From: Streptacidiphilus pinicola
Lineage (GTDB): Bacteria > Actinomycetota > Actinomycetes > Streptomycetales > Streptomycetaceae
Assembly: GCF_003258295.1 (NCBI RefSeq)
Contig: NZ_QKYN01000117.1
Span: 1 to 64,000 of the forward strand
Direction: 5' to 3'
Length of the DNA: 64,000 nucleotides
Made by a program: the position numbers and the translations under genes. Shown piece by piece: positions 1 to 64,000 of this stretch; the stretch's first letter is position 1, and every line of letters starts with the position of its first letter. The notes beneath the pieces are model-generated. The model saw only the letters and a list, made by a program, of their open reading frames with translations, ran no database searches and was not told where the DNA came from.

Positions 1-72
1 GCCCGGTCGGCGCACCCCGGCCAGCCCCTCCCCGAGCTGATCGCCCGTCAGGGGCGCTGACCTCCGCCGGAG

Positions 73-263
73 TTCGGCCCCCTGCGGGGACGCGCGCTCC
101 CTAGGCCTTCGGCCGGGGTGCGCCGACCGGGCTTCGGCAGGTGTGCCTTCCTCAGGATTTCGGCGGGAGTGCCGTCGCCCGCGCCTTGGCGGGGGTGCCC
201 CGTCAGGCTTCGGTCGGATTCCGTCACCCGGGCCTTCGGCCGGGGGCGCCGCGCATCAGCGGA
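73..263. repeat. Degenerate tandem repeat of about 26 bp
   Basis: The first 299 bases hold no convincing gene. Between about 104 and 263 a unit of roughly 26 bp recurs six times, each with a TTCGG (once TTGG) core followed by a G-rich run and usually TGCC or GCGCC. The cores start at 108, 133, 159, 186, 209 and 235, so spacing is 23-27 bp; a possible seventh, more distant core is at 73. The units differ from each other by many substitutions, so this is an old tandem array. It lies immediately downstream of the stop codon of nucS, which reads leftward. No function is visible. Confidence 0.55.
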
Positions 264-299
264 GTCTCGCGCTCCCGCTGTGCTGCAACAAGCCGGGAG

Positions 300-959
300 T
301 CAGAAGAGCTTGAGCTTGTCGTCCTCGATGCCGCGGAGTCCGTCGTAGTCGAGGACGACGCAGTCGATGCCGCGGTCGGCGGCGAGGACGCGGGCCTGGG
401 GCTTGATCTGCTGGGCCGCGAAGACGCCCTTCACGGGCGCCAGCAGGGGGTCGCGGTTGAGGAGTTCGAGGTAGCGGGTGAGCTGCTCGACGCCGTCGAT
501 CTCGCCGCGGCGCTTGATCTCGATCGCGACCGTCGTGCCCTCGGCGTCCCGGCAGAGGATGTCCACCGGGCCGATGGCCGTCATGTACTCGCGGCGGATC
601 AGCGTCCAGCCCTCGCCGAGGACCTCCATGCGGTCCGCAAGAAGCTCCTGCAGATGCGCCTCGACGCCGTCCTTGATCAGACCGGGGTCCACACCCAGCT
701 CGTGGGTGGAGTCGAGCATCACTTCTTCCAGCGTGATGATCAACTTCTCGCCAGCCTTGTTCTCCACTGTCCAGCGTCCGTCCTCCTCCTTGAGGGAGCA
801 CGGCGGTGACATCCAGTTGAGCGGCTTGTAGGCGCGGTCGTCGGAGTGCACGGCGACACTCCCGTCCGACTTGACCAGGATGAGCCGAGGGGCGGACGGC
901 AGGTGGGCGGTGAGCCGGCCTGCGTAGTCGACGGAGCAGCGGGCAATGACGAGACGCAC
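300..959 (-). CDS. nucS: Mismatch-specific endonuclease NucS/EndoMS
   Basis: NucS (EndoMS) is the mismatch-cleaving endonuclease that replaces MutS/MutL in most Actinobacteria; it makes a double-strand cut at mismatched bases and works with the sliding clamp. The 219-residue protein matches the family length. The N-terminal half is the DNA-binding/dimerisation domain. The C-terminal RecB-like nuclease core shows D133, then E147-x-K149, then a Q159-x3-Y163 motif. The frame stays open upstream to 1157, but I chose the GTG at 959 because it gives the conserved start [14 protein letters not shown]. The gene sits beside an SCO5389-family gene, as nucS does in Streptomyces. Confidence 0.93.
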
Positions 960-1320
960 GGCCGACCACGCTAGCCCACGAAGGCCATTCGAAGCGATTC
1001 CGGGGCAAGAGAGGGATTCACGCGGCGCGCGGAAACCGGATCCGGCACCGTCGGCGTTGTCACTCACAGGAATCGCCGACCACGCAGCGCAGTGGAATGG
1101 TGACTGTCGGATCATACTCGACTCTGGCTTGATCCATTCGCTGTGCTCTGGTGCCACTGCTTACGGGGGCTTACGGTGTGTCACGGCCACTCAGGGTAGG
1201 GAGATTGCCACATTCTGCTCCCTGTTCGGCCGTTCCCTGGGACGCTGGTAGCGGTGCCATCGTCCGCTCTGCACCACCCCCTGGGGGAGCCGCCCCGGGG
1301 GCCCTGCGAGAGGAGAACCC
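960..1320. other. Divergent intergenic region nucS / SCO5389-family gene
   Basis: This 361-bp stretch separates two divergent genes and contains no supported gene. On the minus strand a good -10-like hexamer, TATGAT (1116 down to 1111), is the best nucS promoter candidate, with no clear -35. On the plus strand an imperfect AGGGAG/CTCCCT inverted repeat lies near 1198-1222 and a TAGCGGT -10-like sequence near 1248. A GAGAGGAG ribosome-binding site precedes the plus-strand gene. Confidence 0.35.
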
Positions 1321-1713
1321 ATGTCGCTCGACGTCTCACCGGCCATGCTTGAGAAGGCCGAACGAGGCGAGGTCGACGAGCGGGAATTCGTCGACTGCGT
1401 CCGCACCTCCCTGCCCTATGCCTGGGACCTGATCAGCTCGCTGGTGCTCCAGCGGGAGGTCGACGGCGGTGAGTTCGCCGACAACCAGGTCCCCCCGCCG
1501 TCCGAGCAGGAGCGCGGTCAGCTGCTGCGCGCCCTGGCGAGCGACGCCATCAGGGGTTCGCTGGAACGGCACTTCGGGGTGCGGCTCGCGTTTCAGAACT
1601 GTCATCGGGTCGCGGTGTTCGCGCCGGGCCCCGAGGCCGATGCCCGCTATGCCAGGTTCACCTCGGTGCGGGCGCAGCTGCTCAACCAGTCGCCCGAGCT
1701 GCGCGACTGCTAG
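1321..1713 (+). CDS. SCO5389-family conserved hypothetical protein
   Basis: This 130-residue soluble protein is conserved in Streptomycetes next to nucS (S. coelicolor SCO5389 family). It starts at an ATG preceded by GAGAGGAG. It is acidic with no signal peptide or membrane segment. Visible features are an N-terminal helix-rich half (MSLDVSPAMLEKAERGEVDE) and a C-terminal region carrying RHFGVRLAFQNCHRVAVF, which looks like a beta-rich core. I know of no assigned function. Its conserved position beside nucS could indicate a link to DNA maintenance, but that is only inference. It converges on the oxidoreductase gene, with 28 bp between the stop codons holding a short AGCGGC-GAA-GCCGCT hairpin. 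Confidence 0.8.
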   Translation: MSLDVSPAMLEKAERGEVDEREFVDCVRTSLPYAWDLISSLVLQREVDGGEFADNQVPPPSEQERGQLLRALASDAIRGSLERHFGVRLAFQNCHRVAVFAPGPEADARYARFTSVRAQLLNQSPELRDC

Positions 1714-1741
1714 CGACGGTTGAGAACGAGCGGCGAAGCCG

Positions 1742-2995
1742 CTAATCCTGCGGAAGCTGGGGGAGGACCTCCGCGCCCAGTCGGGCGATGTTGGCCACCG
1801 TCTCGGTGCGGTCACCGGAGCCCTCCACCAGCAGGGCGAAACGCCGGATCCCGGTGCGCTCGTGCGTGGCGAGCAGCCGGTCGGCGCAGAGCCTCGGTGT
1901 CCCGACGGCGTGCAGGTCGCAGAGCAACTCGGTGTACTGCTCCGGGTCGCGCATCCGGCGCTCGCGTCCGTCCACGGTGCGGTGCGCACCCAGGCCGAAG
2001 CGGAAGAAGTCCGGCATCGCGCGCAGCAGTCGGGACCTGGCGTCGGCCGTGCGGTCGGCGACCTGGGCCACGCCCGCCGCGACATGCTCGGCCTCGATCC
2101 GGGCCACCTGGTCCGGCGTGCGGCCGGCCTCCAGCGCGGCGGTGCGGTAGGCGGCCACCATCTCCGCCTTGTCCTCGTCGCCGGAGTGCATACCGAGCAG
2201 CATCGGCAAGCCCTGCTGCGCGGCGAGGCGCACCGTCCCGAGGGAGGTGCAGGCGATCACCACGGGCGGCCCCCCGGCCGTCCGTGCGCCGCCGGCCGTG
2301 ACGGACAGCGGCGCCGGGGAGGTCTCCGCGAAGGCGTGCTGCGCCGAGCCGGTCTGACGGTCCGTCCGCGGGACGGCGCCGGTCTGCCGGACGCCGCGGT
2401 GCGGCTGGATGGGCCGCTCCGTGGCGCGCGGGACGACCGCGACCTCGGGGAAGTCGTAGCGCGGGCCGGAGGCGCCGACCCGGGAGGAGCGCAGCCAGCG
2501 CAGCAGCAGGTCGAGGGACTCGGGGAAGCCCTGCTCGTAGGCCTCCGCGCCACCCCCGAAGACGGTGAGATCCACCCACGGCCCGCCGCGGCCCACGCCG
2601 AGCGTGAACCGGCCGCCGGAGGTGAGGTGCAGCAGTGCGGCCTGCTCGCCGAGCCGCACCGGATGGTGCGTCGGCAGCACGCTGACGGCGGTGCCGATGC
2701 GCACCCGCCGGGTGCGGCCGAGCAGCAGACCCGCGAGCGTCGCCGCGTCCGGGCAGACGCCGTACGGCACGAAGTGGTGCTCGGCCAGCCAGACACTGTC
2801 CAGCCCGGCCTGCTCGGCGGCCACCGCCGCCGACACGGTGCGTTCCAAGGCCTCGGCATGCCCTTGGCCCGGAAATTGGGCGGAGAGCAGGAACACTCCG
2901 GTGCTGAGCCCGCCCGGTACCGGCCGCGCGCTTCGCTGCCGCGGCAGCTTGTACGGCGCGAGGGTGGGTACGGCGCTGGCGTGCACGGCGGACAT
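1742..2995 (-). CDS. LLM-class flavin-dependent oxidoreductase
   Basis: This 417-residue protein belongs to the bacterial luciferase-like monooxygenase family, which uses reduced flavin (FMN or F420) in a TIM barrel. Family signatures are GLDSVWLAEHHF, the RVRIGTAVSVLPTHHPVRLGEQAA block and GRFTLGVGRGGP. The central part (about residues 185-235) is longer and less conserved than usual, rich in Arg, Thr and Pro. The start ATG is preceded by AAGGAGTTGATTCC. Substrate is unknown and there is no partner reductase nearby. The C-terminal codons contain a CTCCCCCAG stretch that resembles one arm of the small palindromic repeat seen elsewhere in the window, but only partly. Confidence 0.85.
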   Translation of the reverse strand: MSAVHASAVPTLAPYKLPRQRSARPVPGGLSTGVFLLSAQFPGQGHAEALERTVSAAVAAEQAGLDSVWLAEHHFVPYGVCPDAATLAGLLLGRTRRVRIGTAVSVLPTHHPVRLGEQAALLHLTSGGRFTLGVGRGGPWVDLTVFGGGAEAYEQGFPESLDLLLRWLRSSRVGASGPRYDFPEVAVVPRATERPIQPHRGVRQTGAVPRTDRQTGSAQHAFAETSPAPLSVTAGGARTAGGPPVVIACTSLGTVRLAAQQGLPMLLGMHSGDEDKAEMVAAYRTAALEAGRTPDQVARIEAEHVAAGVAQVADRTADARSRLLRAMPDFFRFGLGAHRTVDGRERRMRDPEQYTELLCDLHAVGTPRLCADRLLATHERTGIRRFALLVEGSGDRTETVANIARLGAEVLPQLPQD

Positions 2996-3233
2996 GGAAT
3001 CAACTCCTTGGCCCCACGGGGAACTTCGATCCCGCGACTACCACAGGAGTAACTCACGTCATGTGCCACAGGCACAGCGGAATCCGGGCTTCGACGGGAT
3101 ATCGGGTGGTTTTGCCCTTGCGCCCTGGCAGGAATCCGGCCTCTGTGGTAAAAGCCACCCCCGGCGCGTTCGGGGGCCCGCGCTACGCGCTCCACTACCC
3201 TTGTGGGACCAGCATGCCGCCAAGTCAGGGAGA

Positions 3234-3566
3234 ATGATGTCTCCTCGCCGAAGTCGTCCCCGCGGGGACGAACCGAAGAACGCCCGTACGGTTACCGGCG
3301 GCACCTGGCTGGAACGCACCGAGAGCTATGCCGGCGAGGAGTGGCAGGTCCGCACGGTCGCCGGCGACAGCGGCAAGCGCTACCGCTGCCCCGGCTGCGA
3401 CCAGGAGATCCCATCCGGCGTCGGCCACGTCGTCGCCTGGCCCGTGCTGTCCATGGGTGCCGCCGGGGGAGTCGACGACCGCCGCCACTGGCACCGCGCC
3501 TGCTGGACCAACCGCGAACGCCGCGCCCCCAACCAGCTGCGGGGACGCGGCGCTCCGAGGTACTGA
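3234..3566 (+). CDS. Small conserved CxxC/HxxxC protein
   Basis: This protein of about 110 residues is a Streptomyces conserved protein that databases often label 'ATP/GTP-binding'; I see no nucleotide-binding motif to justify that. What can be seen is a CPGC motif followed about 35 residues later by HWHRAC, a plausible zinc site, after a basic N-terminus. Two adjacent ATG codons (3234 and 3237) follow AGGGAGA; either could be used. It converges with the ABC permease gene, with only 4 bp between the stops. A small zinc-ribbon protein is the most cautious description. Confidence 0.7.
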   Translation: MMSPRRSRPRGDEPKNARTVTGGTWLERTESYAGEEWQVRTVAGDSGKRYRCPGCDQEIPSGVGHVVAWPVLSMGAAGGVDDRRHWHRACWTNRERRAPNQLRGRGAPRY

Positions 3567-3570
3567 GGGA

Positions 3571-4329
3571 CTACGCGTCCCGGCGCTTGAAGAGCAGGTA
3601 GCCGATCCCGATGCAGGCCACGGCCCAGGCGAGAACGATGAAGAAGCCGGCCAGCGGCCCGTACGGGACGTCCGAACTGGCGCGCACCGAGAACAGCTGC
3701 CGCCCGGCCACGTCCGGGAAGTAGTGCGCCACGTTCTTGACCTTGGGCACCGCGTTGAGGATCGGCGAGATCAGGAAGAAGAACGGCATCAGAATGGCCA
3801 GCGCCGGGATCGGGCGACGCACCATGAAGGCGACGCCCACGGAGAGCAGGGCCAGCAGCGTCATGTAGATCGCCATTCCGAAGACCGCACGGGTCACTCC
3901 CGGGTCCGAGATGGACACGCGATGGCTGCCGAGCAGGGCCTGGCCCAGGAAGAAGCTGACGAACGCGGTCAGCAGCGAGATCACCGCCACCAGGCCCAGC
4001 ACCGTCACGACCTTGGCGAGCAGCAGGGTCAGCCGCTGCGGCACGGCGGCCAGCGTCGCGCGGATCATGCCGCTGCTGTACTCGCTGGTGACGACGAGCA
4101 CCGAGAAGACGATCAGTGCGAGCTGCCCCAGGCCGATGCCGCTGAAACTGACGCTGGTCGCGTCGAAGGTGGCGCGGTCGGCCGCGGACGTGTGGTTGAA
4201 GTTCGCGGCGAACAGGGCGGACACGAGCGCGCCCAGGCCCACCGTGACGACGAAGGTGAGCAGCAGCGTGATGAAGGTGGACCGGACCGTCTTGACCTTG
4301 ATCCACTCGGAGAGCAGTGCGGGGAACAT
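3571..4329 (-). CDS. ABC-2 type transporter permease
   Basis: This 252-residue integral membrane protein is the permease partner of the ATPase gene ending 2 bp upstream. It has about six hydrophobic segments, starting with a segment near residues 18-40 (FITLLLTFVVTVGLGALVSALF) and ending with FFIVLAWAVACIGIGYLLF, in the layout of ABC-2/NatB-type permeases. The segment EYSSGMIRATLAAVPQR after the second membrane span is typical of the family. Substrate is not predictable. It is expressed as a two-gene operon with the ATPase, reading leftward. Confidence 0.88.
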   Translation of the reverse strand: MFPALLSEWIKVKTVRSTFITLLLTFVVTVGLGALVSALFAANFNHTSAADRATFDATSVSFSGIGLGQLALIVFSVLVVTSEYSSGMIRATLAAVPQRLTLLLAKVVTVLGLVAVISLLTAFVSFFLGQALLGSHRVSISDPGVTRAVFGMAIYMTLLALLSVGVAFMVRRPIPALAILMPFFFLISPILNAVPKVKNVAHYFPDVAGRQLFSVRASSDVPYGPLAGFFIVLAWAVACIGIGYLLFKRRDA

Positions 4330-4331
4330 CG

Positions 4332-5291
4332 TCAGCTCTCCTTCTTCCAGTTCTCGCCCCAGGCCGCCGGAGGGTTCTCCGGTGCGGGTGTCTCGGTGTG
4401 GTACTCGACGGCCTCGGCCGTCATCCGCATGAACGCCTCCTCCAGGGAGGCGCGTTGCGGGCTCAGTTCGTGCAGGGTGACCCCGTTGGCGGCCGCGAGG
4501 TCACCGATGCGTGCCATGTCGCCGTTCTCGACCTCCCACGCGCCGTTGCCGTCGAGGGAGGCGGTCATGCCCTCGCGGGAGAGCGCGTCCAGCAGCTGCT
4601 CCGGCTGCGGGGTGCGCAGCCGCACGAAGGAGCGGGAGTTCTGGTCGATGAACTCGTTCATCGGCAGGTTGGCGAGGAGCCTGCCCCGGCCGATGACGAT
4701 CAGGTGCTCCGCGGTCAGCGCCATCTCGCTCATCAGGTGCGAGGAGACGAAGACCGTGCGACCCTCGGCGGCGAGCGACTTCATCAGATTGCGGACCCAG
4801 ACGATGCCCTCCGGGTCCAGCCCGTTGACCGGCTCGTCGAACATCAGGATCTTCGGGTCGCCGAGGAGCGCCGCGGCGATGCCGAGCCGCTGACCCATGC
4901 CGAGCGAGAAGCCGCCGGAGCGCTTCTTGGCGACGGCCGTGAGGCCGACCAGAGCCAGAACCTCGTCCACCCGCTGGGCCGGAATGCGGTTGCTCGCCGC
5001 CATCCACCGCAGGTGGTTGTGAGCAGTACGCCCCGGGTGCACGGCCTTGGCCTCCAACAAGGCGCCGATGTACTTCAGCGGCTCGCGGAGTTCGCCGTAG
5101 TGCTTTCCGTCGATCCGGACCGTCCCGGAGGTCGGCCGGTCGAGGTCGAGCAGCATGCGCATGGTCGTCGACTTGCCGGCGCCGTTCGGGCCGAGGAAGC
5201 CCGTCACCACGCCCTGGGGGATGGTGAAGCTGAGATGGTCGACGGCGAGTTTGTCGCCGTACCGCTTGGTCAGCTCGTTGACCTCGATCAT
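4332..5291 (-). CDS. ABC transporter ATP-binding protein
   Basis: This 319-residue ATPase energises the adjacent ABC-2 permease. Walker A is GPNGAGKST, the signature loop is SGGFSLGMGQRLGIA (a G-M-G-Q variant), Walker B is ILMFDEPVNGLDPEG and the H-loop is VFVSSHL. A C-terminal extension of about 100 residues after the nucleotide-binding domain is typical of ATPases paired with ABC-2 permeases. The gene is first in the operon and is divergent from the alpha/beta hydrolase, sharing the 69-bp region with the palindrome at 5334-5347. Confidence 0.92.
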   Translation of the reverse strand: MIEVNELTKRYGDKLAVDHLSFTIPQGVVTGFLGPNGAGKSTTMRMLLDLDRPTSGTVRIDGKHYGELREPLKYIGALLEAKAVHPGRTAHNHLRWMAASNRIPAQRVDEVLALVGLTAVAKKRSGGFSLGMGQRLGIAAALLGDPKILMFDEPVNGLDPEGIVWVRNLMKSLAAEGRTVFVSSHLMSEMALTAEHLIVIGRGRLLANLPMNEFIDQNSRSFVRLRTPQPEQLLDALSREGMTASLDGNGAWEVENGDMARIGDLAAANGVTLHELSPQRASLEEAFMRMTAEAVEYHTETPAPENPPAAWGENWKKES

Positions 5292-5333
5292 GAGTTCACC
5301 CTAGGGCAGGAACGCCGCGGATGAGGTCCCGAA

Positions 5334-5354
5334 GCACCGATCGGTGCATACGCT
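5334..5354 (+). promoter_or_regulatory. Palindromic operator and leaderless promoter of the hydrolase gene
   Basis: A perfect 14-bp palindrome, GCACCGATCGGTGC (5334-5347), touches a -10-like TACGCT (5349-5354). Six bases later comes the ATG at 5361, so the transcript would be leaderless. A palindrome just upstream of the -10 is a classic place for a repressor. No -35 is obvious. The cognate regulator is unknown. Confidence 0.45.
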
Positions 5355-5360
5355 GTCCCC

Positions 5361-6155
5361 ATGACCGAACGACTCTCGGTGCGGGAGGCCGGCTCCGGCA
5401 CGCCGCTGGTGCTGCTTCACGCGTTCCCGCTGTCGGCCCGGATGTGGGAGTCCCAGCTCGACGAGCTCCCCGGCCCCGACGGCACGGACGCCCGCGTCCT
5501 CGCCGTCGACCTCCGCGGCTTCGGCGGCACGCCGCTGGGCGCTGACGCCCCGTCGCTGGATCTGCTGGCCGACGACATCGCCCTGCTGCTGGATGCCGCG
5601 GGCATCGAGCAGGCGGTCATCGGCGGCCTCTCCATGGGCGGCTACATCGCGATGGCCTTCGCCCGCCGCTATCCCGATCGCCTCTCCGGCCTGCTGTTCG
5701 CCGACACCAAGGGCTCGGCGGACACGGACACGGCCCGCGCGAACCGCGAACGGGTCGCGAAGGCGGTCCTCGCCCGCGACAGCGTCCGCCTCCTGGTGGA
5801 CGAGCAGTTGCCCAGCCCGCTGCTGGGCTCGACCACGGCGAAGCGCTGCCCCAAGCTGGTCGACTACGTCGCGGAGCTGATCTCCGCAGCCTCCCCGGCC
5901 GCGGTCGCCTGGGCGCAGCGCGCGATGGCGGCGCGCCCGGATTCCCTGGAGTCCTTGGGCGCGGTCGATGTCCCGGCCCTCGTCATCGTCGGCGACGAGG
6001 ACGCCCTCACTCCGATCCCCGACGCAGAGGCCCTCGCCGCCGCGCTCCCTCAAGCCGACCTGACGATCCTTCCGGGCGCAGGCCACCTCTCCGCGCTGGA
6101 GGTCCCGGAGGCCTTCAACGCGGCCGTCCGGGGCTTCCTTTCAACGATTGATTGA
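5361..6155 (+). CDS. Alpha/beta hydrolase
   Basis: This 264-residue cytoplasmic protein has the alpha/beta-hydrolase fold. The oxyanion segment is LLHAFPLSARMWE, the nucleophile elbow is GGLSMGGY (catalytic Ser), the acidic residue lies around VGDEDALTPIPDA and the catalytic His is in GAGHLSALE. It resembles the 3-oxoadipate enol-lactonase/haloperoxidase branch, but no pathway genes are adjacent, so the substrate is open. There is no Shine-Dalgarno sequence; the ATG lies 6 bp after a -10-like hexamer, suggesting a leaderless message. Confidence 0.88.
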   Translation: MTERLSVREAGSGTPLVLLHAFPLSARMWESQLDELPGPDGTDARVLAVDLRGFGGTPLGADAPSLDLLADDIALLLDAAGIEQAVIGGLSMGGYIAMAFARRYPDRLSGLLFADTKGSADTDTARANRERVAKAVLARDSVRLLVDEQLPSPLLGSTTAKRCPKLVDYVAELISAASPAAVAWAQRAMAARPDSLESLGAVDVPALVIVGDEDALTPIPDAEALAAALPQADLTILPGAGHLSALEVPEAFNAAVRGFLSTID

Positions 6156-6166
6156 GTGGCAACACC

Positions 6167-6192
6167 CAGGGGCGCGGTTCCCCGCGCCCCTG
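6167..6192. terminator. Hairpin terminator after the hydrolase gene
   Basis: Perfect 11-bp inverted repeat CAGGGGCGCGG / CCGCGCCCCTG with a 4-base loop, 12 bp after the hydrolase stop. GC-rich hairpins without a T-run are usual terminators in Streptomyces. Between two convergent genes it can serve both. Confidence 0.7.
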
Positions 6193-6259
6193 GACGGTGC
6201 AACTACCTGGTCGCGCCCGTGCGGCAGAGCCGCATGTCGGTACGGCCCCGCGCCCCTGA
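6184..6259. repeat. Dispersed intergenic repeat, copy 1
   Basis: The segment aligns along most of its length with 14798-14877. Shared blocks include GCGCCCCTGGAC, GTGCAACT, CCCGTGCGG, GAGC, TCGGTAC and CGCGCCCC. Both copies are intergenic and follow a gene end, so the element may travel with terminators. There is no coding potential. Confidence 0.55.
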
Positions 6260-6272
6260 AGCGCTGGCGCGC

Positions 6273-7208
6273 TTAGCGCGACTGCTGGGCCGGGACGCCG
6301 CGGCCCATGACGTCGTCGTCCGGGGCGGCAGCGGCGGCGACCGCCGCGCCCGTGAGGGTAGCGAGCATTTCGCGGACGTTGGTGAGCTGGGCGTTGATGC
6401 TGTCGCGACGGTTCGTCAGCGCCGCGAGCTCGCGCTCGCTCTCGCTGCGGACGCGGTCCGCCTTCGCGTTGGCGTCGGCGACGATGTCCTCGGCCTGGCG
6501 CTGGGCGGTCTCGACCGTCTGGCGCGCGCGACGCTCGGCGTCGGTGCGGAGCTTCTCCGCCTCCAGGCGGAGCTGCTCGGCGCGGTGCTCGATCTCGGCG
6601 AGGCGCTTCTCGGCCTTGGCCTGACGGGCGGCCAGATCGCGCTCGGACTGCTCGCGGCGCTTGGCCAGGTTGGTCTCGAAGTCGGCCGCGGCCTGCGCCG
6701 CCTTGGCGCGGGTCTCCTCGAAGAGGGCGTCGGCCTCCTCGCGCTTGTTCTGCGCGTCCTTGCCGGCCTCGGCCCGCAGCTGCGCGGAGTCGCTCTTCGC
6801 CTTCTCGACGATGCGAGCGCCCTCCTCCTCGGCCTTGGCCTTGCGGTCCTTGGCGAAGCCGTCGGCCTCGCTGCGGACCTGCTGGGCGGCGGCCTCGGCC
6901 AGCTCACGGTGCTGCTCGGCGGCCCGACGGGCCTCCTCGCGCAGGTCCTTGGCCTCCTCCTCGGCCAGGCGCAGGATCTTCTCGACCCGCGCGCCCAGGC
7001 CGGCGTAGGACGGCTCGGCGTCCGTGATCTGCGCCTGTGCGGTCTGCGTCTCGAGATGCAGCTCCTCGATGCGCTTCTCCAGCGCGCCGATCCGGTTGAG
7101 GGCGCCGTCGCGGTCCGTGACCAGCTTGCTGATGCGCTCGTCGACCTGAGCCCGCTCGTACCCGCGGCGCACAACGTCGAAGCCGTGCGGAGAGTGTGTG
7201 TCGCTCAT
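6273..7208 (-). CDS. filP: FilP, intermediate-filament-like cytoskeletal protein
   Basis: FilP forms filaments that stiffen the hyphal apex and interacts with Scy and DivIVA in polar growth. The 311-residue protein is nearly the S. coelicolor FilP length (310). It starts with MSDTHSPHGFDVVRRGYERAQVDE, a short DivIVA-like N-terminal segment, followed by almost continuous coiled coil rich in Ala, Glu, Arg and Lys up to about residue 275, then a short non-coiled tail. I chose the ATG at 7208, which has upstream GGAGTTCC; the longer frame to 7280 lacks conserved sequence. It lies directly downstream of scy in the same direction, separated by 123 bp. Confidence 0.94.
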   Translation of the reverse strand: MSDTHSPHGFDVVRRGYERAQVDERISKLVTDRDGALNRIGALEKRIEELHLETQTAQAQITDAEPSYAGLGARVEKILRLAEEEAKDLREEARRAAEQHRELAEAAAQQVRSEADGFAKDRKAKAEEEGARIVEKAKSDSAQLRAEAGKDAQNKREEADALFEETRAKAAQAAADFETNLAKRREQSERDLAARQAKAEKRLAEIEHRAEQLRLEAEKLRTDAERRARQTVETAQRQAEDIVADANAKADRVRSESERELAALTNRRDSINAQLTNVREMLATLTGAAVAAAAAPDDDVMGRGVPAQQSR

Positions 7209-7268
7209 AGGGGTGGAGTTCCTGTCGTATGCCCGGAGAGTCGGATGGTTGAGGTGAGGTGATAGGGC

Positions 7269-7312
7269 GAATCCTGGCACGGATTCGGTGTGTCATCGGC
7301 CCAAAGCCGATG
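7269..7312 (-). promoter_or_regulatory. Two small hairpins between scy and filP
   Basis: CATCGGC (7294-7300) pairs with GCCGATG (7306-7312) around a 5-base loop, and GAATCC (7269-7274) pairs with GGATTC (7281-7286). On the minus strand they lie after scy and before filP. They could partly terminate scy transcription or stabilise the filP message. Confidence 0.4.
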
Positions 7313-7331
7313 AAGAGTGGAGAATGTCCGC

Positions 7332-10300
7332 TCAATCGGGTGGTTGCGTGCCGGCACGTTTGCCACCCGGACGGGTTGCTCCCGCGCCGACCCCCGCTGG
7401 GGTGCCGCCGCGGCCACCACCCGGCCTGTTGTTGCTGTCCCCGTTGGTCCTGCTCGCCCCTCCTGACGGACCGTTGCCGGTGCCGCCGGTTCCCCCGCTG
7501 GGCTTGCCCGCGCCGCCTGGCGCCTCGAAGGCCTCGAGGGCCTGGAGGACGTCCTGCACGCGGGCGATCTCGGTGTTGATGTCCTTGCGGCGGCTGACCA
7601 GCTCGTCGAGTTCCCTGCGGCCCTCGTCGGTGATCCGCTTGGCTTCGGACCTGGCCTCCTCGACGGTCTGCTCGGCCTCGGCGCGGGCCCGGTCCAGCTC
7701 CGCCTCGCCTGCCTCGATGGCTTCCTGACGGGTCTTCTCGGCGGCCTCGGCGGCGGAGCCGCGCTGCCGCTCGGCCTCCTCGCGGGCGGCCTCGAGGGCC
7801 GAGTCGGCTTCGGCCTTGCGGGCCTCCGCCTCCTTGAGCAGCCCCTCGGCCTTCCTGACGGCCTGGATACGGACCTTGCTGGCCTCGGCGGACGCCTCGG
7901 CCTGCAGTTCCGCCGCCTTCTCCTTGGCCACGGCGAGCTCGCGCTCGGCCTCGGCCCTGGTGGCGTCCAACTGCTCGCTGGTGTCGGCGATGAGCCGGTC
8001 CACCCGCTCGCCGGCCGCGCGCATGGCCTCCGCGGACTCCTTGCGGGCCCGCTCGTGCAGCGCCTCGATCTCGGCGTGGGTGCGCTCGCGCAGCTCCTCG
8101 GCGCGCTCGCGGATCTGCGTGGCGTCGCCGCGCGCCTCGACCAGCATCTGGTCGGCGTCCCGGCGGGCCTGCTCGACCAGCGCGCTGCCCTCGGCGGCGC
8201 CCTCGCCGGTGATCCGCTCGGCCTCCTTGCGGGCGGCCGACACCATGGCGTCGGCCTGCTCCTCCGCGGCGGCCGTGGTGGCCAGCGCAGCGGTCTCGGC
8301 GTCGGCGGAGACCGACTCGGCCAGCTCCTGCGCCTCGGCGAGGGCCCGGGTGGACTCCTCGGCGGCGCGGGCGCGCAGCTCCTCGGCCTCGGCCCGCAGC
8401 CGCTGGGACTCCTGCTCGGCCTGCTCGCGCAGCTGCTCGGCCTCGGCGCGGAGCCGGGCGGCCTCGGTGGTGGCCAGCTCGCGGATCTGTGCCGCCTCAC
8501 GCTCGGCGTCGGCGCGGGTCTGCGTGGTCTGCGCCTCGGCCGCCTCGTAGAGGCCGGCGACGGACTGCCGGATCTGCGCGGCCTCGTCCTCGGCGGCGGC
8601 GATGCGGCTCGCGGCCTCGCGCTCGTTCCGCTCGCGCTCGGCCTCGATCCGGGCCCGCTCCTCGGTGAACGCCTCGGCCGCCTCGGCGCGCAGCGCGGCC
8701 AGCTCCGAGGTGACCCGCTCGCGGTCGTCCGCGGCCTCGGCGCGGAGCCGGGCGGCCTCGGTGGTGGCCAGCTGGCGCACCTGCGCGGCCTCGCGCTCGG
8801 CGGCGTCGCGGGTCTCGCCCGCGGTCAGCTCCGCGTCGGTCCGCAGCTCGGTGAGCTCGGCGTCGAGGAGCGCGCGGTCGGCGGCGGTCTTGGCCTCGGC
8901 GTCGGCGAGGACCTTGGCGGCCTCCTCGCGCAGCTCGGCGACGGCCGTCTCGGTGTCGGTGAGCGCCTTGCCGGCGGCCTCGCGCGACGCCTTGGCCTCG
9001 GCGAGGTCCACGGACGCGGCCTCGCGCGCCTCGGCGCGGACCCGGTCTGCCTCGCCGTGGGCCTCGGCCAGCACCGCGTCGCGGCGGTCGGCGAGCTCGT
9101 GCTCGGTCTCCGCGCGCAGCGCCGCCAGGTCGGCGGCGTGCTGGGCTGCGTCCTGCTCGGCCTGGGCGATGATCTCGGCGGTGCGCGCGTCGGCCGCGGT
9201 GCGCTGCTCGATCATCGCCGCGCGCTCGGCCTCGATCCCGGCGTCGGCCTCGGCCCGGATCCGGGCCAGCTCGGCGCTGGCCTCGTCGTAGTCGCGGCGC
9301 GCCTGCGCGTGGATCTCCTCGGCGGCGGCCTGCGCGGCCTCGCGGATGCCGGCGGCGGCCTGGTCGGCCTGGGCGCGCAGCTCGGCGAACTCCGCGTCCA
9401 GTGCCTCACGGTCGGCGGCGGTCTTGGCCTCGGCGTCGGCGAGGACCTTGGCGGCCTCCTCGCGCAGCTCGGCGACGGCCGTCTCGGTGTCGGTGAGCGC
9501 CTTGGCGGCGGTCTCCCGGGAGTTCTTGGCGTCGGCGAGGTCCACGGACGCGGCCTCGCGGGCCTCCGCGCGGACCCGGTCCGCCTCGCCGTGGGCGTCG
9601 GCCAGCACGGACTCGCGCTGTTCGGCGTGCTCACGCTCGGCCCTGGCCCGCAGGTCGGCCAGGTCGGCGGCGTGCTGGATCCCCGCCTGCCGGGCCTGCT
9701 CCACCGCGGTCTGCGCCTCGACGTGCAGGGCCTCGCGCCGGGCGGCGGCCTCCGCCTCGTGCTGCTCCAGCTTGAGCCGGACCTGTTCGGCGCCGGCCTG
9801 GGTCTCGGCGGCGAGCTGCTCGGCCTCGGCCTGGGCCGCGGCGAGCAGGGCCTCACGCTGCGCTGCGGCCTCGGCGTCCTGCTGTTCCGTCGTCAGCCGC
9901 AGCTGCTCGGCGGCGGCCTGGGCCTCCGCCGCCAGCCGGTCCGCCTCGGCCTGCGCGGCGGCCAGCAGGGCCTCGCGCTGGGCCGCGGCCTCGGCGTCGT
10001 GCTGTTCCGTCGTCAGCCGCAGCTGCTCGGCCTCCGCCTGGGCGGTGGCCAGCAACGTCTCGCGCTGCTGCGCGTCCTCGGCCAGCTGCGCGGCGCGCTC
10101 CTGCTCGGCCTGCTCGGTGGCCTCCCGGGCGCGGTCGCGGATCATGTCCGCGTCGGCCTTGGCGGTGGCCAGCATGGTGACGCGCTTGTCGGCGAGCTCG
10201 CTCGCCTGCTGCTCGGCGGCCAGGCGCGCCTCCTCCGCCAGGCGTTCGGCCTCGGCCTCGGCCGCCTCCCGGCGGCTGACCAGGTCGGCCTCAAGGTCGC

Positions 10301-12437
10301 GGGCGGCCTCGCGGATCCGCTCCGCCTCGGCCTCGGCCTCGGCGATGGACGCGGCGGCCTGTTCGCGCAGGGTCCTGGCGTCCTCGATGTCCTGGGCGGC
10401 GGCGTCGCGCGCCTCGGCGCGGATCTGCTCGGCGTCGGACTCGGCGGAGTCGGTCTTGGCCTTGGCGCTCGCCAGGTCCGCGTCGACGGTCTCCTGGGCC
10501 TCGGCGCGCAGCCGCTCGATCTCGGAGTCGAGGTCGGCGCGCATCCGGGCCAGTTCGTTCTCGGCCTGGGCGCGGGACTCGGCGACCTCGGTGCCGGTGC
10601 GCTCGCGCAGCTCGGCGGCGGCGCGGGCGTCCTCGGCGGCCTTCTCCGCGTCGGCCGCGGCCTGCTGGGCGCGCTCGCCGGCCAGCCGCTCGGTGGCAGC
10701 CAGGATCTCGTCGCGCTCCTGCCGCGCCTCGGTGCGGACGCGCTCGGCGTCGGCGGCGGCCTGGGCGTGCAGCTCGTCGGCGGCGGTGACGGCCGCCTGG
10801 TGGGTCTCGTCGGCGGCGGCCTGGGCGGCGGCGCGGATCTCCTCGGCCTTGGCGCTGCCCTTGGCGGCCTCGGTGTCACGCACCCCCTCGGCCTCGCCGC
10901 GGATCCGGTCGCCCTCGGTCTTGGCGCGGGCCAGCACCTGTTCGGCGCGGGCCTGCATCTCGCGGGCCTCCTCGGCGGCACGCGCCTTGGTGGCGGCGAC
11001 CTCCTCGGCGGCCCCGCCGCGCAGCTCGTCGGCGTCGGCCTTCGCCTTGACCAGGAGCTCCTCCGCGCTGCGCGCCGACTCCTCGATCTGTCCTATGGCC
11101 TGACGGCGCGCCTCGCCCAGGGTCCGCTCGACGTCGACGGCGGACTCCGCGCGCAGCCGCTCGGCCTCGGCCCGCAGCTGGGCGGCGGCGTCCTGGTGGG
11201 CGGCGATCTCGTCCAGGGCCATGCCCTGGGCCTGCTCGGCGGCGGCCCTGGCCTGCTCGCGCAGCAGCTGCACCTCGGCCATGGCCTCGGTGCGGATCCG
11301 CTCCGCCTCCTCGGCGGCGTTCTGACGGACCGTCTCGGCGTCGGCGGTGGCGCGGGAGACGACGTCCTCGGCGGTGCGGGCGGCCTTGGCCAGGTGCACG
11401 GTCGCGGTGGCGGCGCCCTCGGTACGGGCGGACTCCAGGGCCTCGGCCTTGAGCCGCTCGATCTCGTCGCGGGCCTCCTCCAGCAGGCGCTGGGCCTCGG
11501 CCTTGACCTCGTCGGCCTCCCTGGTCGCGGTCGCGACCATGCGGGCGACCTCGGCCTTGGCGGTGTCGGTCCGCTGCTGGCCGGCGGCCTCCACACCGGC
11601 CAGCCGGGCCTCGGCCTCCTCGCGCAGGTGCTCGGCCTCGCCGCGCAGGGCGGCGGCCTGGTCACGCAGCCGCTGGATCTCCTCCTGCGCGGCGGCCAGC
11701 CGTCCGTCGGCCTCGACCCCGGCGTCGGCGCGGACCCGCTCGGCGCGCTCGGTGGCGTCCTGGGCCTGTGCGGCGGCGGCGTTCAGCAGCCGCTCGGCCT
11801 CGGTGCGGGCGCGCTGGAGCACCGAGTCGGCCTCGGCCCGGGTGGACTCGACGTCGGCGGCGACCTGCGAGGTGGCGTTCTCGGAGACGGCCATCGCCTC
11901 GGCGCGGGCGATGCCGAGCATGCGCTCGGCTTCGGCGCGTGCCTCGTCCAGCACCTGACGCGCCTGCGCCTCGGTGCCGGCGCGGGCCTGCTCGGCCCAG
12001 GAGACGTTCTCGTTGACGTGCTGTTCGGCGCTGCGGCGCAGCTCGGCGAGCTCGGCCTCCAGATGGCGGCGCCGGGCCTCGGCCTCGGCCTGCCACTCGG
12101 CCTGCAGCCGCGAGGAGCGGTCCGCGGCCTCCTGCATCAGCCGGGCGGTGGCGTTCTGCGCCTCCATCCGGATGCGTTCGGCCTCCTGCCGCAGCTGCTC
12201 GGCCTGGGCCTCGGCGTTGCGCAGGATCTGCTCGGCCTGCCCGGCCACGGAGTCGAAAGCACGCGGCTGGGCAAGCTGGCGCCGAGCCTCGTGCAGCTTG
12301 GCGCGGAGGACTTCGACCTGGTAGGCGAGGTCCTCGGCGTGTGTGACGGCCTTCTCGCGCTCCTTGCGAAGCCGCTCCAAGTCGGCCTCGAACTTGGCGA
12401 GGTGATCGTCAACCTCGTAGCCGTCGTTGCCCCGCAC
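7332..12437 (-). CDS. scy: Scy, giant coiled-coil polarity scaffold
   Basis: Scy is the tip-organising scaffold that gathers DivIVA, FilP and ParA at hyphal tips. This copy is 1701 residues, clearly longer than S. coelicolor Scy (about 1326). Residues 1-50 (VRGNDGYEVDDHLAKFEADL onward) form the DivIVA-like N-terminus. Then follows nearly uninterrupted hendecad-type coiled coil, very rich in Ala, Glu, Arg and Gln. The last 65 or so residues are a Gly/Pro/Thr-rich disordered tail. I chose the GTG at 12437 because family members start VRGND; another in-frame GTG lies at 12476. Internal DNA duplications (separate entries) account for at least part of the extra length. Confidence 0.92.
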   Translation of the reverse strand: MRGNDGYEVDDHLAKFEADLERLRKEREKAVTHAEDLAYQVEVLRAKLHEARRQLAQPRAFDSVAGQAEQILRNAEAQAEQLRQEAERIRMEAQNATARLMQEAADRSSRLQAEWQAEAEARRRHLEAELAELRRSAEQHVNENVSWAEQARAGTEAQARQVLDEARAEAERMLGIARAEAMAVSENATSQVAADVESTRAEADSVLQRARTEAERLLNAAAAQAQDATERAERVRADAGVEADGRLAAAQEEIQRLRDQAAALRGEAEHLREEAEARLAGVEAAGQQRTDTAKAEVARMVATATREADEVKAEAQRLLEEARDEIERLKAEALESARTEGAATATVHLAKAARTAEDVVSRATADAETVRQNAAEEAERIRTEAMAEVQLLREQARAAAEQAQGMALDEIAAHQDAAAQLRAEAERLRAESAVDVERTLGEARRQAIGQIEESARSAEELLVKAKADADELRGGAAEEVAATKARAAEEAREMQARAEQVLARAKTEGDRIRGEAEGVRDTEAAKGSAKAEEIRAAAQAAADETHQAAVTAADELHAQAAADAERVRTEARQERDEILAATERLAGERAQQAAADAEKAAEDARAAAELRERTGTEVAESRAQAENELARMRADLDSEIERLRAEAQETVDADLASAKAKTDSAESDAEQIRAEARDAAAQDIEDARTLREQAAASIAEAEAEAERIREAARDLEADLVSRREAAEAEAERLAEEARLAAEQQASELADKRVTMLATAKADADMIRDRAREATEQAEQERAAQLAEDAQQRETLLATAQAEAEQLRLTTEQHDAEAAAQREALLAAAQAEADRLAAEAQAAAEQLRLTTEQQDAEAAAQREALLAAAQAEAEQLAAETQAGAEQVRLKLEQHEAEAAARREALHVEAQTAVEQARQAGIQHAADLADLRARAEREHAEQRESVLADAHGEADRVRAEAREAASVDLADAKNSRETAAKALTDTETAVAELREEAAKVLADAEAKTAADREALDAEFAELRAQADQAAAGIREAAQAAAEEIHAQARRDYDEASAELARIRAEADAGIEAERAAMIEQRTAADARTAEIIAQAEQDAAQHAADLAALRAETEHELADRRDAVLAEAHGEADRVRAEAREAASVDLAEAKASREAAGKALTDTETAVAELREEAAKVLADAEAKTAADRALLDAELTELRTDAELTAGETRDAAEREAAQVRQLATTEAARLRAEAADDRERVTSELAALRAEAAEAFTEERARIEAERERNEREAASRIAAAEDEAAQIRQSVAGLYEAAEAQTTQTRADAEREAAQIRELATTEAARLRAEAEQLREQAEQESQRLRAEAEELRARAAEESTRALAEAQELAESVSADAETAALATTAAAEEQADAMVSAARKEAERITGEGAAEGSALVEQARRDADQMLVEARGDATQIRERAEELRERTHAEIEALHERARKESAEAMRAAGERVDRLIADTSEQLDATRAEAERELAVAKEKAAELQAEASAEASKVRIQAVRKAEGLLKEAEARKAEADSALEAAREEAERQRGSAAEAAEKTRQEAIEAGEAELDRARAEAEQTVEEARSEAKRITDEGRRELDELVSRRKDINTEIARVQDVLQALEAFEAPGGAGKPSGGTGGTGNGPSGGASRTNGDSNNRPGGGRGGTPAGVGAGATRPGGKRAGTQPPD
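8881..9600 (-). repeat. Long internal duplication in scy (534-bp offset)
   Basis: Sequence from 8881 to about 9070 recurs from 9415 to about 9604 with high identity; roughly the first 90 bases match almost exactly. The offset is 534 bp, or 178 codons. The protein repeats share ALTDTETAVAELREEAAKVL, ADAEAKTAADR and GEADRVRAEAREAASVDLA. High DNA identity suggests a fairly recent duplication or gene conversion. Confidence 0.8.
9841..10030 (-). repeat. Short tandem duplication in scy (120-bp period)
   Basis: Bases 9841-9910 and 9961-10030 are nearly identical, offset by exactly 120 bp (40 codons). Each encodes QLRLTTEQ, DAEAAAQREALLAAAQAEA and neighbours. A more diverged third unit (QVRLKLEQHEAEAAARREAL) lies at about 9720-9790. 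This looks like expansion of the coiled coil by unequal recombination. Confidence 0.8.
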
Positions 12438-12711
12438 TCCGCGGTCCCATCCGTCTCCATGATCGCGTCGCCGCACCGTGCGCGGTTCGGGTGTATCCCG
12501 CTCCGCCGTCCGGGTGAGCTCCTTGGTGAACCCTATGCCTCAGGGAGAATGGTGGCAGATCGTGGGGAAGAGTGGGCCACTCGGTGTCTCGCTCACCCCA
12601 CCCGCACCCCCCGGCAACCGGGCCCGTGGCACCGGGGCATTTTCTCACGTCACCGGGGGTGAGCGCAGGGGGGTGGGGCGGATTTTCTCTTTGTACGTGC
12701 CCAGAGGTTCG

Positions 12712-13149
12712 TTACTCGTGGGTTGCCTGGGGGGCGGAGGTGACCAGCTCGGTCAGCACGCCGTGGCAGTCCTTGGGGTGGAGGAAGGTGATCCGGGAGC
12801 CCATCGAGCCGATACGCGGCTCGTCGTAGAGGACCCGGACGCCCTTGCCACGGATGTCCGCCGCGTCCGCGTCGACGTCCGCGGTGCCGAAGGCGATGTG
12901 GTGCACACCCTCGCCGTTCTTGGCCAGCCACTTGCCGACGGCGGAGTCCTCGCGGGTGGGCTCCAGCAGCTGCAGGTAGCTGGCGCCGCCGTCGGAGGTC
13001 TCGTTGATCTTCAGCATGGCCTCGCGGACGCCCTGCTCCTCGTTGACCTCGGTGTGGAAGACCTCGAAGCCGTAGGTCGCGCGGTAGAACTCGACCGTCT
13101 TGTCCAGGTCGAAGCAGGCGATACCGATGTGGTCGATGCGCGTGAGCAC
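12712..13149 (-). CDS. mce: Methylmalonyl-CoA epimerase
   Basis: The enzyme interconverts (2R)- and (2S)-methylmalonyl-CoA, linking propionyl-CoA carboxylase to B12-dependent mutase and supplying extender units. The 145-residue protein is a typical vicinal-oxygen-chelate fold. Metal-ligand candidates are H7 (RIDHIG), H84 (VHHIAFG) and the Glu near the C-terminus (GVLTELV). The GTG at 13149 follows AGGAGGACCTCCCC, a strong ribosome-binding site, and gives the normal family length; the frame extends upstream without conservation. The gene is divergent from the thiolase across 229 bp. Confidence 0.94.
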   Translation of the reverse strand: MLTRIDHIGIACFDLDKTVEFYRATYGFEVFHTEVNEEQGVREAMLKINETSDGGASYLQLLEPTREDSAVGKWLAKNGEGVHHIAFGTADVDADAADIRGKGVRVLYDEPRIGSMGSRITFLHPKDCHGVLTELVTSAPQATHE

Positions 13150-13378
13150 GGGGAGGTCCTCCTGAGGGAATGAAGCTGGGCCTGTCAACGCTCCTTCCAA
13201 TAGAGCGCAACTCGTGTCCTGGCGAAACCCGTGCCGACCGTGCCCGTGATCACACCGTGTGCCGGGTGACGGCCCCACGGCCGGTCAGTACATTGAGCGG
13301 AAAACTCCCAACTGGCACTCGGTGCCGTGGCACACCGTCGCCCGCCAGTTCCCGTCGCAGCAAAGGGGCTCGACCACC

Positions 13379-14587
13379 ATGAGCAACACGGCAAGCCGCG
13401 CCACCACGTCCGTGATCGTCGCGGGCGCCCGCACCCCGATGGGCCGCCTGCTCGGCTCGCTCAAGGGGTTCTCGGGCGCCGACCTCGGCGGCGTTGCGAT
13501 CAAGGCCGCGCTGGAGCGCGCCGGCGTCAGCGGGGACCAGGTCCAGTACGTGATCATGGGCCAGGTGCTGCAGGCCGGCGCCGGCCAGATCCCCGCCCGC
13601 CAGGCCGCGGTCAAGGCCGGCATCCCGATGAACGTCCCGGCGCTGACCATCAACAAGGTCTGCCTCTCCGGCCTGGACGCGATCGCGCTGGCCGACCAGC
13701 TGATCCGCGCGGGCGAGTTCGACATCGTCGTGGCCGGTGGCCAGGAGTCGATGACGAACGCCCCGCACCTGCTGCCCAAGTCCCGCGAGGGCTTCAAGTA
13801 CGGCGCGATCGAGATGCTGGACGCGATGGCCCACGACGGCCTGACCGACGCCTTCGACGGCATCCCGATGGGCGAGTCCACCGAGATCCACAACACCCGT
13901 CTCGGCATCGCCCGCCCGGAGCAGGACGAGATCGCCGCCCGTTCGCACCAGCTGGCCGCGGCCGCGCAGAAGAACGGCGTCTTCGAGGCCGAGATCGTCC
14001 CGGTGGAGATCCCGCAGCGCAGGGGCGAGCCGGTGCTCTTCTCGGTGGACGAGGGCGTCCGCGCGGACACGACCGTCGAGTCGCTCGGCAAGCTGCGTCC
14101 GGCCTTCACCAAGGACGGCACGATCACGGCCGGTTCCGCCTCGCAGATCTCCGACGGCGCCGCCGCGGTGGTCGTGATGAGCAAGGCCAAGGCCGAGGAG
14201 CTCGGGCTCACCTGGATCGCCGAGATCGGCGCCCACGGCAACGTCGCGGGCCCGGACAACTCGCTGCAGTCGCAGCCGTCCAACGCCATCCAGCACGCCC
14301 TCTCCAAGGAGGGCATCGGCGTCGAGGACCTCGACCTGGTCGAGATCAACGAGGCGTTCGCGGCCGTCGCCGTGCAGTCGGTGAAGGACCTGGGGATTTC
14401 GCTCGACAAGGTGAACGTCAACGGAGGCGCGATCGCGCTGGGTCACCCGATCGGGATGTCCGGCGCCCGTCTGGTGCTCTCGCTCGCTCTCGAGCTCCAG
14501 CGCCGCGGCGGCGGCGTCGGCGCGGCCGCGCTCTGCGGCGGCGGCGGCCAGGGCGACGCCCTCATCGTCCGCGTCCCGAAGGCCTGA
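13379..14587 (+). CDS. Acetyl-CoA C-acetyltransferase (thiolase)
   Basis: This 402-residue biosynthetic-type thiolase condenses two acetyl-CoA to acetoacetyl-CoA or cleaves 3-ketoacyl-CoA. The nucleophile C95 is in [11 protein letters not shown], the catalytic His is in [16 protein letters not shown] and the second Cys is in [10 protein letters not shown] near the C-terminus. The start ATG follows AAAGGGGCTCGACCACC. Neighbouring epimerase, meaB and icmA suggest a role in acyl-CoA interconversion, as in the S. coelicolor SCO5398-SCO5400 block. Confidence 0.93.
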
Positions 14588-14588
14588 A

Positions 14589-14613
14589 CCCCCGACGGCG
14601 TAGCCGTCAGGGG
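14589..14613 (+). terminator. Hairpin terminator after thiolase gene
   Basis: GACGGC (14594-14599) pairs with GCCGTC (14603-14608) over a GTA loop, and flanking C and G runs extend the stem with one mismatch. It starts 2 bp after the stop codon. Confidence 0.6.
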
Positions 14614-14800
14614 CGCGAGGCTCTGCTGATGTGCGCCTCCGGCGGGTGGGCGCGAGCGGTTCACTGATGCTCCCGCCTGTGGTTGCACTTCCAGGGGCGC
14701 GGGGCTCTGCTGATGTGCGGCTCCTCCCCCAGCCTTCGGCCGGGAGGTACCCCCAGCGTGGGCGCGAGTCGGGTCGGGGCTGCTCCCGCCTGCGGTTGCG
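14609..14800. repeat. Tandem intergenic duplication, one copy interrupted
   Basis: Two copies follow each other. Copy A (14609-14692) and copy B (14693 to about 14800) share GGGGCGCG-GGCTCTGCTGATGTGCG-CTCC at the left, TGGGCGCGAG in the middle and CTCCCGCCTG-GGTTGC at the right. Copy B carries 34 bp of foreign palindromic sequence (14725-14758) where copy A has only 6 bp. No coding potential is seen. Confidence 0.7.
14725..14758. repeat. Small palindromic element, intergenic copy
   Basis: The 34-bp element begins TCCCCCAGCCTTCGGCCGGG and ends ACCCCCAGCG; its C-rich and G-rich arms can fold into a hairpin. A closely related copy lies inside ackA at 32110-32142. Similar CCCCCAGCCTTCGG-type sequences are, to my knowledge, widespread small repeats in Streptomyces genomes. 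Its presence in only one copy of the surrounding duplication indicates insertion or excision. Confidence 0.65.
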
Positions 14801-14877
14801 CCCCTGGACAGTGCAACTGTCCGTGGGAGGGCCCGTGCGGTGGAGCGGCAGAATCGGTACAGCCTCGCGCCCCCACA
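14798..14877. repeat. Dispersed intergenic repeat, copy 2
   Basis: This segment aligns with 6184-6259 (copy 1), sharing GCGCCCCTGGAC, GTGCAACT, CCCGTGCGG, TCGGTAC and CGCGCCCC. Together with the preceding duplication it fills the 335-bp gap between the thiolase gene and meaB. No promoter for meaB could be singled out within it. Confidence 0.55.
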
Positions 14878-14922
14878 GGTAGTGCAACTGGTCCGTCCGA
14901 TTCACAACTGGAGCTCAGCACG

Positions 14923-15876
14923 ATGATCGACGTCCCCGCCCTGGTCGCGCAGGCCCGAGAAGGGCGGCCGCGCGCAGTCGCGCGGCTGATCTCGCTGGTC
15001 GAGGGCGCCAGCCCGCAGCTGCGGGAGGTCATGGCCACGCTGGCGCCGTTGACCGGGCGGGCGTATGTCGTGGGGCTGACCGGCTCGCCGGGTGTGGGGA
15101 AGTCCACGTCGACCTCGGCGCTGGTGACGGCGTACCGCCGTCAGGGCAAGCGGGTGGGGGTGCTCGCCGTCGACCCGTCCTCGCCGTTCTCCGGCGGAGC
15201 CCTCCTCGGGGACCGGGTCCGCATGCAGGAGCACGCCACCGACCCTGAGGTGTTCATCCGGTCCATGGCCACCCGGGGCCACCTCGGCGGTCTGGCCTGG
15301 TCCGCGCCGCAGGCGATCCGCGTGCTGGACGCGGCCGGCTGCGACGTGATCCTGGTCGAGACCGTCGGTGTGGGGCAGTCCGAGGTGGAGATCGCCGCGC
15401 AGGCGGACACCACGATCGTGCTGCTCGCCCCGGGCATGGGCGACGGCATCCAGGCCGCCAAGGCCGGGATCCTGGAGATCGGCGACGTCTACGTGGTCAA
15501 CAAGGCCGACCGCGACGGCGCCGACGCCACCGCCCGCGAGCTCAACCACATGCTGGGCCTCGGTGAGGCCCGCTCCGCGGGCGACTGGCGTCCGCCGATC
15601 GTGAAGACGGTCGCAGCCAAGCACGAGGGCGTCGACGAGGTGGTCGAGGCGCTCGACAAGCACTACGCCTGGATGTCCGAGCAGGGCGAGCTGGCCAAGC
15701 GCCGGCTGCGCCGCGCCGCGCAGGAGATCGAGGCCATCGCCCTGACCACCTTGCGCGAGCGCTTCGGCTCCCTGCACGGCGACCGTCACCTCGACGCGCT
15801 CGCGGAGAAGGTCGCCCGCGGCGAGCTGGACTCGTACGCCGCGGCGGACGACCTGATCGCTTCCGTCACCAACTGA
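14923..15876 (+). CDS. meaB: MeaB, GTPase chaperone of B12-dependent mutases
   Basis: MeaB (ArgK/MMAA family) is a G protein that gates cofactor loading of methylmalonyl-CoA mutase-type enzymes and protects them from inactivation. The 317-residue protein has Walker A GSPGVGKST at 54-62, the switch/Mg site in VLAVDPSSPFSGGALLGDR, the family block MATRGHLGGL, Walker B-like VILVETVGVGQSE and the guanine-specificity motif NKAD. The start ATG follows GGAGCTCAGCACG. It lies downstream of the thiolase; likely clients are the icmA product encoded about 4 kb away and a methylmalonyl-CoA mutase encoded elsewhere. Confidence 0.93.
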   Translation: MIDVPALVAQAREGRPRAVARLISLVEGASPQLREVMATLAPLTGRAYVVGLTGSPGVGKSTSTSALVTAYRRQGKRVGVLAVDPSSPFSGGALLGDRVRMQEHATDPEVFIRSMATRGHLGGLAWSAPQAIRVLDAAGCDVILVETVGVGQSEVEIAAQADTTIVLLAPGMGDGIQAAKAGILEIGDVYVVNKADRDGADATARELNHMLGLGEARSAGDWRPPIVKTVAAKHEGVDEVVEALDKHYAWMSEQGELAKRRLRRAAQEIEAIALTTLRERFGSLHGDRHLDALAEKVARGELDSYAAADDLIASVTN

Positions 15877-15883
15877 CCGTGCC

Positions 15884-16252
15884 TCAGGACGGCGGCAGCG
15901 GCTGGACGGTGAGGTGGTAGTCCTCGCGGATCCGGCCGTCCGCGTCGAGCAGCAGGAAGACCCTGGCCGCCCAGTCGGTCCCGCCGTCCGGGCGGGTCAG
16001 CCGGACCGTGAGGACGACCACGTCCTCGCTGGGGGTGGTGCTCCCGTCGTGGGTGATCCGGTACCCATCGGAGGCCACGAACCGTTCGTGCGCCTCGGCG
16101 ACCCGCTCCACCAGGCCGTCGTGGCCCCGGAACTGCTTGCCCTCGACGTACTCGACGCCGTCCTCGGTCCACAGCTCGGTGACGGCCTGCTTGCGGGCGA
16201 CCGGGTCCGGCTCGTTCCACACGGCGAGGTAACGCTCGACGATCGACGACAT
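15884..16252 (-). CDS. SnoaL/NTF2-like fold protein
   Basis: This 122-residue protein has the look of a SnoaL-like/nuclear-transport-factor-2 fold: IVERYLAVWNEPDPVARKQAVTELWTEDGVEYVEGK at the N-terminus, FRGHDGLVERV in the middle and a C-terminal beta sheet ending VFLLLDADGRIREDYHLTVQP. Such proteins are small-molecule-binding enzymes or isomerases of very diverse function. The gene is divergent from the MerR regulator, so it is a plausible regulatory target. It converges on meaB with 7 bp between stops. Confidence 0.75.
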   Translation of the reverse strand: MSSIVERYLAVWNEPDPVARKQAVTELWTEDGVEYVEGKQFRGHDGLVERVAEAHERFVASDGYRITHDGSTTPSEDVVVLTVRLTRPDGGTDWAARVFLLLDADGRIREDYHLTVQPLPPS

Positions 16253-16322
16253 GGCTCTCGACTCCTTCTCGCTGGTGCGTCTCTGACGTGGCCACCACGT
16301 TGGCGGCGGCCCTCGCGGGAGG

Positions 16323-16373
16323 GTCAAGTAGGTGGGGAAGGCGGGACTCTCCCCCTACCGGAGGGTCCAGAAT
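16323..16373. promoter_or_regulatory. MerR-type operator/promoter, leaderless start
   Basis: An imperfect dyad (about 16344-16368: GGACTCTCC on the left, CCGGAGGGTCC on the right) precedes a CAGAAT -10-like hexamer at 16368-16373. The GTG of the MerR gene follows 7 bp later, so its message is probably leaderless. A dyad between -35 and -10 is the hallmark of MerR control. On the other strand a TTGACC (16328 down to 16323) could be the -35 of the divergent SnoaL-like gene. Confidence 0.5.
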
Positions 16374-16380
16374 CGGTTGG

Positions 16381-17211
16381 GTGACGAGCCAGCTGTCGAT
16401 CGGGGACTTCTCCCGCGCCACCCACTTCACCGTCAAGACCTTGCGGCACTACCACGACATCGGAGTGCTGGCGCCGGCGGAGGTCGATCCGCAGACGGGG
16501 TACCGGCGTTACGGCGTCGACCAGATCCCGACCGCGCAGGTCGTGCGCCGGTTCCGGGACCTCGGGATGCCCCTGGAGGAGGTCAAGGCGGTGCTGGCCG
16601 CGTCGGACGCGGACGACCGCAACCGGCACATCGGCGCGCACCTGAGCCGGCTGGAGGAGGAGCTCGGCCGGACCCAGCTCGCGGTGTCCTCGCTGCGGGA
16701 CCTGCTGACGGGTCCGCCCGCCGACGTGCCCGCGGTCCAGCTGCGCAGCGTGCCGGCCGTCCGGGCCGCGGCGGTCTCGGCGACGGTGGACTCGCAGGAC
16801 TGCCGGGCGTGGAGCGAGGGCGCGCTGGGGGAGCTGTACGCGACCCTGGCCGGGCAGGGGCTGCGCGAGACCGGGCCCGCCTGCGGGCTCTTCGACGACG
16901 ACATGTTCACCCGGCACCGCGGCGTGGCGACCGTGTTCGTGCCGTGCGACGGCCCGGTCCGGCCCATCGGCCGGGTCGGGCCGTCGGTGCTCCCGGCCGC
17001 GGAGCTGGCCGTGATCGGGCATCACGGCCGCCCGATCGAGGCCGACCGCAGCTACGGCGCGCTCGCCGGGTACGTAGCCCGGCACGCGCTCGCCGTCGAC
17101 GGGCCGGTACGCGAGGTCTACCTCGTCGGCCGCCGGGAGACGCCGGACGAGACCCGCTGGCACACCGAGATCTGCTGGCCCGTCTTCCGCCCGAGCGGCA
17201 GTGCCGGCTAA
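16381..17211 (+). CDS. MerR-family regulator with GyrI-like effector domain
   Basis: This 276-residue regulator has an N-terminal MerR winged helix-turn-helix (SIGDFSRATHFTVKTLRHYHDIGVL, then TGYRRY), a coiled linker (about residues 80-112, HLSRLEEELGRTQLAVSSL) and a C-terminal domain with the layout of GyrI-like/BmrR effector domains that bind hydrophobic ligands. There is no Shine-Dalgarno; the GTG sits 7 bp after a -10-like element. The divergent SnoaL-like gene is the nearest candidate target. The last 4 bp overlap the convergent MarR gene. Confidence 0.9.
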   Translation: MTSQLSIGDFSRATHFTVKTLRHYHDIGVLAPAEVDPQTGYRRYGVDQIPTAQVVRRFRDLGMPLEEVKAVLAASDADDRNRHIGAHLSRLEEELGRTQLAVSSLRDLLTGPPADVPAVQLRSVPAVRAAAVSATVDSQDCRAWSEGALGELYATLAGQGLRETGPACGLFDDDMFTRHRGVATVFVPCDGPVRPIGRVGPSVLPAAELAVIGHHGRPIEADRSYGALAGYVARHALAVDGPVREVYLVGRRETPDETRWHTEICWPVFRPSGSAG

Positions 17212-17729
17212 CCCCGGCCGCGCAGTTCGCGCAGGTGTTCCGCGATGGGGGCCAGGGCCTCGTACATGGAGGCGACCTGGTCCTCGTCGAAGCGGTCGAT
17301 GAAGTGCTCGCGGACGCTGCGCACGTGCTGCGGCGCGATGCGCCGCATCGTCTGCCAGCCCTGCTCGGTCAGCACCGCGAACAGGCCGCGGCGGTCGCCC
17401 GGGCAGGTGTCCCGGGCGACCAGGCCGGCCGCCTCCATGCGCGTGATCTGGTGCGAGAGGCGGCTCTTCGACTGGAGTGTGGCGACCGCAAGGTCGGTCA
17501 TCCGCATGCGGCGTTGCGGAGCCTCGGAGAGTTCGACCAGGATGGTGTAGTCGTTGTTCGAGAGCCCGTAGGGTTGCAGCTCACGCTCCAGTTGGTACAT
17601 CAGGAGCCGGCTGACCTCCAGGTGGGCTCGCCACAGACGCTGCTCCTCCGCGGTGAGCCACGGGGCGTCGTCCTGCGGGCCCTTGGTGGGGGACTCGGAG
17701 AGGACGGCCGGGGCGGTGGTGGTGTCCAT
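17208..17729 (-). CDS. MarR-family transcriptional regulator
   Basis: This 173-residue winged helix-turn-helix repressor shows the MarR core: LERELQPYGLSNNDYTILVEL, recognition region MTDLAVATLQSKSRLSHQITRMEAAGLV, then the wing DRRGLFAVLTEQG. A 22-bp dyad lies 23 bp upstream of its start, pointing to autoregulation. It starts at an ATG at 17729; a second possible ATG lies at 17741. The only other gene whose end touches the operator is the DUF2127 gene upstream. Confidence 0.9.
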   Translation of the reverse strand: MDTTTAPAVLSESPTKGPQDDAPWLTAEEQRLWRAHLEVSRLLMYQLERELQPYGLSNNDYTILVELSEAPQRRMRMTDLAVATLQSKSRLSHQITRMEAAGLVARDTCPGDRRGLFAVLTEQGWQTMRRIAPQHVRSVREHFIDRFDEDQVASMYEALAPIAEHLRELRGRG

Positions 17730-17751
17730 AGCCCTGATCATACGTCGTTTA

Positions 17752-17773
17752 GTTGAAAATTGTACTATTCAAC
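17752..17773. promoter_or_regulatory. MarR-type operator
   Basis: A dyad of GTTGAA and TTCAAC separated by 10 bp. On the minus strand it covers a TACAAT -10-like hexamer (17765 down to 17760) that would drive the MarR gene. TTGAA-N-TTCAA dyads are typical of MarR-family operators. It overlaps the last codons of the DUF2127 gene. Confidence 0.6.
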
Positions 17774-18661
17774 GATCCTCGAAGGCTGATCCACGGCCCC
17801 GCCCCGCTGCGGTGCCACCCGATCGAGTGGCACTGTCCGGTGGACATTCGCCAGCGCTCCGGCCGCACCCTCGGCCACCTGGGCCTCCCGCTCCCGGAGC
17901 GAGGCCTGGTGTGCCGCCGCCTCCACCTCCAGCAGCGAGGCGCCGTGCCGCTCCGCCTCGAACGCCTTCGCGCCGCCCCGCAGGCCGAAGAGGCGCTTGG
18001 CCAGCAGGATGTAGAGGACGGCCAGCACGTTCAGCGCCAGCGTGCCGATCTTGAACCCGCTCACCTTGTGCGTCAGCTCGATGATCTCCAGCGGCAGGAA
18101 CGCGGCCGTCGCCACGACCGTCAGGTACTCCGCCCAGCGCTTGGCCGCCCACAGGCCGAAGGCCTCGACGATCTCGATCAAGGCGTAGGCGACCAGGGCC
18201 ACCGCGGTGATCAGCAGGGTGCTGTGCTTGTACTGGAAGGTCTTCTGTATCGAGTCGACGACCGCCGAGTGGTCCAGGTCGAAGCCGTAGTGCTGGGCGA
18301 TCGGGCGGAAGAGCGTCAGGTCGTCGTTGAACAGCTGCTGCACCGAGGTCTGGCTGTTGCTGAACTTCCAGACCGCCCAGGCCACCAGCACGATGAAGAC
18401 GCCGCGCACCAGCCGCTCGACGGCCAGGAAGCGCAGGATGAACAGGTCCCGCAGGGCCTTGCCGCGCGGAACGTAGGGGGCGTCGGCGGCCTGGCCGGCG
18501 CCGTGCGGGGCGCCGATCGCGAAGTCCCCGCAGCGCAGGCACCGCCAGGCCTCGCCCACCGCCGTCGCCACGTGCAACCGGTCCCGCAGTTCGGGCTCGG
18601 TCGGTGCGTAGGTGATGTGGCCCTTGCGGGCGCAGTGTCGGCGGTCCCAGTCCCTCGTCAT
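17765..18661 (-). CDS. DUF2127 membrane protein
   Basis: This 298-residue protein belongs to DUF2127. It starts with a short cysteine-containing segment (WDRRHCARKGH and, later, CLRCGDFA), which could bind zinc, then has about four hydrophobic segments: VRGVFIVLVAWAVWKF, STLLITAVALVAYALIEIVEA, a span around YLTVVATAAFLPLEII, and TLALNVLAVLYILLA. A charged helical C-terminus follows. I chose the second ATG (18661) because it is 8 bp after a TATTCT -10-like hexamer, implying a leaderless message; the ATG at 18667 has no ribosome-binding site. Function is unknown. Confidence 0.8.
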   Translation of the reverse strand: MTRDWDRRHCARKGHITYAPTEPELRDRLHVATAVGEAWRCLRCGDFAIGAPHGAGQAADAPYVPRGKALRDLFILRFLAVERLVRGVFIVLVAWAVWKFSNSQTSVQQLFNDDLTLFRPIAQHYGFDLDHSAVVDSIQKTFQYKHSTLLITAVALVAYALIEIVEAFGLWAAKRWAEYLTVVATAAFLPLEIIELTHKVSGFKIGTLALNVLAVLYILLAKRLFGLRGGAKAFEAERHGASLLEVEAAAHQASLREREAQVAEGAAGALANVHRTVPLDRVAPQRGGAVDQPSRIVE

Positions 18662-18696
18662 GGCCATGGAGAATAGCCCGCTTCGGGCGGGAATTA

Positions 18697-18718
18697 CCGG
18701 TCAGTCATACTGAACCGG
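18697..18718. promoter_or_regulatory. Dyad between DUF2127 and DUF3817 genes
   Basis: CCGGTCAGT and ACTGAACCGG face each other around CAT, with one unpaired base. It lies in the 98-bp divergent region and could regulate both genes. Weak evidence only. Confidence 0.3.
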
Positions 18719-18759
18719 CGCCCTTGGCGCGAGATTGCGACATTTCCGAGAGGTTCGTA

Positions 18760-19068
18760 GTGAAGACCACCGCCGTCCACCGCCTTCGTCTGGTCTCCAT
18801 GCCGGAGGGCGTCTCCTTCGTACTGCTGCTCGTCTGCACCTACCTGAAGTACAACTCGGACTTCAACGCGGTGCCGGTGCTGGGCCCGCTGCACGGCTGC
18901 CTCTTCATCGCGTACGCGATCTTCGCGCTGCTGGCCTGGCGCGAGCAGGGCTGGAGCTTCGGCCGCTTCGCCTGGGTGATGGCGCTGTCGGTGATCCCCT
19001 TCGGCGGCCTGTACGCCGAGCGGCTGCTGGCCCGCGAGGAGCGGGAGACCGCGCCCACCATGGCGTGA
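18760..19068 (+). CDS. DUF3817 small membrane protein (first copy)
   Basis: This 102-residue protein has three hydrophobic segments: MPEGVSFVLLLVCTYLKY, GPLHGCLFIAYAIFALLAW and FAWVMALSVIPFGGLYAERL. The GPLHG and GGLYAERL motifs mark DUF3817. The GTG at 18760 follows GAGAGG; the frame runs open to 18724. A paralogue lies 0.9 kb downstream with a MarR gene in between, an arrangement that suggests common control. No biochemical role is known to me. Confidence 0.85.
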   Translation: MKTTAVHRLRLVSMPEGVSFVLLLVCTYLKYNSDFNAVPVLGPLHGCLFIAYAIFALLAWREQGWSFGRFAWVMALSVIPFGGLYAERLLAREERETAPTMA

Positions 19069-19111
19069 GACGGCTGGTCGCACACTCCTGACCAAGCGGT
19101 ACGGTGTCAGC

Positions 19112-19639
19112 GTGCCGAAGCCGCTGAGCCTGTCCTTCGACCCCATCGAACGCGCCGACGAACTGTGGGCGCGGCGCTGGGGCGCGGTTCCGTCCATGGC
19201 GGCGATCACGTCGGTGATGCGGGCGCAGCAGATCCTGCTGGCGCAGGTCGACGCGGTGGTCAAGCCGTACAAGCTGACCTTCGCCCGCTACGAGGCACTG
19301 GTGCTGCTCACCTTCAGCAAGGCCGGCGAGCTGCCGTTGTCCAAGATCGGGCAGCGGCTCATGGTCCACCCGACCAGCGTCACCAACACCGTCGACCGCC
19401 TGGAGGCGGCCGGTCTGGTCACCCGCCGCCCGAACCCGCTGGACGGCCGAGGCGTACTGGCCGCGATCACGCCCAAGGGGCGGGACGTGGTCGAGGCGGC
19501 CACCCGGGACCTGATGGCCATGGACTTCGGCCTGACCGGCTACGACGCCGAGGGCTGCAAGCAGCTGTTCGAGATGCTGCGCCCGCTGCGGATAGCCGCA
19601 GGGGACTTCGAGGACTCCCAGGAGTCCGGGGCGGTGTGA
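19112..19639 (+). CDS. MarR-family regulator between two DUF3817 genes
   Basis: This 175-residue MarR-family protein has an extended N-terminus (FDPIERADELWARRWG) before the winged helix-turn-helix: KLTFARYEALVLLTFSKAGELPLSKIGQRLMVHPTSVTN for the DNA-binding helices and NPLDGRGVLAAITPKG for the wing. A -10-like TACGGT (19100-19105) ends 6 bp before the GTG, so the message may be leaderless. The flanking DUF3817 genes are the obvious candidate targets. Confidence 0.9.
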   Translation: MPKPLSLSFDPIERADELWARRWGAVPSMAAITSVMRAQQILLAQVDAVVKPYKLTFARYEALVLLTFSKAGELPLSKIGQRLMVHPTSVTNTVDRLEAAGLVTRRPNPLDGRGVLAAITPKGRDVVEAATRDLMAMDFGLTGYDAEGCKQLFEMLRPLRIAAGDFEDSQESGAV

Positions 19640-19667
19640 GAGATCGACTTTTGCCGGTCTACTCTCG

Positions 19668-20021
19668 ATGACTATGAACAAGTCCAACCCCACCTCCCTG
19701 CTCACGGCCTACCGTGCACTGGCGTACGTGACCGGCGTGGGCCTGGTCCTGCTCTGCGTCGCCTGCATCGCCGCCTACGGCTTCGGCGCCACCCACACGC
19801 CGGTGATGATCATCGGTACCCTGCACGGCTGGCTGTACATGGCCTACGTCGTCGTCGCCTTCGTCCTCGGCATGAAGCTCGAGTGGCCGATGGGCAAGAT
19901 CGTCTGGACGGTCCTCGCCGGGACCATCCCCACCGCCGTCTTCTTCGTCGAGCGCCGTGTCGTGCGTGAGATGAAGGCCCAGCTCGCCGCCCAGGAGCAG
20001 GACCGGTTGGTCAGCGCCTGA
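19668..20021 (+). CDS. DUF3817 small membrane protein (second copy)
   Basis: This 117-residue paralogue of the protein at 18760 has three hydrophobic segments: LAYVTGVGLVLLCVACIAAYGFG, GTLHGWLYMAYVVVAFVLGM and IVWTVLAGTIPTAVFFVERRV. GTLHG and ERRV match the DUF3817 motifs. It begins 28 bp after the MarR gene, so the two are probably co-transcribed. Either ATG (19668 or 19674) could start it. A hairpin terminator follows. Confidence 0.85.
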   Translation: MTMNKSNPTSLLTAYRALAYVTGVGLVLLCVACIAAYGFGATHTPVMIIGTLHGWLYMAYVVVAFVLGMKLEWPMGKIVWTVLAGTIPTAVFFVERRVVREMKAQLAAQEQDRLVSA

Positions 20022-20040
20022 GCGCTCCTTCCTCCTCTGT

Positions 20041-20069
20041 CGCCCCACGGTTCACCGGACCGTGGGGCG
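20041..20069 (+). terminator. Hairpin terminator after DUF3817 gene
   Basis: Perfect 10-bp arms CGCCCCACGG and CCGTGGGGCG with a 9-base loop, starting 20 bp after the stop codon. Confidence 0.7.
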
Positions 20070-20087
20070 CTGTGCGCCATGTCTCCA

Positions 20088-20136
20088 TCGACAGGTAGTA
20101 GGACGTCCGAGTAAATTGAGGTACTAGGACGTCCGA
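20088..20136 (+). promoter_or_regulatory. icmA promoter with twin operator-like repeats
   Basis: A housekeeping-like promoter: -35 TCGACA (20088-20093), 18-bp spacer, -10 TAAATT (20112-20117). Two 15-bp direct repeats, TAGTAGGACGTCCGA (20096-20110) and TACTAGGACGTCCGA (20122-20136), start 26 bp apart. The first fills the spacer and the second covers the predicted transcription start. Each holds the 8-bp palindrome GGACGTCC. This layout fits a repressor. Confidence 0.6.
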
Positions 20137-20163
20137 ACATCTGAAGGGCAGGGGCCACCACCG

Positions 20164-21867
20164 ATGGACGCAGAGCAGATGGATGCCGCTCGGGAGCGGT
20201 GGCAGCAGCGCTACGACGCCTCCCGCAAGCGGGACGCGGACTTCACCACGCTCTCCGGCGACGAGGTCGAGCCGGCGTACGGCCCGCCCGCGGGCACGAC
20301 CTACCCCGGCTTCGAGAACATCGGCTGGCCCGGCGAGTTCCCCTTCACCCGCGGCCTCTACCCGACCGGCTACCGCGGCCGCACCTGGACCATCCGCCAG
20401 TTCGCCGGCTTCGGCAACGCCGAGCAGACCAACGAGCGCTACCGGATGATCCTGGACGCGGGCGGCGGCGGCCTCTCCGTCGCCTTCGACATGCCGACGC
20501 TGATGGGCCGCGACTCCGACGACCCGCGCTCGCTCGGCGAGGTCGGCCACTGCGGCGTCGCCATCGACTCCGCCGCCGACATGGAGGTGCTCTTCCGCGG
20601 CCTGCCGCTGGCGGACGTCACCACCTCGATGACGATCTCCGGCCCGGCCGTCCCGGTCTTCTGCATGTATCTCGTCGCCGCCGAGCGCCAGGGCGTCGAC
20701 CCGGGCGTGCTCAACGGCACGCTGCAGACGGACATCTTCAAGGAGTACATCGCGCAGAAGGAGTGGCTCTTCGCCCCCGAGCCCCACCTGCGCCTGATCG
20801 GCGACCTGATGGAGTACTGCGCCGCGAACATCCCGGCGTACAAGCCCCTCTCGGTCTCCGGCTACCACATCCGCGAGGCGGGTGCGACGGCCGCGCAGGA
20901 GCTGGCCTTCACCCTGGCCGACGGCTTCGGCTACGTGGAGCTGGGCCTGTCGCGCGGGCTGGACGTGGACGTCTTCGCCCCCGGCCTCTCCTTCTTCTTC
21001 GACGCGCACCTCGACTTCTTCGAGGAGATCGCCAAGTTCCGTGCCGCGCGCCGGATCTGGGCCAAGCGCCTGCGCGACGTCTACGGCGCCAAGACCGAGA
21101 AGGCGCAGTGGCTGCGCTTCCACACCCAGACGGCGGGCGTCTCGCTGACGGCGCAGCAGCCGTACAACAACGTGGTGCGCACCGCCGTCGAGGCGCTCTC
21201 GGCGGTGCTGGGCGGCACCAACTCGCTGCACACCAACGCGCTCGACGAGACCCTCGCCCTGCCGAGCGAGCAGGCGGCGGAGATCGCGCTGCGCACCCAG
21301 CAGGTGCTGATGGAGGAGACCGGCGTCGCCAACGTCGCGGACCCGCTGGGCGGTTCCTGGTACGTCGAGGCGCTGACCGACCGGATCGAGGCCCAGGCCG
21401 AGGCGATCTTCCAGAAGATCCTGGACATGGGCGCGGCCGCGGTCGGCGCGGGCAAGCAGCACCCGATCGGCCCGATGACCTCCGGCATCCTGCGCGGCAT
21501 CGAGAACGGCTGGTTCACCGGCGAGACCGCGGAGGCGGCCTTCCAGTACCAGACCTCGCTGGAGAAGGGGGACAAGCGCGTCGTCGGCGTCAACACGGCG
21601 ACCGGCTCGGTGACCCCGCCGCTGGAGATCCTCCGGGTCAGCCACGAGGTCGAGCGCGAGCAGGTCCGCGTCCTCGCCGACCGCAAGGCCTCCCGCGACG
21701 AGGCGGCCGTCAAGGCCGGCCTCGACGCCATGCTCGCCGCCGCCCGCGCGGGCGAGAACATGATCCCCCCGATGCTCGACGCCGTCCGCGCCGAGGCCAC
21801 CCTGGGCGAGATCTGCGACGTCCTGCGCGACGAGTGGGGCGTCTACGTGGAGCCGGCCGGCTTCTGA
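20164..21867 (+). CDS. icmA: Isobutyryl-CoA mutase, large subunit
   Basis: IcmA is the catalytic subunit of coenzyme B12-dependent isobutyryl-CoA mutase, converting isobutyryl-CoA to n-butyryl-CoA, which links valine breakdown to butyrate and ethylmalonyl units. The 567-residue protein has only the TIM-barrel half; the B12-binding small subunit must be encoded elsewhere. Residues that separate isobutyryl- from methylmalonyl-CoA mutases are in the isobutyryl state: F80 (TIRQFAGF; Tyr in methylmalonyl-CoA mutase) and Q198 (EYIAQKEW; Arg there). The start ATG follows GGGCAGGGG about 12 bp upstream. The nearby meaB product is a likely chaperone. Confidence 0.92.
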
Positions 21868-21895
21868 GCCGGAGCAGCCGGGCTGATGCGGTGAA

Positions 21896-21933
21896 GGGCG
21901 GGGATCGTGGGTGGAAGCCCACGATCCCCGCCC
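21896..21933. terminator. Strong bidirectional hairpin terminator
   Basis: Perfect 16-bp arms, GGGCGGGGATCGTGGG and CCCACGATCCCCGCCC, around a 6-base loop between the convergent icmA and 21946-22809 genes. Confidence 0.88.
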
Positions 21934-21945
21934 TTCGGGCTTCCG

Positions 21946-22809
21946 TCAGCCCGGCTGATCGCGCCAGGGGAGCGGCTGGGGGGCGCGTTGCCACCACCAG
22001 CCGCGCAAGGCCAGGTTGACGCGGGGCAGGTCCAACGCCTTGGCGAGGGAGGCTCCGCCGTCCTCCTGCGTCGCCGCACGGAAGGCGGCGTCGACCTCCT
22101 CCAAGGCGGCGAGCAGGAGCTCAGCGCCCGGGCCTGCCAGGAGCAGGCCGAGACGGTCGCGCACCTCCAGGTCCTCGCGGAAGTACGCGGCCGGGTACCA
22201 GCAGTCCGGCGGCCAGCCGGTCGTCATCCGGGCGACCAGCGACTCCCAGGCCCCCAGCTCGTTGCGAGCCCGGCGCAGGCCGTCGGGCAGCGGGTCCGGC
22301 AGCGCGAGGCCGTCGCTGACGGGGGTCGGCATCGGGTGCTCGCGGATCACCTCGGGCTGCGGGGCGACCCGCAGTTGCGGCATCTCGGGGACGGGATCGC
22401 CGACAGCGTCGATGACGTGACGCGGTGCCCCTTCCTCACCCGTGTCGTCGTCGACGTCGTAGAGGCGGGCCCGGGTCAGCAGCCCGCCGGGGGCCGCCAG
22501 CCAGTAGGCGCTGGGTGGGAAGGGCTGCGCGGGGCAGAGCACCGGCTGCCCCAGCGCCGCGGCCACGACACGGGCCAGCCCGGGCCCGTCGGGCAGGGAA
22601 CGGTCGTCCGCCTCGCAGACGACCTCCAGGCTCCACGTGACGTCGCCGCTCACGGGCTCGACAGTGCAGGCGACCAGCGTCTCCCAGTCGCGGTCTTCGT
22701 CATCTGCGGCCGAGACGTCGACATCGTTCGGCGCAGCCGCGAACGGCCGCGCGAGGGCGGCGCGCAGGTCGTCGCGGTCGAGGGGGCCGGTGAGAAGCAG
22801 GCTGTACAT
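21946..22809 (-). CDS. Hypothetical protein
   Basis: I do not recognise this 287-residue protein. It begins MYSLLLTGPLDRDDLRAALA and is acidic and soluble, without a signal peptide. Notable segments are SAADDEDRDWETLVACTVEP, a central GPGLARVVAAALGQPVLCPA and a C-terminal LALRGWWWQRAPQPLPWRDQ. Codon use is strongly GC-rich at third positions, as for real genes here. The frame stays open well upstream, but the ATG at 22809 follows GGATGTTCCCGTG and matches the change in composition. It may be co-transcribed with the TetR gene, 80 bp upstream. Confidence 0.65.
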   Translation of the reverse strand: MYSLLLTGPLDRDDLRAALARPFAAAPNDVDVSAADDEDRDWETLVACTVEPVSGDVTWSLEVVCEADDRSLPDGPGLARVVAAALGQPVLCPAQPFPPSAYWLAAPGGLLTRARLYDVDDDTGEEGAPRHVIDAVGDPVPEMPQLRVAPQPEVIREHPMPTPVSDGLALPDPLPDGLRRARNELGAWESLVARMTTGWPPDCWYPAAYFREDLEVRDRLGLLLAGPGAELLLAALEEVDAAFRAATQEDGGASLAKALDLPRVNLALRGWWWQRAPQPLPWRDQPG

Positions 22810-22889
22810 CACGGGAACATCCGTCGGCAGAGGTCGAGAGCGTTCTCGATGGCCTGAGGGTCTTTGACCGAGGGTCAGCCGGAGATGAT

Positions 22890-23513
22890 CTACGTGCCCG
22901 CGCCGATTCCCGCGAGCGGGGCCAGCAGCAGGGTGGCGAAGGAGCTGATCCAATCCGGGGTGGCCGGTTCGCCGCTGACCAGCATGCGGTGGACGACGGT
23001 GCCGGCGACGGTGTCGAAGATGATGTCGACCGCGGCGGAGGCGGTCTCCTCGCAGGTGTCGAGGGGGAGTTCGCCGCGGGACTGGGCCGCGGCGCGGCCG
23101 GCGAGGACGAGACGTTTCTGCGGCTCGATGATGGCCTCGCGGACGCGCCTGCGCAGCAGCGGGTCGCGGGTGGCCTCGGCGAAGAGGGCGAGCAGGGCGG
23201 CCTGGGTCTCCGGCGCGGAGAGGAGCGACGCGAACTGGGCGACCACGGCCTCGATATCGGCGCGCAGGCTGCCGAGGTCGGCCATCTCCAGTTCGTCCAG
23301 CTGTTCCGCGACCGCGGCGACCACGAGTTCGTTCTTGGAGGGCCAGCGCCGGTAGAGCGTGGTCTTGGCGACGCCGGCGCGGACGGCCACGTCGCCCATG
23401 GTCAGACCGCCCCAACCCAACTCCGCGAGCGCCTCGCGGGTCGCCGCGAGGATCGCGCCGTCCGCGTCGGCGTTGCGCGGGCGGCCCTTGCGGGGGCCGG
23501 ACGGTGGGGTCAC
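22890..23513 (-). CDS. TetR/AcrR-family regulator
   Basis: This 207-residue TetR-family repressor has an N-terminal helix-turn-helix: ILAATREALAELGWGGLTMGDVAVRAGVAKTTLYRRWPSK. The C-terminal ligand domain (about residues 75-207) contains LLALFAEATRDPLLRRRVREAIIEPQ, resembling the TetR C-terminal family with a helical dimer interface. I chose the GTG at 23513 because AAGGAG lies 8 bp before it. Nearby palindromes are candidate operators. Target genes are not obvious; the downstream gene at 21946-22809 is one candidate. Confidence 0.88.
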   Translation of the reverse strand: MTPPSGPRKGRPRNADADGAILAATREALAELGWGGLTMGDVAVRAGVAKTTLYRRWPSKNELVVAAVAEQLDELEMADLGSLRADIEAVVAQFASLLSAPETQAALLALFAEATRDPLLRRRVREAIIEPQKRLVLAGRAAAQSRGELPLDTCEETASAAVDIIFDTVAGTVVHRMLVSGEPATPDWISSFATLLLAPLAGIGAGT

Positions 23514-23815
23514 GTCTGCGGCTCCTTGTGTGACGGCTGGGTTAACGAAGGCTACTCGTCGGTACTCAGGAGGCCGAGACACGGTCGGGAAGAGTGGCGC
23601 AGCTCACCCGATTCCGGCTGCGCCGGGGTGGGGGGTGGATATACGCTACGACTCGTAGCGAAAGAGTGACAACCACGCTGCCGCGCGGATGGGGATCCGC
23701 GCTCGCTGACTTGCACGACCAGGCACCACCGCAGCACGGCCCCCGGAGTCCTGCATCCAACGGGACGGCGGGGGTATTGGTGCGAACGGACCGCGCGACG
23801 GGGGAGGATAGACGC
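23514..23815. promoter_or_regulatory. Divergent TetR / thioredoxin-like intergenic region with palindrome
   Basis: This 302-bp region separates two divergent genes. It holds a perfect 17-bp palindrome at 23644-23660: CGCTACGA, a central C, then TCGTAGCG. A looser relative, GCTACTCGTCGGTAC, lies near 23550, just upstream of the TetR gene. Both look like TetR operator halves. Nothing else is supported here. The plus-strand gene has the ribosome-binding site GGGGAGGA. Confidence 0.45.
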
Positions 23816-24796
23816 ATGCAGCCACGGAACAACATGTCCCTGCGCGGCGCGGTCGACCTCGCCGCGGTCAAGGCGTCCGCCGACGCCGCCGCCAAGGCGG
23901 AGGAGATGCGCGCCGAGCGCGCCCGCAAGGCCGAGGCGGGCGGGGCGGACGCCGCCGTCGAGCCCCTGGTCTTCTCCGTCACCGAGGCCGACTTCCAGGC
24001 CCAGGTGATCCCGCTCTCCGCCGAGGTCCCGGTGCTGCTGCTGTTCTGGGCCGAGGGCTACGGCCCGGCCGAGCAGCAGGTCCCGGTGATGGAGGCGCTG
24101 GCCGAGGAGTACGACGGCCGCTTCGTGCTGGCCGAGGTGGACGTCCGGGAGAACCAGCGGCTGGCCCAGCAGCTGCAGTTGCGCGACCTGCCGACCGTGC
24201 TGGTCGTCGTCGCCGGCCAGTTGATCCCGCTGTTCGAGGGCCCGGCCATGGCGGAGGAGATCCGCCCGCTGCTGGACCAGCTGATCAAGGAGGCCGCCGA
24301 GCGCTTCGGCATCGCCGGCGAGCCCGGCGTCCGCAGTGGCAAGGGCGAGCCGGCCGTCGCGGTCGAGGAGGCGGAGCCGCCGGTGGACCCGGCCGTCGCG
24401 CTGGCGCACGAGGCGCTGGACCAGGGCGACCTGGGCGGCGCCATCCAGGCCTACCGCAACGTGCTCGCCGGGCAGCCGGGCAACGAGGAGGCCAAGCTGG
24501 GCCTCGCTCAGGCGGAGCTGCTGCAGCGGGTGCAGGGCGTCGACCCGGGCGCGGTGCGCGCCGCCGCCGCGGAGCGGCCGGCCGACGTCGAGGCTCAGAT
24601 CACCGCGGCCGACCTCGATCTGGTGGGCGGTCATGTGGACGACGCCTTCGGACGCCTGGTCGACACCGTGGGCCGCACCTTCGGCGAGGAGCGCGACCGG
24701 GTGCGGCTGCACCTTCTGTCGCTCTTCGAGGTCATTGGGGCGGATGATGCGCGGGTTGTGAAGGCGCGGAGCGCGCTGGCACGCAAGCTCTTCTAA
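23816..24796 (+). CDS. Thioredoxin-like co-chaperone without active cysteines (YbbN/CnoX-like)
   Basis: This 326-residue cytoplasmic protein has a charged N-terminal helix (about 1-45), a thioredoxin-fold domain (about 50-165) and a C-terminal helical-repeat region with TPR-like units (AHEALDQGDLGGAIQAYRNVLAGQPGN). The usual WCGPC active site is replaced by EGYGPAEQQ, with no cysteine, so it cannot do thiol-disulfide exchange through that motif. The architecture matches YbbN/CnoX holdase-type co-chaperones. The ATG follows GGGGAGGA. It precedes the DUF6230 gene set, as in S. coelicolor. Confidence 0.9.
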   Translation: MQPRNNMSLRGAVDLAAVKASADAAAKAEEMRAERARKAEAGGADAAVEPLVFSVTEADFQAQVIPLSAEVPVLLLFWAEGYGPAEQQVPVMEALAEEYDGRFVLAEVDVRENQRLAQQLQLRDLPTVLVVVAGQLIPLFEGPAMAEEIRPLLDQLIKEAAERFGIAGEPGVRSGKGEPAVAVEEAEPPVDPAVALAHEALDQGDLGGAIQAYRNVLAGQPGNEEAKLGLAQAELLQRVQGVDPGAVRAAAAERPADVEAQITAADLDLVGGHVDDAFGRLVDTVGRTFGEERDRVRLHLLSLFEVIGADDARVVKARSALARKLF

Positions 24797-25017
24797 CGGG
24801 TGTCACGTTTGTGAGCGTGTTGCGACGATGTGTCGACCCCGGGATTAGGTTTATCAAATCTTGACATTGCGGCAGGGCGGTCACTTTCCGTGGCCGCCTT
24901 TGCCCGTTCTGCCAGCCTTTCCTGCGGGTTGGCCCCGAGTGTCACGTGATCACCGTTACGGAGCGTCAGAACGAATGCTTCGAGCCATGGTGTCCAGTTC
25001 ACGTGTTCCTTACTCAT
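24793..25017 (-). CDS. Possible small protein, doubtful
   Basis: A 74-codon frame starting MSKEHVNWTPWLEAFVLTLR fills part of the 548-bp gap before the DUF6230 gene. It has no good ribosome-binding site and its third-position GC is well below that of the surrounding genes, so it is either not coding or recently acquired. It overlaps the end of the thioredoxin-like gene by 4 bp. I do not recognise the sequence. I list it so that the gap is not read as empty; the rest of the gap (25018-25344) holds only the GAAGGAGG ribosome-binding site at its right end. Confidence 0.22.
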   Translation of the reverse strand: MSKEHVNWTPWLEAFVLTLRNGDHVTLGANPQERLAERAKAATESDRPAAMSRFDKPNPGVDTSSQHAHKRDTR

Positions 25018-25344
25018 CGGTAATGAACCACTTGTGCAGCGGCTCCACATGGACCACGATCAGCACGCTCGGTCCATCACTCGTTTCCCCGGCAGCCGGT
25101 CGGGAACGGGCGGCGGAATCCCCACCGGGCGGACGTCGGTTCGCCGGCGTCTGAGTTGAGGACAGGGGGGTCTCCGTCCAACGGATGGAGCCTGTACTCG
25201 CAACGGGCGTGCCCCTCGGCACGCACGAGTGGTTGTCGCTCGGGGGTGCTCTCACCTCCCGAGGACGTAGCTCTTCTCCCCATCTCCGGTCGGGCCCCCA
25301 CACCAGGCCGGGAGATGTACGTCCGAGAAGGAGGATCTCGACTC

Positions 25345-25980
25345 ATGTCCCAGACCTTCGGCAAGACCCGCTGGAAGCGGTTCGCCGTCGTCATGGTGCC
25401 GACCCTGGCCGCCACGGCCGCCGTCGGCGTCAGCATTGCCCAGGGTGCGCTGGCCGCTTCGTTCGCGCTCTCCGGTTCGTCGTTCAAGGTGCAGGCGGGT
25501 TCGCTGCACGGCAACGGCTTCTCGCAGTACGGCACCGTCGACACGGTGGTGGACCAGAAGGGCGTCAAGACCGCGATGCCGGTCGCGGTGTCCGGGTTCA
25601 ACAGCGCCACGATCACCAACCTGTGCCAGTCGGTGGCCGTGCCGCTTGGCCCGCTGGGCAACTTCACCCTGAAGATCACCGCGGGTGACGCCGGTACGCC
25701 GGTCCAGGCGTCGAAGCTGTTCATCGACATGACGGACCTGAAGGCCGACACCGCGACCTTCAACAACATCAACATCGGTGTGGCCGGCGGCGCCATCAGC
25801 AAGGGCCCGGTGGACTCCACCTCCGCCGCCCAGCAGGGCTTCGCGGGCAGCTTCGGCCAGGAGGCGGACTCCGCCGACCTGACCAACGTGAAGCAGACCG
25901 CGTGGGCCACCTCGGCCGGCACCTTCGCGCTGGCCAACATGCACCTCAACCTCGCGTCGGGCGACAACCCCTGCTTCTGA
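25345..25980 (+). CDS. DUF6230 secreted or membrane-anchored protein
   Basis: This 211-residue protein belongs to DUF6230 (older annotations call it 'cholesterol esterase', for which I see no catalytic motif). A hydrophobic segment at about residues 13-38 (RFAVVMVPTLAATAAVGVSI onward) is a signal peptide or anchor. The rest is a Gly/Ala/Ser/Thr-rich beta-type domain ending LANMHLNLASGDNPCF. Two Cys residues, one near the middle and one near the C-terminus, could form a disulfide. The ATG follows a strong GAAGGAGG. It heads a three-gene set with DUF6114 and a large secreted protein. Confidence 0.87.
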   Translation: MSQTFGKTRWKRFAVVMVPTLAATAAVGVSIAQGALAASFALSGSSFKVQAGSLHGNGFSQYGTVDTVVDQKGVKTAMPVAVSGFNSATITNLCQSVAVPLGPLGNFTLKITAGDAGTPVQASKLFIDMTDLKADTATFNNINIGVAGGAISKGPVDSTSAAQQGFAGSFGQEADSADLTNVKQTAWATSAGTFALANMHLNLASGDNPCF

Positions 25981-26006
25981 CGCATCCGAGGTAATCCGAG
26001 GTCTCT

Positions 26007-26036
26007 CGGCGGGGAGGGCCTGTCCCCTCCCCGCCG
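26007..26036 (+). terminator. Intercistronic hairpin (attenuator or terminator)
   Basis: Perfect 12-bp arms CGGCGGGGAGGG and CCCTCCCCGCCG around a 6-base loop between the DUF6230 and DUF6114 genes. Placed inside an apparent operon, it should make the first product more abundant than the others. Confidence 0.7.
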
Positions 26037-26103
26037 TCCCCCTTTCGAGTTTTGAGCCATCGAGCTCCAACCCCGACGAGCTACACCCCCTGGGAGCTGC
26101 CAC

Positions 26104-26697
26104 GTGACCAGCGCGACGACGACGGCGCAGCCCGATCCGATGAGTGGGTTCCACAAGGCCCGCCTTGCCTTCCGCGCCTGGCGCCGGACCCGCCCGTTCT
26201 GGGGCGGCCTGCTGGTCCTGCTCGCCGCGGGGCCGATCCTCTACTTCCCCTATGCCACCCTCAGCCTCGGTGCTCTGCGCATCCAGATGTCCACCACCGC
26301 GGGCGCGGGCTCGGCCGTCATCGGCCTGCTGCTGATGGCACTCGGCATCTCGTGCTGGTTCCAGCCGATGATCCGCGTCTTCGCGGGCATCGCCGCGATC
26401 GTGCTCAGCATCATCTCGCTGCCGGTCTCCAACTTCGGCGGCTTCGGGCTGGGCCTGATCTTCGGCATCCTCGGCGGCGCGCTCGCGTGCTCCTGGGCCC
26501 CGCTGAAGGCAACGCCGCAGCCGGCCGGGGAGGGCGCCGCGGACGCGGCGGTCGCCGAGCGTTCGGCGGAGGCGGACACCCAGGTGGTTCTTCCGACCCA
26601 GCAGGCGGGCGCGGCCGGTCCGGCCGCGCAGCCGACGGCGCCGCAGCAGCAGTGGCAGCCGCAGGAGCCGCAGGAGGAGAGCAAGAGTGTCGAGTGA
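26104..26697 (+). CDS. DUF6114 membrane protein
   Basis: This 197-residue protein belongs to DUF6114. It has about four closely spaced hydrophobic segments between residues 35 and 135: PFWGGLLVLLAAGPILYFPY, SAVIGLLLMALGISCWFQPM, VFAGIAAIVLSIISLPVSNF and GLGLIFGILGGALACSW. The C-terminal 55 residues are cytoplasmic-looking and rich in Ala, Gln and Glu. It starts with GTG at 26104. The next gene begins inside its last codons (11-bp overlap), so the two are translationally coupled. Probably a membrane partner of the flanking secreted proteins. Confidence 0.87.
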   Translation: MTSATTTAQPDPMSGFHKARLAFRAWRRTRPFWGGLLVLLAAGPILYFPYATLSLGALRIQMSTTAGAGSAVIGLLLMALGISCWFQPMIRVFAGIAAIVLSIISLPVSNFGGFGLGLIFGILGGALACSWAPLKATPQPAGEGAADAAVAERSAEADTQVVLPTQQAGAAGPAAQPTAPQQQWQPQEPQEESKSVE

Positions 26698-27994
26698 GAA
26701 CGAGCAGCAGCCAGGCCGTAACTCCGGCCGCCACGCTGCTCCCCGGCAGACCGTGCGCGGGCGCATCCAGCGCCCCGTCGGCCGCGCCATCGCCCTGACC
26801 GCCATGCCGACGGCCCTGCTCATGGGCACGCTGGCGCCGAAGCTGGCCTTCGCCGCGGACGCCCCGAAGGTGGCGCCCAAGGCGGTTCCGGCAGCCGCGC
26901 CGGAGGCCACCGGTGCGAACTGCACCAAGGGCGCGCCCGGCACGACCACCGGCGCGACCTCGTCCAGCCCGTCCGCCTCGTCGACTCCGTCGACCGGCGC
27001 CGCGGCGAAGACGGCGGGCACGGGCGCGAAGACGTCGCAGGGCGGCGCTTCGTCCACCCCCACGTCCACGCCCTCGCAGCCCAGCGGCTCCGGTGGCGGC
27101 AGCACCGGTGGCAGTACCGGCGGTAGCGGGACGCCCTCGCCCTCGCCGAGCCCCTCGCAGAGCAGCGGTTCCTCCTCCGGCGGCCTCCTCGGCGGCCTGC
27201 TGGGCGGTCTGCTGGGCGGCCACACGGCCGCCACCACGACGGCCCCCTCGGCCACGCCGTCCGCGTCGCCCTCCGGCACGCCCAGCGTGGTCCCGCTGGC
27301 GCACGCGGCGGCCCGCACGGCCGCGGCGCCCAGCACCTCGGCCACGCCCACGCCGAGCAGCACGCCGTCCGCGTCCTCGACGCCGAGCCTGCTGCCGACG
27401 CCGTCGGCGTCGGCGACGCCCAGCGCGTCGGCGAGCAGCGACCCGAACAAGGCGTGCGACGTCAGCCACCTGGCCGCGCCGATGGACACCTCGGTCAGCT
27501 CGCAGCTGGCGGCCGGCACCATGCCGGTGGAGAAGTGGACGCTGCACTCCTCGGACCTGAAGCTGATCAACACCGAGTTCCACGGTGTGGTCACCATCCC
27601 GCTGGCGGACGGCAGCACCGAGCGCGTGCTGAAGTTCACCGCCGAGGCGGTCAACATCGGCGACCTGGACATGTCCGCGAACCAGCGCGGCCAGGAGGTC
27701 CACGTCAAGGGCTCGCCCGGGTCGACCTCGACGATGCGCGGCGGCACGGTGACGATGTACGTCACCGAGCTCAAGGGCACGCTGCTGGCGGCCGAGGGCA
27801 TCCCGCTGGGCGGCATCATCGGCATCGACCTGACGCCGGACACGCTGCCGCAGTGGCTCTACAACCTGATCGGCTCCGTCCCGATCCCGCTCACCCTCGA
27901 GCTGGGCGACGTGACGGCGATCCAGCAGGGCCAGTTCGGTGGGAACCTGACCATCCCCGGCATGCACCTGTACTACACGCCGCTCGGTCAGTAG
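26687..27994 (+). CDS. Large secreted protein with Ser/Thr/Pro-rich linker, DUF6230/DUF6114 partner
   Basis: This 435-residue exported protein starts with a basic N-terminus and a signal segment (about residues 31-57, AIALTAMPTALLMGTLAPKL then AFA). Residues about 60-255 are low-complexity Ala/Ser/Thr/Pro/Gly, a wall-spanning or glycosylatable linker. The C-terminal domain (about 257-435) starts near KACDVSHLAAP and ends NLTIPGMHLYYTPLGQ. That ending resembles LANMHLNL in the DUF6230 protein, suggesting related beta folds. It overlaps the DUF6114 gene by 11 bp and ends at a strong terminator. The function is unknown. Confidence 0.8.
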   Translation: MSSENEQQPGRNSGRHAAPRQTVRGRIQRPVGRAIALTAMPTALLMGTLAPKLAFAADAPKVAPKAVPAAAPEATGANCTKGAPGTTTGATSSSPSASSTPSTGAAAKTAGTGAKTSQGGASSTPTSTPSQPSGSGGGSTGGSTGGSGTPSPSPSPSQSSGSSSGGLLGGLLGGLLGGHTAATTTAPSATPSASPSGTPSVVPLAHAAARTAAAPSTSATPTPSSTPSASSTPSLLPTPSASATPSASASSDPNKACDVSHLAAPMDTSVSSQLAAGTMPVEKWTLHSSDLKLINTEFHGVVTIPLADGSTERVLKFTAEAVNIGDLDMSANQRGQEVHVKGSPGSTSTMRGGTVTMYVTELKGTLLAAEGIPLGGIIGIDLTPDTLPQWLYNLIGSVPIPLTLELGDVTAIQQGQFGGNLTIPGMHLYYTPLGQ

Positions 27995-28007
27995 CGCTTT
28001 CCCGAGG

Positions 28008-28035
28008 CCCCCTCCGGTTCGCCCGGAGGGGGTTT
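28008..28035 (+). terminator. Operon terminator
   Basis: Perfect 10-bp arms CCCCCTCCGG and CCGGAGGGGG with a 5-base loop, followed by TTT. It ends the DUF6230-DUF6114 operon. Confidence 0.88.
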
Positions 28036-28065
28036 CCTCATGCCCGCGGACTCGTTGAACCGGGC

Positions 28066-28692
28066 GTGAGCGACGACGCGATACCCCGGCTGCTGGTGCC
28101 CGCGTACTTCCATCCGGAGGCCGACCCGGCGTCATGGGCGGTGCTGCGCGCGGCGGCGCCGCGGCTGACGGCCGTCGTGATCAACCCCGCCAGCGGCCCG
28201 GGCCCCGCCCCGGACCCGGCGTACGCCACCGTGCGCGCGGGCCTGTCGGCGACCCGCGTCCTCGGCTACGTGGACACCGACTACGGCCGCCGCCCGCACG
28301 CCGAGGTCGTCGCGGAGATCGCCCGCCACCGCGAGTGGTACGCCGTCGACGGCGTCTTCCTCGACCAGACCCCGGACGGCTCCGCGGCCCTGGCACACTA
28401 CGCCCGCCTCACCGTCGCGGCCCGCTCGCTGGGCGCCGCCTACGTCGCCCTCAACCCCGGCCTGCCGCCCGACCCGGCCTACCTCGACGTGGCCGACCTG
28501 GTGGTCACCTTCGAGGGCCCTTGGAGCGCCTACGCGGCCCGCCCGGCGGACGCCGGCACGCACCTCGTCCACGCGGCCCCGCCGCACGCGGCCGTCCACG
28601 GCTACGCCACCCCCGGCACTCTGCCCAACCCCTGGGCCGTGCTGGGACCCCTCGACGCCGTGGCCGACGCCCCCGACAGGACGGCCGGGTGA
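28066..28692 (+). CDS. Spherulation-specific family 4-like protein
   Basis: This 208-residue protein matches the spherulation-specific family 4 pattern, a putative TIM-barrel glycoside-hydrolase-like fold. Typical blocks are LLVPAYFHPEADPASW near the N-terminus, VVINPASGPGPAPDPAY, VLGYVDTDYG, WYAVDGVFLDQTP and ALNPGLPPDPAYLDVADLVVTFEG. There is no signal peptide. A GTG start at 28066 is the first that gives the conserved N-terminus, though it lacks a clear ribosome-binding site. It stands alone between terminators; the substrate is unknown. Confidence 0.82.
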   Translation: MSDDAIPRLLVPAYFHPEADPASWAVLRAAAPRLTAVVINPASGPGPAPDPAYATVRAGLSATRVLGYVDTDYGRRPHAEVVAEIARHREWYAVDGVFLDQTPDGSAALAHYARLTVAARSLGAAYVALNPGLPPDPAYLDVADLVVTFEGPWSAYAARPADAGTHLVHAAPPHAAVHGYATPGTLPNPWAVLGPLDAVADAPDRTAG

Positions 28693-28752
28693 CGGTCCCG
28701 ATCCCGCCGGGCGGTGGTTGATCCGCGCCCGGGGGCGGGCGAGGCTGGCGGG

Positions 28753-29412
28753 ATGCACGAGTTCCAGCAGATCTGGCTGCGCCCTGACGCACCGTCGCCG
28801 CTGAGCGTCGGGGGACCGGCGGGCGAGCCCGTCACCCCGGACGCTCCCGAGCTCGGGCTGTCCGCGGAGCTCCGCTCCGAGCTGGGCGCCTGGGTCGCCG
28901 CGTTCCCGGCCGGGCTGCCCCGGAGCAGTGAGCCGATACGGCGTCACCTGCGGGCGGGGAGACGCGTCGCCAGGAGGCTGGCGGGGGAGCTCGGCCCCGG
29001 ATGGCTGGTCCGCTGCCACGACCACGTGCACGACTGCTGGCAGCTGGTCTGCTGGCAGTGCGACGCGTTCCACTGGCGGGTGGCCCCGCACGAGCCGCCG
29101 GAGGGTTCGCGGACGGTCGAGGTCTGCGCCGAGTACGGCTTCTGGCCGCTGCGGTTCGACGGTGACCCGCGGCGCGACTTCGCCCCCGACGACGCCTGGT
29201 TCGCCCTGCCGATCGGCGACGCCCTGGTGGACGGCCTCTACGGCTGGTCGGCGGGGGTGCGGCGGCATGTCGACGCGCTGATCGGGGTGCACGGCGCGGA
29301 AGCGGCGCCGACCCGCGAGGAGCTGGTCACCCAGGGCGCGCGGCTCGCGACCGCGCTGGCCGGCGAACTCGGCCCGGGCTGGACGGTCGGCTACGGCGGT
29401 GTGGCGCACTGA
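28753..29412 (+). CDS. Hypothetical protein
   Basis: I do not recognise this 219-residue soluble protein. It contains two related segments, RRVARRLAGELGPGWLVRC (about 70-90) and ARLATALAGELGPGWTVGY near the C-terminus, suggesting an internal duplication. Between them is a Trp- and Cys-rich stretch (HDCWQLVCWQCDAFHWRV). I chose the ATG at 28753; the frame is open to 28714. High third-position GC supports coding. It converges on pyk across a terminator. Confidence 0.68.
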   Translation: MHEFQQIWLRPDAPSPLSVGGPAGEPVTPDAPELGLSAELRSELGAWVAAFPAGLPRSSEPIRRHLRAGRRVARRLAGELGPGWLVRCHDHVHDCWQLVCWQCDAFHWRVAPHEPPEGSRTVEVCAEYGFWPLRFDGDPRRDFAPDDAWFALPIGDALVDGLYGWSAGVRRHVDALIGVHGAEAAPTREELVTQGARLATALAGELGPGWTVGYGGVAH

Positions 29413-29432
29413 CGGCCGCGCCCGAGCATGCG

Positions 29433-29468
29433 GACGGCCCCTCGGCGCGGGTGCGCCGGGGGGCCGTC
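29433..29468. terminator. Bidirectional hairpin terminator
   Basis: 16-bp arms GACGGCCCCTCGGCGC and GCGCCGGGGGGCCGTC (one G-T pair) with a 4-base loop, between convergent genes. Confidence 0.82.
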
Positions 29469-29487
29469 AGGGTGGTGCGGGGAGGCG

Positions 29488-30912
29488 TCAGTCGCCGGTG
29501 GCCAGGTGGTGGACCCGGACCATGTTGGTGGTGCCGATGATGCCGGGCGGGGAGCCGGCGGTGACGATGATGGTGTCGCCCTTCCCGTACCGACCCTGGG
29601 CCATCATGGCCTCGTCGACCTGGTCGACCATGGCGTCGGTGTTGGGGGCCTGCGGGAGCACGAAGGTGTCCACGCCCCAGCTGAGCGCCAGCTGGTTGCG
29701 GGTCGAGGTCTCCGGGGTGAAGGCCATGATCGGGATGGGGGAGCGGTAGCGGGAGAGACGGCGCGCCGTGTCGCCCGACTTGGTGAAGGCCACCAGGGCC
29801 TTGGCGTTGAGGAAGTCGCCGAGCTCGCAGGCCGCTCGGGCGATGGAGCCGCCCTGGGTGCGGGGCTTGCGGCCCGGGTTGAGCGGCTGCAGGCCCTGGG
29901 CGAGCAGTTCCTCCTCGGCCGCCTCGATGATCCGGCCCATGGTCTGCACGGTCTCGATCGGGTACTTGCCGACCGAGGACTCCGCGGAGAGCATGACCGC
30001 GTCGGTGCCGTCCAGGATCGCGTTGGCCACGTCGGAGGCCTCGGCGCGGGTCGGCCGGGACGCGGTGATCATCGACTCCATCATCTGGGTCGCGACGATG
30101 ACCGGCTTGGCGTTGCGGCGGCAGAGCGTGATCAGACGCTTCTGCACCAGCGGGACCTTCTCCAGCGGGTACTCGACCGCGAGGTCGCCGCGGGCGACCA
30201 TCACCGCGTCGAAGGCCATGACGATCTCTTCCATCGCCTCGACGGCCTGCGGCTTCTCGACCTTGGCGATGACCGGGACGCGGCGTCCCTCCTCGTCCAT
30301 GACCTTGTGGACGTCCTCGATGTCCGCGGCGTTGCGGACGAAGGAGAGGGCGACCATGTCGACGCCGAGGCGCAGCGCGAAGCGCAGGTCCTCGACGTCC
30401 TTCTCGGAGAGCGCGGGGACGTTGACCGCCGCGCCGGGCAGGTTGATGCCCTTGTTGTTCGAGAGCACGCCGCCCTCGACGACGCGGGTCACCACGCGGG
30501 GGCCGTCGACGCTGACGACCTCCAGGGCGATGACGCCGTCGTTGATGAGCACCGGGTCGCCGGGCTTCACATCGCCGGGCAGACCCTTGTAGGTCGTGCC
30601 GCAGATGTGCTGGTCGCCGGGGACGTCCTCGGTGGTGATGGTGAAGGTGTCGCCGTTCTCCACGGTCACTGGACCGTTGGCGAAGGTGGCGAGACGGATC
30701 TTGGGGCCCTGCAGGTCGGCGAGCACGCCCACGGCGCGTCCGGCGGCCTCGGCGGCCGCCCGGACGTTCTTGTAGCGGTTCTCGTGCTCGGCGTGGCTGC
30801 CGTGGCTCATATTCAGTCGGGCGACGTTCATTCCGGCTTCGATCAGCGACTTGAGCTGTTCGAATCCATCCGTCGCGGGACCCAGAGTACAAACGATCTT
30901 GGCTCGGCGCAT
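29488..30912 (-). CDS. pyk: Pyruvate kinase
   Basis: Pyruvate kinase converts phosphoenolpyruvate and ADP to pyruvate and ATP. The 474-residue protein is full length. It starts MRRAKIVCTLGPATDGFEQL; the B domain is roughly 75-170; the catalytic Lys is in IAKVEKPQA, the metal-binding region is MVARGDLAVEYPLEKVP and the active-site loop is ATQMMESMI. A C-terminal regulatory domain contains AFTKSGDTARRLSRYR. I chose the ATG at 30912 on family grounds; an in-frame ATG at 30921 is also possible. It starts 18 bp after ackA and so belongs to a pta-ackA-pyk operon. Confidence 0.95.
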   Translation of the reverse strand: MRRAKIVCTLGPATDGFEQLKSLIEAGMNVARLNMSHGSHAEHENRYKNVRAAAEAAGRAVGVLADLQGPKIRLATFANGPVTVENGDTFTITTEDVPGDQHICGTTYKGLPGDVKPGDPVLINDGVIALEVVSVDGPRVVTRVVEGGVLSNNKGINLPGAAVNVPALSEKDVEDLRFALRLGVDMVALSFVRNAADIEDVHKVMDEEGRRVPVIAKVEKPQAVEAMEEIVMAFDAVMVARGDLAVEYPLEKVPLVQKRLITLCRRNAKPVIVATQMMESMITASRPTRAEASDVANAILDGTDAVMLSAESSVGKYPIETVQTMGRIIEAAEEELLAQGLQPLNPGRKPRTQGGSIARAACELGDFLNAKALVAFTKSGDTARRLSRYRSPIPIMAFTPETSTRNQLALSWGVDTFVLPQAPNTDAMVDQVDEAMMAQGRYGKGDTIIVTAGSPPGIIGTTNMVRVHHLATGD

Positions 30913-30930
30913 ATGGCTCATCTTATCGGC

Positions 30931-32214
30931 TTACCTTTCGAGCTCATTCGGCGCATTCCACGTCTTTCCGTGCATGACGCCCTCACTCCGGCGCACAACG
31001 GAGAAGGTCTGCTGGGCGATCTCCAGTTCCTCGTCGGTCGGGACCACCGCGACCTGCACCCGAGAGGCGTCCGAGGAGATCAGCCGGGGCGAGCTGCCGC
31101 GCACCGCGTTGCGGACCGAATCCAGCTCGATGCCCAGGGGCTCCATCCCCGCCAGCGCCGCCTCGCGCACCGCCGCGGAGTTCTCACCCACCCCGGCGGT
31201 GAACGCGATGGCGTCCACCCGGCCCATTACCGCGTAGTAACCGCCGATGTATTTCCGCAGCCGGTGGATGTAGATGTCGAAGGCGAGCCGGGCCGCGTCG
31301 TCGCCCTCCGCCATTCGGCGCCCGATTTCCCGCATGTCGTTGTCCCCGCACAGGCCCAGCAGGCCGCTGCGGCGGTTCAGCAGCGTGTCGATCTCGTCGA
31401 TCGACATCCCGCCGACGCGGTGCAGGTGGAAGACCACGGCCGGGTCCAGGTCGCCGGAGCGGGTGCCCATGACCAGGCCCTCCAGCGGGGTCAGGCCCAT
31501 CGAGGTGTCCACGCAGCGGCCGCCGGCGACGGCGGAGGCGCTGGCGCCGTTGCCCAGGTGCAGCACGATCACGTTCACCGCCTCGGGATCCTTGCCCAGC
31601 AGCTGGGCGGTGCGGCGCGAGACGTACTGGTGCGAGGTGCCGTGGAAGCCGTACCGGCGCACCTGGTGGGCGTCGGCGACGGCCCGGTCGATCGCGTAGC
31701 GGGCCGCGTACTCGGGCATCCCGGCGTGGAAGGCGGTGTCGAAGACGGCCACCTGCGGCAGGTCGGGGCGGAGTTTGCGGGCCACCTCGATGCCGGTGAT
31801 GTTGGCCGGGTTGTGCAGCGGGGCCAGCGGGATCAGCTCGCGCAGCTCCTCGACCACCTCGTCGGTGATCAGCGTCGGCTCGGTGAAGCGGGTGCCGCCG
31901 TGCACGGTGCGGTGGCCGATGGCCGCCAGGCGCGGCGAGTCCAGGCCGAGCCCGTCCGCGGCCAGCTCGTCCGCGACGGCGGCGAGCGCGCCGGCGTGGT
32001 CCGGGAACGACTCGTACCGCTCGCGCGGCGCGTGCCGGGCGGGCTCGTGCTTGATCCGGCCCTGGCCCTCGCCGATCCGCTCCACGATGCCGGAGGCCAG
32101 CCGGGCGCCTCCCCCAGCCTCCGGCCGGGGGGACCCCCATGCCATGTCGATGAGCTGGTACTTCACCGACGAGGAGCCGGAGTTGAGGACGAGGACCCGC
32201 GTGGCGTCGCTCAC
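30931..32214 (-). CDS. ackA: Acetate kinase
   Basis: Acetate kinase interconverts acetyl phosphate plus ADP with acetate plus ATP, completing the Pta-AckA pathway. At 427 residues it is longer than usual (about 400). Family motifs are VLNSGSSSVKYQ, GHRTVHGGTRFTEP, FDTAFHAGMPEYAARYA, RRYGFHGTSHQYV and FTAGVGENS. After LIDM it carries an extra in-frame stretch, WGSPRPEAGGGA, encoded by a small palindromic repeat (separate entry). The GTG start overlaps the pta stop codon by 4 bp (GTGA), so translation is coupled. Confidence 0.95.
   Translation of the reverse strand: MSDATRVLVLNSGSSSVKYQLIDMAWGSPRPEAGGGARLASGIVERIGEGQGRIKHEPARHAPRERYESFPDHAGALAAVADELAADGLGLDSPRLAAIGHRTVHGGTRFTEPTLITDEVVEELRELIPLAPLHNPANITGIEVARKLRPDLPQVAVFDTAFHAGMPEYAARYAIDRAVADAHQVRRYGFHGTSHQYVSRRTAQLLGKDPEAVNVIVLHLGNGASASAVAGGRCVDTSMGLTPLEGLVMGTRSGDLDPAVVFHLHRVGGMSIDEIDTLLNRRSGLLGLCGDNDMREIGRRMAEGDDAARLAFDIYIHRLRKYIGGYYAVMGRVDAIAFTAGVGENSAAVREAALAGMEPLGIELDSVRNAVRGSSPRLISSDASRVQVAVVPTDEELEIAQQTFSVVRRSEGVMHGKTWNAPNELER
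32110..32142. repeat. Small palindromic element inserted in frame in ackA
   Basis: The plus strand reads TCCCCCAGCCTCCGGCCGGG, then GGGACCCCCATGC, closely matching the intergenic element at 14725-14758. In ackA the reverse strand is read as WGSPRPEAGGG plus flanking residues, at about positions 26-36 of the protein, in a surface loop between the first two strands. Its length leaves the frame intact. Confidence 0.75.
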
Positions 32215-34370
32215 TGCCCGTTCTCCTTCTGCCGCGCGGCGGCCTGGTGCGCGGCCGCCTGCTGGGCCTGGACGGCGGTGATCGCCACGGTGTTGACGAT
32301 GTCCTGCACCAGCGCGCCGCGGGACAGGTCGTTGACCGGCTTGCGCAGCCCCTGCAGTACCGGCCCGACCGCGATCGCCCCGGCGGAGCGCTGCACGGCC
32401 TTGTAGGTGTTGTTGCCGGTGTTCAGGTCCGGGAAGATCAGCACGCTCGCCTGCCCGGCCACGGCCGAGCCCGGCAGCTTGGTCCGGGCCACCGACGGGT
32501 CCACCGCCGCGTCGTACTGGATCGGGCCTTCGACCTGGATGTCCGGGCGCTGCCCGCGCACCAGCTCCGTGGCCTTGCGGACCTTGTCGACGTCCGCGCC
32601 GGAGCCGGAGGTGCCGGTCGAGTAGGAGAGCATGGCCACCCGCGGGCTGACGCCGAAGCGGCCCGCGGTCGCCGCGGACTGGATCGCGATGTCGGCCAAC
32701 TGCTCGGCGTCCGGGTCGGGGTTGACCGCGCAGTCGCCGTAGACGAGCACCCTGTCGGCCAGGCACATGAAGAAGACCGAGGAGACGATCTTCGCCTCCG
32801 GCGAGGTCTTGATGATCTCGAAGGCGGGGCGGATCGTCGCCGCCGTCGAGTGCACCGCGCCGCTCACCATGCCGTCGGCCAGGCCCTCCTGGACCATCAG
32901 CGTGCCGAAGTAGCTGACCTCCGAGACGACGTCCAGGGCCAGCTCGACGGTCATGCCCTTGTGCTTGCGCAGCTCCGCGTAGACCTCGGCGAAGCGGTCA
33001 CGCAGCGGGGAGGTGACCGGGTCGATGATCCGTGCGCGGGCCCGGGCGCCGTTCGCCTCGTCGGCGACGTCCTCCACCTCGAAGGTGAGGTTCAGTCCCA
33101 GCTCGGCGACCTTGCGGCGGACCGCGTCCTCGGCGCCGAGCAGGGTGAGGTGGCAGACGTTGCGGCGCAGCAGCACCTCGGCCGCGCGCAGCACCCGTTC
33201 CTCGGCGCCCTCCGGCAGCACGATCTCGCGCAGCGTCGCCCCGCGGGCGCGCTCCAGCAGCTCGTGCTCGAACATCATCGGGGTGACCCGCTCGGTGCGG
33301 GTCAGCTCGATCCGGTCCGTCAGCTCGGCGGTGTCCACGTGCAGTTCGAACAGGCCGAGCGCGGTCTCGGCCTTGCGCGGGCTGGCCGCGGTCAGCTTGC
33401 CCTCCAGCGTGGAGAGGTCCATCGCGGTCGGGTAGCTGCCCTCCTGCACTGCCAGCACGGGGGTGCCGGGGGCGAGCCGCTCGGCGAGCTTCATCACCGT
33501 CGGGCCGGGCGTCTCGCCCAGCGTCAGCAGCACGCCCGCGATCGGCGGCGCTCCGGCGGCGTGGGCCGCGAGGGAGCCGATCAGCAGGTCGGCCCGGTCG
33601 CCCGGGGTGATCACCAGGCAGCCGTCGGAGAGCGCGTCGAGGAACTTGGGCAGCATCGCGCCGCCGAAGACGAAGCGGCGCACGTCGCGGGCGAGGCCCG
33701 CCGGGTCGCCGAGCAGCACTTCCGCGTGGGTGGCCTCGGCCACCTGGGTGACGGTGGGCGCGGACAGCGCGGGGTCGTCGGGGATCACGTAGCAGGGGAC
33801 GTCGGGCCCCTTGGCCAACCGCCGGGCCACGGCCTGCTTGTCGCCGGGTGCGACGCGGTTGGCGACCATCGCGAGGATGGAGCAGCCCAGGTCGGTGTAG
33901 GAGCGGTGCGCGTTGCGGACCTCGTTGACGACCGTCTCCGCGCTCTCGCGGTGGCCGCCGATGACGGGCAGGACGCCCGCGCCGAACTCGTTCGCGAGCC
34001 GCGCGTTGAGCGCGAGCTCGTCGGGGATGTTGGTGGACGCGAAGTCGGTGCCGAGGACCAGCACCGCCTCGCAGTCGCGCTCGACCGCGCGGAAGCGGTC
34101 CACCAGCAGCCCGACCAGCTCCTCCTGGCCGCGCTCGGCCTGGATGGCGGCGGCCTCGTCGTAGCTCAGCCCGTACAGGGCCTCCCGCGGCAGGTCGACG
34201 CGATAGCGCCCGCGCAGAAGCTCGACCACGTGGTCGGTGGGCGGGTGCACCAGGGGCCGGAACAGACCCACCCGGTCGACGTGCCGGGTCAGCAGCTCCA
34301 TGACTCCCAGCTCGACGGCCTGCCGGCCGTCTCCCCTCCCGATACCGGTCACGTAGACACTGCGGGCCAC
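32211..34370 (-). CDS. pta: Phosphate acetyltransferase
   Basis: Pta converts acetyl-CoA and phosphate to acetyl phosphate and CoA. The 719-residue protein is the long form: an N-terminal P-loop-like domain (about 1-200; its usual GxxGxGK motif is replaced by GIGRGDGRQ without Lys), a middle DRTGG domain (about 215-330) and a C-terminal catalytic domain (about 390-705) with SEVSYFGTLMVQEGLADGMV, SVFFMCLADRVLVYGDCAVNP and LIFPDLNTGNNTYKAVQR. The GTG start is at 34370. Its stop overlaps the ackA start. It probably heads the pta-ackA-pyk operon; 109 bp separate it from the upstream gene. Confidence 0.95.
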   Translation of the reverse strand: MARSVYVTGIGRGDGRQAVELGVMELLTRHVDRVGLFRPLVHPPTDHVVELLRGRYRVDLPREALYGLSYDEAAAIQAERGQEELVGLLVDRFRAVERDCEAVLVLGTDFASTNIPDELALNARLANEFGAGVLPVIGGHRESAETVVNEVRNAHRSYTDLGCSILAMVANRVAPGDKQAVARRLAKGPDVPCYVIPDDPALSAPTVTQVAEATHAEVLLGDPAGLARDVRRFVFGGAMLPKFLDALSDGCLVITPGDRADLLIGSLAAHAAGAPPIAGVLLTLGETPGPTVMKLAERLAPGTPVLAVQEGSYPTAMDLSTLEGKLTAASPRKAETALGLFELHVDTAELTDRIELTRTERVTPMMFEHELLERARGATLREIVLPEGAEERVLRAAEVLLRRNVCHLTLLGAEDAVRRKVAELGLNLTFEVEDVADEANGARARARIIDPVTSPLRDRFAEVYAELRKHKGMTVELALDVVSEVSYFGTLMVQEGLADGMVSGAVHSTAATIRPAFEIIKTSPEAKIVSSVFFMCLADRVLVYGDCAVNPDPDAEQLADIAIQSAATAGRFGVSPRVAMLSYSTGTSGSGADVDKVRKATELVRGQRPDIQVEGPIQYDAAVDPSVARTKLPGSAVAGQASVLIFPDLNTGNNTYKAVQRSAGAIAVGPVLQGLRKPVNDLSRGALVQDIVNTVAITAVQAQQAAAHQAAARQKENGQ

Positions 34371-34479
34371 CGAGGCACTCCGTTCACAGTCCTTGTCCGA
34401 GCGGCTTCGAGCCTACCTTCGCATTTCGGACAGCGTGGCGCGCACCAGGGAACTGGTGACCAAGGTCCCACATCTCCTG

Positions 34480-35460
34480 CTAGCCGCCGAGCTGGGTGCG
34501 CCAGTGCTGGAAGAGTCCCATCGCGTCGCCGCAGTAGGACCAGGGGACGCGGGTGGGGCGGTCGCCCAGGAGGGTGGAGACCTGCTGGGCCTCGCTGAGG
34601 AGGCCCGCGAAGACGAGGCCGTGCAGGAGCAGGTTGAGATCGGTGACGTCCGCCGCGAACTCGCGCGGGGCGCGGTGGGCGATCCAGCCGCGGAGGGTGC
34701 CGTGCAGAGCCTGGACCGCGACCTCGTGGGTCCAGTGGTAGGTGAGGCCGACCGCCGCCGCGCCCTCCGACTCGACCCGGTGGCGGAAGTGTTCGGCGCG
34801 TGCCGCCTGGGTCAGCGCGGCCAGCGGGGAGCCCGCGGGGGCGAACGCCGCGCTGTCGCGGGCGAAGTTGTACATCTCGCCGTAGCTGCCGTGCCAGCGC
34901 GCGGACAGGTGGCGCAGCACCTGGTGGTGGCCCTCGCGGTTGAACTGGTCGCGGGCCTGGAGCTCGCGCCACCAGTGCCAGACGTGCGGGTGGCCGCCGC
35001 CGTAGAGGCGGGCCAGGGTCATCAGCGAGACCCACGGGGTGGGGTCGACGGGGTTCCGCTCCGCGGCCTGCAGGCAGATCCGCGCGGTGCGGTCGAGTTC
35101 GCGCCGTTCCAGCGCGTCCTGCGCCGGTGGTGGGGTGCCGCTGCTCTGCTTGGACGCGGCCCCGGAGACGGCGAGGAAGAGGCGCTGCACCTCGGTCTCG
35201 GCGCGCAGCGCCAGCGCGTCGTGGCTGTTCGGCTCGGCGACCTGCCAGGACTCGACGGTGCGGGTGGAGGCGGCGGCGTCGGCCAGCAGCCGGAGCCGGT
35301 GGGTGCGCCGGTCCCAGTCGGCGCCGGTGTCGCGCAGCAGGTCGCGCGCCCCCTGCCAGCGGCCGACGACGAGGTCCCGGCGGGCCGTGGCGAGGTCCAC
35401 GTCGCCCAACGTCGGGTCGAACTGCGGTGCGGTGGTGCGGCGTCGTGAGGCGCGGGCCAT
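34480..35460 (-). CDS. Conserved hypothetical protein, helical-repeat type
   Basis: This 326-residue cytoplasmic protein is found in Streptomycetes upstream of pta; its role is not known to me. The sequence is mostly helical with TPR-like spacing: DLATARRDLVVGRWQGARDLL near the N-terminus, RRELDRTARICLQAAERNPVDPTPWVSLMTLARLYG in the middle and HPHVWHWWRELQARDQFNRE. Trp and His content is high (WHWWREL, LTYHWTHEV). I chose the ATG at 35460 because it follows GGGGAGCCACC. Its position could indicate co-regulation with pta-ackA-pyk. Confidence 0.75.
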   Translation of the reverse strand: MARASRRRTTAPQFDPTLGDVDLATARRDLVVGRWQGARDLLRDTGADWDRRTHRLRLLADAAASTRTVESWQVAEPNSHDALALRAETEVQRLFLAVSGAASKQSSGTPPPAQDALERRELDRTARICLQAAERNPVDPTPWVSLMTLARLYGGGHPHVWHWWRELQARDQFNREGHHQVLRHLSARWHGSYGEMYNFARDSAAFAPAGSPLAALTQAARAEHFRHRVESEGAAAVGLTYHWTHEVAVQALHGTLRGWIAHRAPREFAADVTDLNLLLHGLVFAGLLSEAQQVSTLLGDRPTRVPWSYCGDAMGLFQHWRTQLGG

Positions 35461-35552
35461 GGTGGCTCCCCTGCATGAGTGCCGAATGCGGAAAGCCGAC
35501 AACCGGCAGTCGTTTCCGACTGCCGGTTGCGGCTACTGGTGCTGGTGGATCG

Positions 35553-37046
35553 TCATAGATCGGTGGCGACGCCGCCGCCGTGCGGGGCGGTCGTCTTGAG
35601 GGAGGAGCTGCCGAACTCGGCGTCGACCGCGTCGGCGAGCGCGGCGTCCAGACGGGCGCCGGGGTTGGTGTAGAAGCTGCTGCCCTTGGCCCAGTAGATC
35701 GCCAGCGGGACGATGCCGAGGGCCAGGGCGCCGAGGCCGATCAGGATCTGGGTGAGCGGCAGGTTCATGCAGTTCTCGATGAAGAGGAAGCCCATGAAGA
35801 CCGCGCCCGCGCCCGGCCAGACCGCGACGAAGATCAGGTTGCGGAGCGACTTGAACGCCACCTTGCGGTAGGCGACGACCACCGCGATGCCGGCCAGCGC
35901 GTAGTAGACGCAGATCTGCAGACCGATCGCGGCCACCGCGTCGCCGAGGATCTTGGTGACCGACCCCAGCGCGCTGGAGGCCACGAAGAGGCCCAGCGAG
36001 ATCACCACGATGACGCCCAGCGCCACGTACGGGGTCTGCCAGCGGGCGTGAGTCTTGCCGAAGACGGCCGGCAGGGTCTTGTCGCGGCCCATGGCGAAGA
36101 GCGAGCGGCTGATCTGGATCAGCGTCGTCTCCAGGGTGGCGACGGTGGAGAGGACGACGGCCAGCACCATGATCTTGCCGCCGGCGCCGGGCCAGACCGC
36201 CTCGCCCAGGGTGTTGAGGAACGGCGCGCCGCCTGCGATGTCCTTCTGGCTGACCATCATGTTGACGGCGATGGTGACGATCTCGAAGAGCGCGAAGACC
36301 GCGGCGACACCGAGCAGACCGCCCATGCCGGAGTTCTTCTTGGAGTCGGTGGTCTCCTCGCTCAGATTGGCGGTGACGTCCCAGCCCCAGAAGTAGAAGG
36401 CGGCCACCAGCGCCGCACCGGCGAAGCCGCTGAACCCGCCGAAGTGGCCGAATCCCCACAGCCAGGACCACTGGAAGTGGGCGGCGCTGCCGCCGTGGAT
36501 CAGCGCCGCGATGCCGAAGCCAGCGAGGATCAGCACCTCGATGCCGGTCATGATCCACTGCGCGTGCGCGGTGATCCGCGCGCCGAGCAGCACCAGCAGG
36601 GCCATCACCAGGAAGACGAAGGCGCCGACGCCCACGCAGGCCCAGGTGTTGCCGGCGAGCGAGGCCGAGAAGAGGGAGAGGGTGTACTGACCTGCCGGGA
36701 GCGAGCCGGCGACCATGAAGATCAGCGCCGAGACGACCAGCGACCAGCCCGCGGCGAAGCCGAGCGCCGGGTGCAGTGCGCGGCCGACCCAGGAGTAGCT
36801 GGCGCCCGCGTTGACGTCCAACCGGCCGAGGTAGTTGAAGGCCCAGGCGATGCCCAGCATCGGGATCGCGCACCACAGCAGGGCGGCGGGGCTGAAGAGA
36901 CCGGCCGCGGCGAGCAGGGCGACGGTGCTGGCAGCCAGCGAGTAGGCGGGGGCGCTGCCCGCGATGGCCATGACGATGGTGTCGAAGGTGCCGAGGACGT
37001 CGGCCTTGAGGCCGCCTCTGCCTTCGGTCGGGGTGAACTCGCTCAA
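35553..37046 (-). CDS. APC-family amino-acid permease
   Basis: This 497-residue protein is an amino-acid/polyamine/organocation-family transporter with about 12 membrane spans. The family start is GLKADVLGTFDTIVMAIAGSAPAYSLAAS; the substrate-site region FYFWGWDVTANLSEETTDSKKNSG (span 6 and following loop) and SRSLFAMGRDKTLPAVFGK are typical. The start is a TTG (37046) preceded by GGAGAGG; no ATG or GTG fits better. Its 5' leader has a long hairpin with a CCTCCC-type loop near the ribosome-binding site. The substrate cannot be deduced. Confidence 0.88.
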   Translation of the reverse strand: MSEFTPTEGRGGLKADVLGTFDTIVMAIAGSAPAYSLAASTVALLAAAGLFSPAALLWCAIPMLGIAWAFNYLGRLDVNAGASYSWVGRALHPALGFAAGWSLVVSALIFMVAGSLPAGQYTLSLFSASLAGNTWACVGVGAFVFLVMALLVLLGARITAHAQWIMTGIEVLILAGFGIAALIHGGSAAHFQWSWLWGFGHFGGFSGFAGAALVAAFYFWGWDVTANLSEETTDSKKNSGMGGLLGVAAVFALFEIVTIAVNMMVSQKDIAGGAPFLNTLGEAVWPGAGGKIMVLAVVLSTVATLETTLIQISRSLFAMGRDKTLPAVFGKTHARWQTPYVALGVIVVISLGLFVASSALGSVTKILGDAVAAIGLQICVYYALAGIAVVVAYRKVAFKSLRNLIFVAVWPGAGAVFMGFLFIENCMNLPLTQILIGLGALALGIVPLAIYWAKGSSFYTNPGARLDAALADAVDAEFGSSSLKTTAPHGGGVATDL

Positions 37047-37060
37047 CGGAACCTCTCCTG

Positions 37061-37100
37061 CGCCGGCCGAGGGTGTGGGGGAGGGACGCCTCGGCCGGCG
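37061..37100 (-). promoter_or_regulatory. 5'-leader hairpin of the permease gene
   Basis: Perfect 12-bp arms CGCCGGCCGAGG and CCTCGGCCGGCG with a 16-base loop. On the message, the hairpin ends just before the GGAGAGG ribosome-binding site, and its loop is pyrimidine-rich. It may modulate translation initiation. The rest of the 323-bp gap to aroA (37101-37369) shows nothing else I can support. Confidence 0.5.
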
Positions 37101-37369
37101 GTTGGTGGGGATGGATGTGCGCGGGCACGCAGGCATGCCGGACGCACTCAAGCAGGTGTGATCGCGAGCTGGGCAACAGCCTTGTGTCGCTGGTGTTTCC
37201 GGAAGCGGGGTCGCCGCTCGGACACCTCTGGCTCCAGCGCGTGCCACATGGTGCCGCTAGCGGACCGAAACTGGCAATGGTTTGGCGGAATTCGTTCAGT
37301 GGCTTTCCTGGGCTACGGAATCGGTGGCGATTTCCGGCCCATGTCACGAAAACCGTTGCGGACGACTCT

Positions 37370-38608
37370 TCAGACGCCCCACTCCGCGCGCAACTCGGCG
37401 AGGGCCTCGTGGAAGCCCGGGAAGGTCTTCTTCACGCAGCCCGGGTCGTCCAGGGTGATGCCGGGGGTGCGCAGTCCGGTGACCGAGAAGGACATCGCGA
37501 TCCGGTGGTCGCCGTGGCAGGCGATCTCGACCGGACCCCGCGGCTGCGCGGGCCGGATCTCGATCCAGTCGCGGCCCGTGCTGACCGGGACGCCGAGCGC
37601 GGTGAGGTTCTGCTCGCAGGCCGCCAGGCGGTCGCACTCCTTGATCCGGGTGTTGTAGACGTCCTCGATCCGCACCGGGCCGTCGGCGAACGGCGCGATC
37701 GCCGCCAGCGTCGGGACGGTGTCGGAGATGTCGCGCATGTTGACGGTGACCCCGCGCAGCCCGCCGGTGCCGGTGACGGTCGTGCCCTCCGCGGTGATCG
37801 AGACGTCGGCGCCCATCTCCCGCAGCACCTCGGCGAAGCGCAGGTCGCCCTGGAGGGAGTCGGTGCCGAGCCCCGGCACGGTGACGGAGTTGCCGGTCAG
37901 CGCGGCGGCGGCGAAGACGTAGCTGGCGGTGGAGGCGTCCGGCTCGATCAGGTAGTCCGTCGCCGTGTAGGGAACGGGCGGGACGACGAAGGTGTCGCCC
38001 TCGCGGTGCGCCGGGTTGCCGAAGCGGTTCATCATCGCGAGCGTGATCTCCACGTACGGCACGGAGACCAGGTCGGTTACGGTGATGTCCAGGCCCCGCT
38101 CGGTCAGCGGGCCGGTCAGCAGCAGCGCGGTGAGGAACTGCGAGGACAGGCCGGCGTCCAGGGTGAGCGGGCCGCCCTTGATGCCGCGGGCCTCGATCCG
38201 CAGCGGGTGGTGACCCTCGGCCTCCTCGTGCACCAGGTCCACGCCGAGCTCGCGCAGCGCCTCGGTCAGCGGGCCGAGCGGGCGACGGCGCATCTGCGCG
38301 GAGGCGTCGAAGCGGAACGAGCCGTGCCCGGCCGCGGCCAGGGCCGGCAGGAAGCGCGCGGTCGTCGCGCCGTCACGACAGAAGACGTCGGCCTCGGCGA
38401 CGCCGGGGCCGGCCGGGCGCCCCTCGATCGTCCAGGCCCCCGGCTGCCGGTCCACCGCGTAGCCGAGGGAGATCAGTCCCTCGGCGAAGCCCTCCGAGTC
38501 GTCGGAGAGCAGCGGCTGTCGCAGCGTGGTGGTGCCTTGGGCGGCCGCCGCGAGGTAAAGGGCGCGCGCGGTGACGGACTTGGACCCGGGGATCTCGACG
38601 ACGGTCAT
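37370..38608 (-). CDS. aroA: 3-phosphoshikimate 1-carboxyvinyltransferase (EPSP-synthase family)
   Basis: EPSP synthase transfers enolpyruvyl from phosphoenolpyruvate to shikimate-3-phosphate in the chorismate pathway. The 412-residue protein keeps the catalytic set: K10, S11 and R15 in PGSKSVTARAL; R in QMRRRPLGPL; SSQ in AGLSSQFLTALLL; D in EPDASTASYVF; E and R in KECDRLA; DHR in GDHRIAMSFSV; and K in KKTFPGF. The phosphoenolpyruvate-binding loop, usually GNAGTAMR, reads RDGATTARF. It lies 28 bp upstream... of nothing related: the next leftward gene is the permease, and glgB ends 28 bp to its right. It may be a second copy besides the housekeeping enzyme. Confidence 0.88.
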   Translation of the reverse strand: MTVVEIPGSKSVTARALYLAAAAQGTTTLRQPLLSDDSEGFAEGLISLGYAVDRQPGAWTIEGRPAGPGVAEADVFCRDGATTARFLPALAAAGHGSFRFDASAQMRRRPLGPLTEALRELGVDLVHEEAEGHHPLRIEARGIKGGPLTLDAGLSSQFLTALLLTGPLTERGLDITVTDLVSVPYVEITLAMMNRFGNPAHREGDTFVVPPVPYTATDYLIEPDASTASYVFAAAALTGNSVTVPGLGTDSLQGDLRFAEVLREMGADVSITAEGTTVTGTGGLRGVTVNMRDISDTVPTLAAIAPFADGPVRIEDVYNTRIKECDRLAACEQNLTALGVPVSTGRDWIEIRPAQPRGPVEIACHGDHRIAMSFSVTGLRTPGITLDDPGCVKKTFPGFHEALAELRAEWGV

Positions 38609-38636
38609 GCGGCCGAGGATACGGCCGCACGCTCGA

Positions 38637-40988
38637 CTACGCGGGGCTCAACCAGATGGTGGAAAGCGGCGGCAGGGTCAGCTCGGCACTGGTGTCGCGG
38701 CCGTTCCACTCGACTTGCTCGGCCTTGACCGGATCGGGGTTGCCCACCCCGCTGCCACCGTAGACAGCGGTGTCGGTGTTGAGGATCTCCAGCCAGCGCG
38801 CGTCCCGGACGTCGGCCCGGACCGTCGGCAGCCCCACCCGGTAGCCGTGTCGGACGACCGGGGACATGTTGCTGACGCAGACCAGCGGCCGTCCCTGGGT
38901 GTCGTAGCGGACGAAGGAGAAGACGTTGTCGTCCGCCGCGCCGCCGTCGAGCCAGGAGAAGCCGGCCGGGTCGCCGTCCAGCTGCCACAGCGCCGGGGTG
39001 TCCAGGTAGAGCCGGTTGAGGTCGCGCACCAGGTCCCGCACGCCCTCGTGCTCGGCGTGTGCGGGCCACTTCGGGTCCAGCACCCACCACTGCGGGCCCT
39101 CCTTGTGGTCCCACTCCGCGCCCTGGGCGAACTCGCTGCCCATGAAGAGCAGTTGCTTGCCCGGGTGGGCCCACATGAAGCCGAGGTAGGCGCGGTGGTT
39201 GGCGCGTTGCTGCCACCAGTCGCCCGGCATCTTGGAGACCAGCGCCCGCTTGCCGTGCACCACCTCGTCGTGCGAGATCGGCAGCACGTAGTTCTCGCTG
39301 TACGCGTAGACCATCGAGAAGGTCATGTCGTTGTGGTGGAACCTGCGGTGCACCGGCTCCTTGCTCATGTAGACGAGCGAGTCGTGCATCCAGCCCATGT
39401 TCCACTTGAGGCCGAAGCCGAGGCCGCCGTGGTCGGTGGGCGCGGTGACGCCGGGCCAGGCGGTGGACTCCTCGGCGACGGTCACGATGCCGGGGCAGCG
39501 CCGGTAGACGGTGGCGTTCATCTCCTGCAGGAACCTGACGGCGTCCCAGTTCTCGCGTCCGCCGTGCTCGTTGGGCAGCCACTCGCCGTGCTCGCGGGAG
39601 TAGTCCAGGTACAGCATCGAGGCCACCGCGTCGACCCGCAGGCCGTCGACGTGGAACTCCTCGCCCCAGTAGACGGCGTTGGCGACCAGGAAGTTGCGCA
39701 CCTCGGCCCGGCCGTAGTCGAACTCGAGGGTGCCCCAGTCCGGGTGCTCGGCGCGACGCGGGTCGGCGGGCTCGTACAGCGGCTCGCCGTCGAAGCGGGC
39801 CAGCGCGAAGTCGTCCTTGGGGAAGTGCGCGGGCACCCAGTCCACGATCACGCCGATACCGGCCCGGTGCAGCTCGTCGACCAGATACCGGAAGTCGTCC
39901 GGAGTCCCCAGCCGCGACGTCGGCGCGAAGTAGCCGGAGACCTGGTAGCCCCAGGAGCCGTCGAAGGGGTGCTGCATCACCGGCATGAGCTCGACATGGG
40001 TGAAGCCGAGGTCGCGGACGTAGCCCGGCAGCTCGTCGGCGAGCTGGCGGTACGTCAGGCCAGGCCGCCAGGAGCCGGGGTGGAGCTCGTACACGCTCAT
40101 CGGCGCCTGGTGGTGCGGCAGTCGGCCGCGGGTCGCCATCCAGTCCGCGTCGTGCCACTCGTAGCGCGAGGAGGTGACCACGGAGGCCGTCGCGGGCGGG
40201 CACTCGGCGCGGCGGGCCAGCGGGTCGGCCTTCTGCAGCATCCGCCCGTCGCGGGTGGCGATCTCGAACTTGTACGTCGTGCCCTCGCCGACGCCGGGCA
40301 CGAACAGCTCCCACACCCCGCTGGCCCCGAGCGAGCGCATCGGGTGCGCGGCCCCGTTCCAACCGTTGAAGTCGCCCACGATCCGCACCCCGGACGCGTT
40401 CGGCGCCCACACCGCGAACGCGGTGCCGTTCACTCCCTCGATCAGCCGCGGGTGCGCGCCCAGCGCCCGCCACAGCTGCTCGTGGCGGCCCTCGGCGATC
40501 AGGTGCAGATCGGTCTCGCCGAGCGTGGGCAGGAAGCGGTAGCCGTCCTCCTGCTCGTGCTCCGTTCCGGCGTAGCCGACCTGGAGCAGGTAGCCCTCGG
40601 TGACGCTGCCCTTGGGCAGCAGGCCGGTGAAGAGCCCGTCCTGCTGGTGGGTCAGTTCGAACGTGGCGGTCCCGGTGTCGACGACGACGCGCTCGGCCAG
40701 CGGGCGCAGCACGCGCACGGCCGTGCCGTAGACCGTGTCGTGCGCGCCCAGCAGCCCGTGCGGATCGTGGTGCCAACCGCCGACGAGCCGCTCCACCTCG
40801 CCGGGGGCGAGCGGCGCCTCGGGCACGGGCCGTTCCGCGTCCGCGACGGGCAGCGGCTCGCTCGCGGCGGCGTCCACCGCCTTCCGCGCGCCGCGGTCCG
40901 TGCCGGCGGCCGCCTTCCTGGCGGCGGCACCCCCGCCGGTCTTGGTGTGCGCTCCCTTGAAGGTGGCGGGTACGTCGAACCGGGTCAC
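38637..40988 (-). CDS. glgB: 1,4-alpha-glucan branching enzyme
   Basis: GlgB cuts alpha-1,4-linked chains and reattaches them by alpha-1,6 bonds, branching the polymer made by GlgE. The 783-residue protein has an N-terminal extension of about 60 residues rich in Ala, Gly and Lys, two carbohydrate-binding-like N domains (about 65-290), the GH13 barrel (about 300-670) and a C-terminal beta domain. Catalytic residues are D in GLRVDAVASMLYLDY, E in TVAEESTAWPG and D in PISHDEVVHGKRAL. GTG start at 40988, only 3 bp after pep2. It is the last gene of the treS-pep2-glgB part of the operon. Confidence 0.95.
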   Translation of the reverse strand: MTRFDVPATFKGAHTKTGGGAAARKAAAGTDRGARKAVDAAASEPLPVADAERPVPEAPLAPGEVERLVGGWHHDPHGLLGAHDTVYGTAVRVLRPLAERVVVDTGTATFELTHQQDGLFTGLLPKGSVTEGYLLQVGYAGTEHEQEDGYRFLPTLGETDLHLIAEGRHEQLWRALGAHPRLIEGVNGTAFAVWAPNASGVRIVGDFNGWNGAAHPMRSLGASGVWELFVPGVGEGTTYKFEIATRDGRMLQKADPLARRAECPPATASVVTSSRYEWHDADWMATRGRLPHHQAPMSVYELHPGSWRPGLTYRQLADELPGYVRDLGFTHVELMPVMQHPFDGSWGYQVSGYFAPTSRLGTPDDFRYLVDELHRAGIGVIVDWVPAHFPKDDFALARFDGEPLYEPADPRRAEHPDWGTLEFDYGRAEVRNFLVANAVYWGEEFHVDGLRVDAVASMLYLDYSREHGEWLPNEHGGRENWDAVRFLQEMNATVYRRCPGIVTVAEESTAWPGVTAPTDHGGLGFGLKWNMGWMHDSLVYMSKEPVHRRFHHNDMTFSMVYAYSENYVLPISHDEVVHGKRALVSKMPGDWWQQRANHRAYLGFMWAHPGKQLLFMGSEFAQGAEWDHKEGPQWWVLDPKWPAHAEHEGVRDLVRDLNRLYLDTPALWQLDGDPAGFSWLDGGAADDNVFSFVRYDTQGRPLVCVSNMSPVVRHGYRVGLPTVRADVRDARWLEILNTDTAVYGGSGVGNPDPVKAEQVEWNGRDTSAELTLPPLSTIWLSPA

Positions 40989-40991
40989 GAT

Positions 40992-42542
40992 CTATGCCTC
41001 CGTCGGGGTCTGTCGTGTCGGGGTGTCCGGGGTGACGGCCGCGGGGTGTGCCGTCGTCGTGGCCAGTCGGGCGCAGGCGGCCAGGGGGATGCTGACCCAG
41101 TCGGGGCGGTGCCGCGCCTCGTAGACCACCTCGTAGACCGCCTTGTCGGTCTCGAAGGCGCGCAGCAGCACCGGGTCGAGGGTGGGGTCCTCCGCGCCCG
41201 TGGCCGCGTAGCCGGCGCAGAAGGCCTCGCGGTTGCGGGCCGCCCAGGTCGCGGCGACGGCCGGGTCGGCGAGGCGGGCGTGGGCGGCGGCGTAGTCGAA
41301 GGAGCGCAGTATCCCGGCGACGTCCCGGACGGCGGGCTGCGGCAGGCGCCGCTCGTCCAGCGTCTTGGCCGGTTCACCCTCGAAGTCCAGCAGCACCCAG
41401 CCGCGGGCGCTGCGCAGCACCTGACCCAGGTGCAGGTCGCCGTGCACGCGCTGGGCGCGCAGCCGCAGGCCGCCGCGTGCGGCGAGGGCCAGGTCGCGGA
41501 AGACCTGCCGCAGCGCGTCCCGGTGCCGGCCCAGCGCGGGGACCGCGAGGCAGGCGGCGTCCAGGCGCAGCGCCATGGTCTCCGCCATCGACTCGACCTC
41601 GGCCCGGCGCAGCACCGTCACCGGGAGGCTGCGGGCCAGCGCGAGGTGCACGTCGGCGGTGGCCCGGCCGAGCAGAAACGACTCTGCGGCGAAGTTGCCG
41701 ACGCGGGACGGATCGGCGTCGAGCAGCTGGATCTGGCGCAGCGCCAGCTCCCAGCCGTCCTCGGCCTCGCGCAGGAAGTGGGTGAGCACCCCCAGCGTCG
41801 CCGGGGCCTCCTGCGGGGCGTCCGGCAGCTCCGCCTCGAACCAGGCCAGCGGCGCCGGGATCCGGCTGCTGCCGGCCCGGCCGAGCGCCAGCGACAGCTC
41901 CAGATCCGGGTTGAGGCCGGGGGCGACCCGCCGGAACAGCTTGAGGATCGCCGCCTCGGCGGGGGCGCCGGCGTCGTAGATGATCGAGGTGTTGGACTGC
42001 TCGGCGGTGCCGACCCGGCCGGGGGCCGCCGCGGGCAGGCGTCCGCCGAGCGTGGAGAAGCGCAGCGGACCGAGCCGCTGCGGCGAGGTGAGCAGAGCCA
42101 GCAGCCGGCGTGTCAGTGCCGGGTCGTAGGCTGCGTCGTAGGTGACCAGCCCGTCGTGCGGGCCGCTGGTGATCCGGCCGATCACGGCGTCCTGGGGCAC
42201 GTCCGCGCCGTGCAGGCCGGAGGGCCCGTCGGGGTGGGCGCCGAGCAGGAGTTGGTAGACGTCGACGACGGGCGCGCCGCCGCCCGGCTGACGCTGCTCG
42301 ACGCGCAGCAGCAGGTGCAGCAGCGTGCCGGTGCCCCGGGCCAGGCCGGTCGGGCCGGGCAGGGCGGTGACGGCCAGCGGGGTGATCGCCGAGATCGGGT
42401 GGCCCTTGCCGGCGAACCAGCGGCGGCGCGGCAGCCAGTCGCGCAGCAGGGGCAGGGTGGCCTCGACCAGCGGGCGGTAGCCGGTCGCGGGAGTGGGCGG
42501 GACGGGTGTGGTCACGGCACGCGGGCGGGAGGTGTCGGACAT
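40992..42542 (-). CDS. pep2: Maltokinase Pep2
   Basis: Maltokinase phosphorylates maltose with ATP to maltose-1-phosphate, the GlgE substrate. The 516-residue protein has an N-terminal cap with the family signature LRDWLPRRRWFAGKGHPI (about 43-60) and a C-terminal aminoglycoside-phosphotransferase-like kinase domain with VHGDLHLGQVL (catalytic Asp) and WVLLDFEGEP (Mg-binding Asp). The start ATG at 42542 follows GGGAGAC. Between treS and this gene lies a 147-bp gap with a strong hairpin. In many actinobacteria the same gene is fused to treS; here they are separate. Confidence 0.94.
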   Translation of the reverse strand: MSDTSRPRAVTTPVPPTPATGYRPLVEATLPLLRDWLPRRRWFAGKGHPISAITPLAVTALPGPTGLARGTGTLLHLLLRVEQRQPGGGAPVVDVYQLLLGAHPDGPSGLHGADVPQDAVIGRITSGPHDGLVTYDAAYDPALTRRLLALLTSPQRLGPLRFSTLGGRLPAAAPGRVGTAEQSNTSIIYDAGAPAEAAILKLFRRVAPGLNPDLELSLALGRAGSSRIPAPLAWFEAELPDAPQEAPATLGVLTHFLREAEDGWELALRQIQLLDADPSRVGNFAAESFLLGRATADVHLALARSLPVTVLRRAEVESMAETMALRLDAACLAVPALGRHRDALRQVFRDLALAARGGLRLRAQRVHGDLHLGQVLRSARGWVLLDFEGEPAKTLDERRLPQPAVRDVAGILRSFDYAAAHARLADPAVAATWAARNREAFCAGYAATGAEDPTLDPVLLRAFETDKAVYEVVYEARHRPDWVSIPLAACARLATTTAHPAAVTPDTPTRQTPTEA

Positions 42543-42569
42543 GTCTCCCTTTCCCCGGAAAGGCCGGTA

Positions 42570-42601
42570 CAACCGGTGATGAGGGCGGTCATCACCGGTT
42601 G
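42570..42601. promoter_or_regulatory. Intercistronic hairpin between treS and pep2
   Basis: Perfect 13-bp arms CAACCGGTGATGA and TCATCACCGGTTG with a 6-base loop. On the message it may attenuate pep2-glgB relative to treS-glgE, or protect the upstream message. A T-run follows only on the plus strand. Confidence 0.6.
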
Positions 42602-42689
42602 AACCATTTTTCCCGGAACGGACGGACGTGGCATCGTCGGCACGCCCGGCGAGGACGGCGTTGCGCAGGACGGGGGAACGAGGCTCCGG

Positions 42690-44429
42690 TTACGGACGAG
42701 CGTGCGATGGAACAGAGTTCACTGGGACGGGCATGTCCCCCGGCCGCAGGCGGAACCAGTAGAAGCCGTGACCCGCAAGAGTGAGCAGGTACGGCAGTTG
42801 GCCGATCGCCGGGAACCGCACCCCGCCGATCAGTTCCACCGGGTGCATCCCCTCGAACTCGCGCAGGTCCAGCTCGGTGGGCTGGGCGAAGCGCGAGAAG
42901 TTGTTGACGCACATGACCAGGTCGTCGCCGTAGGAGCGCAGGTAAGCGAGCACGGCCGGGTTGCTGGACGGGAGCTCCGCATAGGAGCCGAGCCCGAAGG
43001 CGGGGTTGAGCTTGCGGAGCTCGATCATCCGGCGGGTCCAGTGCAGCAGCGAGCTGGGGTTCGCCATCTGCGCCTCGACGTTGGTCACCTGGTAGCCGTA
43101 GACCGGGTCCATGATGGTCGGCAGCGAGAGCCGGCCCGGGTCGGCCGCGGAGTACCCCGCGTTGCGGTCCGGCGTCCACTGCATCGGCGTGCGGACGCCG
43201 TCGCGGTCACCGAGCCAGATGTTGTCGCCCATACCGATCTCGTCGCCGTAGTACAGGACGGGGGAGCCGGGCAGGGAGAGCAGCAGCGCGGTGAAGAGCT
43301 CGATCTGGTTGCGGTCGTTGTCCAGGAGCGGGGCGAGCCGCCGGCGGATGCCGACATTGGCGCGCATCCGCGGCTCCTTGGCGTACTCCGCGTACATGTA
43401 GTCGCGCTCCTCGTCGGTGACCATCTCCAGGGTCAGCTCGTCGTGGTTGCGCAGGAAGATGCCCCACTGGCAGCCGGAGGGGATGGCCGGCGTCTTGGCG
43501 AGGATCTCGGAGACGGGGTAGCGGCTCTCGCGCCGTACCGACATGAAGATGCGCGGCATGACGGGGAAGTGGAACGCCATGTGGCACTCGTCGCCGCCCC
43601 GGGAGAAGTCGCCGAAGTAGTCGACCACGTCCTCGGGCCACTGGTTGGCCTCGGCCAGCAGCACGGTGTCCGGGTACTCGGCGTCGATCTCCGCGCGCAC
43701 CCGCTTCAGGAACTCGTGGGTGGCGGGGAGGTTCTCGCAGTTGGTGCCGTCCTCGGCGTAGAGGTAGGGCACCGCGTCGAGGCGGAAGCCGTCGATGCCG
43801 AGGTCCAGCCAGAACCGCAGCGCCGCCAGCATCTCCTCCTGGACCTGGGGGTTCTCGTAGTTCAGGTCCGGCTGGTGGGAGAAGAAGCGGTGCCAGAAGT
43901 ACTGCTTGCGGATCGGGTCGTAGGTCCAGTTGGAGGTCTCGGTGTCGACGAAGATGACCCGGGCGTCCTGGTAGAGCTTGTCGTTGTCCGCCCACATGTA
44001 GTAGTCGCCGTAGGGGCCGTCCGGGTCGGTGCGGGAGGCCTGGAACCACGGGTGCTGGTCGCTGGTGTGGTTCATGACGACGTCGATGATGATGCGCATG
44101 CCGCGCTGGTGGGCGGCGTCCACGAACTCGACGAAGTCGGCCAGGTCGCCGAACTCGGGCAGCACGGCCGTGTAGTCGGCCACGTCGTAGCCGCCGTCCC
44201 GCAGCGGCGAGGCGAAGAACGGGGGCAGCCAGAGGCAGTCCACGCCGAGCCACTGCAGGTAGTCGAGCTTGGAGGTCAGACCCTTCAGGTCCCCGACGCC
44301 GTCCCCGTTGCTGTCCTGGAAGGACCTGACCAGGACCTCGTAGAAGACGGCGCGCTTGAACCACTCCGGGTCGCGGTCGCGCTGTGGGGTGTCGGCAAAG
44401 GTGTCGGGGACGGGTTCGTTGACGATCAC
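42690..44429 (-). CDS. treS: Trehalose synthase (maltose alpha-D-glucosyltransferase)
   Basis: TreS isomerises trehalose and maltose, feeding the GlgE pathway. The 579-residue GH13 protein shows the (beta/alpha)8 motifs: [38 protein letters not shown] (nucleophile Asp), [13 protein letters not shown] (acid/base Glu) and [13 protein letters not shown] (third Asp). I chose the GTG at 44429, which overlaps the glgE stop codon by 4 bp (GTGA), so glgE and treS are translationally coupled. The frame is open upstream but only as a shadow of glgE. Length fits stand-alone TreS. Confidence 0.95.
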
Positions 44430-46411
44430 TGAGCGGCCCTCCGGACCGTGAGGATGTGTGCCGGCATGGTGTGGGGGTCCAGCCGTACGTAGTTGTGTCG
44501 TCCCCACCGCCAGACGGCGCCGCTCAACTCGTCGAGCACCTCCCACTGCCCGTCACCCCACTCCTCGTCAGGGCCCCCTGCCAGGTGGGACAGGGCGCTC
44601 GGGTCGAGACTGAGCGTGCCCTCCTGCGGGTGGTGCGGGTCAAGGGTGACCACGGTCAGCACGGTGTCCTCGCCGCGGGTCTTGCTGTAGGCGAGCAACT
44701 GGTCGTTGTCGGTGGGGTGGAACCGCAGGTTGCGGAGCTCCTGCAGGGCGGGGTGCGCGCGACGCAGCCGGTTGAGGGTGGTCAGCAGCGGCGCGAGCGT
44801 GTCCGTGCGCGACCAGTCGCGCGGACGGAGCTGGTACTTCTCCGAGTCCAGGTACTCCTCGGAGCCCGGCTTCGCGGGGGCGCCCTCGTAGAGCTCGAAG
44901 CCGGCGTAGACGCCCCAGCTCGGGGCGAGGGTGGCGGCGAGGACCGCGCGGATCGCGAACGCGGCCCGGCCGCCCCGCTGGAGGTAGGCGTGCAGGATGT
45001 CCGGGGTGTTGGTGAACAGGTTCGGCCGCATGTAGGCGGCCGACTCCCCGGAGAGCTCGGACAGGTACTCCGTCAGTTCCTGCTTGGTGTTACGCCAAGT
45101 GAAGTAGCTGTACGACTGGTGGAAGCCGACCTTGGCCAGGGTGTGCATCATCGCCGGGCGGGTGAACGCCTCGGCCAGGAAGAGCACGTCCGGGTCGTTC
45201 TTGGCGATCTCGCCGAGCACCTTCTCCCAGAAGACGACCGGCTTGGTGTGCGGGTTGTCCACCCGGAAGATCCGCACGCCGTGCGACATCCAGTGGCGCA
45301 GCAGCGAGACGGTCTCGGCGACCAGCCCGTCGAAGTCCCGGTCGAAGTTGATCGGGTAGATGTCCTGGTACTTCTTGGGCGGGTTCTCGGCGTAGGCGAT
45401 GGTGCCGTCGGCACGCTGGGTGAACCACTCCGGGTGCTTCTCGACCCAGGGGTGGTCGGGGGAGCACTGCAGCGCGAAGTCGAGCGCGACCTCCATGCCC
45501 AGCTCGGCGGCGCGGGCGGTGAACGCGTCGAAGTCCGCCATGGTGCCGAGGTCCGGGTGGATCGCGTCGTGCCCGCCCTCGGGCGAGCCGATCGCCCAGG
45601 GGGAGCCGACGTCGTGCGGGCCGGCGTCCAGCGTGTTGTTCGGGCCCTTGCGGAAGGCGCGGCCGATCGGGTGAACCGGCGGCAGGTAGACCACGTCGAA
45701 GCCCATCGCGGCCACGGCCGGCAGCCGCTCGGCGGCGGTGCGCAGGGTGCCGCTGACGGGTCGGCGACGGCCCGTCGGGTCGACCTTGGCGCCCTCGGAG
45801 CGCGGGAAGAACTCGTACCAGGAGCCGAACAGCGCGCGCGGCCGGTCGACCTGCAGCGGCAGCGGGCGGGAGGCGGAGACCAGCTCCCGCAGCGGGTGCC
45901 GGGCGAGCGCGGCACGCAGCTCCGGGCCCAGGGCGGCCTCCAGCCGCTCCATGGGTGACAGCTCGGACTCACGCAGCAGCTCGGCGGCGGCGAGCACGTG
46001 GGCCTTGCCGTCCTTCTTCGGCACCCCGGCGGCGGCGCGGTCCAGCAGCAGCGCGCCCTCCTCCAGCATCAGGCCGGGCTCGACCCCGGCCGCGATCTTG
46101 ATGCGGGCGGCGTGCTCCCAGGTGGCGACCGGGTCGGCCCAGGCCTCCACCGCGTAGGTCCAACGGCCGGGGGCGCCGGCGGTGATCTCCGCGCCCCAGC
46201 GGTCGGTGCCGGGAGCGAGCTCGCGCATGGGCGTCCACGGGCCGCTGCGGCCGCGCGGGTCGCGCAGCACCACATTGGCTCCGATCAGGTCGTGACCCTC
46301 GCGGAACAGGGTCGCGCTGACCTCGAAGACCTCGCCGACCACGGACTTGGCCGGGCGCCGTCCGCAGTCCACCGAGGGGCTGACATCCAGTACGGGAATT
46401 CGGCCGATCAT
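44426..46411 (-). CDS. glgE: Alpha-1,4-glucan:maltose-1-phosphate maltosyltransferase
   Basis: GlgE extends alpha-1,4-glucans by two glucose units from maltose-1-phosphate, releasing phosphate. The 661-residue protein has the N and S domains (about 1-190), the GH13 barrel and a C-terminal domain. Catalytic residues are D385 (RVDNPHTKP, nucleophile) and E414 ([10 protein letters not shown], acid/base), with D471 (FTNTPDI); all are offset by nine from S. coelicolor GlgE1 numbering (394, 423, 480). It heads the glgE-treS-pep2-glgB operon and is divergent from glgP. In Streptomyces the pathway stores glycogen in specific hyphal phases. Confidence 0.95.
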
Positions 46412-47088
46412 CTGGAGCTGGTCGTCCTTTCGTGCGGCATCACGCAGGGCGGGGGTTGGGCAAACACAAGGTAAAGCCGAGGTGCTGGAGATCTTGGGAC
46501 AAAAGGGGTGTCAAAGGAGCCAAGCGACCTAATGGCTCATCAGAAACACGTAGCCGGGTGATGGTGACGCAGAGTGAGGGTGACGCTGGGTGAAGGTGGT
46601 GCCGGGGGTGGTGCCGAGGGCGTTGCGGCAGTGCTGGGGCCCGACGAAGAGGCCTCGGGAGCGACCCAGAGGAGCCTTCCCCGACCTCGCCGCCCGGCAA
46701 CCTGCCGGCTGTCGAACGTCGTCATGTTGACAACGATCGCGCGCGAGCAGTGGACACGCAGAACCGTCCGCTCCGCATCGGCGGAGCGCAGGTCCGCGCG
46801 CCCGCGTCGACCTGCTCCGATCCTCGCACCGAACGCGGGTGCTACGCGCGGGTAGCGGCGCATTTCGGCCACGGACCACGGCAGTTGGCCATCACTGGTT
46901 GGACGGCCGTGTGACGGAGTCGTGAATTCCTACGATCGTGCGCTCCCGCACTCCGGCGTGCGCCCGCGTGCGCCGTACCCCCGCACGAGTGAAGCGGAGC
47001 GCCGCCGATCGCACCAATGCGCCGAACGGCGGCAGTGCGCCTCCCCGTCTCCCGGCGAGGGCCTGACGGCGCGGCTATCTTCGGCTGC
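46412..47088. promoter_or_regulatory. Divergent glgE / glgP control region
   Basis: This 677-bp region has no supported gene. Close to glgE, GGTGACGC occurs at 46563-46570 and again at 46579-46586 (16-bp period), within a longer direct-repeat stretch (GTGATGGTGACGC, GTGAGGGTGACGC) followed by GGGTGAAGG; this is a candidate binding site for a glgE-operon regulator. A TTGACA (46728 region, within GTTGACAACG) is present in the middle on the plus strand. At the right end, TATCTT (47076-47081) lies 7 bp before the glgP GTG and is its likely -10, giving a leaderless message. Confidence 0.45.
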
Positions 47089-49761
47089 GTGAAGGCAATC
47101 CGACGTTTCACGGTCCGCACCGTCCTGCCCGAACCACTCCAGGCCCTCGGTGAGTTGGCACTCAATCTGCGCTGGTCATGGCATCCGGAGACGCGTGAGC
47201 TGTTCCGATCGGTCGATCCCGATGTCTGGGAGGCCACCGGCTGCGACCCGGTCCGCCTGCTCGGGGCGGTCTCCGGGCAGCGGCTCGCCGCCCTGGCGAC
47301 CGACCGGCGGTTCCTGCGCCGACTCCACGACGCCGAGGAGGACCTCCGCGACTACCTCGCCGGTCCGCGCTGGTACCAGCAGCAGCGCGGCCGCGAGCTG
47401 CCCGCCGCCATCGGCTACTTCTCACCCGAGTTCGGCATCACCGCCGCGCTGCCGCAGTACTCCGGCGGCCTCGGCATCCTGGCCGGCGACCACCTGAAGG
47501 CCGCCAGCGACCTCGGTGTCCCGATCATCGGGGTCGGCCTGCTCTACCGCCACGGCTACTTCCGCCAGTCGCTCTCGCGCGACGGCTGGCAGCAGGAGCG
47601 CTACCCCCTGCTCGACCCCAACGAACTCGCCGTCAGCCTGCTGCGGGAGCCGGACGGCAGCCCCAGCATCGTGGCCCTGGCCCTGCCCGGCGGCCGCGCC
47701 CTGCACGCGCAGATCTGGAAGGCCCAGGTCGGCAGGGTGCCGCTGCTGATGCTCGACTCCGACATCGAGGAGAACGACGCCCGCGCCCGCGACGTGACCG
47801 ACCGTCTCTACGGCGGCGGCAGCGAGCACCGGCTGCTGCAGGAGATGCTGCTCGGCATCGGCGGCGTGCGCGCGGTGCGCACCTTCTGCCGGCTCACCGG
47901 ACACGCCGAGCCCGAGGTCTTCCACACCAACGAGGGACACGCCGGCTTCCTCGGCCTGGAGCGGATCCGCGAACTCACCCGTCCGGAGGAGGACGGCGGC
48001 GCCGGCCTCGACTTCGACGCGGCCCTGGAGGCGGTCCGCGCCGGAACCCTGTTCACCACTCACACGCCCGTTCCCGCCGGCATCGACCGGTTCGAGCGGC
48101 AGCTGGTGCAGCGTCACTTCGCCACCGGCGCGGTGGGCGCCACCGAGGGTGGGCCCAGCATCCCCGTCGACCGGGTGCTCGCGCTCGGCACGGAGAGCTG
48201 GTCCGGCGGCGACCCGGCGCTGTTCAACATGGCCGCGATGGGCCTGCGCCTGGCCCAGCGCGCCAACGGCGTCAGCGAGCTGCACGGACAGGTCAGCCGG
48301 GGCATGTTCAACGGCCTGTGGCCGGGCTTCGACGCCGCCGAGGTGCCGATCACCTCGATCACCAACGGCGTCCACGCGCCCACCTGGATCGACCCGGAGG
48401 TGGTCCGCCTCGCCGCCCGCGAGATCGGCGCCGAGCGGATCGACGACGCGATGATGCTCGGCGAGTCCCGCCGCTGGGACGGCATCGACCACATCGGGGA
48501 CAGCGAGATCTGGGAGATGCGCCGCCGGATGCGCGCCCAGCTCGTCTCCGAGGCCCGCGCCCGGCTGCGCGCCTCCTGGCGTCAGCGCGGGACCGTCGAC
48601 GCCGAGTTGGGCTGGACGGGTGACGTGCTCGACCCGGACGTGCTCACCATCGGCTTCGCCCGGCGCGTCCCGTCCTACAAGCGGCTCACCCTGATGCTGC
48701 GCGACCAGGAGCGGCTGCGCGGCCTGCTGCTGCACCCGACCCGGCCGATCCAGATCGTCGTGGCGGGCAAGGCCCACCCGGCGGACGACGGCGGCAAGGC
48801 GCTGATCCAGAAGCTGGTCGCCTTCGCCGACGACCACGCGGTGCGGCACCGGATCGTCTTCCTGCCCGACTACGACATGGACATGGCCGCGAAGCTCTAC
48901 CCGGGCTGCGACGTCTGGCTGAACAACCCGCTGCGCCCGCTGGAGGCCTGCGGCACCTCCGGCATGAAGGCGGCGCTCAACGGCGCCCTCAACCTCTCCG
49001 TCCTCGACGGCTGGTGGGACGAGTGGTTCGACGGCTCCAACGGCTGGGCCATCCCCACCGCCGACGGAGAGGTCGACGAGGACCGGCGCGACGAGATCGA
49101 GTCCGGTGCGCTCTACGACCTGATCGAGTACCAGGTCGCGCCGCGCTTCTACGAGCGGGACGCCACCGAGCTGCCGCGCCGCTGGATCCAGATGGTCCGG
49201 CACACGCTGGTCACCCTGGGCCCGAAGGTGCTGGCGGGCCGCATGGTCCGCGAGTACGTCGAGCGGCTCTACGCCCCGGCAGCCGAGTCGCGGCGGGCGC
49301 TGGCCGCCGTCGGCGAGACCGGTGAGCCCTACGCGGGCGCGCGGGAGCTCGCGGAGTGGAAGACCCGGATCCGCGCCCGCTGGGGGCAGGTCCGCGTCGA
49401 GCACGTCGAGGCGGCGGGCGGCGCGGACGCGCCGGAGCTCGGCTCCACGCTGACGCTGCGGGTGCAGGTCCACCTCGACGGCCTGGACCCGGCCGACGTG
49501 GATGTGCAGGCGGTCTCGGGGCGCGTCGACGAGTCCGACGTCATCTCGGAGCTCTCCACGGTCTCCCTCAAGCCCGCCGACCGAGCCGACGTCGACGGCC
49601 GCTGGCGCTACGAGGGCCCGCTGGAGCTCAGCCGCACCGGCCCGTTCGGCTACACCGTCCGCATCCTGCCGAGCCACCGGCTGCTGGCCTCGGAGGCGGA
49701 GCTCGGCCTCGTCACCGTTCCGGCGGAGACGACGGGCTTCTCGGACGGCGTGCTGCGGTAG
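47089..49761 (+). CDS. glgP: Alpha-glucan (glycogen/maltodextrin) phosphorylase
   Basis: GlgP releases glucose-1-phosphate from the non-reducing ends of alpha-1,4-glucan. The 890-residue protein is the long actinobacterial type with an extra N-terminal domain (IRRFTVRTVLPEPLQALGEL, LRWSWHPETRELF), glucan-binding AIGYFSPEFGITAALPQYSGGLGILAGDHLK, HTNEGHAGF and the pyridoxal-phosphate Lys in EACGTSGMKAALNGALN. The C-terminal 130 residues form a beta-rich extension. GTG at 47089 has no ribosome-binding site and follows a -10-like TATCTT by 7 bp, so the message is probably leaderless. The frame extends upstream without conservation. Confidence 0.95.
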   Translation: MKAIRRFTVRTVLPEPLQALGELALNLRWSWHPETRELFRSVDPDVWEATGCDPVRLLGAVSGQRLAALATDRRFLRRLHDAEEDLRDYLAGPRWYQQQRGRELPAAIGYFSPEFGITAALPQYSGGLGILAGDHLKAASDLGVPIIGVGLLYRHGYFRQSLSRDGWQQERYPLLDPNELAVSLLREPDGSPSIVALALPGGRALHAQIWKAQVGRVPLLMLDSDIEENDARARDVTDRLYGGGSEHRLLQEMLLGIGGVRAVRTFCRLTGHAEPEVFHTNEGHAGFLGLERIRELTRPEEDGGAGLDFDAALEAVRAGTLFTTHTPVPAGIDRFERQLVQRHFATGAVGATEGGPSIPVDRVLALGTESWSGGDPALFNMAAMGLRLAQRANGVSELHGQVSRGMFNGLWPGFDAAEVPITSITNGVHAPTWIDPEVVRLAAREIGAERIDDAMMLGESRRWDGIDHIGDSEIWEMRRRMRAQLVSEARARLRASWRQRGTVDAELGWTGDVLDPDVLTIGFARRVPSYKRLTLMLRDQERLRGLLLHPTRPIQIVVAGKAHPADDGGKALIQKLVAFADDHAVRHRIVFLPDYDMDMAAKLYPGCDVWLNNPLRPLEACGTSGMKAALNGALNLSVLDGWWDEWFDGSNGWAIPTADGEVDEDRRDEIESGALYDLIEYQVAPRFYERDATELPRRWIQMVRHTLVTLGPKVLAGRMVREYVERLYAPAAESRRALAAVGETGEPYAGARELAEWKTRIRARWGQVRVEHVEAAGGADAPELGSTLTLRVQVHLDGLDPADVDVQAVSGRVDESDVISELSTVSLKPADRADVDGRWRYEGPLELSRTGPFGYTVRILPSHRLLASEAELGLVTVPAETTGFSDGVLR

Positions 49762-49773
49762 TCGCTGCGCCAC

Positions 49774-49815
49774 CAGGGGCGTGGGGTCCGGCTCGCATCG
49801 GACCCCACGCCCCTG
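49774..49815 (+). terminator. glgP terminator
   Basis: Perfect 17-bp arms CAGGGGCGTGGGGTCCG and CGGACCCCACGCCCCTG with an 8-base loop, followed by TTG; 12 bp after the glgP stop. Confidence 0.9.
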
Positions 49816-49890
49816 TTGCTTGCCCGTTGAGCGGACGTCACCGGAAGATCCGTCAGGGCCCTTTCCCCCCAGAAGTTTTGTGGGCAGAAT

Positions 49891-49918
49891 TCTACGCGCG
49901 TTGTGCACCGCGCGTAGA
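49891..49918. promoter_or_regulatory. Inverted repeat upstream of the nucleotidase gene
   Basis: Perfect 10-bp arms TCTACGCGCG and CGCGCGTAGA separated by 8 bp, 27 bp before the start codon. The position, close to where transcription should start, suggests an operator or a 5'-leader hairpin. The regulator is unknown. Confidence 0.55.
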
Positions 49919-49945
49919 TCCGTCGTCCACGATCGGGAGCCCTGA

Positions 49946-51754
49946 ATGTCCCTGAAGCGCCGCGACTTCGTCGCCGGTACCGCCGCGGTCGCGGCCGGTG
50001 CCGCTGTCGCCGCCACCGTGTCCGCCGACCCAGCCCAGGCGGCGGAGGAGCGTCGCCGGCCGCTCACGTACACGTTCACCGTTCTCGGCACCACCGACGT
50101 GCACGGCCATGCACTCAACTGGGACTACTTCACCGACGCCGAGTACGAGGACAAGGCGCAGAACGACGTCGGTCTGGCCAAGATCGCCACCTTGGTGCGG
50201 CAGATCCGCGAGGAGGTCGGCGCGGAGCGTGTCCTGCTGATCGACGCGGGTGACATCATCCAGGGCACCCAGCTCAGCTACTACTACGCCCGTGTCGACC
50301 CGATCGCGGCCAAGCCCGAGAGCAAGGCGCCGCGTCACCCGATGGCGCTGGCCATGAACGCCATGCGGTACGACGCGGCGGCACTGGGCAACCACGAGTT
50401 CAACTACGGCATCGAGACCGTCCGCGCCTTCGAGCGGCAGTGCGACTTCCCGCTGCTGGCGGCGAACGCGATCGACGCGAAGACCAACCGTCCCGCTTTC
50501 CCGCCCTACGTCGTCAAGAAGCTCCGCGTGCCGCACGGCCCGCATCTCAGGGTGGGCATCCTCGGGCTCACCAACCCGGGTATCGCCATCTGGGACAAGG
50601 ACAACGTCTCCGGGAGGATGACCTTCAACGGCATCCCGGAGCAGGCCGCGATCCACGTGCCACGCGTCCGCAGCGCCGGCGCGGACGTGGTGATCGTCTC
50701 CGCGCACTCGGGCATCGACGAGCCCACCTCGTACGGCGACCAGATCCCCTACGCCGAGGACGCCTCGGGCGCGATGGCCGCGCAGGTGCCGGGCATCGAC
50801 GCGGTCCTGGTCGGCCACACCCACAAGGAGGTCTCGCAGCGCATCGTGGTGAACGAGGCGACCGGCAAGCCCGTCGTGCTCTCCGAGCCGTACTGCTGGG
50901 GCTACCGCCTGACCCGTTTCGACTTCGAGGTGACGTTCGTCGACCACGCGTGGCAGGTCACCTCCTGCACGGCGACGACGCTCAACAGCAACACCGTCGA
51001 CGAGGACCCGCACATCGCCGCCCTGGTGGCCAAGGAGCACGCCGCCGTCCGCGGCTACGTCAACCAGACCATCGGCACCTGCACGGAGAACCTCTCCATC
51101 GCCCGCGCGCCGTTCCAGTGCGTGCCGATCGTGGACCTGATCGGCCGCGTCCAGGCGGACACCGTCAAGGCGGCACTGGCGGGCGGCTCCTACGCGAAGC
51201 TGCCGGTGCTGGCACAGGCCGCGCCGTTCAACCGGACGGCCGACCTCCCGGCGGGCACGGTCCGCCTGCGCGACGCGGCCGGACTGTACATCTACGAGAA
51301 CACCCTCGAAGCCAAGCTGATGACCGGTGCGCAGATCCGCGACTACCTGGAGTTCACCGCCGAGTACTTCAACACCCTCGCCGTGGGCGCGCCGATCGAC
51401 GAGGCGGCGCTGACGAACGCGGGCGGCATCCCGGACTACAACTTCGACGAGGTGTACGGCGTCACCTACGACATCGACGTCTCCGAGCCGGTGGGTTCAC
51501 GCATCAAGAACCTGCGGTTCCAGGGGGCTCCGCTGGACGACACCGCGCAGTTCGTCCTGGCGGTCAACAACTACCGCGCCAACGGAGGCGGCAACTTCCC
51601 GCACGTGGCCTCGGCCCAACTGCTGTGGAGCTCCTCGGACGAGATCCGCAACACGATCATTGCCTGGGTGCAGGCCAAGGGCGAGATCAACCCGAAGGAC
51701 TTCTCCGCGGACGGCTGGCGTCTGGTCCGCCAGGGTGTTCCGTTGTACGGGTGA
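49946..51754 (+). CDS. Secreted 5'-nucleotidase/2',3'-cyclic phosphodiesterase (Tat substrate)
   Basis: This 602-residue enzyme of the UshA/CpdB family hydrolyses extracellular nucleotides. The N-terminus is a Tat signal (KRRDFVAGTAAVAAGAAVAA, ending in an AQA-type site at about residue 33). The metallophosphatase domain (about 45-340) has TTDVHGH, LLIDAGDIIQG, ALGNHEFNYG, VVIVSAHSGID and LVGHTHKE. The C-terminal nucleotide-specificity domain (about 370-585) has AGLYIYENTLEAKLMTGAQI and ALTNAGGIPDYN. It probably scavenges phosphate or nucleosides. Its 3' end overlaps a convergent gene by 68 bp. Confidence 0.93.
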   Translation: MSLKRRDFVAGTAAVAAGAAVAATVSADPAQAAEERRRPLTYTFTVLGTTDVHGHALNWDYFTDAEYEDKAQNDVGLAKIATLVRQIREEVGAERVLLIDAGDIIQGTQLSYYYARVDPIAAKPESKAPRHPMALAMNAMRYDAAALGNHEFNYGIETVRAFERQCDFPLLAANAIDAKTNRPAFPPYVVKKLRVPHGPHLRVGILGLTNPGIAIWDKDNVSGRMTFNGIPEQAAIHVPRVRSAGADVVIVSAHSGIDEPTSYGDQIPYAEDASGAMAAQVPGIDAVLVGHTHKEVSQRIVVNEATGKPVVLSEPYCWGYRLTRFDFEVTFVDHAWQVTSCTATTLNSNTVDEDPHIAALVAKEHAAVRGYVNQTIGTCTENLSIARAPFQCVPIVDLIGRVQADTVKAALAGGSYAKLPVLAQAAPFNRTADLPAGTVRLRDAAGLYIYENTLEAKLMTGAQIRDYLEFTAEYFNTLAVGAPIDEAALTNAGGIPDYNFDEVYGVTYDIDVSEPVGSRIKNLRFQGAPLDDTAQFVLAVNNYRANGGGNFPHVASAQLLWSSSDEIRNTIIAWVQAKGEINPKDFSADGWRLVRQGVPLYG

Positions 51755-52157
51755 GGGGAGCCGGGCCCTGGACACCGCCCGGGGCACGCGGGCTCAGCCT
51801 CCTGAGTCCGCGTGCCGCGTCGCGCAACACGGCGTCACGGCCGGGGCCCTGCACAAGGGGCAGCACCGCGCGCAGCGCGTCCGTCAGCTCGTCGACCCGC
51901 GGGCGCGGTACCGGCGCGGGCAGCCCGCAGGCGTTCCACACCGCGGCGAGCGTCGCCCGCGGTCCGTCCGGCGCCGGCGTTCCGAGCGTCAGCGTCGGCC
52001 CGTCGTCGACCGTCAGCCGCACGCTCAGCGCCGGGCCGAGGTACTCCAACCCACCGGGGATCTCGACCGGCCCGGCCCAGCCCTCGTCCAACAGGAACCC
52101 GAGGGATCTCTGTCCGGCCAGGCGTACGACCCTGGCCGGATCCGTTCGCTTGCCCAT
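51687..52157 (-). CDS. Hypothetical protein
   Basis: I do not recognise this 156-residue soluble protein. It begins MGKRTDPARVVRLAGQRSLG and has a beta-type stretch, GPVEIPGGLEYLGPALSVRL, then helical RVDELTDALRAVLPLVQG and a basic, Pro-rich C-terminus. The last 68 bp lie opposite the end of the nucleotidase gene, so the C-terminal tail may be less constrained. The ATG at 52157 is preceded by GCATGGAGGCATG, giving a GGAGG ribosome-binding site. Third-position GC is high. Confidence 0.6.
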   Translation of the reverse strand: MGKRTDPARVVRLAGQRSLGFLLDEGWAGPVEIPGGLEYLGPALSVRLTVDDGPTLTLGTPAPDGPRATLAAVWNACGLPAPVPRPRVDELTDALRAVLPLVQGPGRDAVLRDAARGLRRLSPRAPGGVQGPAPLTRTTEHPGGPDASRPRRSPSG

Positions 52158-52238
52158 GCCTCCATGCTGGCACCGCGGCCGTTCGCTGTCGCCGTCTCGG
52201 ACCGTGGTCGCTCCCTCGCGCCGGTCGCGCGGCGCGGC

Positions 52239-52326
52239 TAGGGTGCACGCCATGAACCTGCTGGTGAGCCGCCGCCATGTGGACCATGGCCGTGTCACCA
52301 CCACGAGTTGTCGCCGCGTCGGCTGA
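52239..52326 (+). CDS. Cysteine-type leader peptide (52252-52326) with its promoter
   Basis: A 24-codon frame from 52252 to 52326 encodes MNLLVSRRHVDHGRV then TTTSCRRVG. The RRHVD-x-x-RV-x-x-x-x-C pattern matches the 'putative leader peptide' family that in actinobacteria precedes sulfur-assimilation and cysteine-related genes and is thought to act by cysteine-dependent attenuation. A -10-like TAGGGT (52239-52244) ends 7 bp before the ATG, so the message is leaderless, as is common for these peptides. No sulfur gene follows; the next coding sequence is a broken fragment. Confidence 0.65.
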
Positions 52327-52461
52327 CGCGGCCTGCACCGGAACTCCTCCGTCCTTCGAGGCCGCTCCACCGGTTCTCCAGCCGAGCGGCCCTCTTCGGT
52401 GTGCCCACCATTCGCGCCCCGGCGAGCATCCCCGCCTCCGCCGCGTTCACCGGCGGCCTGA

Positions 52462-52690
52462 GCCAGCGTCGACCTGAGCCGCGTCGACCTGAACCCCGAC
52501 GGCAACGGCTGCCACCTCGTCTGGAGCGGCGACGTCAAGTCGGCCGCCCTGCCGCGACTCTCGCTCGCGGACGGCAGGATCTGCACCTTCACCGCCTCCG
52601 GCCCCACCCGCCCCCTGGGCGCCCAGACCTTCGCGTCCTACTCCTACGGGGATCCTGCGGATCACCAGTGGCTGAAGAACACGTCCTGCG
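52462..52690 (+). pseudogene. Coding remnant behind the leader peptide
   Basis: In one frame this stretch has strongly coding codon use (nearly all third positions G or C) and reads as a plausible domain: VDLSRVDLNPDGNGCHLVW, ALPRLSLADGRICTFTASGP, TFASYSYG and DHQWLKNTSC. A stop codon (52459-52461) cuts it off from upstream. The preceding sequence (about 52410-52460) is open in another frame (IPASAAFTGGLSQ), as expected after a frameshift. I think it is the C-terminal part of a decayed, probably exported, protein. The rest of the 430-bp gap (52327-52756) shows a TAGGGT -10-like element at 52692-52697 for the next gene. Confidence 0.4.
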
Positions 52691-52756
52691 CTAGGGTGCG
52701 CGCTGCTTGTCCAGCCCACCCGAACGTCAGCTTCGCGTCAACCCAGGGGATTTCGC

Positions 52757-53494
52757 ATGCCGCACATCCGTCTCGCCGCACGAGCTGCTGTGCTTCTCGG
52801 CGTCCTGAGCAGCGGTCTCCCGTTGGCGACCGTCCAGGCGGGCGCGGCCGCCCCCGACTTCGCACCTCCCGTCTCGGTCACCACCGACGCCTCCACCTAT
52901 GCCTACGGGGCCTGGGCGAAGGTCACCGTCCATGTCGGGGCCGATGCCGCCGGCGCCGGCGACTCCGCGACCATCGTCGCCGAGTCGGTCAATGACCTGA
53001 GGCCCGTGGTCAAGACCGGTGTCGTCGACGCCAAGGGAGACGTCGTCGAGTACTTCCGCCTCTGGAAGGACACGACGTTCCAGGTGACCGGTTGGGACAA
53101 GGCCAACGGTTCGAGGCAGGTCTCCCGGTCGGTCGCCGTCCGGGCCGGCCTGAACGAGCGGCTCGGTGGCTACTACCGCACCACTCACGTCGGGCGCACC
53201 ATGTACCGGGTCTTCCGCGCCTGGAGCCGTCCGCAGTTGAGCGTCGTGGTGGCCCCCGACGACAAGTCCTCGCAGTCCGTGGTCTTTCGGGTGCAGGAGT
53301 ACGTCCGTGGGGCCTGGCGCACCATCTCCACCTCTGTGTCCCTGCCGCTGGACGGGACCGGCAGGGCGGGGGTCGGACTGCTGCTCGACAACTCGCAGAC
53401 CGGCCACCTGTACCGGTTCGACGTCCGCTACGGCGGCGACGACGAGAACGTCGCCACGGACGGTGCGTGGTTGTACTACACCGTCCGTGGCTGA
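52757..53494 (+). CDS. Secreted beta-rich hypothetical protein
   Basis: This 245-residue protein has a Sec signal peptide (about residues 1-32, RLAARAAVLLGVLSSGLPLA, cleavage near AGA/AAP). The mature part looks like two Ig-like beta sandwiches: about 38-120 (SVTTDASTYAYGAWAKVTVHV, ending in a TTFQVTGWDKANGS strand) and about 140-245 (YRVFRAWSRPQLSVVV, RVQEYVRGAWRTIST, LYRFDVRYGGDDENV). There are no cysteines in the mature part. The ATG follows AGGGGATTTCGC. Function unknown; it converges on the ABC exporter genes with 5 bp between stops. Confidence 0.78.
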   Translation: MPHIRLAARAAVLLGVLSSGLPLATVQAGAAAPDFAPPVSVTTDASTYAYGAWAKVTVHVGADAAGAGDSATIVAESVNDLRPVVKTGVVDAKGDVVEYFRLWKDTTFQVTGWDKANGSRQVSRSVAVRAGLNERLGGYYRTTHVGRTMYRVFRAWSRPQLSVVVAPDDKSSQSVVFRVQEYVRGAWRTISTSVSLPLDGTGRAGVGLLLDNSQTGHLYRFDVRYGGDDENVATDGAWLYYTVRG

Positions 53495-53499
53495 GCGAG

Positions 53500-55383
53500 C
53501 TACACCAGGCTGTCGCGCCAGGCCGCGTGCAGACGCGCGAAGCGGCCGGTGCCGGCGATCAGGTCGGCTGGGGTGCCGTCTTCGACGATGTGGCCCTGGT
53601 CCATGACGAGGACGCGGTCGGCGATCTCCACCGTGGAGAGGCGGTGGGCGATGATGACCGCCGTGCGGCCCGAGAGGACCGTGGACATGGCGCGTTGGAC
53701 CGCCTGTTCGCCGGGGACGTCCAGGGAGGACGTGGCCTCGTCGAGGATCAGCACCGCCGGGTCCGCCAGCAGGGCGCGGGCGAAGGCGACCAGCTGGCGC
53801 TGGCCGGCGGAGATGCGGCCGCCGCGCTTGCGGACGTCGGTGTCGAAGCCCTCCGGGAGCGCGGCGATGAACTCGTACGCGCCGATCGCCTTCGCGGCCG
53901 CCTCGATCTCCTCGCGGGAGGCGTCGGGGCGGCCGATGGCGATGTTCTCGGCCACCGTGCCGGAGAAGAGGAACGACTCCTGCGTCACCATGACCACGCC
54001 GCGCCGCAGTTCGGGCGTGGCCAGGTCCCGCAGGTCCACGCCGTCGAGGGTGACGCGGCCCTCGGTCGGGTCGTAGAAGCGGGCCAGCAGCTTGGCGAGC
54101 GTGGACTTGCCCGCGCCCGTCGCGCCGACGACGGCGACGCTCTGACCGGCCGGGAGGCGCAGGTCGAAGCGGGGCAGCACCTGCTTGCCGGTGCGGTAGG
54201 CGAAGGCGACGCCGTCGAAGTCGACCGCGCGGCCCGGGAGCGCGTCGTCCGTCCTGGCCGGCAGCGTGACCGGCTCGGCGGGCTCCGGCACCGACGGCTC
54301 GTGGGCCAGCAGACCGGCGATTTTCTCCAGCGCGGCCGAGGCCGACTGATAGCTGTTCAGGAACATCGCCACCTGGTCGACCGGGTCGAACAGCCGGCGC
54401 AGGTACAGCACCGCGGCGGCCAGCACGCCCAGCTGCAGGCTGCCCTGGGTGACCAGCACCGCGCCCCAGATCACCACGCCGGTGATCCAGATGTTGGCCG
54501 TGGCGCGCGAGGAGACGACGAACCGGGCCATCGACAGCAGACCCTGCGCGTTGGCCTCGGTGTACTCGCCGTTGGAGACGGCGAAGGCCTGCTCGTTGGC
54601 GGACTCGCGGCGGAACGCCTGGACCGGGCGGATGCCGTTCATGGTCTCGGTGAAACGGACGATGACCTGGGCCACCGCCGTGCGCGAGCGCCGGTAGATG
54701 ACCTGCGAGCGGCGCCGGTAGCCGCGGGTGAAGAAGTAGATCGGCACCACCGAGGCCAGTGAGGCCAGGCCCAGGCGCCAGTCCATGACCAGCAGCAGCA
54801 CGGCGATGTAGAGCACCGAGAGGATCACCGAGAGCAGCTCCTGCAGACCCTCGTTGAGCAGTTCGCGCACGGCGTCGACGTCGCTGGTGGCGCGGGAGAT
54901 GATCCGGCCCGAGGTGTAGCGCTCGTGGAAGTCGAGCGAGAGCGCCTGGGCGTGCCGGAAGATCCGCTTGCGCATCTCCAGCAGGATGGCCTGGTTGACC
55001 ACCCCGGAGAGCCGGATGAAGCTGCGCTGCAGCAGCGTGGCGATCGCCGCGCAGCCGAGGTAGCCCGCGGCCACCGCGATCAGCGGGCCGGCGTCGTGGT
55101 CGCGCAGGGCCGGGATGGCGCGGTCGATGGCGTACGACACCAGCAGCGGGCCCACCTGCAGTGCCGCCTGCTGGAGCGTGATCAGCAACATCGCCAGCGC
55201 GACGCGCGCCTTGTGCGGGCCGAGCAGCGAGCGCAGCAGCGCCCGGGGCGCGCCGGGCGGGACGGGGATGTCCTCGCCGTCAGCGGACGCGGGCGGGATC
55301 CGGTCCTCCTCGGCGAGGACCGCGTCGGGGGAGGGGCCCTGCTCCGTGACGGCCCGGCTCTCCTCGGTCTCGGTGACGCTCAT
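53500..55383 (-). CDS. ABC exporter half-transporter, catalytic partner
   Basis: This 627-residue protein fuses a six-span membrane domain (about 55-345) to an ATPase domain (about 385-627). Walker A is GATGAGKST, the signature is RISAGQRQLVAFARA (ISAGQ instead of LSGGQ), Walker B is VLILDEATSSLD with the catalytic Glu, and the H-loop is IIAHRLSTV. The ATG overlaps the stop of the preceding ABC gene by 4 bp (ATGA), so the two are made together and form a heterodimer. Substrate may be a lipid, peptide or drug; context does not say. Confidence 0.92.
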   Translation of the reverse strand: MSVTETEESRAVTEQGPSPDAVLAEEDRIPPASADGEDIPVPPGAPRALLRSLLGPHKARVALAMLLITLQQAALQVGPLLVSYAIDRAIPALRDHDAGPLIAVAAGYLGCAAIATLLQRSFIRLSGVVNQAILLEMRKRIFRHAQALSLDFHERYTSGRIISRATSDVDAVRELLNEGLQELLSVILSVLYIAVLLLVMDWRLGLASLASVVPIYFFTRGYRRRSQVIYRRSRTAVAQVIVRFTETMNGIRPVQAFRRESANEQAFAVSNGEYTEANAQGLLSMARFVVSSRATANIWITGVVIWGAVLVTQGSLQLGVLAAAVLYLRRLFDPVDQVAMFLNSYQSASAALEKIAGLLAHEPSVPEPAEPVTLPARTDDALPGRAVDFDGVAFAYRTGKQVLPRFDLRLPAGQSVAVVGATGAGKSTLAKLLARFYDPTEGRVTLDGVDLRDLATPELRRGVVMVTQESFLFSGTVAENIAIGRPDASREEIEAAAKAIGAYEFIAALPEGFDTDVRKRGGRISAGQRQLVAFARALLADPAVLILDEATSSLDVPGEQAVQRAMSTVLSGRTAVIIAHRLSTVEIADRVLVMDQGHIVEDGTPADLIAGTGRFARLHAAWRDSLV

Positions 55384-57227
55384 CGCACCAGGCTCCCGTC
55401 CTCGGCTCGCTCGCCCGACATCAGTTCCCGGTACTCCGGGCTCGACTCCAGCAGTTCGTGATGGGTGCCGACGGCGGTGATCCGCCCGTCGGCCAGTAGC
55501 GCCACCCGGTCGGCCAGCTGCACCGTGCTGGGGCGGTGCGCGACCACCAGCGCCGTGGTGCCGGCGAGCACCTGGCGCAGCGCCTGCTCGACCAGCGCCT
55601 CGGTGTGGACGTCCAGTGCGGACAGCGGGTCGTCCAGCACCAGGAAGTCCGGAGCGCCGACGACGGCGCGGGCCAGCGCGAGCCGCTGGCGCTGGCCGCC
55701 GGACAGGCTCAGGCCCTGCTCGCCGACCTGGGTCGCCGGGCCCTCGGGCAGGGTGCGGACGAACTGCGCCTGCGCGACGTCCAGCGCCCGCTGCAGCGCC
55801 TCCTCGCCCGCGTCGGGCGCGCCCATCAGCACGTTCTCGCTGACGGAGGCGGAGAAGAGGGTCGGGTCCTCGAAGGCCATCGAGACCAGCTCGCGCAGCC
55901 GGGCGCGGGGGATCTCGCGGATGTTCGTGCCGTCCAGGGTGATCCGGCCGCCGTCGATCTCGTAGAGGCGGGGGAGCAGCGCGGTCAGCGTGGTCTTGCC
56001 GCTGCCGGTCAGGCCGACCAGCGCCATCGTCTCGCCGGAGCGGACGTGCAGGTCGAGGCCGCTCAGCAGGTCGGCGGAGTCGGCGGGCGCGTCCGGGTAG
56101 CGGAAGCGCACGCCCTCCAGCCGGATGCCGTCCCGCGTCGACGTGACGACCGGCTCGCGGGCGTCGGCGGAGGCCTCGGTCCCGGGGACCGTGTCGTCCG
56201 CCGCGTCCGCCGGGCGGGCGTCCATGACCTCGTAGAAACGATCCGTCGCGGTGGCGGCCTCGTTGCTGTAGGCCAGCAACCAGCCGAGCGACTCGACCGG
56301 CCAGCGCAGCGACAGCGCCGTGGAGAGGAAGCCGACCAGCGTGCCCGCGGTGGTGCTGCCGTGGGCCACCTGGACCACGCCCACCGCCAGCGAGACGCCG
56401 AGGGCGAGCTCGGGCAGGCCGACGATGACCGCCCAGAGGTCGGCCAGCAGCCGGGCCTTCTTCAGCTCGGTCTCGCGCAGCAGCTCGGCCTGGGCGCGGT
56501 AGCGGGCGGCCATGGTGCGGTGCCGGCCGAAGGACTTGAGGATCCGGATGCCCAGCACCGACTCCTCCAGCACCGTGGCCAGGTCGCCGTTCTGGTCCTG
56601 GGCGAGGCGGGCGGCGGCCGAGTAGCGGCGCTCGAAGTAGGAGCAGAGCAGGATCAGCGGGACCGCCGGAAGCACCGTGATCAGCGCCAGCTGCCAGTCC
56701 AGGCCGAACATGATGCCGATCCCGGTCAGGAAGACCGAGGAGTTGACGATCAGGAAGACCAGCGGGAAGGCCAGGAAGAGCCGGATGGTGTACATGTCGG
56801 ACGTCGCCCGCGACAGCAGCTGGCCCGAGGCCCATCGGTCGTGGAAGGAGACGGGCAGCCGCTGCAGCTTGGCGTAGAGGTCCGCGCGCATCCGCAGCTC
56901 GACGTCGGCCAGCGGGCGGGCCACGAACCAGCGGCGCATGCCGAACAGGCCCGCCTCCATCAGGCCGAGCACGAGCAGCAGCAGACCCTGCTGCCACAGC
57001 CCGCCGGTGTCCCGGTGGGCGACCGGGCCGTCGACGATGTTCTTCAGCACCAGCGGGATCACCAGCGCCGAGAGCGAGGCGAGCAGCGCCGAGACGGTGG
57101 AGGCCGTCAGGCGCCAGCGGATCGGCCGGACGTACGGCCACAGCCGCAGCAGCGAGCGGGTCGCGGAGTGCTTGCGGTTCCGGTCGGGGGGTCGGGGGGA
57201 GGGCTGGGGTTCCGGCTGCGTCGACAC
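55380..57227 (-). CDS. ABC exporter half-transporter, degenerate-site partner
   Basis: This 615-residue protein has the same layout: membrane domain (about 25-335), ATPase domain (about 370-615). Walker A is GLTGSGKTT, the signature LSLSGGQRQRLALARA is canonical, but after Walker B the catalytic Glu is Asp (FLVLDDPLSALD). With its partner this gives one canonical and one degenerate ATP site, as in heterodimeric exporters such as TM287/288. The GTG at 57227 follows a -10-like TACAGT by 7 bp (CCGAAAG), so the message is likely leaderless. An upstream TGAGGG at 17 bp spacing is a weak -35. Confidence 0.91.
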   Translation of the reverse strand: MSTQPEPQPSPRPPDRNRKHSATRSLLRLWPYVRPIRWRLTASTVSALLASLSALVIPLVLKNIVDGPVAHRDTGGLWQQGLLLLVLGLMEAGLFGMRRWFVARPLADVELRMRADLYAKLQRLPVSFHDRWASGQLLSRATSDMYTIRLFLAFPLVFLIVNSSVFLTGIGIMFGLDWQLALITVLPAVPLILLCSYFERRYSAAARLAQDQNGDLATVLEESVLGIRILKSFGRHRTMAARYRAQAELLRETELKKARLLADLWAVIVGLPELALGVSLAVGVVQVAHGSTTAGTLVGFLSTALSLRWPVESLGWLLAYSNEAATATDRFYEVMDARPADAADDTVPGTEASADAREPVVTSTRDGIRLEGVRFRYPDAPADSADLLSGLDLHVRSGETMALVGLTGSGKTTLTALLPRLYEIDGGRITLDGTNIREIPRARLRELVSMAFEDPTLFSASVSENVLMGAPDAGEEALQRALDVAQAQFVRTLPEGPATQVGEQGLSLSGGQRQRLALARAVVGAPDFLVLDDPLSALDVHTEALVEQALRQVLAGTTALVVAHRPSTVQLADRVALLADGRITAVGTHHELLESSPEYRELMSGERAEDGSLVR

Positions 57228-57296
57228 CTTTCGGACTGTAGACGGAGGGACTGACAGCCCTCATCCCAATTTCCGCCCCTTACAGGGCGGCCCTCC

Positions 57297-58025
57297 TCAT
57301 CCTGGCAGCTGCACCAGCACGTTTCCGCTGCCGTCCACCACGGCCAGGCTCTGGATGTCCGAGGAGCCGACGGAGGTGGAGGCCGGGACCGTGGTCGCCG
57401 CGCTGTAGCCGGACCCCCACGTGCCGGCCGTCTCGGTGCGGCCGTCCCGGGCGTGGACGACCAGGTGGCAGGTGACCCCCAGGGGCAGGTTGCCCAGCTT
57501 GAGCTGCACCTGGGTGCCCCAGTTCTCCGGCGTCAGTGCCGCCGAGGCGGTCACGTGGGTGCCCGGGTCCACGGCGGACACCGTCGTGGTGGGACTCGCT
57601 GCGGTGGGCGTCGTCGGCTGTGCGCCCCCCACGTACACCCATGCGCCGACGGCCGCCGCCGCTCCGGCCAGCGCGACCCCGGCCGCGAGCAGCACCCGCC
57701 GCCGCGGCCGACGGTGGCTCGGGCGCGGGGGCGTCCCGGCGGCTCGCTGCCCGGCCGCCGGGATCGGCCCCGTGTGGGCTGCCGCGTGCGACGCGTCCTG
57801 CGACGCCTCGTGCGACGCGGTGAGGGTCTGCGCGGCGGCCGCGGTCTCCTCCAGCTCCTCGAACGGAGTCCGCCGCAGCAGGCCCGGCAGCGGCGCCATC
57901 GCCATCAGCTCCGCCTGGCACTCCGCGCACCCCGCGAGGTGCGCCTCCAGCGCCGCCCGTTCCTCGGGATCGAGGGCCCCGAGCAGGTAGGCGCCGAGCT
58001 GGACGCTCTCCTGGCATGTCGTCAT
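57297..58025 (-). CDS. Membrane anti-sigma factor with zinc-binding motif
   Basis: This 242-residue protein has an N-terminal anti-sigma domain with H29-x3-C33-x2-C36 (EAHLAGCAECQAEL), the zinc-associated anti-sigma signature. A linker follows, then one membrane span (about 111-132, VLLAAGVALAGAAAAVGAWV) and an outside domain (about 140-242) resembling the anti-sigma-K C-terminal sensor (ENWGTQVQLKLGNLPLGVTC, HLVVHARDGRTETAGTWG). It would hold the ECF sigma factor at the membrane until a signal arrives. Its ATG overlaps the sigma gene stop by 4 bp, so both are made in equal amounts. Confidence 0.9.
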   Translation of the reverse strand: MTTCQESVQLGAYLLGALDPEERAALEAHLAGCAECQAELMAMAPLPGLLRRTPFEELEETAAAAQTLTASHEASQDASHAAAHTGPIPAAGQRAAGTPPRPSHRRPRRRVLLAAGVALAGAAAAVGAWVYVGGAQPTTPTAASPTTTVSAVDPGTHVTASAALTPENWGTQVQLKLGNLPLGVTCHLVVHARDGRTETAGTWGSGYSAATTVPASTSVGSSDIQSLAVVDGSGNVLVQLPG

Positions 58026-58552
58026 CGGGATGTCACTCCTCTCTCCTCCAGAACGTTCCGTAGTGCCCGCAATCCGTAGTAGCAGCGGGACTTGACCGTG
58101 CCCGGCGGGATGCCCAGGTGCTCGGCCGTCTCGGCCACGCTGCGGCGCAGGTAGTAGACCTCGATCAGCACCTCGCGGTGCTCGGCGCGCAGGCCGCGCA
58201 TCGCCTCCAGCAGCTGCCAGCGCTCCAGCATCCGGTCCAGCTCCGCCTCGCTGTCGTCGGCGAGGCCGCCCCGGTCGTCCTCCGGTAAGGGCGCCTCGGC
58301 CGGTCTGGCGCGGGCCCGCCGGTAGGCGGAGACCGCCAGGTTGTGGGCGACCGTGTGCAGCCACGGCGCGGCCCGGTCGACGTCGAGCGCGTCCCGGTGC
58401 TGCCAGGCCCGCAGGAAGGTCTCCTGGGTCAGGTCCTCCGCACGCTGGTAGTCGCCGCCGACCAGTCTCAGCACATGACCGAGCACCGACCGTCCGTGGC
58501 GCGCGTACAGCGCGGCGACGAAGGCCGCATCCGGGGTCGGTGCGGAGTCCAC
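58022..58552 (-). CDS. ECF sigma factor
   Basis: This 176-residue extracytoplasmic-function sigma factor has region 2 (VAALYARHGRSVLGHVLRL, QRAEDLTQETFLRAWQHRD, APWLHTVAHNLAVSAYRRARA) and region 4 (EHREVLIEVYYLRRSVAETAEHLG, IPPGTVKSRCYYGLRALR). The GTG at 58552 has only GGAG at 2 bp, but lies 6 bp after the CGTACT -10 of the predicted self-promoter, so the message should be leaderless. The frame continues upstream without sigma-like sequence. It is encoded with its anti-sigma and faces a COG4315-type lipoprotein gene with a twin promoter. Confidence 0.92.
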   Translation of the reverse strand: MDSAPTPDAAFVAALYARHGRSVLGHVLRLVGGDYQRAEDLTQETFLRAWQHRDALDVDRAAPWLHTVAHNLAVSAYRRARARPAEAPLPEDDRGGLADDSEAELDRMLERWQLLEAMRGLRAEHREVLIEVYYLRRSVAETAEHLGIPPGTVKSRCYYGLRALRNVLEERGVTSR

Positions 58553-58555
58553 GTC

Positions 58556-58587
58556 TCCAGTACGCGCCCGCCGGGCGTTCGGTTCAA
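58556..58587 (-). promoter_or_regulatory. Predicted ECF promoter of the sigma/anti-sigma operon
   Basis: On the minus strand: -35 TTGAAC (58587 down to 58582), exactly 17 bp, then CGTACTGGA (58564 down to 58556), and the sigma start codon at once after. The same -35 type, spacing and CGTACTGGA appear in the divergent promoter, which supports autoregulation by this sigma factor. Confidence 0.72.
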
Positions 58588-58604
58588 GCCGCCGCCGGCT
58601 CGGG

Positions 58605-58636
58605 TTGAAAGCCGGCCCGCCGCGCGGCGTACTGGA
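58605..58636 (+). promoter_or_regulatory. Predicted ECF promoter of the lipoprotein gene
   Basis: -35 TTGAAA (58605-58610), exactly 17 bp, then CGTACTGGA (58628-58636). Predicted start near 58640 gives a leader of about 55 bases before the ATG at 58695. Confidence 0.72.
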
Positions 58637-58694
58637 AGGTGGGATCTTTCCCGACGCACGTCCGAGGGGCTGTGCCCGCTGAGGAGATGTGATC

Positions 58695-59209
58695 ATGAAA
58701 CCTCGACCTCTGCTCCTCGTCCTGCTCCTCACCGGCGCGGTCACGGCCGGCTGCTCGTCCGCCGGGACCAGCAACAGCGTCGGCGGGTCCGGCACGACGC
58801 CGCCCGCGAGCAGGACCGTCAGCCTCAGCACCTACGACGTCCTCGGCGTCGGCACCGTCGTCGAGGCGGGCGGCAGGGCCGTCTACTACAACGACCAGGA
58901 CTCGACGATCAGGATCCTGTGCGGGGCGGGCTGCGCGGGCGTCTGGACCCCGGTCACGGTCACGTCCGTCCCGCCGTCGATCGGCGGGATCAGCTTCAGC
59001 ACGGTCGTTCGCTCGGACGGTACCGAGCAGCTGGCCGAGCAGGGCCATCCGCTCTACACCTTCGTCCGCGACAAGGCGCGCGCGGACGCCAACGGCCGGG
59101 GAGCCACGGACGCCTTCGGCGGGCAGCCCTTCAGCTGGCACCCGCTGACCACGGTCGGTTCGACCCCCGGCACCACCCAGGCGCCGCCCCCGACCGGCGG
59201 TGCGGGCGG

Positions 59210-59216
<7 letters not shown>
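58695..59216 (+). CDS. COG4315-type lipoprotein
   Basis: This 173-residue lipoprotein has the lipobox TAGC with C20. The mature part has two repeats typical of the COG4315 'secreted repeat' family (Yx[FWY]xxD motif): GRAVYYNDQDSTIRILCGAGCAGVWTPV and GHPLYTFVRDKARADANGRGATDAFG, with the C-x3-C pair in the first. The ATG at 58695 is 8 bp after GAGGAG; an in-frame GTG at 58689 is too close. The gene is divergent from the sigma operon and shares its promoter type, so it is a predicted regulon member. Function is unknown; the family is extracytoplasmic. Confidence 0.88.
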
Positions 59217-61459
<2,243 letters not shown>

Positions 61460-61642
61460 ACGACAGCACCTCCCCGTCCTGGAGGACGTCCCGATCCTCC
61501 GGCTTACGGTTACGTTCCCCTCCCTGCCGGTGGTTGCACCATCAACAGCGCCGCTCAACCCGAATGCTGGCCCCGAACGCCCGTGTCGTCCCCCTTCCGG
61601 CCTCGTTGATCCACGTGGAGCAATGCGAGCGAGGAGTGTGGA

Positions 61643-62836
61643 GTGTCCGTGAGTGCCCGGCCGGGACGACTGAAGATGGCGGCCCTGGCCGTCCTGATCC
61701 CCACCCTGCTGTTGGCCGGCTGCTCGGGCTCCTCCGGGTCCAGCTCGGACGCGGCCCGCGTCTCCGCCGCACAGGTCACCCTCACGCCCGGCGACGGCGC
61801 CGCCGAGGTCCCGGCGCAGGGCGGCGTCTTCGCGCAGGTCCGGGCCGGCCGGCTGACCGCCGTCCACCTCAAGGACGCCGACGGCCACGAGCTCGCCGGT
61901 GCGGTCACCCCGGACGGCAGCAAGTGGAGCCCCACCGCCAAGCTGCTCCCGGAGACCCGCTACACGCTCGACGCGCTGGCCGTCGACAAGGACGGACTGC
62001 AGGCGGCGAAACACGCGTCCTTCACCACCTTCGTGCCGAAGAACACCTTCATCGGTTTCTACAACGCGGTGGACCGCAGCACGGTCGGCGTCGGCTTCAT
62101 CGTGGAGATCCGGTTCAACCGCTCGATCGCGGACCGCGCCGCGGTGCAGAAGGCGATCACCGTCACCGCCAAGCCGGCCGTCCCGGTCGCCGCCCACTGG
62201 TTCGGCGACCAGCGCGTCGACTTCCGCCCCGAGAAGTACTGGGCGCCCGGCACCCAGGTGACGCTCGCGCTGAACCTCAAGCACGTCGAGGGCGCCCCCG
62301 GCGTCTACGGGACGCAGTCGAAGACCATCGGCTTCACCGTCGGCCGCAGCCAGATCAGCACGGCGGACACCGACGCGGACACGCTCACCGTGGTCCGCGG
62401 CGGCCAGACCCTGCGCACCCTCTACATCTCCGCGGGCGGCCCCGGGCACTCCACCTACGACGGCATCATGGTCATCTCCGAGCAGGACCAGGTGACGAGG
62501 ATGGACTCGCACACCGTCGGCCTGGGCAGTGAGTACGACATCCCCGCCGTCCCGCACGCGCAGCGGCTGACCGACTCCGGCACCTTCGTCCACGGCGTCT
62601 ACTGGCGCTCGCCCTCCGTCTTCGGCCGGGAGAACACCAGCCACGGCTGCATCGGCCTGTACGACGCGGCGGGCGGCTACAGCGGCTCGACGCCGGCCGG
62701 CTGGTTCTTCGACCACTCCATGATCGGTGACGTCGTCCGCGTGGTGGGCTCCTCCGGCGACGCGGTCGCCCCGGACAACGGCATGAGCGGCTGGAACATG
62801 AGCTGGCAGGACTGGCAGGCCGGTTCGGCGCAGTAG
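61643..62836 (+). CDS. L,D-transpeptidase lipoprotein
   Basis: L,D-transpeptidases form 3-3 cross-links in peptidoglycan outside the membrane. The 397-residue protein has lipobox LAGC (C27), a Ser/Gly-rich linker, two Ig-like domains (about 42-135 and 135-245; the second with VDFRPEKYWAPGTQVTLALN) and a YkuD catalytic domain (about 245-375) with FVHGVYWRSPSVFGRENTSH and the nucleophile C336 in SHGC. Starts GTG at 61643; the GTG at 61649 is also possible. It is the first of two tandem paralogues. Confidence 0.93.
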   Translation: MSVSARPGRLKMAALAVLIPTLLLAGCSGSSGSSSDAARVSAAQVTLTPGDGAAEVPAQGGVFAQVRAGRLTAVHLKDADGHELAGAVTPDGSKWSPTAKLLPETRYTLDALAVDKDGLQAAKHASFTTFVPKNTFIGFYNAVDRSTVGVGFIVEIRFNRSIADRAAVQKAITVTAKPAVPVAAHWFGDQRVDFRPEKYWAPGTQVTLALNLKHVEGAPGVYGTQSKTIGFTVGRSQISTADTDADTLTVVRGGQTLRTLYISAGGPGHSTYDGIMVISEQDQVTRMDSHTVGLGSEYDIPAVPHAQRLTDSGTFVHGVYWRSPSVFGRENTSHGCIGLYDAAGGYSGSTPAGWFFDHSMIGDVVRVVGSSGDAVAPDNGMSGWNMSWQDWQAGSAQ

Positions 62837-62955
62837 CTGCAACCTTTCCCCCTCCCTCCGGCGTCAACTTCTCGGGGAGCACTCAGGCAGGCGGGTTATG
62901 CTCGCGGAGGCCCCGATCGGGACATTCGGGGTCACTCCGGGAGGGGAGAGAGACG

Positions 62956-64000
62956 TTGTTCGCGCACAGCAAGGTTCGACGGGTTCTGTTCGGCATGGCG
63001 ACGGGAGCCGCGATACTCGCGGCCAGCGCCTGCGGCGGGACCAGCGCCGCCAAGGGGCACTCCGGAGGCGCCGGCGCGAGCGCGTCCGCCGAGGCCAACT
63101 CCGCCGCCACGGTGACGATCCTGCCGAAGAACGGGTCGACCGGCGTCGACACCAACGGCACCCTGAAGGTCAGCGCCGCCCAGGGCAAGCTGAGCCAGAT
63201 AGCCGTGACGGGCGACGACGGCAGCAAGGTCGACGGCTCCATAGCCGGCGACGGCAGCAGCTGGACGCCGTCCGGTGTGCTGCACACCGGCACCAAGTAC
63301 AGCGTCGTGGCCACCGCCACCGACTCCCAGGGCAAGAGCGTCACCGACCGCTCCAGCTTCACCACGCTGACGCCCTCGGCGACCAACGTCGCCAACTTCA
63401 ACGTCGACCCGGGGGCCACCTACGGCGTCGGCATGGAGGTCTCGCTCAACTTCACCTCCGCGGTGAACGACAAGTACAAGGCCTCGGTCCTCAAGGCGGT
63501 CACCGTGACGGCCGACCCGTCCGTGGACGTCGAGGGCCACTGGTTCGGCAACAACCGCCTGGACTTCCGCCCGCAGCAGTACTGGGCCCCGGGCACCAAG
63601 GTCACCCTGCACCTGCACCTGAACGGTGTGCGCACCGGCGAGCTCGGCTACGGCAAGCAGGACAAGGACGTCAGCTTCACCATCGGCCGCTACCAGGTCA
63701 GCGTCGCCGACAACAACGCGCACACGCTCACCATCTACAAGGCCCCCGGCCAGGTGATGAAGACGCTGCCGGCCAGCCTCGGCGACCCGCAGCACACCAC
63801 CTACAACGGCAAGATGGTGATCATCGAGAAGGACCCGACCGAGGATATGAACTCGCAGACGGTCGGCCTCGGCAACGCGTACCGGATCAAGGACGTCCCG
63901 CACGCGATGCGGCTGACGACCTCCGGCACCTTCGTGCACGGCAACTACTGGCGTCCCGCCTCGACCTTCGGCAGCGAGAACACCAGCCACGGCTGCGTCG
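62956..64000 (+). CDS. L,D-transpeptidase lipoprotein, second copy (cut by window end)
   Basis: The frame runs off the window after 348 codons, just past the catalytic C347 (ENTSHGCV). The start is a TTG at 62956 after GGGAGAGAGACG, giving MFAHSKVRRVLFGMATGAAI then LAASAC, with lipobox Cys at 26. The same Ig-Ig-YkuD order is present: VTILPKNGSTGVDTNGTLKV, RLDFRPQQYWAPGTKVTLHL, TSGTFVHGNYWRPASTFGSE. Compared with the first copy it is clearly paralogous but diverged. A TATGCT-like -10 lies near 62897. Only the C-terminus is missing. Confidence 0.92.
   Translation, partial: MFAHSKVRRVLFGMATGAAILAASACGGTSAAKGHSGGAGASASAEANSAATVTILPKNGSTGVDTNGTLKVSAAQGKLSQIAVTGDDGSKVDGSIAGDGSSWTPSGVLHTGTKYSVVATATDSQGKSVTDRSSFTTLTPSATNVANFNVDPGATYGVGMEVSLNFTSAVNDKYKASVLKAVTVTADPSVDVEGHWFGNNRLDFRPQQYWAPGTKVTLHLHLNGVRTGELGYGKQDKDVSFTIGRYQVSVADNNAHTLTIYKAPGQVMKTLPASLGDPQHTTYNGKMVIIEKDPTEDMNSQTVGLGNAYRIKDVPHAMRLTTSGTFVHGNYWRPASTFGSENTSHGCV

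Follow-up and report, generated by a model that had tools for sequence, protein, structure and literature searches.

ECF sigma factors are numerous in the Streptomycetaceae, and often their targets are not known. In S. coelicolor, the sigma factor SigR is autoregulated and is paired with RsrA, a soluble zinc-finger anti-sigma factor with a cysteine at the first of its ligand positions. For SigL of M. tuberculosis and its anti-sigma factor RslA, the published account gives His25, His50, Cys54 and Cys57 as the zinc ligands of RslA, describes RslA as redox sensitive, and names genes for cell-wall and polyketide synthesis as those on which SigL acts (PMC2877774). According to a second paper, SigL prefers C-G-T-G at promoter positions -14 to -11, the G being read by Asp60 (PMC6372665), and a third warns that the zinc motifs of membrane anti-sigma factors may be structural (PMC7406223).

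Here, we analyze a SigL-like sigma factor, its membrane anti-sigma factor and a divergent lipoprotein gene from Streptacidiphilus pinicola, found in a stretch of 64,000 nucleotides (contig NZ_QKYN01000117.1, positions 1 to 64,000), which we call the window throughout. We argue that they likely belong to an envelope- or redox-related ECF circuit, its regulatory part being a computational prediction.

Results

The sigma gene (58022..58552, minus strand) encodes a protein of 176 amino acids and opens with a GTG located 12 nt past the C of CGTAC. Besides region 2 (PF04542) and region 4 (PF04545/PF08281), both scoring above cut-off, its product has no further sigma region, which places it among the ECF sigma factors. 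The nearest solved sigma factor is M. tuberculosis SigL (6dv9_F, E 9.4e-30), the next one, barring the fragment 3hug_A, following at E 1.1e-11. With NF007227 (PRK09645), which we take to be the SigL model, the window's protein scores 186.5 bits, below the cut-off of 202, and for this reason we call it SigL-like and not SigL.

The next gene (57297..58025, minus strand), whose start overlaps the sigma stop codon as ATGA, encodes a protein of 242 amino acids. A preliminary description of the locus had taken it for a membrane anti-sigma factor, and rightly so: it matches zf-HC2 at 42 bits (cut-off 22.2), and the nearest solved anti-sigma factor in profile comparison is RslA (3hug_B, E 1e-9). Its N-terminal domain is a zinc finger of the form C..HxxxCxxC and is followed by a single apparent membrane segment, as read from the sequence. 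C4, H29, C33 and C36 are invariant in all 11 aligned members; they comprise the H-x3-C-x2-C motif of zinc-associated anti-sigma (ZAS) factors and one extra upstream cysteine, C4. The protein also resembles the AS19-1 motif of PMC7406223, which we treat as no more than a lead towards the ECF19 group. The outer part is predicted to form a beta domain (pLDDT about 80-97), and its best structural alignments are with Cu/Zn superoxide dismutases (by VIA-align, Z 11.0 and rmsd 2.0 over 93 aligned residues). Searching with this predicted domain, Foldseek returned nothing at 0.001 (best E 0.04), and Pfam gave neither a superoxide dismutase match nor any credible family for it; the SodC model NF047632 was matched by 1 of 12 anti-sigma members (E 0.0045). 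We speak of a predicted Cu/Zn-SOD-like fold, bearing in mind that a shared fold shows no function.

Between the sigma gene and the lipoprotein gene lie two divergent sites. The predicted promoter of the sigma/anti-sigma operon (58556..58587, minus strand) consists of TTGAAC (58587-58582), 17 bp and CGTACT(GGA) (58564-58556), and that of the lipoprotein gene (58605..58636, plus strand) of TTGAAA (58605-58610), 17 bp and CGTACT(GGA) (58628-58636). Both sites, in other words TTGAAM, 17 bp and CGTACTGGA on each strand, lie exactly where the preliminary description had put them. The window holds TTGAAM-N17-CGTACTGGA two times, and 100 dinucleotide shuffles of it produced no match. The genome-wide search that it had proposed yielded 2 matches in 8.43 Mb, both of them the window's sites, with 0 in the reversed control. 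The shortened pattern TTGAA-N18-CGTACT has 3 genome matches (control 0), and TGAAC-N17-CGTAC has 9 exact ones, or 252 against 96 in the control if one mismatch is allowed. Of the eight exact matches besides the sigma site, four are not followed by a coding-like start at 8-170 nt and the other four are unconvincing, so CGTAC alone is a poor genome-wide signature. What is more, the M in TTGAAM masks a difference between the two sides, namely TGAACC before the sigma gene and TGAAAG before the lipoprotein gene, the latter fitting the conserved -35 box less well. Similarly, the identical 9-bp block is indeed present on both strands but exceeds the shared core. Namely, the unlinked sites described below share only CGTA, usually as GCGTA: this ending was found in 57 of the 68 sites read (of 71, from seven orthologue-bearing genomes), as compared with 3 of 26 in two genomes without an orthologue (G025 and G034). 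In most sigma orthologues, the TGG after CGTAC is retained as well.

Among 61 genomes searched, the window's own included, 17 carry an orthologue of the sigma factor at 70-100% identity, the next best relative standing at 55%. The preliminary description had staked its reading on the motif being present at such loci, and TGAAC-N17-CGTAC lies upstream of the sigma gene in 17 of 17, again including the window's own. Most spacer positions between the two boxes vary among these orthologues. The distance from the start codon to the C of CGTAC is 12 nt in 10 of the 17 orthologues and 13 nt in the remaining 7. If transcription starts 6-7 nt past a -10 hexamer, it would begin at the sigma start codon; judging from this geometry, the sigma/anti-sigma message is likely leaderless. 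Taken on its sequence, the sigma-side site fits a conserved ECF autoregulatory promoter. In 9 of 13 more distant relatives, the upstream site reads TGAAC..CGTG rather than CGTA, and in the other 4 no site was found; in one distant relative (L028), the GTG likewise lies 12 nt past the C.

The divergent gene (58695..59216, plus strand) encodes a Lipoprotein_15 protein of 173 amino acids, in agreement with the earlier identification: PF03640 is matched at 58.3 bits (cut-off 24.4), and a TAGC lipobox is present. COG4315 is presumably the COG number of this family. The stretch YTFVRD fits YxFxxD, and a CxxxC motif (C76, C80) is invariant in the five sigma-linked copies aligned. The AlphaFold model, computed from five sequences, was poor (mean pLDDT 38.6) and was set aside. 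Owing to a Shine-Dalgarno-like GAGGAG upstream of the gene, a leadered transcript is expected here. The window also encodes, at 61643-62836 (plus strand), an exported protein that resembles a lipoprotein and carries a Big_10 and a YkuD (L,D-transpeptidase) domain.

Do the twin promoters define the lipoprotein as part of the unit, as had been proposed? Only in part. An intact divergent Lipoprotein_15-type gene adjoins the sigma gene at 5 of 17 loci (G000, which is the window's genome, G003, G005, G010 and G018), and both promoter elements stand at the standard spacing in 3 of these 5 (G000, G010 and G018); in G003, the spacing is two shorter and the -10 element reads CGTGGC. Among the other 12 loci, there is a remnant in G007, a tandem copy in G002 and none in the remaining 10 (1.5 kb examined). 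The G007 remnant (L008) has lost its signal peptide, next to a sigma gene that is intact, as is its promoter. In G011, G023 and G036, a different ECF sigma gene is found no more than 2 kb from a COG4315-type match, which in G036 has an internal stop. In G016 and G031, twin divergent sites occur with no sigma gene recognised within 5 kb, and these two were left out of the counts.

The lipoprotein-side site could also be a vestige, that is, a promoter that has decayed in the window's clade and no longer controls the gene. We consider this reading a real but minority possibility. In particular, the -35 box runs from TGAAA (G000) and TGAAG (G010) to TGGAG (G005) and CGGAG (G007), being effectively lost in the last two, and the -10 block is retained in the first three; the truncated gene in G007 points the same way. 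Against it stand the full TGAACC-N16-CGTA on the lipoprotein side in G018, which belongs to another genus, and the arrangement in G049, from another family, where a SigL-like sigma gene and a Lipoprotein_15 gene are divergent with facing TGAAC-N17-CGTA sites. On balance, control of the lipoprotein gene by the plus-strand promoter appears plausible, with this control weakening in the window's species.

The preliminary description had further seen in the three genes a complete circuit, and this part did not stand, as the motif is also found ahead of additional envelope genes, among them those for more lipoproteins, DoxX and Rieske proteins. In seven genomes, TGAACC-N16-CGTA has 71 matches, as opposed to 9 for the reversed control, and the proteins downstream were grouped into families. 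Fifty of the 71 sites precede families that recur at at least 2 sites in different genomes: COG4315 lipoproteins (11 sites), the sigma factor (7), DoxX (6), Rieske (5), a second lipoprotein (5), a membrane protein with the motif VDAYVHADLAP (5), small membrane proteins (4 and 3), a SUFU-domain protein (2) and a secreted protein (2). The remaining 21 have no recurrent family downstream, and some sites lie inside genes. Part of the recurrence is inheritance, the genomes being related, but the spacers differ, which suggests that the boxes are held by selection. In this clustering, five clusters (one of 5 sites, four of 2) were dropped as shadows in another frame or on the antisense strand, and a single site was too close to a contig end to be read. 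Beyond the six linked loci, there are 23 distinct COG4315 loci, counting the tandem copy of G002, and 16 of them have TGAACC-N16-CGTA at most 330 nt upstream of the match.

Two of the predicted target genes match DoxX/DoxD (PF07681, PF04173) and Rieske (PF00355) above the Pfam cut-offs, both being redox proteins by family; the Rieske target is a lipoprotein with a Tat-like signal, as read by eye. In 11 of 37 genomes, among them that of the window, a DoxX and a Rieske segment are joined in a single open frame, which supports a joint role for the two. In the window's genome, though outside the window itself, the two segments (G000:C280:49269-50198) fall within one frame of 415 codons. The family with VDAYVHADLAPxYD (L192:1557-2039, minus strand; L310:2891-3379, plus strand) has no Pfam match; in G000, G001 and G002, its genes lie near one for a COG4315 lipoprotein, with a TGAACC-GCGTA site ahead of each. 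A lipoprotein family marked by AAYLAIA..NHRLDADFDRF (L191:1530-2039, plus strand), likewise with no Pfam match, stands behind the motif in 5 of the 7 genomes.

Which sigma factor reads these unlinked sites? The window's sigma factor could drive its own operon only, perhaps together with the neighboring lipoprotein gene, with another ECF sigma factor of overlapping specificity reading the rest; the window's genome holds 21 matches to the sigma factor at E <= 0.001. However, the GCGTA form tracks the orthologue. Namely, in the 17 orthologue-bearing genomes TGAACC-N15-GCGTA is found 128 times (control 3), as compared with 32 times (control 13) in 20 family members that lack an orthologue, or 0.88 versus 0.20 per Mb (Mann-Whitney p 6e-7, a value that is not independent, since the genomes are related). 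The G was added to the pattern after seven genomes of the first group and two of the second had been viewed; in the remaining ten orthologue-bearing genomes alone, the count is 68 against 2 in the control. The looser TGAACC-N16-CGTA gives 158 (control 16) and 113 (control 42) in the two groups, respectively. In G006, which is of the same genus but whose one relative of the sigma gene is broken, TGAACC-N15-GCGTA has 4 matches. In G049, TGAACC-N16-CGTA and its GCGTA form have 32 and 15 matches, far above its neighbors, and its own sigma factor is of the SigL-like kind; this genome may possibly hold an expanded regulon of a related sigma factor.

Individual target genes lead to a similar but more mixed picture. 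TGAAC-N17-CGTA lies upstream of the best DoxX match in 12 of 15 orthologue-bearing genomes examined (the exceptions being G018, G023 and G036) and is uncommon there in the others (3 of 15), which again argues against a sigma factor confined to its own locus. For the best Rieske match, the counts are 12 of 13 orthologue-bearing genomes examined (the exception being G002) and still 8 of 17 others, and in G034, which has no orthologue, the Lipoprotein_15 gene carries TGAACC-N16-CGTA. The persistence of these sites means that another sigma factor can read similar ones where this one is absent. In genomes that lack the orthologue, the nearest SigL-like sigma factors were tried as drivers of the Rieske sites and rejected, since none of 18 sigma frames had TGAAC-N17-CGTA upstream; the search covered 20 regions, two of them from orthologue-bearing genomes, with 19 sigma frames in 17 regions and no frame in L266, L269 and L273. 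Taken together, we hold it to be rather improbable that the window's sigma factor is confined to its own locus, and we prefer the reading in which it serves the unlinked sites as well. Finally, the 9-bp block is indeed present as an inverted repeat in the two window sites, but that they serve a dyad-binding regulator as its operator, in place of being promoters, is so improbable that we reject it, given the single, unpaired, gene-facing sites before unlinked genes with their TGAAC box at fixed spacing, the lack of a divergent partner at 10 of 17 orthologous loci, and the constant 12-13 nt to the sigma start codon.

Discussion

The sites, their conservation, orientation and spacing, their enrichment and the target families all come directly from the computation, and the following model builds on them. 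A SigL-like sigma factor would be held at the membrane by its zinc-finger anti-sigma factor until an envelope or redox signal frees it, whereupon RNA polymerase carrying it would read TGAAC(C)-N15-GCGTA promoters. At its own promoter, the transcript would start at or beside the GTG or ATG, that is, in a leaderless manner, and would provide positive feedback together with co-production of the anti-sigma factor. The holoenzyme would also read the divergent lipoprotein promoter, a weakened copy, and the unlinked promoters of COG4315 lipoproteins, a DoxX/DoxD-like membrane protein, a Rieske lipoprotein and small membrane or secreted proteins. Together, these genes would resemble a set for surface electron transfer or redox protection. 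That the window's sigma factor is the reader of all the sites is something we infer from the sequence patterns, and the redox nature of the signal is likewise inferred. As a whole, the circuit of a SigL-like sigma factor and a zinc-finger anti-sigma factor, with autoregulation and unlinked envelope and redox targets behind TGAAC(C)-N15-GCGTA, strikes us as quite probable.

A narrower version would combine the SigL-like sigma factor and a zinc-thiol anti-sigma factor with a SOD-like outer domain with a dedicated regulon for surface electron transfer, made up of a DoxX-type quinone-linked protein, a Rieske lipoprotein and COG4315 lipoproteins with CxxxC. We put this forward tentatively and would sooner expect it to be wrong than right. 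If true, it would give the COG4315 family, whose function is unknown, a physiological setting. Even without it, the analysis links this secreted Lipoprotein_15/COG4315 family with DoxX and Rieske proteins, and the motif yields a promoter consensus open to testing, a geometry that is conserved and probably leaderless, and a named set of targets. In the open-licence literature, we found no report of DoxX or Rieske control by a SigL-like ECF sigma factor and, judging by titles and abstracts, nothing relevant on COG4315/Lipoprotein_15 with ECF sigma factors, on SigL with TGAACC, or on a Streptacidiphilus sigma factor; a paper on H. influenzae RpoE2 reportedly mentions DoxX.

How does the locus compare with the known systems? 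Like RsrA, the window's anti-sigma factor has a cysteine at the first ligand position, but unlike the soluble RsrA it apparently spans the membrane and carries an outer domain, and with the RsrA model TIGR03988 it scores only 20.3 bits (cut-off 62.5). It shares with SigL-RslA the adjoining sigma and anti-sigma genes and the H-x3-C-x2-C motif, whereas its first zinc-ligand candidate is Cys4 where RslA has His25, and its predicted targets are COG4315, DoxX and Rieske genes in place of the cell-wall and polyketide synthesis genes given there for SigL (PMC2877774). The -10 element opens with C-G-T, as SigL prefers, while the base at -11 is A in 17 of 17 sigma promoters here, in contrast to the preferred G (PMC6372665). 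The stretch of loop L3 between two tryptophans has 13 residues in 17 of 17 orthologues, all with CGTA, and 15 residues in 13 of 13 distant relatives. Loop length alone as the cause of the A at -11 is undercut, however, by long-loop sigma factors standing beside CGTA sites (L305 of G056 and L309 of G049, by eye). In summary, the kind of system is a known one, and what is new, measured against the open-licence literature, is this member of it, its base at -11 and its predicted redox-type regulon.
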